IMG/VR virus record: IMGVR_UViG_3300037847_007204
Span: 1 to 23,879 of that record
Reading direction: 5' to 3' (one strand)
DNA from: a virus
Length of the DNA: 23,879 bases
Shown here: one piece after another, positions 1-23,879 of the stretch
How the letters are laid out: every line of letters starts with the position of its first letter
Numbering within the stretch: position 1 is the stretch's first letter
Notes under the pieces: model-generated
Database searches by the model: none
What the model was told of the DNA's origin: nothing
The model's input: the letters and a program-made list of their open reading frames with translations, nothing else
Position numbers and translations under genes: made by a program

Positions 1-569
1 TCTCCCGAGGCCATAAATGAAAACCCAGAACGCCTGTTCTTAAGGTAGCACATACCATAGGATCTGTAATCGGCCTTACAAGCTTCCCAGAATATGTAAA
101 ATAATCTGTTTGATTCACGGAAGTCTGGTGCTCCCACGTCGATTTTACTCCACTGCAAGTACATGTAATGAGTACCAGTAACGTAAGTAGGAATATCTTT
201 GTTATAAAACCAAAAACCTTCCTCTCTATAGGTAAACTCATTATCGATGTAATCATACCATTTTTCTTTAAATTCATTTGGGTATTGTTCCCAGTCAAAA
301 ACAGATTTTATTCTGCTTAATACTTTTGGATATTCAGTATACTCCCAAGTATTTGTTTTAAACTTTTTAACATTAACAGGTTTTGGTAAAGCTATTTTAA
401 GATTTTGTATTTCAATTACTTCACTTATTTCACCTGTTTTAGATATAACAACCATGTCATAGTCTTCATTATATCCATAATCCCATTTTTTATACCTATT
501 GTTTTTGTTTAATGTTTTAGGTTTTATGTGATCATTTAATGTTTTTACAAGAGTTTGCTCGTAACTCAT
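1..569 (-). CDS. Terminase large subunit, N-terminal part (runs off the left edge)
   Basis: The large terminase packages DNA into the prohead, with an N-terminal ATPase and a C-terminal nuclease. I translated this minus-strand frame from the ATG at 569-567; about 189 codons stay open to the window edge. The product begins MSYEQTLVKTLNDH and contains the stretch GTHYMYLQWSKIDVGAPDF followed by FYIFWEACKADYRSYGMC and KNRRSGFSFMASGE. I recognise this as the region leading into the ATPase Walker A-like loop of large terminases from marine T4-like and related phages. The nuclease half lies outside the window. The start overlaps the stop of the upstream gene as ATGA, so translation is probably coupled. 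Identification rests on remembered family resemblance, not a search. Confidence 0.82.
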   Translation of the reverse strand, partial: MSYEQTLVKTLNDHIKPKTLNKNNRYKKWDYGYNEDYDMVVISKTGEISEVIEIQNLKIALPKPVNVKKFKTNTWEYTEYPKVLSRIKSVFDWEQYPNEFKEKWYDYIDNEFTYREEGFWFYNKDIPTYVTGTHYMYLQWSKIDVGAPDFRESNRLFYIFWEACKADYRSYGMCYLKNRRSGFSFMASG

Positions 570-841
570 TTTGATCTACCTTCAGCAAAACCTTTAAAAG
601 TTCTTTCTTGTTTAACTTCTTTTGGTTTTTCATTTAACATCTCTTCTTCTTGCTGTATTCTAGTAAGTATTTCAAACGCATCAAATATAGCTAGCTTTTT
701 TGTAGCTGCAGCGTTTTTTAATCTATCAGCAGATATATCGTCATCTGAATCAACTATAGGTTCTTTAGCAACCTTAATAAGTTCTTCCACAGCCTTTTGT
801 CCAGCTTGGATTATATTCAACTTCGTCTCCTTTGTATTCAT
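566..841 (-). CDS. Small helical protein upstream of terminase (possible small terminase)
   Basis: This 91-residue protein is mostly charged and helical: NIIQAGQKAVEELIKVAKE, an acidic linker DSDDDIS, then NAAATKKLAIFDAFEILTRI and a glutamate-rich stretch. Similar proteins sit just before the large terminase in marine tailed phages. A small-terminase (DNA-recognition) role is plausible from position and length but I see no helix-turn-helix to prove it. Its stop overlaps the terminase start by four bases (ATGA). Its own start lies 68 bases inside the preceding gene in another frame. The next internal methionine is far downstream (residue 68), so the long overlap is probably real. Confidence 0.7.
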   Translation of the reverse strand: MNTKETKLNIIQAGQKAVEELIKVAKEPIVDSDDDISADRLKNAAATKKLAIFDAFEILTRIQQEEEMLNEKPKEVKQERTFKGFAEGRSK

Positions 842-1397
842 ATTTAATTGTAATGTCTTTTGTTTTCATACGATATAATCTGCACTCATCAATAACAAAC
901 TCGTATTCACTATTAGGACTAAACCCAACTATATCACCTTCGTTTATTTTAAAAGCTTCTAGCGAACTATTACCGTATTTTAATATACCAACGTGAGTTT
1001 TTTCTTTTAATCCACTAGAAAAAGCTTTTTGAGTTTCAGCTATTGGTTGTATAAAACAATAATCCATAGGTGATTTCCAGCAGTTTTTTCTTTTATATAA
1101 AAACACTTGATCGTGATAACAAAAATAAAGATCTTCTTTAAAATATGAGCTACTGTTTTTTTCAATACCTCTTACGTTGTAAAACCTTCTAAACACGTTA
1201 TGATGAACTATAACTTCATCTCCAACTTTAATATCAGTTTCTCCAACTAAAGGTATAGATTTTACTACACCTACACGATTAACAAATTTATGATCGTCCA
1301 TAGTAGTATTAACTATAAGCTCTTTACCACTGACGTTTACTTTATTTACATACCTACCGTTTTTAGGCTGTATAATAAAGTTATATAAACTCTGCAT
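774..1397 (-). CDS. GroES-fold-like (tandem cpn10-like) phage protein, function unproven
   Basis: The 207-residue product has two halves that each resemble the cpn10 beta-barrel pattern. Residues about 40-70 read NRVGVVKSIPL then IKVGDEVIVHHNVFR. Residues about 150-182 read INEGDIVGFS, then VIDECRLYRMKTKDI, which parallels the GDIVIF...ID.E.L.M...DI pattern of the GroES C-terminal half. This suggests a duplicated GroES-like fold. No clear mobile-loop GGIVL tripeptide is visible, so partnership with a GroEL is uncertain. It is separate from the canonical GroES gene at 3691-3951. The gene overlaps its upstream neighbour by one base (TAATG type) and the downstream gene by 68 bases. The fold assignment is my inference from motif spacing. 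Confidence 0.62.
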   Translation of the reverse strand: MQSLYNFIIQPKNGRYVNKVNVSGKELIVNTTMDDHKFVNRVGVVKSIPLVGETDIKVGDEVIVHHNVFRRFYNVRGIEKNSSSYFKEDLYFCYHDQVFLYKRKNCWKSPMDYCFIQPIAETQKAFSSGLKEKTHVGILKYGNSSLEAFKINEGDIVGFSPNSEYEFVIDECRLYRMKTKDITIKYEYKGDEVEYNPSWTKGCGRTY

Positions 1398-1624
1398 TAA
1401 TACTCTAAATTATATTCTATTGATATAGCCATGTTGGAGTTGAACTTTTTCCAAGGTATGACTTCATTATTTTTTTTTATATATATGTTGTACGATCCAT
1501 CTTTTTGATCGTGAAGTATATCAGATATGCAATGACCTCCGTAGACTTGTTGGCCTACGGAATAATGCATTGCTTCATTTTTATAATCTGTACCTATACT
1601 TATTTTTCTAATTAGCTTTGCCAT
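1397..1624 (-). CDS. Conserved small phage protein, unknown function
   Basis: This 75-residue protein begins MAKLIRKISIGTDYKNEAMH and continues with a glycine-rich turn (VGQQVYGGHCISDI) and a C-terminal stretch WKKFNSNMAISIEYNLEY. I remember this pattern, including the 'RKISIG.DYK.AMHY.VGQ' start, from uncharacterised proteins of marine myophages. It is predicted to be beta-rich, soluble and without a signal peptide or membrane segment. It overlaps the gene before it by 17 bases and its stop touches the start of the GroES-fold-like gene, so it belongs to the same leftward transcript. No function can be given. Confidence 0.72.
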   Translation of the reverse strand: MAKLIRKISIGTDYKNEAMHYSVGQQVYGGHCISDILHDQKDGSYNIYIKKNNEVIPWKKFNSNMAISIEYNLEY

Positions 1625-1853
1625 CTTCTTCAGCTATTTCGTAAGATCCGTCTTCTAGGCTAACATTTATCTTACCGTATTTTTCTTCTAATTCTGTAGC
1701 AAACTTTCTTGAATCAGATGCTATTTGTGCGAAGGCATGAAGCAGTTCATGTTTTTGTGCTTCAGCAAAACCAATTTGATTTAACAACTTTGCTTTTTCA
1801 GTTTCTTGCGATTTTAACTGATCAAGCTCTTTTTTTTCAATTTTTTTACTCAT
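1608..1853 (-). CDS. Small coiled-coil protein, unknown function
   Basis: The 81-residue product starts MSKKIEKKELDQLKSQETEK and is predicted helical with heptad-like spacing through residue 60 (LLNQIGFAEAQKHELLHAFA). It ends with LEEKYGKINVSLEDGSYEI and a short acidic tail. This architecture, a coiled coil followed by an 'LEEKYG.V...L.DGSY' ending, recurs in small proteins of tailed phages, so it may be a structural or scaffolding accessory. It follows one of the few real gaps in the left arm (1854-1910). That gap carries a TATAAGTAAT core shared with the 47-bp control elements, which may mean an additional promoter here. Confidence 0.7.
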   Translation of the reverse strand: MSKKIEKKELDQLKSQETEKAKLLNQIGFAEAQKHELLHAFAQIASDSRKFATELEEKYGKINVSLEDGSYEIAEEDGKAN

Positions 1854-1893
1854 TTTAATTTGATTTAATTATTATTTAATTTACTATATACTA

Positions 1894-1903
1894 ATTACTT
1901 ATA
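1894..1903 (-). promoter_or_regulatory. Candidate late-promoter-like core TATAAGTAAT
   Basis: On the minus strand the gap before the gene at 1608-1853 contains TATAAGTAAT. The same ten bases lie at the centre of the two 47-bp elements at 14895-14941 and 20257-20303. It is about 40 bases upstream of the start codon and correctly oriented. In AT-rich DNA a single ten-base match could be chance, so this is a weak call. Confidence 0.25.
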
Positions 1904-1910
1904 ATACAAT

Positions 1911-2381
1911 TTATTTACTCTTAAACATACTTGTAGCTTTTTCTGTAGTTCGTCCGCCAAAATAAGCTAAAACTACAGCCATCATTACTTTTTCAAAAGT
2001 ATCGTTCCACGTAACACCTATGTTAAAAGGTATAGTATCAACTGAATCTAATATACCTGCTAAAGAAAATATACATATACACCATACTAAAACTAATGGA
2101 CGTACGTTTTTAGAAAGCCACGAGTCAGACATACTATCTGCTTGCCAACGCGTTGTTATAGCTTCTATTTCTTTATTTTGTTGCTCGTATATTAATTGCT
2201 GTAATTTAATTTTGTCTTCAGTACTTACATCTGCTTTAGTTATTTCTGCTATAGCCTCTTTAGGACTTACAACACCTTGTAAAACTTGGCCAAGCGCTGG
2301 GTTTATTACACCCGCAGCACCTAACAATAATTTACCTACCGTCGTATCTTTAAATTTTTTCTTTTTATCACTCATTACCAT
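1911..2381 (-). CDS. Holin, 3TM holin superfamily type
   Basis: Holins form lesions in the inner membrane to trigger lysis. The 156-residue product has a lysine-rich N-terminus, a weakly hydrophobic segment near residues 16-36 (GKLLLGAAGVINPALGQVL), a helical linker ending ITTRWQADSMSDSWLSKNVR, a clear membrane helix at about 95-112, and a second hydrophobic helix at about 131-143 followed by GGRTTEK. The 'RWQADS.SDSWLSKN.RP' linker and terminal 'AYFGGR..EK' match the phage 3TM holin family as I know it. The first ATG is at 2381, but an ATG two codons later at 2375 overlaps the upstream stop as TAATG and may be the real start. No endolysin is visible nearby. Confidence 0.82.
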   Translation of the reverse strand: MVMSDKKKKFKDTTVGKLLLGAAGVINPALGQVLQGVVSPKEAIAEITKADVSTEDKIKLQQLIYEQQNKEIEAITTRWQADSMSDSWLSKNVRPLVLVWCICIFSLAGILDSVDTIPFNIGVTWNDTFEKVMMAVVLAYFGGRTTEKATSMFKSK

Positions 2382-2647
2382 TTAACTTTATTAGCCCAAT
2401 AAGCTGCGCTCATTTTACCTTTAGCTATATTTTTTCTATGTCTAGCTTTAAAGCTTTTACGTCTTGCTTTTTGTTTAGCTGATTCACCTTTTTTAGGTTT
2501 ACCTGCTGTTGTTACGCCTTGTTGACCAAATCTTATAATTTTTTCTACACCTCCAGAGCAAGCTTTAACAACATGAGATTTTGTTCTATGCTTTGGTGTT
2601 CTTCTAGGCTTATTGCAAGCCATTTTGCTTTTCATTAGCTTACCCAT
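2375..2647 (-). CDS. Small basic phage protein of a conserved marine-phage type
   Basis: The 90-residue product is strongly basic with few acidic residues. It begins MGKLMKSKMACNKPRRTPKH, carries KSHVVKACSGGVEKIIRFG in the middle, and ends KNIAKGKMSAAYWANKVKW. I recognise this as a very recurrent small protein of marine phages ('CNKPRRTP.H..KSHVVKAC..G.EKIIRFG..G'), annotated only as hypothetical. The charge suggests nucleic-acid contact or a virion location, but that is inference. An in-frame second Met (residue 9, MACNKPRR) matches the usual family start and could be the true one. Its stop overlaps the holin start. Confidence 0.75.
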   Translation of the reverse strand: MGKLMKSKMACNKPRRTPKHRTKSHVVKACSGGVEKIIRFGQQGVTTAGKPKKGESAKQKARRKSFKARHRKNIAKGKMSAAYWANKVKW

Positions 2648-2653
2648 AATTAT

Positions 2654-3235
2654 TTAGTATACTGCTACAATTTCATCAGCTGTAGTAGCAAAATCAAAAA
2701 CTCTGTCTACAGAAAAAGGTAAAAATGTACCAGCAGGTACGTTTTCAAACAAAGTAGCTCTATATACTTCATAGTTTTGACTAGTTGACGAAAAAGCACC
2801 TGTTTGTGTAGCAAAGCTAGCGTCCATACACTGTATGCTTGTTGGAGCTAAAACAGCTTTAACAAAAAACGCAGTGTTTGCAGTTGTATTTAAAACAACA
2901 TCTAGTCTTTGTATAAAATCAGTTCTATTGTTAGTTGTAATAAAACTTTTAGTATTATCTATTAATGTAGTACTTCCACTAGTATTTGTGCCTGAAACTA
3001 TAATATCACTTTGTTCCGAAAGCAATACACATACATTTCCAGTAGTCCCAATATAAAGTCCAGCATTATCGTAAGCTGTTACATTTGTTAATTGAGATAA
3101 GTTTTTTTCATTATCTAAACGATCAACGTGCCCGTTTTTTAGCACTGCTGCTCTACAAACAGTTGTAACGCCGTTTTTTTCTCTGTAAGTTGCGTGATGT
3201 TTTTTTTGAACATCAACAATATCTCCGTATGCCAT
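2654..3235 (-). CDS. Putative virion protein (decoration/spike-like), unknown function
   Basis: The 193-residue product begins MAYGDIVDVQKKHHATYRE, has a Ser/Thr/Asn-rich beta-type middle (SGTNTSGSTTLIDNTKSFI), and ends LPFSVDRVFDFATTADEIVA. The 'LP..V.RVF....TA..IVA.Y' ending is a pattern I associate with small structural proteins of marine phages that encode a spatially constant surface or tail component. No membrane helix or signal peptide is present. The gene starts after a short A-rich leader without Shine-Dalgarno. A role in the virion is inferred from composition and its place among structural genes. Confidence 0.68.
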   Translation of the reverse strand: MAYGDIVDVQKKHHATYREKNGVTTVCRAAVLKNGHVDRLDNEKNLSQLTNVTAYDNAGLYIGTTGNVCVLLSEQSDIIVSGTNTSGSTTLIDNTKSFITTNNRTDFIQRLDVVLNTTANTAFFVKAVLAPTSIQCMDASFATQTGAFSSTSQNYEVYRATLFENVPAGTFLPFSVDRVFDFATTADEIVAVY

Positions 3236-3247
3236 TTTTTGTTTTTT

Positions 3248-3694
3248 TTATCTAGTTTTATCTTTATTAATTAGTTTAATAGCTTTTTTCATTACTTTAT
3301 CTGTATACGTTTGACCTTTCATTATAGGATTTCTTCGTATACTTATAGGCAAGTCTTCTTCGCCTAATAATATTTTATATATTCTATTTATTAAAAGTTT
3401 ACACTTAACAGATGTTTTGTATAAGCTATATTTTTGTGTTGTATTATTTTTATGTCTCCAAACAATTATCCAACCTTCTCTTACTAACCTTTGCCATCTT
3501 CTTTTATCCCAAGAATACGTATAAGTACCATTTAAAAAATCTTGACGTGTAAATAAATCCATACAATCAAAATATATTAAAAGTTCAAGATCAGCATCGT
3601 TTAATTTATTTGTTTTACAAGCCCACTTTCTTATTATTCTATAGTGTTTAAAAAGACCTATTTCTCTTACGTCTTTAGCTTCTAATTGTCTCAT
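3248..3694 (-). CDS. Possible winged-helix DNA-binding protein, unknown function
   Basis: This 148-residue basic protein reads RKWACKTNKLNDADLELLIY, FTRQDFLNGTYTYSWDKRRW and QRLVREGWIIVWRHKNN. A helix-helix-turn-helix followed by a beta hairpin (GWIIVWRHKNNTTQKYSLY) is the layout of a MarR-like winged helix: the 'LNDADLELLIYF' helix, the 'RRWQRLVREGWI' recognition-helix position, then the wing. The C-terminal third (RRNPIMKGQTYTDKVMKKAI) is an added basic helix. It overlaps the GroES stop by four bases and follows it in the same transcript. Function is not known; a regulator or DNA-binding accessory is inference. Confidence 0.66.
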   Translation of the reverse strand: MRQLEAKDVREIGLFKHYRIIRKWACKTNKLNDADLELLIYFDCMDLFTRQDFLNGTYTYSWDKRRWQRLVREGWIIVWRHKNNTTQKYSLYKTSVKCKLLINRIYKILLGEEDLPISIRRNPIMKGQTYTDKVMKKAIKLINKDKTR

Positions 3695-3951
3695 AATACA
3701 ATAACAACATCTGGTTGTCTAATAACAAGATAAAACTTGTCTTCAACTTCTACACCAAAACCAGCATTTTTATCATAATAAACAGTATCACCGTCTTTTA
3801 CACCTTCAACTAAATTTCCAGCTGACTTAATAATACCTTTACGATATCTAACATCTTCTTTTATTTTATCTGTTAAAAGTAACCCACCTTTTGTTTTAGT
3901 AGGTTTTTCTTTTATTTCTTCTACAACTAAAAATATACCTACTGCTTTCAT
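3691..3951 (-). CDS. groES: GroES-like co-chaperonin (Cpn10)
   Basis: GroES caps the GroEL ring and encloses the folding substrate. The 86-residue product contains the mobile-loop region EKPTKTKGGLLLTDKIKEDV, in which GGLLL takes the place of the GGIVL contact tripeptide of E. coli GroES. It then has YRKGIIKSAGN, VKDGDTVYYDKNAG and a C-terminal VIRQPDVVIVL strand, the expected cpn10 order. It is shorter than the usual 95-100 residues, mainly because the roof-loop region between AGN and VKDGD is reduced. The start codon overlaps the GroEL stop by four bases, so the two are co-translated. The order groEL then groES is the reverse of the usual bacterial operon. Confidence 0.93.
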   Translation of the reverse strand: MKAVGIFLVVEEIKEKPTKTKGGLLLTDKIKEDVRYRKGIIKSAGNLVEGVKDGDTVYYDKNAGFGVEVEDKFYLVIRQPDVVIVL

Positions 3952-5492
3952 AACTCTCTCATGTTACTAATTACACAATCAGTAGATAATATTGTAGTTG
4001 CTACAGATACAGCGTTTTTTAAAGCTGTTTTAGTTACTAGCACTGGATCTATAATACCAGATTTAACCATATTAGATGGTTTGCCAGTCACTACATTTAT
4101 ACCCCAACCTTTTTTGTTAAGCTCTTCAAAGCTTATACTAGCGTTGTTTAGTATTGTTTTATAAGGTGCTTTTATAGCTTCTATAAATATTTTTTCACCT
4201 TCAGTTTTACAGCTTAAACTATTAGCTGCATTTAATAAAGCTACACCTCCTCCTGGAACTATACCTTCTTTTATTGCAGCTTTTGTTGCGTGTATCGCGT
4301 CATCAACTCTATCTTTCTTTTCTTTTAATTCAACATCAGAGTTAGCACCTACAGTTATAACTGCTACATTACCAGATAAAACGCCTAAACGTTCTTGTAG
4401 TTTTTCAGTTTTTAAACCAGGTGCGTTTGTATTAATTTGATCTTCAATTGATTTAATTCTTTCTTTAGCAACTTCAGAAATATTAGATATTTTTAAAACT
4501 GTTGATTTACTGTCTGAAACAGCGCTATCACATTCACCTAACATGTCTGGTGTTATAAGATCTACATCATCGCCGTATTCTTCATTAATATGAACAGCTC
4601 CAGTAACAGCAGCAATATCATCTAAAAAATCTTTTTTCCAGAAACTAAACCCTGGAGGCGCAACAACGTTTGCTTTTATGTTACCTTTTATTTTATTCAT
4701 AACTAAAGCGCTCATAGGTTGTTTATCTAATTCACCTATAATTAAAATGCTTCTGTTATTTTCAACAGCATATTCTAATACTGTTTGTATTTTTCTTACA
4801 GTTGTTATTTTAGAAGAAACTAATAATACTAAAGGTTTTTCAAGAGTAACATTTTGTTTTGTTACGTCTGTTACAAAGTTTGGGTTTGCAAAACCTTGAT
4901 TTATCTGAGAGCCTGAAACAAGTTGTACGCTAGTTTCTTCAGATTTAGTATCAGTGTCCATAAGCACTACACCGTTTTTACCAACCTTTTTAAAAGCATC
5001 ACCAATTATGTAGCCAAGGTTTTTATCGTTATTTGACGATATGCAAGCAACTTGGTCAATCATATCACCTTCAACAGGTATTGATACTTTATTTAAATAC
5101 TTTATAGTTTTATCGTAACATTTTTGTATATCTTCTTTTATGTTACGTAAAGATTCTTTATGGTCTTTAGCTTTGTCTATAAACGCATGAGCTAAAACTG
5201 TAGCTGTTGTAGTACCGTCTCCAGCTTCGGTTACGGTTTTTCTAGCAGCTTCTTTTATTAATGTAGCACCAATATCTTCTACAGCATCATGTAGATTAAC
5301 TGAATTAGCTACAGTTACACCGTCTTTTGTAATTAACGGTCGACCCATAAAGTCTTCTAATATAACACACTTACCGCTAGCTCCTAATGTAGAGCTAACG
5401 GCTTGTGTTAATTTTGTAATACCATTGAACACTTTTTCTTGAGCATCACTACCAAAGTTTAAGTGCTTCACTATTTTTTGTGAGTTTTGCAT
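3948..5492 (-). CDS. groEL: GroEL-like chaperonin (Hsp60)
   Basis: GroEL forms ATP-driven rings that fold proteins; phage copies are thought to fold virion proteins. The 514-residue product has the whole domain order. The nucleotide-binding stretch is GASGKCVILEDFMGRP, the GDGTTTATVLA motif is at residues 91-101 (Asp92 equals E. coli Asp87), and the apical domain follows at about 190-370. The return equatorial segment RVDDAIHATKAAIKEG holds the catalytic Asp at 398, followed by IVPGGGVALL. The apical substrate groove is divergent (GSQINQGFANPNF where E. coli has GMQFDRGYLSPYF). The protein stops at CVISNMREL, so the disordered Gly-Gly-Met tail is absent. It sits in the structural-gene transcript, directly before its GroES. 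Confidence 0.96.
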   Translation of the reverse strand: MQNSQKIVKHLNFGSDAQEKVFNGITKLTQAVSSTLGASGKCVILEDFMGRPLITKDGVTVANSVNLHDAVEDIGATLIKEAARKTVTEAGDGTTTATVLAHAFIDKAKDHKESLRNIKEDIQKCYDKTIKYLNKVSIPVEGDMIDQVACISSNNDKNLGYIIGDAFKKVGKNGVVLMDTDTKSEETSVQLVSGSQINQGFANPNFVTDVTKQNVTLEKPLVLLVSSKITTVRKIQTVLEYAVENNRSILIIGELDKQPMSALVMNKIKGNIKANVVAPPGFSFWKKDFLDDIAAVTGAVHINEEYGDDVDLITPDMLGECDSAVSDSKSTVLKISNISEVAKERIKSIEDQINTNAPGLKTEKLQERLGVLSGNVAVITVGANSDVELKEKKDRVDDAIHATKAAIKEGIVPGGGVALLNAANSLSCKTEGEKIFIEAIKAPYKTILNNASISFEELNKKGWGINVVTGKPSNMVKSGIIDPVLVTKTALKNAVSVATTILSTDCVISNMREL

Positions 5493-5521
5493 TATATTAA
5501 ATTAAATTTGATTAAAAAATA

Positions 5522-5809
5522 CTACTTAAATGTTTTAACTACTTTAGGTCCTTTTAAATAGTCAAGCTTTTTTGTATAGTGCTCAACTGAGCTGTCGATT
5601 GCTTGCTCAGCACCTTCAATAGTTTCTCGACGAGTAACGTCGATCCAAGTCTCTTTGTTAGGGTCTTGGTACTCGGTTTGATAAAATCCATTAGGCAACT
5701 GTACTATACGCCAATTGGCTTTTTCAGATACATGCTCCCATAGTTTTTTGGTTTCATCGGAAATTTGTGGTTGACTAGTCCACGTATTAGTCGAATAATA
5801 AAACGTCAT
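5522..5809 (-). CDS. Hypothetical protein
   Basis: I do not recognise this 95-residue protein. It begins MTFYYSTNTWTSQPQISDET, contains WEHVSEKANWRIVQLPNGFY and a Trp/Asp-rich segment EYQDPNKETWIDVTRRETIE, and ends with a helical, basic tail. The 'WRIVQLPNGFYQTEY..P....W.DVT' stretch looks like a small two-strand beta sheet seen in short phage proteins that begin with a tyrosine/asparagine-rich N-terminus. No membrane or signal segment. It lies between the basic-protein cluster and groEL, with 49 bases to its upstream neighbour and 29 bases to groEL. Confidence 0.65.
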   Translation of the reverse strand: MTFYYSTNTWTSQPQISDETKKLWEHVSEKANWRIVQLPNGFYQTEYQDPNKETWIDVTRRETIEGAEQAIDSSVEHYTKKLDYLKGPKVVKTFK

Positions 5810-5858
5810 AGTTTTTGGTTTAATTGTTATTATTTGGTTTGCACTTCCCGTGCCGGGT

Positions 5859-6158
5859 TTATTTTTTGGCTTTATGTTTTTTTCTTATAGCCTCTTTACC
5901 TCTTTTAGCTATAGCTGCTTGTTGTTTTTTACCAGCAACTCTAGCTCTTTGTTCTAATACAGTTAATATCTGTATTTTTCTAGCAAATGGTTTTTTAATT
6001 CTTTTTACTTTAGCTACAGTAGCTCTAGCGTCTGCAGGGGTTTTAAACTTAATACTTACTGTATCTTTTGGGTTTTCATCAGTATATAAACGTCTTCCAC
6101 TGCCTTTTGGTTTTTTACCAGTACCTTTTTTAGGATCTGATTTTCTTTTAGCAGGCAT
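5859..6158 (-). CDS. Small basic protein, resembles DUF5872
   Basis: The 99-residue product is rich in lysine and arginine. It begins MPAKRKSDPKKGTGKKPKGS, then carries GRRLYTDENPKDTVSIKFKT and PADARATVAKVKRIKKPFAR, and ends in a lysine/alanine-rich helix. The 'GSGRRLYTDENP.DTV.IKF.T..DARATV.KV' core resembles the family I remember as DUF5872 from phages and giant viruses; the family name is from memory and unverified. A role in binding DNA or other virion components is only suggested by charge. Its ATG overlaps the stop of the 49-residue gene upstream (TAATG). Confidence 0.74.
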   Translation of the reverse strand: MPAKRKSDPKKGTGKKPKGSGRRLYTDENPKDTVSIKFKTPADARATVAKVKRIKKPFARKIQILTVLEQRARVAGKKQQAAIAKRGKEAIRKKHKAKK

Positions 6159-6307
6159 TATTTTTTATGCACTTTTTGCATTGGAAAATTAAAAGATTGA
6201 CTAGCTCCTTTATGCGGCTTATATCCACCTGCTGGGTTTTTCATTAATTTAGGCATACCTTTTCCAGACTTCATCCAGTGATAACCTTTAGGTGCTTTTA
6301 CTTTCAT
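6158..6307 (-). CDS. 49-residue basic protein of marine-phage type
   Basis: A short gene found by translating the gap between its neighbours: MKVKAPKGYHWMKSGKGMPK, then LMKNPAGGYKPHKGASQSFN and FPMQKVHKK, stop TAA. The pattern 'KAPKGYHWMK.G....LMK.......PHKGAS....F..QK.HK' recurs in tiny proteins of marine phages, which supports a real gene despite its size. It is basic and lacks any membrane segment. The stop overlaps the start of the DUF5872-like gene as TAATG, and the start lies one base after the end of the 58-residue gene, so it is inserted exactly in the chain. Confidence 0.75.
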   Translation of the reverse strand: MKVKAPKGYHWMKSGKGMPKLMKNPAGGYKPHKGASQSFNFPMQKVHKK

Positions 6308-6308
6308 A

Positions 6309-6485
6309 TTATTTCTTTTTACTCGTTTGCATATTAATAAACCAGTTAGCTAATTGTTTGTCTCTAGCAGTAGCGTTTTTTCTAGCTTTAAGCTTTCTAG
6401 CTTTAGCTATAGTTACATCTCCACCGTATAACTTACTTATTCTAGCTTTTAAAACACCTCTATATGTTTTACCTGGTTTTTTCAT
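6309..6485 (-). CDS. 58-residue basic protein, unknown function
   Basis: This short gene translates to MKKPGKTYRGVLKARISKLY, GGDVTIAKARKLKARKNATA and RDKQLANWFINMQTSKKK. The start overlaps the upstream stop as ATGA and the next gene starts right after its TAA, so the reading frame fills the gap precisely. The protein is mostly helical and strongly basic (KARKLKARKN). I do not know a function; its size, charge and location match the surrounding small basic proteins, which may be virion-associated or bind nucleic acid. Confidence 0.7.
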   Translation of the reverse strand: MKKPGKTYRGVLKARISKLYGGDVTIAKARKLKARKNATARDKQLANWFINMQTSKKK

Positions 6486-6727
6486 TTAGTTTTAGAGCCT
6501 AGTCTTTTGTTAACTATATTTCTAGTAGTTACCATTTTTTTAGCATAACTAGGTCTTTTTTTTCTATTAAAAACGATTTGTTGGTTTAGACTACCTATAA
6601 TAGCTTTTTTGTTTTTGCGTCTAGACTTTATAAGCCAAGTAGCAAGACTTGATGGTGATAGTTTTTTAAACTTACCTTTAGCATCAGCATATTTAGAGTC
6701 TTTCCAAGTTGGTCGTTTTGCAGCCAT
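6482..6727 (-). CDS. Small basic protein, resembles DUF6321
   Basis: The 81-residue product begins MAAKRPTWKDSKYADAKGKF and continues LSPSSLATWLIKSRRKNKKA, GSLNQQIVFNRKKRPSYAKK. The 'W.DSK..DAKG.F..LS...LA.WLI..R.....I.GSL.QQIVFNR...P.YA.KM..TR' pattern matches a family I remember as DUF6321 from cyanophages and other marine phages (name unverified). It is basic, helical, and lacks membrane segments. Function unknown. Its stop overlaps the start of the next small gene (ATGA), and 27 bases separate it from its upstream neighbour. Confidence 0.74.
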   Translation of the reverse strand: MAAKRPTWKDSKYADAKGKFKKLSPSSLATWLIKSRRKNKKAIIGSLNQQIVFNRKKRPSYAKKMVTTRNIVNKRLGSKTK

Positions 6728-6754
6728 AATTAATATAATATATTTGCAGCGTTT

Positions 6755-7192
6755 TTATTTTCCTGCTTGCCTTCTAATATTTTGAATAACTATTGCAGGT
6801 ATTTCATCATTTTCTCTAGCTCTTTTATCTAAATTAACACCGCCATATTTAGTTTTACCTTTAAAAGGATTAGGCTGCATGTCTGTTTTATTTTTATAAG
6901 CTTCTTGATATTTATTTAGCTTTTGTTTTTTCTTTTCATCATCACTAACCATTTTAGGTCCATCATGATATTTTGTTGGCTTGTACATTTTAGCATGATC
7001 CATTTTAGGTACTAAAGCCCCAGCCATTTCTTGAGCCATTTTTGGGAAGTTTTTATCATCTACCATTTTTGGCATAGCCATTTTAGCTCTTATATCCATC
7101 ATTTTAGCTTTTCCTACGTATTGTAATTCAGGGTTTTTATCTGCTAAAGCTTTTAACCCTGCTGATTTAGGTTTTTGTCCGTATCCAGGCAT
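6755..7192 (-). CDS. Lysine/methionine-rich hypothetical protein
   Basis: I do not recognise this 145-residue protein. It begins MPGYGQKPKSAGLKALADKN and is notable for repeated Lys-Met pairs: AKMMDIRAKMAMPKMVDD, NFPKMAQEM, LVPKMDHAKM, GPKMV. These occur roughly every 8-15 residues from about 29 to 83 and suggest low-complexity expansion. The second half is charged and probably disordered (KKKQKLNKYQEAYKNKT), ending with IPAIVIQNIRRQAGK. No catalytic motif or membrane helix. Five bases separate it from the metallopeptidase-like gene upstream. Confidence 0.66.
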   Translation of the reverse strand: MPGYGQKPKSAGLKALADKNPELQYVGKAKMMDIRAKMAMPKMVDDKNFPKMAQEMAGALVPKMDHAKMYKPTKYHDGPKMVSDDEKKKQKLNKYQEAYKNKTDMQPNPFKGKTKYGGVNLDKRARENDEIPAIVIQNIRRQAGK

Positions 7193-7197
7193 AATAT

Positions 7198-7572
7198 TTA
7201 TTTTTTGTGTTTATATATTTGTTTTATTTTTTTCTCAACTGTTGCTTCCCAAGGAAGATCTCTTCTTCTAGTATCAATATGTTTCATAGGTATTGTTATT
7301 ATTTTATTACTACCTTTAGGTTTATATTGATATTTGTTTGTATCAAATTTTAATACACCATCACGTATTTGTTGAAGATGTAGTCTCTCGTGCATTACAG
7401 CTTTTGCTTTTTGACGAGCGCTAAGATTTTTATTAATGTTTATAACACCGTTCATGTCTACCATACCCCAGACATTTTTAGGCATTTTGCTTTCAAAAAC
7501 TATAGATTTTTGCTCAGAGTGCTCAGCATTAAAGCCAAGCAACTCTGGTATAGTTTTCATTTTAAAAGCCAT
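7198..7572 (-). CDS. Zincin-like metallopeptidase family protein (HExxH)
   Basis: The 124-residue product carries AVMHERLHLQQIRDG, in which His61-Glu62-x-x-His65 is a HExxH zinc site on a helix. A downstream LPWEATVEKKI (Glu109) could supply the third ligand in gluzincin fashion. Upstream there is a short beta region (GVININKNLSARQKA). I recall small phage proteins with a HExxH helix and a later 'LPWE' motif from marine phages, so the arrangement is likely conserved. A processing protease for virion or fibre proteins is inference; the protein is short for a complete peptidase. The gene sits just downstream of a long fibre gene in the same transcript, with a four-base gap. Confidence 0.72.
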   Translation of the reverse strand: MAFKMKTIPELLGFNAEHSEQKSIVFESKMPKNVWGMVDMNGVININKNLSARQKAKAVMHERLHLQQIRDGVLKFDTNKYQYKPKGSNKIITIPMKHIDTRRRDLPWEATVEKKIKQIYKHKK

Positions 7573-7576
7573 ATTA

Positions 7577-9796
7577 TTATGTGTTAGTTACTGCACTAGC
7601 ACCAAATACTTCAGCGAGCCAAACTTCGGCTGCGTTAGAATCTCCTGATCCTAAACAAGTTATTCTTACAACAGTACCTAAAGACGCACTGTTTGGTATA
7701 GTTAAAGTGTCTCCAACAGTATCTGTTATAGAAGTAGCGCCGTTAAATCCATACATAAAAAACTTATCATTTCCGTCAGTTCCGCTAGTATTTATTGTTA
7801 TAGTTTTACTAGCGTTAACAGCTTTAGTACACACGAAAGTGTAAGTAATACCAGCTTTATTTGCGCTATCAATAACAGGTAAGTTAAATACAATATTATT
7901 AGTATCTGCATCACATTGTATAATAGCACCAGATTCGTTAGCTGTTAAATCAACTGTTTTATCTCCAGCGTCAGCAGTAACTGATAGTACTGGTTTTTTA
8001 TAACCAAAACCATAACCAACAGCTGTCATGTCTGTATCAGACAAAGTAGCTCCTCCATCAAAAACTCTAGCGCAGTCGTTACCATCAAACTGTCTAAATC
8101 TAATGTCTTGTGAGTCTTGACCAGAGCTTATGCCTTGAGTATAAACATTGCTAAAAGTGTAAGTACCAGATCCTAAAGTAACACTGTTATCAGCACCTGG
8201 CTCAATAGCTGTTACAGATCCATTACCTAAAGTAATTTTATTATCACCGTGACCAGCAGCACCATTACCTATTACTGTTTGATTAGCTGCACCAACTGCA
8301 GAAAAAGATGTATTATATCCTATAGCTGTATTTCCAGATCCTGTTGTTACGGCATCTCCAGATAAAGCTCCAATAACTGTGTTTTGTACACCTGTTGTAA
8401 TATCATTACCAGAGTTATAACCAACACCTACGTTGTAAGTATCAGTAGCTCCACTTGGCTCTTGGTTTTGTAAAGCTAAAGTACCAATTGCAACAGCTTT
8501 ACTTCCATCTATACTAGCGTTTAAACTTAAATAACCTAAAGAAACATTGTCAGATCCTGTTTCGTTTGATCCCATAGAATCTGCTCCTATTCCTACGTTT
8601 TGTGAACCAGTAGTTGTATTGCTACCTGAGCTATATCCAAAAAATGAATTTAATGATGCTGTTGTTACTGCAAATCCCGACTTGTAACCTACACCAGTAT
8701 TATAAGCGTTAGCAGTACCGTTTTGAGTATATAAAGCTTGATAACCTACTGCTACAGATCTTCTACCTGTTGTATTTGTGTCTAATGCTTCAGCACCAAC
8801 AGCTACGTTATCAGCCCCTGTAGTAGTAGCTACACCTGCTAAAGCTCCAACAAAAGTATTATTACTAGCTGAAGTTACATCTTTACCGGCGTTTGCTCCT
8901 ATATAAGTACCTTTATCTCCATCTGTAGCACTTCCACCTGCTTCCGCGCCTACAGCAGTATTATATTCTGGAATATCACTGCCGTCAGTATTAAGAATTT
9001 TAAGAGCTTTAGCACCTATAGCTGTATTGTAATTACCAGTTGTATTTGTTTCTAACGCATCGTGTCCAAAAGCAGAGTTTTCAGAACCTGTTGTAATGCT
9101 TTGACCTGCGTGATATCCTACTAGTGTTGTTTTACCTGTAGTTGTTGTTATAGATTTACCAGCTTCGTAACCAATTGCAACTAATTGACCTGCTGACGTT
9201 GTGGCCCCAAGAGCATTATATCCAATAGCTATATTAGAATCACCAGTAGTTATAGCGTCTAAAGCTGTTGTTCCGAACGCTATATTAAATTGAGCTGTAC
9301 TTGTTGTTGAACTAGGATCGTTGCCTACGTATATAGAATTATCTTCAACTAATACATCTGATAAATCATTTAAACTTAATGTGTCCCAAACAGGCGTGCT
9401 ACCACTACCAGCAGATTTTAAGTATTGTCCTGCTGTACCCTCAGCTCCATCAAAACTAACAGTACCTGTTACAGCTAAATTCACTAGTGATGTTGCTCCT
9501 GTTACTCCCAATGTACCGCCTACTGTAGTATTACCTGTTATAGCCGCAGTTCCACTAGCTGTTATGTTTGTAAATGCACCAGTAGAAGCACTACTAGCGC
9601 CAATTGCAGTACCGTCAATAGATCCACCGTTAACGTCTATAGTTGAGAAAACAGTAGTTGGCGATATTGTTGTTGCAAGATACGTCTGAAGAGTACTAAC
9701 AGGTATTTTTTTAGTAGTACCATCTTTTTCTGTACCTAAAATAAATTCAGTACCGTCAATACTGCTATCAATATTATAAGTGCTTATTCTAGCCAT
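7577..9796 (-). CDS. Tail fibre/spike with hyaline (YadA-head-like) repeats
   Basis: A 739-residue putative receptor-binding fibre. Its N-terminus (MARISTYNIDSSIDGTEFIL) resembles that of the fibre gene at 13874-14563, probably a shared particle-attachment domain. A beta-rich Gly/Thr/Ala region follows to about residue 150. Then come roughly fifteen repeats of the type N-TAIGYNAL...TTG, for example ENSAFGHDALETNTTG, YNTAIGAKAL, NNTFVGALAGVATTTG and DNVAVGAEALDTNTTG. Such hyaline or YadA-head repeats fold as left-handed beta rolls in trimeric surface fibres. A C-terminal beta domain (about 600-739) may be the tip. Repeats of this type often vary in number between relatives. It lies among the other fibre genes in the leftward transcript. 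Confidence 0.87.
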   Translation of the reverse strand: MARISTYNIDSSIDGTEFILGTEKDGTTKKIPVSTLQTYLATTISPTTVFSTIDVNGGSIDGTAIGASSASTGAFTNITASGTAAITGNTTVGGTLGVTGATSLVNLAVTGTVSFDGAEGTAGQYLKSAGSGSTPVWDTLSLNDLSDVLVEDNSIYVGNDPSSTTSTAQFNIAFGTTALDAITTGDSNIAIGYNALGATTSAGQLVAIGYEAGKSITTTTGKTTLVGYHAGQSITTGSENSAFGHDALETNTTGNYNTAIGAKALKILNTDGSDIPEYNTAVGAEAGGSATDGDKGTYIGANAGKDVTSASNNTFVGALAGVATTTGADNVAVGAEALDTNTTGRRSVAVGYQALYTQNGTANAYNTGVGYKSGFAVTTASLNSFFGYSSGSNTTTGSQNVGIGADSMGSNETGSDNVSLGYLSLNASIDGSKAVAIGTLALQNQEPSGATDTYNVGVGYNSGNDITTGVQNTVIGALSGDAVTTGSGNTAIGYNTSFSAVGAANQTVIGNGAAGHGDNKITLGNGSVTAIEPGADNSVTLGSGTYTFSNVYTQGISSGQDSQDIRFRQFDGNDCARVFDGGATLSDTDMTAVGYGFGYKKPVLSVTADAGDKTVDLTANESGAIIQCDADTNNIVFNLPVIDSANKAGITYTFVCTKAVNASKTITINTSGTDGNDKFFMYGFNGATSITDTVGDTLTIPNSASLGTVVRITCLGSGDSNAAEVWLAEVFGASAVTNT

Positions 9797-9819
9797 TTTT
9801 TTATTTTTTATTAATTATT

Positions 9820-10155
9820 TTACCAAGGCACATCTTTTGTTACAGATGTTGGTGTAATTTTTTCTGTTATCAAGTTATCGAGATTAGATTTAAGTTGATT
9901 AACATCTAAGTTGTCTATTAGCCAAGCTTCAACGTCTGACTGCGTTAATTCATCAAAAGCTGTAAAATCTTCAGAATTTGGTTCATCTATTTTTGCTACA
10001 CCAATTACTGTAGACTTATAAGCATTGTTGTTTGAGTCTGTTTGATCAGATGTAGCTGTATATGAATAGTGCACGTTGTAAACAACGTTTGAAAGCGAGT
10101 TTTGTGTTGGACGTACGTCAAGTTTATTTATTGTCCAAGCATATGTATTAGCCAT
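9820..10155 (-). CDS. Small phage protein, resembles DUF7936
   Basis: The 111-residue product begins MANTYAWTINKLDVRPTQNS and contains NVVYNVHYSYTATSDQ, then FTAFDELTQSDVEAWLIDNL and a final PTSVTKDVPW. The pattern 'W.I..LD..P....L.NVV..VH....A.......Y......G...........F...ELT...V..W' and the 'P....PW' end match a small protein found beside fibre genes in many marine phages, which I remember as DUF7936 (unverified). A fibre-assembly or tail accessory role is likely only by position. It overlaps the S74 fibre gene by eight bases. Confidence 0.78.
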   Translation of the reverse strand: MANTYAWTINKLDVRPTQNSLSNVVYNVHYSYTATSDQTDSNNNAYKSTVIGVAKIDEPNSEDFTAFDELTQSDVEAWLIDNLDVNQLKSNLDNLITEKITPTSVTKDVPW

Positions 10156-12022
10156 TGTTTTCTAGTGTTTGTATTCTTGTTTCTAATTGTTCTATTTTTG
10201 TTATTGCTTCTTTTAAAGCTGCAGTTAATATAGGAACTAGCTTTGCTTGATCAATGCCTTGATAAACTGCATTACCATTTGAATCAACAGCATCTTTTTC
10301 TCCTTCTACAGCTTCTGGAACAACAGTTTGAGTTTCATGTGCTAAAAAACCATCAACAACTTGAGTACTACCTATAAAGTTAAATCTTTTAGGTTCTAAT
10401 TGTTTTACTTTATTTATTCCATTAGTAATATTTACTACATTTTCTTTTAACCTATAATCTGAAGAAGTGTTGTATGCAGTTGCAAAATTACTAACAGTTA
10501 TAGATCCTCTTTCACCACTATTACTATAAAAACCTACAGCTTTAGCAGGAGAACTACCTTGATTTGATCTTGTTAATCTTAATAGTTTAGAATCTGTATT
10601 ATCTAAAGTTGCTGACATTTCTATTAAACTACTTGGTGAGGTAGTTCCTATACCTACATTAGTATTATTAAAAATAGTTTTTTGACTAGCTGAATCAATT
10701 TCTATAAATGATTGATTTTCACCTCCATCTATATCACCTATTTTGTATATATATGTACCGTTATTTATACTTAATCCTGTTTCATTTCCATCACCTACTA
10801 TAAGTCCATTTTGACCATTAACGTGTAATTTAGCACTTGGACTAGTGGTACCAATACCCACGTCACCTGTTATTGTACTATCACCTGTAGTACTAACTCC
10901 TGTATTTGTAGTTTCAAACTTTTTACTATTGTTATAATATAAATCAACACTACCGTTAAAATTACAATCAACATATGTTTCACCATTAGCAGATTCTAAT
11001 AATAAATTAGTTGCTTGTATTTTTAGATCTCCAGATCCATTTTCTAATATTGTACTATATGGTGATCCAAAGTCTGTATGACCTATTATTAAATCTCCAG
11101 TTCCAGTAGTTCCAAATCTAGCATAAACATTATCATTAAAACGTACATCACCAGTCATTGTTCCGCCACTTGTAGGTAAACCACCAGAAACATCTTCCCA
11201 GGCAATACCAGAGCCAGTTGATGTTAGTACTTGACCGTCTGATCCTTGCGCTGTTGCTATTTTAAGGTTTGTTAAATTTACAGTACCGTTTACATCTAGT
11301 TTTTCGCTAGGACTAGCGGTATTAACACCAACGTTGCCTGATGAGGTAACGCGCATTCGTTCAGCGTCACTTGTTCTAATTATAAAGTCTCCATCTGATG
11401 CATTGCCAATTTGAACTCTATTTGTACCATCATTTTCAAGGTCTAGAAAAGTAAAGGTGTTAGTAGAATTTATAATTGCGCCTACATTATCTGTAGAACT
11501 TATCTCTAACGTAGCACCAGGACTAGTTGTTCCAATACCTACGTTTCCCGGGTTTGAAAAATACGCATGAGTGTTATCGCCGTTTAATACTAAGTAATTA
11601 GTTGTTCCTCCAGAACCGTCATCTGTTTTAAATGTAATATCACCATCATCATTGGTGTTGGAAATAACTAAATCACCTGTAATAGTCCTTAAATGTGTAT
11701 TTGTACCGTCATGAAAAAATCTACCATCTGTTGCACCTCCAACATCTATTCTTACATCATCAATGGCTCGTAAGTTTTTGCTAATAACAATAGCTGGACT
11801 GCCACCATCAAACCTCATGTATTGAGTTATTCCGCCGCTATCGTTGTCGCATTTAATTACAATATCAGCGTCGTCTGCGTTTTGTATAATTTCTAAATCG
11901 CCAGTAGAATTTTCAACAACAGACTTTGATCCATCGTGATATATCTGTAAATCATCACTGTCGCCAAAAGATGCTTTTATATCATCTTCAGAGTTTACTT
12001 TACTTAAAAATTTTATTGACAT
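10148..12022 (-). CDS. Tail fibre with C-terminal peptidase S74 (intramolecular chaperone)
   Basis: The 624-residue product is a fibre with repeated beta modules of the type NVGIGTTSPSAKLHVNG, seen at about five places (GNVGIGTTSPGATLEIS, GNVGVNTASPSEKLDVNG, GDVGIGTTSPSAKL). The last 104 residues are an intramolecular chaperone of the S74 family. It begins at SDYRLKENV with Ser521 and Lys526 as the expected Ser-Lys cleavage dyad. It continues LEPKRFNF and GFLAHETQTVVPEAV, and ends in a coiled coil (ITKIEQLETRIQTLENNG). In this family the chaperone trimerises the fibre, then cuts itself off. The N-terminus (MSIKFLSKVNSEDDIKASFG) resembles that of the next fibre. It is one of four fibre genes in this transcript. 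Confidence 0.93.
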   Translation of the reverse strand: MSIKFLSKVNSEDDIKASFGDSDDLQIYHDGSKSVVENSTGDLEIIQNADDADIVIKCDNDSGGITQYMRFDGGSPAIVISKNLRAIDDVRIDVGGATDGRFFHDGTNTHLRTITGDLVISNTNDDGDITFKTDDGSGGTTNYLVLNGDNTHAYFSNPGNVGIGTTSPGATLEISSTDNVGAIINSTNTFTFLDLENDGTNRVQIGNASDGDFIIRTSDAERMRVTSSGNVGVNTASPSEKLDVNGTVNLTNLKIATAQGSDGQVLTSTGSGIAWEDVSGGLPTSGGTMTGDVRFNDNVYARFGTTGTGDLIIGHTDFGSPYSTILENGSGDLKIQATNLLLESANGETYVDCNFNGSVDLYYNNSKKFETTNTGVSTTGDSTITGDVGIGTTSPSAKLHVNGQNGLIVGDGNETGLSINNGTYIYKIGDIDGGENQSFIEIDSASQKTIFNNTNVGIGTTSPSSLIEMSATLDNTDSKLLRLTRSNQGSSPAKAVGFYSNSGERGSITVSNFATAYNTSSDYRLKENVVNITNGINKVKQLEPKRFNFIGSTQVVDGFLAHETQTVVPEAVEGEKDAVDSNGNAVYQGIDQAKLVPILTAALKEAITKIEQLETRIQTLENNG

Positions 12023-12044
12023 AAATTAGATTATTATTTAAATA

Positions 12045-13871
12045 TTAAGCGTAAGCTACAGATCCAGCAGTTGATCCCTTAGCGGAAGTAATTATAACTT
12101 CAATATCATTGCTAGGAGCAGCGCCAAAACTTATTTTTACTTTACTAGTAGAAGCAGTACCTGATTTATCTGTTCTAGCAACGTCTGCAAAAACTGTTTC
12201 TTTAGTACTTGAATCAAACAACTGTACAATTACGTCTTCTGTTCCAAGAGAATGTGTTATCTCTGCATATAAATTACTAGTAAAGTTACTATCAGATACA
12301 TCTATAGTTGCATGTACAAATCTAGAAGCTAAGGTATCAGGTGTTACAAACTTAGCTGTATTAGTACCTGTTTGAACTTCTGCAGCACTTGCAGCAGAAT
12401 CAGCAGTAGCACCATCAGCTACGTTAATCATAGTTCTAACATTAGCTGGTGTAATTTCTTCTATAACACCTGCTCCTGATGAATCTCTACCTAATATTCT
12501 ATTTGTAGCAGATACATTTTGTATTTTAGCATATGTTACTTGATCATCACCTATATGCGCTGTATCTATAGAGCCGTCAGTATAATGTTCAGAGTCAATA
12601 GCGTCATCAGCTATTTTAGCGCCTGTTACAGCGTCAGCATTAATTTTTGCAGTAGTAACAGCATTACTATCTATTTGCCCCGCAGCTACAGTGTTTAATA
12701 ATGCTAAAGCTCCAGTTGCACTGCCATTTATTGTTATAGCATCAGCTTCAAGAGTTCCGTCTACATCTACATTACCTGATATATCAAGGTTAGTAAATAT
12801 AGATGTTCCTGGTGCTTCTATTAAATGTGAAAAAACAAACTTATCACTTGTAGCATTCCAAAGTAAAGTAGCATCGTTAGAAGCATCAACAGCATCTTGT
12901 ATTGTAATACCAGCTCCGTCTGCAGTTGAGCTAGTATCTCCAGATCCTTGATTTAACGTTATGTTTTTATCTTCAACATTTAACGTGCCTACGTTTGCTG
13001 TTATAGTATCACCAGATACAGTTAAATCACCCGTTACAATTAAATCATTACCAATTGTAACAACATCATCACTATCACCAATTTGTACTGCGTTAGATGC
13101 AAAACCACCAGCTAATCTAGTTTTTAAGTTTGCTACGGACACATCGTCATTATCATTAGCAGTCATATCATCAACAACTAAATCAATTGTTCCATCACCA
13201 TCTTGATATGTAGCGCTTATTCTTGTTTCAGTATTACCACTAAACATTGCTCCAACAATATCTTGAACTTGCTCTGTACTAAGCTGAGTGTTTGTATCAG
13301 TAGCTGTAATTGTTAAAGTATCACCTGACATTGCTGTAGTAACATTTGTACCGCCTGCTATTGTCAATGTATCACCTGGAGTCATACCCGTAGAACCACT
13401 ATCACCAGCCACTGTTAAATCAGAAACAACAAAATCCATATCATTAGTTGAATCTTGATATGTAATTGTTATACCTGTTTTAGTACCACCAGAAGCTACT
13501 AATGGACCAGCAATATCTTGAACTTCTTCAGTGCTTAATTGAGTGTTTGTATCTGTAGACGCTATAGTTACAGTGTCAGTTCCTGCTGTAGTTGTTATTG
13601 TAACGTTAGATCCAGCTGCAAAAGTTAACGTATCAGTAGCACTATCTGCTACTACGTTAGATTGACCAGATACAGCTATTGTAGTAAATGCGTTACCAGA
13701 AGAGTCTAGTGAAACCCACTCACTACCGTTATAATATCTTACAACATTTGATGAGCTGTTGTAGTAAATTTGACCAGCTTCTGAAGTTGGATTACTACTG
13801 CTTATATGCAGTTTTGCGTTTCTCAACTCATTATCATCAATGTCAAGATGGTTTAAAAATTGTATTGCCAT
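12045..13871 (-). CDS. Long tail fibre protein
   Basis: This 608-residue protein begins MAIQFLNHLDIDDNELRNAK, then SEAGQIYYNSSSNVVRYYNG, a beta segment common at the start of phage fibres. The body is Thr/Asp/Ala-rich with internal repetition: DTNTQLSTEEVQDIAGPLVA recurs as DTNTQLSTEQVQDIVGAMFS, each followed by a beta segment with VVSDLTVAGDSGS or VVDDMTANDNDD. A later part has short repeated turns (TTAKINADAVTGAKIADDAI). The C-terminal domain (EITHSLGTEDVIVQLFDSST) resembles fibre tips that read 'H.LGT.DV.V...D'. It contacts the fibre before it by a two-base gap. Host-receptor binding is inferred from architecture. Confidence 0.86.
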   Translation of the reverse strand: MAIQFLNHLDIDDNELRNAKLHISSSNPTSEAGQIYYNSSSNVVRYYNGSEWVSLDSSGNAFTTIAVSGQSNVVADSATDTLTFAAGSNVTITTTAGTDTVTIASTDTNTQLSTEEVQDIAGPLVASGGTKTGITITYQDSTNDMDFVVSDLTVAGDSGSTGMTPGDTLTIAGGTNVTTAMSGDTLTITATDTNTQLSTEQVQDIVGAMFSGNTETRISATYQDGDGTIDLVVDDMTANDNDDVSVANLKTRLAGGFASNAVQIGDSDDVVTIGNDLIVTGDLTVSGDTITANVGTLNVEDKNITLNQGSGDTSSTADGAGITIQDAVDASNDATLLWNATSDKFVFSHLIEAPGTSIFTNLDISGNVDVDGTLEADAITINGSATGALALLNTVAAGQIDSNAVTTAKINADAVTGAKIADDAIDSEHYTDGSIDTAHIGDDQVTYAKIQNVSATNRILGRDSSGAGVIEEITPANVRTMINVADGATADSAASAAEVQTGTNTAKFVTPDTLASRFVHATIDVSDSNFTSNLYAEITHSLGTEDVIVQLFDSSTKETVFADVARTDKSGTASTSKVKISFGAAPSNDIEVIITSAKGSTAGSVAYA

Positions 13872-13873
13872 AG

Positions 13874-14563
13874 TTAGTTCATGTATGCTTTACCGGATTC
13901 AGCTCCAGCAAATGTTATTGTTAAGTTGTTTTTATCTGTGTAGTTTACGTCGCCATAACCTTTTTTACCTGATGATAAAACTACTGTTACAGACGGAAAT
14001 TTTTCTAAATTATGTGCTATAGACCATGTGGCCGATGCAGAATTTTGTGTGTGTGCAAAATGTTTATCGCTCGTTGCGTCTAAAACAAAATTTGCTACAT
14101 CATAATGTTTTTGATCAGTTAATGTACCGTTACCTCCTATGTAACTTAACTGTAGTGTATAAAAACTAGCAGTATCAACTGCGTAAGATGTTATTTTATA
14201 ATGACCAAAGCTTGATATTTGATTTTGTTCAGATATTAATATATCAGAGCCTACTAGATATTCTAAAAAACTAGTTACAACCTGACCGCTAGTATCTGAA
14301 CTATGTATTTGAAGGCTTGTCACAGCTGAATAAGCTGTACCGCTTGCTACACCGTAAAAATTACCAGCACCTGCTTCACTGCTGTCAGACTCAAATTTAT
14401 ACGTCATTTGAGCTGATATCGATATTTTACCTTTTTCTGTTAAATACTTTGCAACATCACTGGCTAAAAAATTACGAGTTCTTCTCCCCGGCGTCGAGCT
14501 TCCAATAAAGGAGTCATTGTCTTGTATTGTAGTATCGTTAATATACGAACCTAGTCTAGCCAT
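13874..14563 (-). CDS. Short tail fibre protein
   Basis: A 229-residue fibre protein with a recognisable N-terminus (MARLGSYINDTTIQDNDSFI, GSSTPGRRTRNFLASDVAKY) similar in layout to that of the repeat-rich fibre at 7577-9796, suggesting a shared attachment module. The middle is beta-rich (SAVTSLQIHSSDTSGQVV). The C-terminal domain, HTQNSASATWSIAHNLEKFP, SVTVVLSSGKKGYGDVNYTD, ending TFAGAESGKAYMN, is a type I know from cyanophage and marine-phage structural proteins ('W.I.HNL.K.PSV.VV.S.G...G.V.Y....LTI.F....SGKAY.N'). It is the first long gene after the leader gene of the left arm. Confidence 0.87.
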   Translation of the reverse strand: MARLGSYINDTTIQDNDSFIGSSTPGRRTRNFLASDVAKYLTEKGKISISAQMTYKFESDSSEAGAGNFYGVASGTAYSAVTSLQIHSSDTSGQVVTSFLEYLVGSDILISEQNQISSFGHYKITSYAVDTASFYTLQLSYIGGNGTLTDQKHYDVANFVLDATSDKHFAHTQNSASATWSIAHNLEKFPSVTVVLSSGKKGYGDVNYTDKNNLTITFAGAESGKAYMN

Positions 14564-14570
14564 TTATATT

Positions 14571-14810
14571 TTATTTACAATTATTTATTCTAGTGCCTCT
14601 ACCGTGGCCGCTTCTGTTCGCTTTCATCGAAACAAAACGCTTTTTTGTGTGGTCGTAGTCTTTACCTTCTATGTTTTTACCAGCTTTTATAGCTTTTCTG
14701 CGCTTTCTTTGGTTTTCTGCACGCATTTTCTTACGTCGAGGGCTATTTGCAGCTGCTAGATCTCTCTTGCGTTTAGCTGCAAGCGCTCTTTTTGATAATT
14801 TTTGCGGCAT
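14571..14810 (-). CDS. Very basic small protein, first gene of the left arm
   Basis: The 79-residue product is extremely basic: MPQKLSKRALAAKRKRDLAA, then NSPRRKKMRAENQRKRRKAI and a tail MKANRSGHGRGTRINNCK. It is predicted helical with an arginine/lysine-rich face and no acidic clusters. I recall small 'LSKRALAAKRKRDLAAANSPRRKKMRAENQR' proteins from marine phages, always uncharacterised. It would bind nucleic acid or RNA-rich partners if its charge is a guide. It is the first gene downstream of the leftward 47-bp control element, with a leader of about 85 bases between element and start codon. Confidence 0.76.
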   Translation of the reverse strand: MPQKLSKRALAAKRKRDLAAANSPRRKKMRAENQRKRRKAIKAGKNIEGKDYDHTKKRFVSMKANRSGHGRGTRINNCK

Positions 14811-14894
14811 TTTTTACTGTTTTAATTACATTTGTACTAATTACACGGTTATTTACAGTTTTAAGGTATTATTTTTTACTTAATTTTTTATTAG

Positions 14895-14941
14895 TGTGAC
14901 AATAGGGTATTACTTATATACCTTAAAAGGCTTATGTCACA
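14895..14941 (-). promoter_or_regulatory. 47-bp control element, leftward copy (TGTGACA...TGTCACA)
   Basis: The element has perfect 7-base inverted ends (TGTGACA, TGTCACA) 33 bases apart. Read on the minus strand its core is TATATAAGTAATA. The same 47-base layout occurs at 20257-20303 on the plus strand, with 39 of 47 bases identical when this copy is reverse-complemented. It precedes the whole leftward structural-gene transcript. A promoter/operator bound by a dimeric regulator is the simplest reading, and is inference. Confidence 0.72.
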
Positions 14942-15031
14942 TTTTTTAATTAAAAAGTTGTTGCTAATTGTGAGTGTTTGCTCTATACCCTAACTCGTTG
15001 ACTACCAGCCAGTTACGAAAACGCCTTTTTT

Positions 15032-15110
15032 AGCCCCATGGGCCCCCCTGTTAAGGCCCCCCTGGGCCATATTTTTAGGTTTTGGCCCCCCGGCTAGCCC
15101 CGTAGGCCCC
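15032..15110. other. Isolated GC-rich block with G/C runs (possible G-quadruplex/origin element)
   Basis: In a genome of about 30% GC this block carries three GGCCCCCC runs (from 15041, 15055 and 15084) plus further CCCC runs. On the minus strand that is a series of G4-G6 tracts that could form G-quadruplexes. It also holds short palindromes, CCCATGGG (15035-15042), GGGCCC and GGCTAGCC (15092-15099). It lies between the divergent promoters and is probably not inside either transcript. Role unknown; origin, insulator or packaging signal are possibilities. Confidence 0.55.
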
Positions 15111-15123
15111 AGATGATGTATAG

Positions 15124-15160
15124 CACAACTTTAATACGACTGCACATAGATAATATAATA
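15124..15160 (+). promoter_or_regulatory. Rightward two-box promoter-like motif, copy 1
   Basis: AATACGA (15133-15139), a 7-base spacer, then TAGATAATATAATA (15147-15160), ten bases before the ATG at 15170. The same pair of boxes with the same 7-base spacer recurs five more times in the right arm. TATAAT as a -10 with TTTAAT as a -35 (18-base spacing) would suit a sigma70-like enzyme; this reading is inference. Confidence 0.7.
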
Positions 15161-15169
15161 AAATTAACT

Positions 15170-15337
15170 ATGCTACTTATAAATAAATATCAAATCAAAC
15201 TTACTACAAATTTACTAACAAATAACTATATTAATATTAAATTTATTTCTAATAAACTATTTATAATTAATAATCCTTCAAATATTAATATAACTAAATT
15301 ACTAACTAAAAATAATATAACTTTTAAAGCAATTTAA
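15170..15337 (+). CDS. Hypothetical 55-residue low-complexity protein
   Basis: The reading frame from this ATG encodes 55 residues, MLLINKYQIKLTTNLLTNNY onward, almost only Leu, Ile, Asn, Thr and Lys. I chose this start because it follows a promoter-like motif and an AAATTAACTATG leader like those of neighbouring genes; an in-frame ATG exists at 15113, before the motif. The composition is what very AT-rich DNA would encode by chance, so the gene is doubtful. No domain is recognisable. Confidence 0.45.
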   Translation: MLLINKYQIKLTTNLLTNNYINIKFISNKLFIINNPSNINITKLLTKNNITFKAI

Positions 15338-15342
15338 AAAAA

Positions 15343-15379
15343 CACAATTTAAATACTAACACTATTAGATAATATAAAT
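15343..15379 (+). promoter_or_regulatory. Rightward two-box promoter-like motif, copy 2
   Basis: AATACTA (15352-15358), 7 bases, TAGATAATATAAAT (15366-15379), preceded by CACAATTTA. It lies 41 bases before the ATG at 15421 in an 83-base gap between genes. Spacing is identical to the other five copies. Confidence 0.68.
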
Positions 15380-15420
15380 GTAAATAATAACTTAATAATA
15401 ATAACTTAAAACAAATAACT

Positions 15421-15648
15421 ATGCAAACTTTAAAATCAAAACGCTTCGTAATTCGCAAATCACTAATTGGCAAAAATCAAATCATTGAAGTAACTTTCAA
15501 AAATGGCAAAAAAGCAAAGTATAATCATGACCTCGCTTACAACATCATGCAAAGCAAACTAAATACTATGCCTTGCTTTGAAAAATACAAAAGCTATACA
15601 AGTAGCACTTCAATTCCAGTAATTCTACGTGACAAAGTAATACTTTAA
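15421..15648 (+). CDS. Hypothetical small basic protein
   Basis: I do not recognise this 75-residue protein. It starts MQTLKSKRFVIRKSLIGKNQ, continues IIEVTFKNGKKAKYNHDLAY and NIMQSKLNTMPCFEKYKSY, and ends SIPVILRDKVIL. It is basic, with a likely beta hairpin (VIRKSLIGKNQIIEVTFKNG) followed by a helix. It has its own promoter-like motif and is followed by a clear terminator hairpin, so it is probably a single-gene early transcript. Functions of such small phage genes are often host takeover; that is inference here. Confidence 0.72.
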   Translation: MQTLKSKRFVIRKSLIGKNQIIEVTFKNGKKAKYNHDLAYNIMQSKLNTMPCFEKYKSYTSSTSIPVILRDKVIL

Positions 15649-15661
15649 TCACTTATAAACT

Positions 15662-15694
15662 AAGAGCAGTAGTATAATACTCTGCTGCTCTTTT
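15662..15694 (+). terminator. Intrinsic terminator after the gene at 15421-15648
   Basis: AAGAGCAG (15662-15669) pairs with CTGCTCTT (15685-15692), eight base pairs, with AGTAT/ATACT as an inner stem in the loop, and ends in a TTTT run. This is the one clear rho-independent-type hairpin I found. Confidence 0.7.
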
Positions 15695-15734
15695 AAACAC
15701 TTAAACAAATAATCACCTTTAAAAACTAAATAAA

Positions 15735-15884
15735 ATGAGAAAATTTCATCATAATAAAGTAATTAATGTACTATCTAACGTAGCAGTTTACTCTGCAGTA
15801 ACACTAATCTTATCAGGTTCACTAATGATACTAATGTCAGTAATATCAGGTGATGTTCCAAGTAGCTTTGGAATATATGGGTAA
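15735..15884 (+). CDS. Small single-pass membrane protein, unknown function
   Basis: Found by reading the gap between genes: MRKFHHNKVINVLSNVAVYS, AVTLILSGSLMILMSVISG, then DVPSSFGIYG and stop. The product has 49 residues with a basic N-terminus and one hydrophobic segment from about residue 15 to 37, so it is a plausible inner-membrane peptide with the N-terminus inside. No two-box motif lies directly before it; it follows the terminator by about 40 bases. Small phage membrane peptides can affect lysis timing, superinfection or host membranes, but nothing here shows which. Confidence 0.6.
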   Translation: MRKFHHNKVINVLSNVAVYSAVTLILSGSLMILMSVISGDVPSSFGIYG

Positions 15885-15885
15885 A

Positions 15886-15922
15886 CACAAATTAAATACA
15901 ACAAAAGTAAGATAATATAATA
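15886..15922 (+). promoter_or_regulatory. Rightward two-box promoter-like motif, copy 3
   Basis: CACAAATTAAATACAA (15886-15901), 7 bases, AAGATAATATAATA (15909-15922). It lies 27 bases before the ATG at 15950 and starts right after the stop of the membrane-protein gene. Confidence 0.68.
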
Positions 15923-15949
15923 AAATAATAACTAATAAAAATAAATACT

Positions 15950-16147
15950 ATGTACTATAATAAATATCACAAAACTTGGAAACAAGCATTTGCTGAAGTA
16001 AACGCTCAAGCACTTAAACACGAAATAATTAAAGCAATAGCTTCTGAAATAGTTCAAAGACCAGTGGAAAATCTAATAGGTTTCACTGATGAACAAAGAA
16101 ACCAAGTTTGGAGTGACTATTATAATACTATAACATTAAATAAATAA
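15950..16147 (+). CDS. Hypothetical small helical protein
   Basis: The 65-residue product reads MYYNKYHKTWKQAFAEVNAQ, ALKHEIIKAIASEIVQRPVE, NLIGFTDEQRNQVWSDYYNT, ending ITLNK. It is mostly helical and soluble, with no recognisable domain. It begins after a two-box motif and is followed two bases later by another small gene starting in the AATAACTATG context. I can give no function; it belongs to the early small-gene block. Confidence 0.68.
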   Translation: MYYNKYHKTWKQAFAEVNAQALKHEIIKAIASEIVQRPVENLIGFTDEQRNQVWSDYYNTITLNK

Positions 16148-16149
16148 CT

Positions 16150-16275
16150 ATGCAAAAACTAGATAAAATAGCACAAGAAGTATTTGGTGAGTTTGGATTC
16201 ACTACGTGTACTTCACATCAACAAGAAACAATATTAACTTATTACTCTAATTTTAAAAAACTATGCAATGAATAA
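16150..16275 (+). CDS. Hypothetical 41-residue protein
   Basis: Reading from the ATG just after the previous stop gives MQKLDKIAQEVFGEFGFTTC, TSHQQETILTYYSNFKKLCNE and TAA. The start has the AAATAACTATG context shared by this block, and the end overlaps the next gene as ATGAATAA. The product is mainly one amphipathic helix with a short central turn. It is too small to classify; the tight packing on both sides is the best support that it is a real gene. Confidence 0.58.
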   Translation: MQKLDKIAQEVFGEFGFTTCTSHQQETILTYYSNFKKLCNE

Positions 16276-16519
16276 TAAAAGAGAATTTATGAATATACCT
16301 TATGAGGTAAAAGATAACAAGTTTAATCAATGGTTTACTTGTAAGTACTTCAACTTCTACCCGTATCACATCATGTCATTTTCTACAAATACAGAAGATG
16401 AAATGAAGCAAAAAATAGCGGATTACGTAGATAATAGAGTAAAATACGAGCGAAAATATAAACTAAGTACTAAAGCGGCAGCGCAATTTTACAAAGAATT
16501 AAATTATAAAGGCGATTAA
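16268..16519 (+). CDS. Hypothetical protein, aromatic-rich
   Basis: The 83-residue product begins MNNKREFMNIPYEVKDNKFN and contains WFTCKYFNFYPYHIMSFSTN, an unusually aromatic stretch, followed by a charged helix (TEDEMKQKIADYVDNRVKYE) and a lysine-rich end. No known domain. A second Met at residue 8 is possible, but the first start fits the eight-base overlap with the previous gene. Function unknown. Confidence 0.67.
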   Translation: MNNKREFMNIPYEVKDNKFNQWFTCKYFNFYPYHIMSFSTNTEDEMKQKIADYVDNRVKYERKYKLSTKAAAQFYKELNYKGD

Positions 16520-16521
16520 CT

Positions 16522-16692
16522 ATGAAAATAATGAAATATAGAATAATATATAGGAACACCTTTCATGGTGACGAAGAAATAGATACAGCGGAAACTAGAC
16601 GTGAAGCTATAAGATTAGTAAACGAATATAAATTAGCATTTCGCTCTGATAACATATACTTTAACAAATTAAATACGAAATACTACAGATAA
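16522..16692 (+). CDS. Hypothetical 56-residue protein
   Basis: Translation from the ATG two bases after the previous stop gives MKIMKYRIIYRNTFHGDEEI, DTAETRREAIRLVNEYKLAF and RSDNIYFNKLNTKYYR. The layout is beta strand, acidic turn, alpha helix (TRREAIRLVNEYKLAF), beta strand, typical of small phage proteins with a ferredoxin-like or RRM-sized fold, though I would not assign one. The end of the gene contains the fourth two-box motif, and the stop TAA is part of it. Confidence 0.66.
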   Translation: MKIMKYRIIYRNTFHGDEEIDTAETRREAIRLVNEYKLAFRSDNIYFNKLNTKYYR

Positions 16693-16699
16693 TATAATA
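16664..16699 (+). promoter_or_regulatory. Rightward two-box promoter-like motif, copy 4
   Basis: ACAAATTAAATACGA (16664-16678), 7 bases, CAGATAATATAATA (16686-16699), ten bases before the ATG at 16709. The motif is embedded in the last codons and stop of the previous gene. Confidence 0.7.
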
Positions 16700-16708
16700 A
16701 AAAAAACT

Positions 16709-16900
16709 ATGCAAACAATTAAATTCTTACCAAACAATCAAATACGCCTTGGCAATACAACTTATAAAGGTTATACAATAGGCGAACTACCAAAATCCTT
16801 CGGTTTTATTTATGATGAAGATACAGACAAAGAAGGTAAATCAGAGTGGTTTAACTACAAAGGTTTAACTTATGTAGAAAAAACATTACTTCCATGGTAG
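16709..16900 (+). CDS. Hypothetical small protein
   Basis: The 63-residue product reads MQTIKFLPNNQIRLGNTTYK, GYTIGELPKSFGFIYDEDTD, KEGKSEWFNYKGLTYVEKTL, ending LPW. It looks like a small all-beta protein with an acidic loop (DEDTDKEGKSE). It is the first gene after the fourth two-box motif, with only about ten bases between motif and start codon. No function is known. Confidence 0.68.
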   Translation: MQTIKFLPNNQIRLGNTTYKGYTIGELPKSFGFIYDEDTDKEGKSEWFNYKGLTYVEKTLLPW

Positions 16901-16908
16901 TAACTAAT

Positions 16909-17109
16909 ATGAAAGAGCTATGCAATTACTCTTTACAACAGAAAAAACTACGTGCTGCGGAGCATAGACGCAAGCACTCACATGACGGTCAGTGCAGTGG
17001 ACTTACAGACAAGGAGTATAATAGAATACAAACTCGTCAAAAATCTACTTTTTCAAAAGCTAGAAAGTTCACTCACAACCGTATGTGGAAATATTATAAC
17101 TTAAAATAA
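16909..17109 (+). CDS. Hypothetical basic protein
   Basis: From the ATG at 16909 the product has 66 residues: MKELCNYSLQQKKLRAAEHR, RKHSHDGQCSGLTDKEYNRI, QTRQKSTFSKARKFTHNRMW, ending KYYNLK. An upstream in-frame ATG at 16894 would add MVVTN but overlaps the previous gene by seven bases; the downstream start has a better A/T-rich leader. The protein is strongly basic with clusters of Lys, Arg and His, suggesting nucleic-acid contact; this is inference. No domain recognised. Confidence 0.64.
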   Translation: MKELCNYSLQQKKLRAAEHRRKHSHDGQCSGLTDKEYNRIQTRQKSTFSKARKFTHNRMWKYYNLK

Positions 17110-17114
17110 ACACT

Positions 17115-17546
17115 ATGACAAATTATCAACTACAACAAAAATACTTAGAAGCAGACTTCGTTTTTAATATGCTTTCTAAATATGGAATTAAAGAAGTAAC
17201 AACTCAGCGTCAAGCTAAAAATGAAACTCGTGAGTTTGAGTTTCCTGTACCTTGCTACACAAAACAAAGACTTAAGTGGTTTAAAAGTAAAAACTATAAC
17301 TTAAATGATTTACCTCGATTAAGAATCGCTGTGTTTAAATCAGGCTATGTACGTAAGCAAAACGGTGCATACAAACCTTATCAACTAAATCCACAGTACA
17401 AACAGAATCAAAAGTGGGTTTGGCAAAGAGAAAATGGTGAAATATATATATCAGACACTGTATGTAATGCAAGAGCTCTTATATACTCGCCATTAACTAG
17501 ATTAAACTATATGTTAAACTATTACCTTAAAAACTATGCAAAATAA
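17115..17546 (+). CDS. Hypothetical protein, basic and aromatic
   Basis: I do not recognise this 143-residue protein. It starts MTNYQLQQKYLEADFVFNML and contains TREFEFPVPCYTKQRLKWFK, LNDLPRLRIAVFKSGYVRKQ and WVWQRENGEIYISDTVCNAR. It is basic with many Tyr, Trp and Lys residues, and predicted mixed alpha/beta with a C-terminal helix (LTRLNYMLNYYLKNYAK). Five bases separate it from the previous gene, so it is probably on the same transcript. Confidence 0.7.
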   Translation: MTNYQLQQKYLEADFVFNMLSKYGIKEVTTQRQAKNETREFEFPVPCYTKQRLKWFKSKNYNLNDLPRLRIAVFKSGYVRKQNGAYKPYQLNPQYKQNQKWVWQRENGEIYISDTVCNARALIYSPLTRLNYMLNYYLKNYAK

Positions 17547-17547
17547 T

Positions 17548-17658
17548 ATGAATCCTTGGGAAAGATTGTATAACCACCCAGCGTTTGAGAGTTATACAAA
17601 AGAACAAATAGATGAAATGACATTTGCTGAATTACATGAAATACTAGACTATGATTGA
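17548..17658 (+). CDS. Hypothetical 36-residue acidic protein
   Basis: MNPWERLYNHPAFESYTKEQ then IDEMTFAELHEILDYD and TGA. It begins one base after the previous stop, with an A-rich leader, and its end overlaps the following start, so it fills the gap neatly. It is a short acidic helix-turn-helix-sized peptide with no known relatives that I can name. Its reality rests on packing and composition. Confidence 0.52.
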   Translation: MNPWERLYNHPAFESYTKEQIDEMTFAELHEILDYD

Positions 17659-17749
17659 ACTAAATAAATTACAAGAACAATATAACAATAACGAGATAAC
17701 TTTTGAAGAATATCATGAAGGATTAGATCTTCTTGGTTGGCTAAAATAA
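17651..17749 (+). CDS. Hypothetical 32-residue peptide
   Basis: MIELNKLQEQYNNNEITFEE then YHEGLDLLGWLK and TAA. The start overlaps the previous stop by eight bases. The 'LQEQY.N.EITFEEYHEGLDLL' pattern resembles the short helical linker region of SHOCT-like peptides, in which a 'L..LY..G.IT..EF...K..LL' motif occurs; this is only a pattern resemblance. Too short to assign a function. Confidence 0.5.
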   Translation: MIELNKLQEQYNNNEITFEEYHEGLDLLGWLK

Positions 17750-17755
17750 AAAAAT

Positions 17756-17938
17756 ATGAGTGTAACTAAAAAAATAGATCATGTGGCACAAGGTGTTGCT
17801 GATCATATAAAAGAAATAATATACGACACTGTTGAGTGGCAAATAGCTGACTTTCCAGTAAATGGCGACGAGTATAATGCTATACACAGCGCCGTTATGA
17901 AGCGTGCTATCGAGTATTTGTACGATGACACAAATTAA
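17756..17938 (+). CDS. Hypothetical helical protein
   Basis: The 60-residue product is MSVTKKIDHVAQGVADHIKE, IIYDTVEWQIADFPVNGDEY, NAIHSAVMKRAIEYLYDDTN. It is helical, with two helices around a central GDEY turn. No domain recognised. Its stop codon lies within the fifth two-box motif (ACAAATTAAATACGA), so the promoter-like sequence overlaps its 3' end, as for the genes ending at 16692 and 18944. Confidence 0.66.
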   Translation: MSVTKKIDHVAQGVADHIKEIIYDTVEWQIADFPVNGDEYNAIHSAVMKRAIEYLYDDTN

Positions 17939-17965
17939 ATACGATTACTCGTAGATAATATATAT
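17930..17965 (+). promoter_or_regulatory. Rightward two-box promoter-like motif, copy 5
   Basis: ACAAATTAAATACGA (17930-17944), 7 bases, TAGATAATATATAT (17952-17965), 22 bases before the ATG at 17988. It is the last copy before the structured RNA region. Confidence 0.7.
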
Positions 17966-17987
17966 GTAACAAATAAAATAAATAACT

Positions 17988-18176
17988 ATGTATTGTAAAT
18001 GTGGAGATGAAGTACACCCAGTGAGATTAAATTTAGGCTATAAGACATGTGTAAAGTGTTCTACAACTAAAACTTATAGCTACGTACCAATCATAGAACA
18101 CAAAACAGGTAATACAATACAAATTGTCAGCCAAGAAGTAAGCGCATCAGTGCACAGAGCTTGGCGACGTAAATAG
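17988..18176 (+). CDS. Small zinc-ribbon protein, TraR/DksA-like appearance
   Basis: The 62-residue product has a four-cysteine site near the N-terminus, MYCKCGDEVHPVRLNLGYKT followed by CVKC (Cys3, Cys5, Cys21, Cys24). The spacing suits a zinc ribbon. The rest, SYVPIIEHKTGNTIQIVSQE and VSASVHRAWRRK, is beta then a basic helix. Small CxC...CxxC proteins with this look occur in phages and resemble the zinc knuckle of TraR/DksA transcription modulators, but the usual acidic coiled-coil tip is missing. It may act on host RNA polymerase, which is inference. It is immediately upstream of the structured RNA. Confidence 0.68.
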   Translation: MYCKCGDEVHPVRLNLGYKTCVKCSTTKTYSYVPIIEHKTGNTIQIVSQEVSASVHRAWRRK

Positions 18177-18179
18177 CTA

Positions 18180-18623
18180 GACGAGTAGCTTAATTAGGTC
18201 GGACGGGTGAGGGATCGTTATGAACTCCGCGAGACACATAAGTGAATAGCTAGCAATACCCAGCGAATAAATAACAAACCTGCATGCTGGTAACAGTAGA
18301 CAACCAGGGAATCCCATGGTGTCGAATCCAACCGGAGAGCGGTTAGGAAATGTCTGGGTATAAAACAGGTACAGTATCACGGATTGCAGAGTAATTAACT
18401 GCATGCACGGTGGAAGTCCGACTGCGAAAGCAAAGATAACTGTATCTATAAGCAGTAGTAAGTATAAGTCAGGGTACACACCGGTAAATGACGTGCATCT
18501 TATTACTGCTTTATGGGCGTGATATGGTAAGAAACATATGTGGTGCCGACTATCGACGGATATAAGCGAGCGTACGGAAGTGTATTATGTTTAACGCAGG
18601 TTCGATTCCTGCCACGTCCACTA
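18180..18623 (+). ncRNA. Candidate structured noncoding RNA with tRNA/tmRNA-like 3' domain
   Basis: No plausible gene covers 18177-18641. GC is about 45% (188 of 420 bases in 18181-18600) against roughly 30% around it, as expected for a structured RNA in an AT-rich genome. Visible helices include ATACCCAG/CTGGGTAT (18256-18263 with 18354-18361), TCC-AACCG/CGGTT-GGA (18327-18348), CTGGT/ACCAG (18287-18307), TGCAG/CTGCA (18385-18403), AGATA/TATCT (18434-18447), and a 12-bp stem AAGCAGTAGTAA/TTATTACTGCTT with one G-U pair (18450-18461 with 18500-18511). The 3' end is a tRNA-like domain described separately. Exact ends are not known. Large ornate phage RNAs such as GOLLD and ROOL are a conceivable class, but I cannot match their consensus from memory. 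Confidence 0.75.
18515..18623 (+). ncRNA. tRNA/tmRNA-like domain with G3-U70 and A73
   Basis: GGGCGTG (18515-18521) pairs fully with CACGTCC (18613-18619), including G3 with U70. The unpaired base after it is A (A73), followed by CTA; G3-U70 and A73 are the alanyl-tRNA synthetase identity signals shared by tRNA-Ala and tmRNA. The T arm is canonical: GCAGG, loop TTCGATT, CCTGC (18596-18612), directly abutting the acceptor strand. The D region is only ATATGGTAAG, and AAACATA (18532-18538) pairs with TATGTTT (18586-18592), replacing an anticodon arm by a 7-bp stem closing 47 bases. That layout resembles tmRNA, but no tag-coding frame or room for pseudoknots is present. Confidence 0.72.
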
Positions 18624-18641
18624 ATTTTAAATTAAATATAA

Positions 18642-18944
18642 ATGAGAACATCAGCAAAAGTAAAACAAATGACAAGCGAAAGATCTGGAAGACCAGTGGC
18701 TAATCAGTTTATTATCTATGCTTCTAACGGTACTTATTTTCAAAGTTATAATAGCGTCATAGCTTTTATATCTAATGACGGTAAAGTTACACTAGATGAT
18801 TACTATTGGGACTACTCTCGCACAACAAGTAGATACAGAAATCAGTTTTTAGGTGAAAATACTGCGGAAACTAGAGCTAAAATAGACTCTGGCGAGTATA
18901 AACTAAAAGATTTACAAGTACCTAAAAACCCTTACACAAATTAA
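18642..18944 (+). CDS. Conserved phage protein, resembles DUF8033
   Basis: The 100-residue product contains MTSERSGRPVANQFIIYASN, GTYFQSYNSVIAFISNDGKV and TLDDYYWDYSRTTSRYRNQF, then LGENTAETRAKIDSGEYKLK. The 'SGR.V.NQFII......YFQSY.S.IA.........LD...WDYS.TT..YR..FL.E...ET..KI..G.Y.L' pattern is one I know from uncharacterised early phage proteins, and I recall DUF8033 as its name, unverified. It is soluble with a likely beta sheet and C-terminal helix. It follows the structured RNA and its stop lies in the sixth two-box motif. Confidence 0.74.
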   Translation: MRTSAKVKQMTSERSGRPVANQFIIYASNGTYFQSYNSVIAFISNDGKVTLDDYYWDYSRTTSRYRNQFLGENTAETRAKIDSGEYKLKDLQVPKNPYTN

Positions 18945-18971
18945 ATACGAATAGTAATAGATAATATAATA
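18936..18971 (+). promoter_or_regulatory. Rightward two-box promoter-like motif, copy 6
   Basis: ACAAATTAAATACGA (18936-18950), 7 bases, TAGATAATATAATA (18958-18971), 11 bases before the ATG at 18983. It overlaps the 3' end of the DUF8033-like gene. Confidence 0.7.
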
Positions 18972-18982
18972 AAATAATAATT

Positions 18983-19231
18983 ATGGCAAGACTTACACTT
19001 TACGAAAGACTAAAACCTGAGATCAAAGAAGCTTTAATATCAAACATGGTTAACTATGAAACAACTGTTACAGATATTATTGAATTACTTTGCAACGAAA
19101 CATTTTACTCTAATCTAAAAATTAGTGACATTAGCTCGTTATATACATTTTCTGACATTGAACTTATTAAAGTATCAGCGTGGGATTTTAAATATGGCGA
19201 TAATATTTTAATATCTAAAGACTATGAATAA
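18983..19231 (+). CDS. Hypothetical protein
   Basis: The 82-residue product begins MARLTLYERLKPEIKEALIS, continues NMVNYETTVTDIIELLCNET and FYSNLKISDISSLYTFSDIE, and ends LISKDYE. Mostly helical with a central helix pair; no domain recognised. It is the first of a run of four closely overlapping genes that follow the sixth two-box motif, so all four are likely co-transcribed. The stop overlaps the next start as ATGAATAA. Confidence 0.68.
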   Translation: MARLTLYERLKPEIKEALISNMVNYETTVTDIIELLCNETFYSNLKISDISSLYTFSDIELIKVSAWDFKYGDNILISKDYE

Positions 19232-19433
19232 AGAAATTAAAGAACGAGCTAGACATAAAGCTTTTGCTAAAATTAGCTTTATAGAATTAGAAAACAGAAC
19301 ATACAAAAGAGATATTAAAGCAGGTGGTGATGGTAGATTATCAGTTGAACTTCTACAACGCTGCTTAAACTCTAACGAAAATGAATTAAAAACCTGGCAA
19401 TATATTGCTAAATTAATAGAAACAGATGAATAA
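19224..19433 (+). CDS. Hypothetical basic helical protein
   Basis: The 69-residue product reads MNKEIKERARHKAFAKISFI, ELENRTYKRDIKAGGDGRLS and VELLQRCLNSNENELKTWQY, ending IAKLIETDE. It has two long helices joined by a glycine turn (KAGGDGRLS). No known family. It is joined to both neighbours by identical eight-base ATGAATAA overlaps, which suggests translational coupling in a fixed ratio. Confidence 0.67.
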   Translation: MNKEIKERARHKAFAKISFIELENRTYKRDIKAGGDGRLSVELLQRCLNSNENELKTWQYIAKLIETDE

Positions 19434-19875
19434 AATACTAACAGAAGAACTAATAGAACAAAAACTAAAAGAAAAATACGAATACCCAGAAGATCCTGAT
19501 CAAGATGTAATGCTTGAAATATTACAAGATGAGTATCAGTTTGAACTAACAGACTCTTACAGTAGAAGCCCTGATTATTCTATATTTGCAGAATGTACAG
19601 CTGATGGCTATGAAGTATGGGTTGCTACTTTTGGAGATGGTAGCAATATATGTATCGGTGAAGACGTACATTACTATGAAAGTGACTTATCTGATAAGCT
19701 TCAAGAAGCTATGGTTGATCACTGTGAGCTTATATATGTAGATGATTTAGAAGCTAATTATGTACAAGATGCTATTATGTATGCGTATCAAGATTTATAC
19801 GAAGACAAACAAGAAGAAATTACAGATGAACTTATTGAACAAGGTTACAAGTGGCCTGAAAAAGTTGAAGCATAA
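19426..19875 (+). CDS. Highly acidic hypothetical protein
   Basis: This 149-residue protein has about 41 Asp and Glu against about 9 Lys and Arg, by my count, a net charge near -32. It begins MNKILTEELIEQKLKEKYEY and contains EDPDQDVMLEILQDEYQF, SPDYSIFAECTADGYEVWVA and YESDLSDKLQEAMVDHCEL. It is predicted mixed beta and helix with a C-terminal helical acidic part. Strongly acidic small phage proteins sometimes mimic DNA to block host nucleases or regulators; nothing in the sequence proves that here. It overlaps the next start by one base (TAATG). Confidence 0.7.
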   Translation: MNKILTEELIEQKLKEKYEYPEDPDQDVMLEILQDEYQFELTDSYSRSPDYSIFAECTADGYEVWVATFGDGSNICIGEDVHYYESDLSDKLQEAMVDHCELIYVDDLEANYVQDAIMYAYQDLYEDKQEEITDELIEQGYKWPEKVEA

Positions 19876-20153
19876 TGACAGAACAAGAAATGGAAAAACT
19901 AGCTAACTTAGTTGTTGACAAACTAATAGCTAAACAGCAAGAGTATGACGAGCAGTTTCACGTAGACTTACAACAAACTATGAGCGATAATATGGGTCAT
20001 GCAAGACACGTAACACAAGAAGAGTTATTGCTAGCAGAAATAGCTAGACTTATGACTCTATTGTCATCATACGAAGACAAAGAACAATATGAAAAAGCTG
20101 CTATAATTAAAAATAAAATAGATAAATTAAAGAACAAATTAGATGAATTATGA
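19875..20153 (+). CDS. Hypothetical coiled-coil protein
   Basis: The 92-residue product begins MTEQEMEKLANLVVDKLIAK and is helical throughout, with a likely coiled coil in the second half (LLLAEIARLMTLLSSYEDKE then QYEKAAIIKNKIDKLKNKLD). A short polar break (MSDNMGHARHVTQEE) separates two helices. The C-terminal pattern resembles UVR-type helical hairpins ('YEDKEQYEKAAIIKNKIDKLK'), in which a helix pair mediates protein-protein contact; this is a resemblance only. It is coupled to its neighbours by TAATG and ATGA overlaps. Confidence 0.7.
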   Translation: MTEQEMEKLANLVVDKLIAKQQEYDEQFHVDLQQTMSDNMGHARHVTQEELLLAEIARLMTLLSSYEDKEQYEKAAIIKNKIDKLKNKLDEL

Positions 20154-20275
20154 GTAGAATAAAGACGTATAAGCATTTAATAAACACAAATGCCTTTGGC
20201 ATTGGAAATAAAGTAAAGCAATATAAAAAACCTAAAAATAAGAATAATAAAAGGACTGTGACAACAGCCCTTTAA
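20150..20275 (+). CDS. Hypothetical 41-residue basic peptide
   Basis: MSRIKTYKHLINTNAFGIGN, then KVKQYKKPKNKNNKRTVTTA and L, stop TAA. It starts inside the stop of the previous gene (ATGA) and is strongly basic in its second half. The 3' end of the gene contains the left half (TGTGACA) of the 47-bp control element, so transcription of this gene would run through that element. Support is from coupling and frame; function unknown. Confidence 0.5.
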   Translation: MSRIKTYKHLINTNAFGIGNKVKQYKKPKNKNNKRTVTTAL

Positions 20276-20303
20276 TATATATAAGTAATAGGCTAATGTC
20301 ACA
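20257..20303 (+). promoter_or_regulatory. 47-bp control element, rightward copy (TGTGACA...TGTCACA)
   Basis: TGTGACA (20257-20263) and TGTCACA (20297-20303) are perfect inverted ends around a core TATATAAGTAATA (20278-20290). The right end overlaps the ATG at 20296 of the helix-turn-helix gene. 39 of 47 bases match the reverse complement of the copy at 14895-14941, and the length is identical. An inner AGCC/GGCT pair is also present. It probably controls the rightward replication/regulation genes. Confidence 0.72.
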
Positions 20304-20916
20304 AGACAGAAACATAAAATGGTTAAATGATAGGCATGTTGTTTACAGAAGAGATCCTGTAAATGACGTTCCTACCATTGAAACAAACTACTATAAGTAT
20401 TATGAAAATGGTACTCATGAGTGTTATCATTTGTTTAGAAGCAAAGCTAAAATTACTACATATAAATCTTTAAAATGGCATTTTTATGTTTTGTTTTATT
20501 TAAATGAAGACTGGTTATCTCCTTCTAGTATGACTTATATATTTAAGTTTATAGCAAATAAAGAAAATGGTTTTGTTACATTTTTTATTAGTGAAAAAAA
20601 GCTAGAAGACATGATTGAAGATGTTTTTAATAACGGTGGTGAACCACCTATTAACAAAAAACGTAAGATAATATTTAAAGATTTTAAAGGTTTAACACCA
20701 CAAGAAAAAATGAGTATTGTAGGTCAACTTATAGGTAGATCAAAACGTATAGACGAAGAAGCTATTTATCAATGCATGTTAGACTTAAATGATATAGGTA
20801 AAAAAATTACTGTAGCAAAAATAGCTAGTTTACTTAACTGTTCTGCTAGAACTATATACAGAACTATAGGCAGCGAACTTAAACAAGAAAAAGAATTATT
20901 AAACCAAGAATTATGA
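20296..20916 (+). CDS. Helix-turn-helix protein, possible phage regulator
   Basis: The 206-residue product has an N-terminal mixed region (MSQDRNIKWLNDRHVVYRRD, WHFYVLFYLNEDWLSPSSMT) and a basic linker (KKRKIIFKDFKGLTPQEKMS). Its C-terminal helix-turn-helix at about residues 172-192, TVAKIASLLNCSARTIYRTI, resembles the DNA-recognition end of Hin/resolvase-type proteins ('..IA..L..S..TIYR.I'). There is no catalytic recombinase domain, so a transcription regulator or replication initiator is more likely. Its start codon lies within the 47-bp element, which suggests autoregulation. That last step is inference. It is coupled to the next small gene by a four-base overlap. Confidence 0.72.
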   Translation: MSQDRNIKWLNDRHVVYRRDPVNDVPTIETNYYKYYENGTHECYHLFRSKAKITTYKSLKWHFYVLFYLNEDWLSPSSMTYIFKFIANKENGFVTFFISEKKLEDMIEDVFNNGGEPPINKKRKIIFKDFKGLTPQEKMSIVGQLIGRSKRIDEEAIYQCMLDLNDIGKKITVAKIASLLNCSARTIYRTIGSELKQEKELLNQEL

Positions 20917-21023
20917 AACAAAGCTTTAATGAGTGGATGGTGTATATTGGTAACATATATTACGCTAATGATGATATGATGGCTAAAGCATACCAAACAA
21001 TAGAAGAATATGAAGAAGTATAA
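20913..21023 (+). CDS. Hypothetical 36-residue acidic protein
   Basis: MKQSFNEWMVYIGNIYYAND then DMMAKAYQTIEEYEEV and TAA. The start overlaps the HTH gene's stop as ATGA, and the end overlaps the sigma factor gene by 14 bases. The peptide is one amphipathic helix with Tyr and Glu residues. Its position between a DNA-binding protein and a sigma factor is the only hint of role; its main interest may be coupling translation of the sigma factor. Confidence 0.52.
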   Translation: MKQSFNEWMVYIGNIYYANDDMMAKAYQTIEEYEEV

Positions 21024-21777
21024 TATACAGAATTATATAAGATACAAAGAAGATCTTAAAAAATCTATGCCCGCTGAAAAGTTTTACGACTATTATACGC
21101 GAGATGAAATGATTATAAAGTTTATGCCGCTTGTAGAAAATATAGCGCGTAAATTTTCTACATCACAACAAGCATCAGGCGTTATGAGTATTAATGATTT
21201 AATACAAGAGGGTAATATAGGCCTAACACAAGCTGTAGACAAACTTGACTGGGACTTATTAGTTGATTCTGAAGACATTGAAAAAACATTAAAGTCGTTC
21301 TTTTCAAAACGTATAAAAGGATCAATTAGACGTGCTATAGACAATAATAGGGGAAACATACGTATACCAGAACATAAGTTAAATCAAATACGTAAAGACA
21401 ATGGTAAAGACAAAAAAATGATAGAAATGTTTTTTAGTACTATATTTTCTAGTATTGATGAAGAAATAAAAGTTGAAGGCATGAAAGGCACTACAACTTA
21501 TGCTGAAATAATAGAAGATAAAACAGAAGACTATAACAAAGAATTATTAAGTGCTTACATATTAAGTTTAATGGAAAAGTACTTACACCCAAGAGAATAT
21601 GCTGTATTAAAATATAGCTACGGTATTAACGCAGACCGCATGAAAGCTAAGTTAATAGCAGAGATGATAGGACTAAAAGGCAACTCAGCTCATGTGCGTG
21701 TTTCTGAAATAAAAAAAGAAGCAATACAAAAACTTATAGACAACGTAGATCACTCGCAAGTGATTGATTATCTGTAA
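21010..21777 (+). CDS. Phage RNA polymerase sigma factor, sigma70 family
   Basis: The 255-residue product has clear sigma regions. Region 2 spans about 34-115 and includes FMPLVENIARKFST and INDLIQEGNIGLTQAVDKLD, the core RNA-polymerase-binding motif. A RIP motif (NIRIPEHKLNQIRKD, about 117-130) begins region 3. Region 4 spans about 180-245 (LHPREYAVLKYSYGINADRM, KLIAEMIGLKGNSAHVRVSE) with a helix-turn-helix for the -35 region. It lacks sigma70 region 1.1, as alternative sigma factors do. It would direct host RNA polymerase to phage promoters, for which the repeated motifs in this window are candidates; that link is inference. Confidence 0.9.
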   Translation: MKKYNIQNYIRYKEDLKKSMPAEKFYDYYTRDEMIIKFMPLVENIARKFSTSQQASGVMSINDLIQEGNIGLTQAVDKLDWDLLVDSEDIEKTLKSFFSKRIKGSIRRAIDNNRGNIRIPEHKLNQIRKDNGKDKKMIEMFFSTIFSSIDEEIKVEGMKGTTTYAEIIEDKTEDYNKELLSAYILSLMEKYLHPREYAVLKYSYGINADRMKAKLIAEMIGLKGNSAHVRVSEIKKEAIQKLIDNVDHSQVIDYL

Positions 21778-21840
21778 GTTACATATGTAAAAACAAAATA
21801 AAATGTGTGATTATATTAATAACTAAAACCATAAAACCTT

Positions 21841-22386
21841 ATGACCTTAAATGAAAAACTGGCAACGATCCAGACAAAGTTTAAATCTAAAAAATCTAGA
21901 TTTAACTCATTCGGCAAATACTACTTCAGATCAGCCGAAGACATTCTCGAAGCAACAAAACCCTATTTATTAGAACTAGGAGTAACAGTAACAATTAATG
22001 AAGAAGTTCAATTACTATTTGACAATATGCCTGTAATAGAGTCTGTCGCTACAATAAGCGATGGCGAAAGTGCTATACACGCTAAAGCTATTGTCGGTGT
22101 TGACCTTAATCAGAAAGGTATGCAAGTACCTCAACAGTTTGGTAGCGCTTCATCATATGGCAAAAAGTACGCGCTTGGAAATTTATTTTTAATCGATGAT
22201 ACAGCTGATAGTGATGCTACTAATAATCACGGTAAAGCACCGAAAGCAAAAAACACTTTAACATCTAAATCAGATCCAGCATTTGCTAAAGCAAAGGATT
22301 ATATTAAAGCAGGTGGTAAAGTTGATGCTATAAAAGCTAAATATGCCTTGTCTAAAGAAATCGAGGCAGAATTAACAACGCTATAA
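21841..22386 (+). CDS. erf: ERF-family single-strand annealing recombinase
   Basis: ERF proteins anneal complementary single strands in phage recombination and genome circularisation. The 181-residue product has the family core: KYYFRSAEDILEATKPYLLE, LGVTVTINEEV, and the signature VPQQFGSASSYGKKYALGNL followed by FLIDDTADSD at about residues 97-124. The C-terminal part (KAKDYIKAGGKVDAIKAKYA) is a short helical domain after a basic linker. It is the first gene of a recombination set: exonuclease, small protein and SSB follow. A 63-base gap upstream shows no two-box or 47-bp element, so it probably shares a transcript with the sigma gene. Confidence 0.9.
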   Translation: MTLNEKLATIQTKFKSKKSRFNSFGKYYFRSAEDILEATKPYLLELGVTVTINEEVQLLFDNMPVIESVATISDGESAIHAKAIVGVDLNQKGMQVPQQFGSASSYGKKYALGNLFLIDDTADSDATNNHGKAPKAKNTLTSKSDPAFAKAKDYIKAGGKVDAIKAKYALSKEIEAELTTL

Positions 22387-23118
22387 ATGAATAAACAAGA
22401 TGTGTTAAAAAAGTTAGAAATAGATGATCATTACTACGGAGACTTTGGTAAAAAGTATCTTAGTAATTCTGATATCTCTACGTTGTTAACAAATCCTTTA
22501 GCGCTTGGCCAACCATCAAAGCCATCACCAGCTTTTTTAGTAGGCGGTTATTTTCATACAGCTATACTTGAACCTAATAAACTTAAAAAGTTTAAAGTAA
22601 TAGAGTCAAGCAGTAGAAATACAAAAGCGTATAAAGAGATGTCTGGCGGTGAACTATGTTTATTACAGAGTGAGGTAGACGTTATAGAGCTAATGACAGA
22701 TAAAGTATTAGCAAATAATGTATGTAAAGATCTTATTCGCGGTATAAATATAGAATATGAAAAACCAGGCATTGCAGAACTTGAAGGCGAGATGTGGAAA
22801 GGAAAAGCTGATATAGTTAATCATGATGAAAAACTTATTATTGATTTAAAAACTACAGCTGATCTTAATAAATTCAAGTGGTCTGCGTCTAAATATAATT
22901 ACGACTCACAAGCTTATATATATAGTAAGTTATTTGGCTATGAGTTTGTTTTTATAGCAATAGACAAAAACACACATCAAATAGGTATATTCGATTGCTC
23001 TCCACAGTTTTACGAACGTGGTCAAGATAAAGTAAAAAGAGCTGCAGAACAATACCGACTATTTTTTAAATCAGAGGATTTTGATCCTCAACAATTTTTT
23101 ATTAATCAAACACTTTAA
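22387..23118 (+). CDS. PD-(D/E)XK exonuclease, RecB/exoVIII-like
   Basis: The enzyme would resect double-stranded ends to give single strands for ERF. The 243-residue product shows the nuclease core: GGYFHTAIL with His57, EGEMWKGKADIV with Asp142, LIIDLKTTADL with Asp153 and Lys155 (the D-x-K pair), and YDSQAYIYS with Gln175. This order (H, D, DxK, QxxxY) is that of the Cas4/RecB-type and DUF3799-like phage exonucleases. It begins immediately after the ERF stop, so the two are surely co-expressed. No helicase domain is present. Metal-dependent nuclease activity is a family expectation. Confidence 0.88.
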   Translation: MNKQDVLKKLEIDDHYYGDFGKKYLSNSDISTLLTNPLALGQPSKPSPAFLVGGYFHTAILEPNKLKKFKVIESSSRNTKAYKEMSGGELCLLQSEVDVIELMTDKVLANNVCKDLIRGINIEYEKPGIAELEGEMWKGKADIVNHDEKLIIDLKTTADLNKFKWSASKYNYDSQAYIYSKLFGYEFVFIAIDKNTHQIGIFDCSPQFYERGQDKVKRAAEQYRLFFKSEDFDPQQFFINQTL

Positions 23119-23121
23119 ATT

Positions 23122-23301
23122 ATGGCAAGAACCAGAAAAACAAAAACCAAAGTATGTACTGTAACAGGTATGGAGACTAGCACAGATAATTTCTACGCTA
23201 ACCAAAACCATGTGAAAGCTGTAGATAATTTAAGACGTAGCACTGGAGCTACAAAAGATCAATTACAAAGAATGTTTAGTCAACTTAACGCATACGTATA
23301 A
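23122..23301 (+). CDS. Hypothetical 59-residue protein of marine-phage type
   Basis: Reading the gap between the exonuclease and SSB genes gives MARTRKTKTKVCTVTGMETS, TDNFYANQNHVKAVDNLRRS, TGATKDQLQRMFSQLNAYV, stop TAA. The 'K.C.V.G..TS..NFY.NQ.HVKAVDN.RRS......QL...F.Q.N' pattern recurs in tiny proteins near phage SSB genes. It is basic at the N-terminus and helical at the end. It overlaps the SSB start as TAATG, which argues for a real gene. Function unknown; association with recombination is by position. Confidence 0.7.
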   Translation: MARTRKTKTKVCTVTGMETSTDNFYANQNHVKAVDNLRRSTGATKDQLQRMFSQLNAYV

Positions 23302-23615
23302 TGGCAAGTATAATAGCAACTAGTATTGACCTTACTAAAATACCGAAAGATAAAATTATCGATGGTAAAAAAGGTAAATACTTACCTATTACAATTACAT
23401 TAAATGATGAGCTTGATCAATTTGGTAACAATGGTCCTGTTGTAGTTCAACAATCACAAGATGAAAGAGCTGCTAAAGCAGAAAAAGTTTATTTAGGTAA
23501 TGTAAAAGTAGTATGGACAAATGGAGAAAACGTAGCTGCTGCACCAAAAAGTGGTGGGCCTGCACCTGCGCAACCAGCTGCTGCGGCAGCACCAGTAGAT
23601 GATTTACCATTTTAA
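23301..23615 (+). CDS. ssb: Single-stranded DNA-binding protein (SSB-like)
   Basis: SSB coats single strands during replication and recombination. The 104-residue product begins MASIIATSIDLTKIPKDKII, then YLPITITLNDELDQFGNNGP and VVVQQSQDERAAKAEKVYLG, NVKVVWTNGENV, an OB-fold-like order seen in phage SSBs. An alanine/proline-rich linker leads to the C-terminal tip DDLPF, close to the DDDIPF partner-binding tip of bacterial SSB. It is shorter than the usual bacterial SSB (about 170 residues), as phage forms often are. It directly follows the recombination genes and precedes the primase. Confidence 0.87.
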   Translation: MASIIATSIDLTKIPKDKIIDGKKGKYLPITITLNDELDQFGNNGPVVVQQSQDERAAKAEKVYLGNVKVVWTNGENVAAAPKSGGPAPAQPAAAAAPVDDLPF

Positions 23616-23625
23616 ATTAAATTAA

Positions 23626-23879
23626 ATGCAGACAACAGAGATCAATGGATTTGTTATTGACCAGTTCAATCAACACAAGCTAGAAGAAGGGAAAAAGCAG
23701 GGTATATGTCCTCTTTGCTCGCACACTAGAAAACCCAAAAACCAAAAAGCAAAATGTGCTTCATATGATTGGGAACGGGGTCTCGGTACTTGTCACAACT
23801 GTAATTCAACTTTTCAACTTCACACTTACAAACGTAAAGGTGATACAGTAAAGGTTTACGAAAGACCTAAAGACAAAAT
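23626..23879 (+). CDS. Phage primase/helicase, N-terminal zinc-ribbon part (runs off the right edge)
   Basis: The frame from ATG at 23626 is open to the window end (about 84 codons). It reads MQTTEINGFVIDQFNQHKLE, then ICPLCSHTRKPKNQKAKC and GLGTCHNCNSTFQLHTYKRK. Cys28, Cys31, Cys56 and Cys59 form two CxxC pairs with a beta-hairpin spacing, the zinc-binding domain of DNA primases such as T7 gp4. In phages this domain usually precedes a TOPRIM primase and DnaB-like helicase; those parts lie beyond the window. It follows the SSB by about ten bases with no Shine-Dalgarno, in an ATTAAATG context. Confidence 0.82.
   Translation, partial: MQTTEINGFVIDQFNQHKLEEGKKQGICPLCSHTRKPKNQKAKCASYDWERGLGTCHNCNSTFQLHTYKRKGDTVKVYERPKDK

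Follow-up and report, generated by a model that had tools for sequence, protein, structure and literature searches.

A conserved two-site DNA element in uncultured marine phages, most probably the operator of an early-to-late switch

The paired elements and their setting

The window (the whole stretch of DNA analyzed here, 23,879 bases out of a 25,205-base IMG/VR record) carries two copies of a 47-bp element in opposite orientation, one ahead of the leftward structural genes and the other across the start codon of a gene for an HTH protein. Comparison with related phages suggests that the two copies are conserved DNA operator sites for a new phage regulator and most probably serve an early-to-late switch with a logic like that of phage phi29 protein p4. 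The specific reading that we favor, with a probability of about 0.55, is that the element is the operator for a phage regulator, likely the HTH protein, which would activate the late promoter and repress its own operon.

The positions of the two copies and of the neighboring genes and motifs are collected in Table 1. Both copies are exactly 47 bp long and have perfect TGTGACA/TGTCACA ends; read in one sense they are identical at 39 of 47 positions and have the 13-mer TATATAAGTAATA in common. All of these properties had been reported in a preliminary description of this DNA and were found to be correct when checked against the sequence. The window contains two matches to TGTGACA-N(30-36)-TGTCACA versus 0.00 in 100 dinucleotide shuffles, no one of which contains even a single match, and none of its inverted repeats is longer than the element pair (62 nt, 76%; 5,315 nt separating the arms). 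As also described earlier, the minus-strand copy heads the leftward genes, with the nearest ORF start at 85 nt, and the plus-strand copy overlaps a start codon, the ATG of the HTH gene (20296), as ATGTCACA. The plus-strand copy also includes the TAA stop (20273-20275) of the preceding 41-aa ORF, so that it fills the gene junction. Between the two copies lies a block of small genes, through which six early-promoter-like repeats (starts at 15127, 15346, 15889, 16666, 17932, and 18938) all read rightward.

Table 1. Positions in the window of the two elements and of nearby genes and motifs
Feature	Positions	Strand	Remarks
Left copy	14895-14941	minus	TGTGACATAAGCCTTTTAAGGTATATAAGTAATACCCTATTGTCACA; faces the leftward structural arm; relatives have equivalents in the matching position
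Right copy	20257-20303	plus	TGTGACAACAGCCCTTTAATATATATAAGTAATAGGCTAATGTCACA; covers the HTH start codon
HTH protein, 206 aa	20296-20916	plus	Candidate element binder; C-terminal tri-helical HTH
41-aa ORF	20150-20275	plus	Stop codon inside right copy; no promoter-sized gap ahead of HTH gene
First late-arm gene, 79-aa basic protein	14571-14810	minus	Similar basic proteins follow many left copies
Weak candidate late promoter	14835-14857	minus	TGTAAATAA then TGTAATTAGTA; spacing between the parts shorter than in relatives
Early-promoter-like repeat, six copies	15127-18968	plus	AAATTAAATACG-N7-TAGATAATATA
Phage sigma-70-family factor	21010-21777	plus	Downstream of HTH gene; phrog_351, E 4.1e-21

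Conservation in relatives

Relatives were retrieved by homology to the HTH protein rather than by DNA pattern, which gave an unbiased set of 19 viral contigs (50-79% identity), and the element lies over the HTH start codon in 19 of the 19. Scans with the DNA pattern yielded many further copies, whose totals are lower bounds; by this measure the element is present in at least well over a hundred uncultured phage contigs. A two-arm PWM made from related copies found at least 208 elements in 257 loci among the matches listed, and 0 in reversed sequences. In these copies the element is composed of two inverted arms of ∼18-20 bp with the consensus TGTGACAnnAGSSnnTTA, separated by a spacer of 7-10 bp for a total of 45-49 bp; the right arm, AGTAAnnGGCTAnTGTCACA, is a near-mirror of the left arm.

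Among the matches listed, the element sits at the HTH start in at least 123 of 130 HTH-bearing loci (43-100% identity), and its orientation there is always the same. Four of the exceptions (L164, L174, L210, and L237) have a full HTH gene starting MSQYERN and no PWM-scored element; two of these, L164 and L174, still have an exact right-arm match at the HTH start. A fifth, L048, has an outlying gene, and in the remaining pair, L168 and L204, 1.1 kb separates the element from the HTH gene downstream. The intervening DNA of L168 contains an HNH-endonuclease-like ORF and an ORF of 143 aa; the element is intact there, and its retention away from the HTH start argues that the element is kept for its own sake rather than for the coding of a start codon. 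Coding constraint as the cause of the conservation was rejected, since the left copies are non-coding and both L168 and L204 keep the element despite the genes inserted behind it.

The second copy is equally regular. An opposite-facing counterpart is present in 11 of the 12 loci that have at least 9 kb of readable sequence upstream of the HTH gene, at a distance of 4.9-9.3 kb, and each of four genomes 60-66 kb in length contains exactly two copies. In these genomes the left copy marks the junction of two opposing coding arms, a long structural arm and a shorter arm that includes small genes and HTH, sigma, recombination, primase-helicase, and ribonucleotide reductase genes. One relative, G015, has two copies near opposite ends of its record. 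Some relatives have a tandem extra left copy; in L182 and L211 the left copy was duplicated along with a small adjoining gene, a homolog of window 15421-15648. The window itself has the features of the two-site family (inverted arms, a length within 45-49 bp, a copy at the HTH start, and an opposite copy 5-9 kb upstream). Relatives with the same gene order, whose lack of the element would have spoken against the preliminary description, keep its position and orientation in nearly every readable case. Judged by sequence comparison, this is a two-site, outward-facing, sequence-specific system at fixed places in the genome and tied to the HTH gene.

Deposited phages gave nothing convincing when searched for the element, and three of them whose portal protein is related (42-50%) lack it; two of these three have no HTH match and one (elemoA) has a marginal partial match (E 2.7e-4). 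A literature search on the element, on flavobacterial-phage promoter motifs, and on looped late-gene activators found nothing relevant. On these comparative grounds, a large group of uncultured marine phages has the element in common as a conserved regulatory site. Their hosts are probably Bacteroidota, since the closest deposited ERF proteins are those of Riemerella phages (44%), the closest GroEL is that of a Flavobacterium phage (39.6%), and the portal protein of relative G001 matches chiefly those of Flavobacterium, Cellulophaga, Maribacter, and Tenacibaculum phages.

The HTH protein as candidate binder

The HTH protein, which appears to represent a new family, is most likely the protein that binds the element. 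It is the best candidate because it is linked to the element across very divergent homologs, because the element is missing from portal-related phages that have no HTH match or only a marginal one (elemoA), and because a confident structural model (pLDDT 90) ends in a C-terminal tri-helical HTH. Its homologs number 19 in the viral contigs and none at E≤0.01 in 50,697 deposited phage records. The window protein falls below the Pfam cut-offs for HTH_23, HTH_11, HTH_22, HTH_29, and DUF7366, and the E-values of its relatives are weak. By Foldseek/VIA its C-terminal HTH resembles TetR, DtxR, and sigma-4 type domains (Z 5-6.6), which is a common arrangement; the N-terminal domain has no recognized fold, its best matches in the PDB having a Foldseek E of 2.8 and a Z of 2.1. 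Structural matches to Mos1 transposase (Z 5.2-5.7, rmsd about 9) were not relied on. A PDB sequence search with the HTH profile gave insignificant matches only; in BFVD, protein A0A516MIB4 is 30% identical to the HTH protein (E 1.7e-11), with most of its length aligned.

Covariation of the left and right copies within genomes was considered as proof of a shared binder and set aside as too marginal: left-right similarity is 28.5 of 38 positions within a genome versus 28.0 across genomes, marginally above chance with a p that varies from 0.02 to 0.26 with the redundancy cut. The sigma-70-family factor encoded downstream is likewise conserved near the element. It is possibly the reader of the late promoter, and it could be the key factor instead of the HTH protein.

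Promoter-like motifs and a proposed switch

The left copies are followed by a bipartite promoter-like motif, TGTAAATA-N-TGTAAGTATATA, which in turn precedes the first structural gene. A PWM for this motif, trained on one set and scored on held-out non-redundant copies, reached a score of at least 9 in 28 of 99 copies versus 1 of 99 shuffled ones; the first figure is slightly inflated, as it includes HTH-gene copies with a different start (L096, L202, L224) and near copies of training loci (L007, L013). The element and the motif are mostly 21-25 bp apart, with other distances of 31-35 and 53-55 bp and some between (37, 40, 45, 46). A strict 10.5-bp phasing of the two looked good in the first set; the held-out copies, with further distances of 37, 40, and 45 bp, spoke less clearly for it, and we treat helical phasing as no more than suggestive. 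Lying next to a promoter-like motif, the left copy is placed in a position that fits an activator site.

The right copies are placed differently. In 91 of 105 of them the upstream ORF ends and the HTH gene starts inside the element, which thus spans a gene-gene junction and leaves no gap for a separate promoter. Transcription of the HTH gene probably comes from the early block, which has the AAATTAAATACG-N7-TAGATAATATA repeats, and a protein bound at the right copy would cover the start of the HTH gene. The element had previously been called a shared operator-promoter that switches on the two blocks together. A conserved site that is shared and heads two opposed blocks is supported; a promoter inside the element is not, since the motif of the left copies stands apart from the element, mostly 21-55 nt downstream, and the right copies fill a junction within an operon. 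Joint switching-on is also disfavored, as a site over the HTH start inside the early operon fits repression better than activation.

From this layout we infer binding at both sites, the sign of the effect at each, and its timing. The HTH protein would be made with the early rightward operon, and it would then bind the left copy beside a single late promoter, activating the structural arm, and bind the right copy, blocking its own gene together with those that follow; early expression would go off as late expression comes on. Several points count against this reading: the two copies within a genome are only marginally more alike than chance would give, although a single protein reading both would be expected to make them similar; the late-promoter motif at the window's own left copy is weak; the distance from element to promoter does not follow the helix turn strictly; and L168 and L204 have the element 1.1 kb ahead of the HTH gene.

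Alternative explanations

The alternative that survives best is that the operator and its binder are the same but act with one sign at both sites, as a brake like λ CI or Cro that represses both operons or as an activator of both. Joint control in its classical form uses one site ahead of both operons, and we regard this alternative as unlikely but worth serious thought. The left copies, however, lie upstream of the promoter motif (mostly by 21-25 bp), which is a poor place for a simple repressor, and behind the right copies there is no promoter gap for an activator to act on; no integrase or resolvase was found in the seven records searched, and so there is no sign of a lysogeny that would need an overall brake. 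A more elaborate form of the favored switch, which we consider rather doubtful, has the HTH protein bridge the two sites, so that the 5-9 kb immediate-early block would be looped and silenced and the late promoter exposed. If true, this would be a loop-type early/late switch run by a DNA-binding family that has no solved or deposited-phage relative.

It is improbable that the element acts as RNA, either as a bidirectional terminator hairpin or as an antitermination signal of the HK022 put or λ nut type. RNA copies of the element do fold (-11 to -24 kcal/mol), and the outer left copies come after a gene's 3′ end and have A- and T-runs on their flanks. The stem sequence is nevertheless invariant rather than merely complementary. 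The invariant arm letters are identical across all copies, and the invariance of the terminal pairs makes them uninformative on RNA pairing. Arm positions 12-15 are the variable ones, and there no compensatory change was found and pairing is no better than base composition predicts; the stem is thus not maintained by compensatory changes as a put, nut, or terminator stem would be. In the window the left arm mismatches the right (AGCC/CCCT), and left copies precede the promoter motif rather than follow it. An RNA hairpin or terminator was rejected as foldable yet without covariation, and conservation of the sequence without covariation points to recognition of the element as DNA.

It is decidedly improbable that a phage protein binds the two sites as replication origins or for packaging, instead of for the control of transcription. 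The element has dyad symmetry and occurs as two copies in fixed places per genome near replication genes, as such sites might, but its orientation relative to the two coding arms is strict, the left copy was duplicated together with a neighboring gene, and its placement against a promoter-like motif fits transcription better. Binding of TGTGA...TCACA by a host regulator of the CRP/FNR type is very improbable. The half-sites of the element do look like the CRP half-site, and the CRP site is TGTGA-N6-TCACA; the 7-base arms in the window, however, are 33 bp apart, and both belong to longer conserved arms that are linked to a phage gene. Finally, the idea that the copies are recombination sites for flipping the 5.3-kb block, which had been raised from their inverted orientation and to which imperfect dyad sites would be suited, can be largely dismissed, since the small-gene block reads toward the HTH gene in 28 of 28 loci, serine and tyrosine recombinases (PF00239, PF00589) are absent from seven records (controls positive in 10 and 14/14 genomes), several relatives have spacers of unequal length at their two sites (46 vs 48 within one genome), and the copies show no homogenization, being barely more alike within a genome than across genomes, which argues that left and right copies are not exchanged.

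Significance and comparison with known systems

If the favored reading is right, these findings would define from sequence an early/late control system for widespread uncultured marine phages, for which there is no known isolate that carries it; the site, its probable binder, the putative late promoter, and an early promoter family can all be read out. The element, AGTAAnnGGCTAATGTCACA, is a highly specific marker that finds these phages and orients both of their arms, and the HTH protein is a compact two-domain family predicted to bind DNA.

The phages of this group resemble the Elemovirus, Cellulophaga, and Maribacter Panino podoviruses in their related portal, GroEL/GroES, and opposing coding arms, and the portals of elemoA and Panino are 42-45% identical to that of relative G001. 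The two that were inspected, elemoA 7-9A and Panino, differ in that both are without the element; Panino has no HTH match and that of elemoA is marginal and partial. The C and Mor proteins of phage Mu, its late and middle activators, are phage activators that act beside a promoter at a site with dyad symmetry, as proposed here; the Mu sites are shorter and are not known to have a paired opposite copy. The λ CI operators OL and OR are also the same operator kilobases apart at divergent operons, where looping is possible, as it may be here, but the site architecture and the protein are different from those described above and no integrase or resolvase was found in the seven records.

The closest parallel in logic is p4 of phage phi29, an early protein that binds imperfect inverted repeats between promoters A2b/A2c and the late promoter A3, activating late and repressing early transcription (PMC3100819). 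Its consensus is CTTTTT-15 bp-AAAATG, and its sites are clustered between the promoters (PMC3100819). The element, TGTGACA-N33-TGTCACA, has a different sequence from the p4 consensus; its two sites are 5-9 kb apart, one of them on the start codon of the candidate regulator, and that candidate has a recognizable HTH. What the two would share is a regulator that recognizes imperfect inverted repeats close to where early and late genes diverge, and that turns late expression on and early expression off. By this analogy, the layout fits a p4-type switch in which one protein would move late expression up and early expression down.

Features of the window and of related contigs

The RNA in the small-gene block matches RF00023 at 35.5 bits (E = 1.2e-12), under the gathering threshold of 47; its acceptor and T arm are tRNA-like and its body is very short, and ARAGORN did not detect it. 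The sequence 5' of it, from about 18177, looks structured and matches no Rfam family. The early-promoter-like repeats also occur in the blocks of relatives, but are sparse there.

Features of the window and related loci (L182 and L211 counted on the strand that makes the HTH gene +)
Feature	Locus	Position	Strand	Remark
GroEL	window	3948-5492	-	phrog_5725; within structural arm
Repeat AAATTAAATACG-N7-TAGATAATATA	window	15127-18968	+	6 copies, 5' of small genes
tmRNA-like RNA	window	18515-18623	+	RF00023
HNH homing-endonuclease-like ORF + 143-aa ORF	L168	2822-3978		between element and HTH gene
Left element + small gene	L182	4007-5349		tandem duplication
Left element + small gene	L211	2403-4113		tandem duplication

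The small gene duplicated together with the left element is a homologue of window 15421-15648 (RFVIRKSLIGK... family). The ORF pair that separates the element from the HTH gene in L168 does likewise in a second related contig, L204. Seven element-bearing genome contigs (L249-L254 and L256) are assigned to bacterial MAGs (Aliivibrio, Halieaceae, Saprospiraceae, Salibacteraceae, and Flavobacteriaceae); these are probably phage contigs, placed in the MAG alongside a host or through binning error.

The window GroEL is 39.6% identical to that of Flavobacterium phage immuto.

Follow-up and report, generated by a model that had tools for sequence, protein, structure and literature searches.

The window, that is, the whole 23,879-nt stretch of viral DNA analysed here, which comes from a virus contig of 25,205 bases, carries on its plus strand a small gene for a zinc-ribbon-type protein, directly followed by a non-coding RNA island at positions 18174-18623. 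The island starts at the stop codon of this gene (TAG, 18174-18176) and has a GC content of 0.451 versus 0.325 in the rest of the window. On its plus strand open stretches do not exceed 52 codons, and its minus strand has one 100-aa ORF, which is without support; a protein-coding gene was rejected for lack of an adequate ORF. For the region as a whole, the plus strand gave a better fold than each of 100 shuffled sequences (z = -3.68), and the minus strand gives a negative score too (z = -2.59). The first-pass annotation, which had described a GC-rich structured RNA without a plausible gene, was right in these respects, and its coordinates agree with ours to within a few bases. The features of the locus are the following:

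17937-17961, plus strand: putative phage promoter, AAATACGA-N9-GATAATAT, 0 mismatches, upstream of the zinc-ribbon gene and the island
17988-18176, plus strand: gene for a zinc-ribbon-type protein, 62 aa, with 165 relatives in viral contigs
18176-18254, plus strand: frame P, outer stem GCTAG/CTAGC with a variable slot inside
18181-18198 (ACGAGTAGCTTAATTAGG) and 18236-18249 (ACATAAGTGAATAG), plus strand: conserved core of frame P, flanking the variable slot
18206-18227, plus strand: module M1 (GGTGAGGGATCGTTATGAACTC) in the P slot, found exactly in 33 viral stretches
18256-18361, plus strand: module M2, 8-bp stem ATACCCAG/CTGGGTAT, core GCGAATAAATAACA...GGAAATG
18289-18333, plus strand: module M5 (GTAACAGTA...GAATCCAAC) nested in M2, also in the B slot of related phages L057, L107, L114 and L115
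18369-18446, plus strand: module M16, stem TACAGT/ACTGTA, core TATCACGG...CGGTGGAAGTCCGA...AGATAACT
18450-18511, plus strand: module M11, 13-bp stem, core TATAAGTCAGGG...GGTAAATGACGTGCAT
18515-18623, plus strand: unit B, tmRNA-type tRNA-like domain without mRNA-like domain (Rfam tmRNA match, covariation)
18515-18521/18613-18619, plus strand: acceptor stem of unit B, GGGCGTG/CACGTCC, 7 bp, with G3-U70
18532-18538/18586-18592, plus strand: P2 helix of unit B, AAACATA/TATGTTT, 7 bp
18539-18585, plus strand: module M9 in the B slot, also in the P slot of L149, L174 and L231
18596-18612, plus strand: T arm of unit B, GCAGG-TTCGATT-CCTGC
18620, plus strand: A73 of unit B
21841-23118, plus strand: genes for an ERF-type single-strand annealing protein and a RecE-like exonuclease (Pfam ERF, 103 bits; DUF3799, 91 bits; PHROG exonuclease VIII)

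The promoter-like motif occurs six times in the window (15132-18967), always on the plus strand, versus 0.82 copies expected. One copy precedes the zinc-ribbon gene (17937) and a second copy with 0 mismatches (18943-18967) lies after the next gene, starting at 18642, which suggests that one transcript probably extends from the zinc-ribbon gene through the island to the 18642 gene. The motif is possibly read by a phage sigma factor encoded at 21010-21777. Elsewhere in the window, on the minus strand, there are genes for phage GroES-like and GroEL proteins (3691-5492), the latter about 40% identical to GroEL of Flavobacterium and Bacteroides phages, and for a structural protein (10148-12022) whose C-terminus (SDYRLKENV...) resembles the peptidase S74 intramolecular chaperone. 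Hosts were assigned by MAG binning, which for sister contigs is inconsistent (Bacteroidetes, but also Aliivibrio and Rickettsiales bins).

Relatives of the locus were fetched using the 18642 protein, the unit-B 3' end, the M2 core, the zinc ribbon and the M1 core. In most of the 80 fetched zinc-ribbon relatives an RNA island directly follows the gene, and the 3' end of a unit B lies within 760 nt of the zinc-ribbon gene in 57 of 81 loci, the window counted. In several of them (L170, L174-L176, L188, L226, L232 and L235) an ordinary tRNA-Met(CAT) or tRNA-Gln(TTG) is located close after the island.

Unit B, the last 109 nt of the island, has a 7-bp acceptor stem, a T arm and a stemless D loop (ATATGGTAAG) containing GG, all features of the tmRNA tRNA-like domain. 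The helices proposed for this 3' end in the first-pass annotation pair in full: the acceptor with its G3-U70 wobble (7/7 pairs), the T stem (5/5) and the stem closing 47 bases (7/7). The ten-base stemless D region is likewise present, yet it does not set the unit apart from tmRNA as had been thought, since a stemless D region is the normal state there. ARAGORN found neither a tRNA nor a tmRNA in the window, and the Rfam tmRNA model (RF00023) matched unit B with 35.5 bits (E = 1.6e-12), below its gathering cut-off of 47, skipping the inner (mRNA-like) domain; both the tag and the pseudoknots are absent. The view that this is neither an ordinary tRNA nor a full tmRNA has held up. Seven sister units in related phages score 60.6-65.7 bits, above the cut-off; they represent a second form (type-1, GGGGGTGAYYTGGTNTTGACG...) of only about 81 nt. 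Several type-1 phage units have exactly the D-loop string, TGGTTTTGAC, that occurs in tmRNA from two Bacteroidetes MAGs; these MAGs hold sister phage contigs and encode both SmpB and a full tmRNA. By contrast, neither SmpB nor a full-length tmRNA match was found in 19 phage records. Judged by the model matches, the D-loop string in common with the MAG tmRNAs and the absence of SmpB and tmRNA from the phages, unit B represents the tRNA-like domain of a tmRNA from which the message has been lost. Functionally it does not qualify as a tmRNA, because the tag domain, one of the defining features, is missing. Two other candidates were rejected. A canonical tRNA would have a D stem and an anticodon arm, neither of which is present, the P2 slot being occupied by modules, and ARAGORN detects none; the two-piece permuted tmRNA model reached only 17.1 bits (E = 0.33), over the T-arm region, and the gene order is normal.

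Folded as a single sequence, unit B scores weakly on its own (z = -1.35), and its minimum free energy structure pairs the D region otherwise; support for P2 comes from comparative evidence and not from the predicted fold. Modules M2 (z = -4.0) and M11 (z = -4.6) fold strongly. We collected 67 distinct unit-B sequences with 48 distinct stem starts, whose slots measure 24-140 nt and are filled by unrelated modules. For covariation analysis, 54 distinct sequences were cut to the acceptor, the first and last eight slot bases and the T arm, with the slot ends joined by a constant AAAA spacer. The named structure is paired in 93% of the cells and its covariation score is 0.363, versus 0.080 +/- 0.010 for shuffled alignments and at most 0.10 for slid controls, which bears out the proposed P2. 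Since pairing in the acceptor and T stem was partly demanded by the search pattern, the weight of this result rests on P2, where all five pairs analysed vary on both sides, and on pair 4-69, which is CG in 45 sequences, GC in five and AU in four, with no mismatches. Pair 3-70 is G-U throughout this set, in which G3 and U70 were required. A more independent count comes from loci retrieved through a protein or a different module, where G-U was not required: it is present in 24 of 24 genuine units, two pattern matches with unpaired acceptors having been left out as judged spurious. Thus, the loss of G3-U70 in relatives, which the first-pass annotation had named as the outcome that would speak against it, was not seen there. 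A free scan also retrieved some units with A3-U70 (e.g. L049/L148). Many islands contain a second tRNA-like unit, unit A (AACTAGG...CTAGTTACAA), which is without G3-U70 (AACTAG/CTAGTT), so alanylation does not apply to the island in its entirety. In the more distant phages L223, L230 and L243 a single tRNA-like unit follows the zinc-ribbon gene and has other acceptors, for example AGGGTAA/TTACCCT with G3-C70.

Each island is a mosaic drawn from roughly two dozen pieces that recur among the phages; this number is approximate, the modules were defined by hand and some definitions are weak. The order of the pieces is loosely kept, with frame P first, then unit A, the middle modules, M11 and finally unit B. 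Their cores are near-invariant between phages, and the closing stems change compensatorily. The P core is present at 35 of 81 zinc-ribbon loci, and module P had no exact match in 84,980 species genomes. M1 has several different closing stems among its 33 exact viral occurrences and resides in five frames (P, A, B, M12 and M16) as well as free; it was found in none of 296 genomes from the phylum presumed to contain the hosts, which gives no support for host mimicry. The M2 motif was detected in 24 viral stretches, and in L003 its outer stem is different yet paired (TGTGCAG/CTGCACA). M9 is found in P, B, A and M23, and M6 in B, M5, M2 and A. The closing stems of M11 covary (27 of 28 paired, versus 18 when shuffled), and M7 has five different stems with 20 of 20 inner pairs formed. 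For M2, M5, M6, M8, M9, M12 and M14-M17, no excess of pairing over shuffles was seen at the tested flanks, either because the cores had been cut off the stem edge or because the flanks are too uniform, and the flank-pairing test was not counted as proof of these stems. Near zinc-ribbon genes, modules lie in the sense orientation in 152 of 152 matches. Further pieces occur downstream of unit B, namely, a conserved structured one (AGAGAGATGGCAGATATGCAG...ACACATCTCTCT) in L174, L177 and L188, and a recurring hairpin-like one (AACAGTAGGTACCAAGCCTGGA...GCAATGCCTACTGTT) in L177, L179 and L246.

Largely different islands can lie between nearly identical flanks. The window and L002 are about 95-96% identical on both sides of the island and agree in frames P and B, yet the window contains M1-M2/M5-M16-M11-M9, whereas L002 contains M13-M14-unit A-M21. 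Conversely, phages with flanks about 75% identical have pieces in common at 98-100% identity; L178, about 76% identical to the window upstream, has island pieces in common with it at 98%. Most pairs more than 95% identical over the 1.1 kb upstream share most of the island, L186/L187 and L231/L232 sharing under half, and those with 90-95% identity (only four pairs) have a median of 40% of the island in common. When the zinc-ribbon DNA alone is considered, pairs at 96-97% identity may share less than 5% of the island. The simplest reading of these identities is recent module exchange, for which the ERF/RecE-like pair is a plausible engine. Compared across relatives, the region is not one fixed RNA class but is hypervariable, a mosaic built of modules that can be exchanged and are common to dozens of phages. 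The earlier suggestion of a member of a large phage RNA class found no support in Rfam: the models of ROOL, GOLLD and introns gave no gathering-level match in the window or in 20 relatives, and none up to E = 10 within 17930-18720. Group I and II introns, ROOL, GOLLD and riboswitches were rejected for lack of an Rfam match. The other two suggestions survive in part. The idea of a tRNA mimic that can be alanylated and is joined to a larger, ornate RNA comes close as regards the tRNA-like end and the larger RNA, but this RNA is not a single fixed one; a reduced tmRNA agrees with the scores of unit B (below the gathering cut-off) and its sisters, but describes only the 3' unit, the rest being mosaic.

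Sequence and covariation establish a tRNA-like fold with a fixed G3-U70, a lost tag domain, a module-bearing P2 slot and mosaic exchange. The explanation we favour, tentatively and at somewhat short of even odds, is that of a hypervariable island of RNA modules with a tmRNA-type tRNA-like end, in which the mRNA-like domain has been replaced by an exchangeable module delivered against host factors. In such a scenario, the zinc-ribbon gene and the island would be transcribed together, unit B would be freed by RNase P of the host and by 3' tRNA processing, and the host would add CCA. Alanyl-tRNA synthetase would then charge unit B via G3-U70, and EF-Tu and perhaps SmpB would bind it. On this reading, unit B would be host-processed and probably alanylated. 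Its end would act as a natural tRNA scaffold that stabilizes and delivers the module, with unit B tying up stalled ribosomes or the trans-translation factors of the host, or with the modules serving as decoys for RNA-targeting defences; competition with host trans-translation and such decoys are the most likely roles. Recombination, plausibly via the ERF/exonuclease pair, would keep altering the modules. Slightly less confidently, we propose that phages maintain a common pool of at least two dozen structured, conserved RNA modules, recombined into slots of frames that are tRNA-like or of other kinds, so that every phage has its own alanyl-tRNA-like set directed against host translation or defence.

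The island may instead be an array of RNA decoys or antitoxins, each module neutralizing one RNA-targeting defence, such as a nuclease toxin or a tRNA-cleaving system, with the tRNA-like ends serving only for processing or stability and alanylation being irrelevant. Fast turnover of modules whose cores are strictly maintained is compatible with an arms race, modules also reside outside the tRNA-like units, and the island is surrounded by small uncharacterised phage genes. However, G3-U70 is kept while the adjacent pair 4-69 covaries, which would be needless for mere end protection, and we regard this alternative as rather unlikely. It is improbable that the modules are three-dimensional joints of a self-assembling, RNA-only particle in the manner of ROOL and GOLLD: this would suit a large, GC-rich and elaborate phage RNA near tRNAs (PMC12286853), including the tRNA-Met or tRNA-Gln after several islands, but an Rfam match to either class is lacking, and length and composition differ so widely among relatives that one fixed particle is hard to accommodate. 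Even more improbable is a DNA-level element, i.e. a recombination hot spot or a packaging or replication signal with inverted repeats acting as DNA hairpins; hypervariability, inverted repeats and nearby phage recombinase genes are consistent with it, but the invariable sense orientation (152/152), the fixed G-U pair, the conserved T loop and the tmRNA homology speak against it. Functionless decay of tRNA or tmRNA genes can be practically dismissed: although ARAGORN detects neither kind of gene in the window and the modules resemble remnants at first sight, the strong compensatory changes seen in P2 and in the stems of modules, together with near-invariant cores, are incompatible with neutral decay.

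If the favoured explanation of module-bearing tRNA-like ends is true, modular recombination in these viruses would have RNA structure as its unit instead of protein domains or DNA cassettes, and tmRNA without its message would have a bacterial-virus setting. It makes testable the role of a tag-less tRNA-like domain, interference of phage RNA with trans-translation and the use of modules as counter-defence parts. The modules would also offer a ready-made stock of natural RNA 3D elements that can be swapped.

Among known systems, bacterial tmRNA (ssrA, RF00023) has the same G3-U70 acceptor, stemless D loop with GG, T arm and P2, and no encoded CCA. It differs in possessing an mRNA-like domain with resume codon and tag, as well as pseudoknots, and in its length of about 370 nt, compared with 80-220 nt for the phage units with variable modules in the P2 slot. 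Phage tmRNAs surveyed previously are one- or two-piece, and tag-less modular forms are not mentioned in the part of that survey considered here (PMC9004378). A precedent for a tag-less form is the jakobid mitochondrial tmRNA, a tRNA-like domain without tag sequence or pseudoknots (PMC3985003); it is organellar, and we found no report of exchangeable modules or hypervariable arrays for it. ROOL and GOLLD, both large and structured, are encoded by phages and prophages, in many cases close to tRNA islands, and the 5' region of GOLLD is less conserved (PMC12286853). They resemble the island in being large structured phage RNAs near tRNAs, but have a fixed architecture instead of a mosaic of reusable modules and show no sequence or structure match to it. 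DNA searches for homologues in cultured phages returned tRNA-type matches only, and the openly licensed literature searched contained no match for modular or tag-less tmRNA RNAs of phages. Within Rfam and this open literature, what appears to be new is the modular mosaic as a system and not the tRNA-like unit alone. In the artificial 'tRNA scaffold' used for recombinant RNA, a foreign RNA replaces the anticodon arm and is stabilized by the tRNA body. Unit B similarly displays a module in its P2 slot with a tRNA-like body around it; whereas the scaffold is engineered, unit B is natural, apparently derived from tmRNA and evolving by module exchange.
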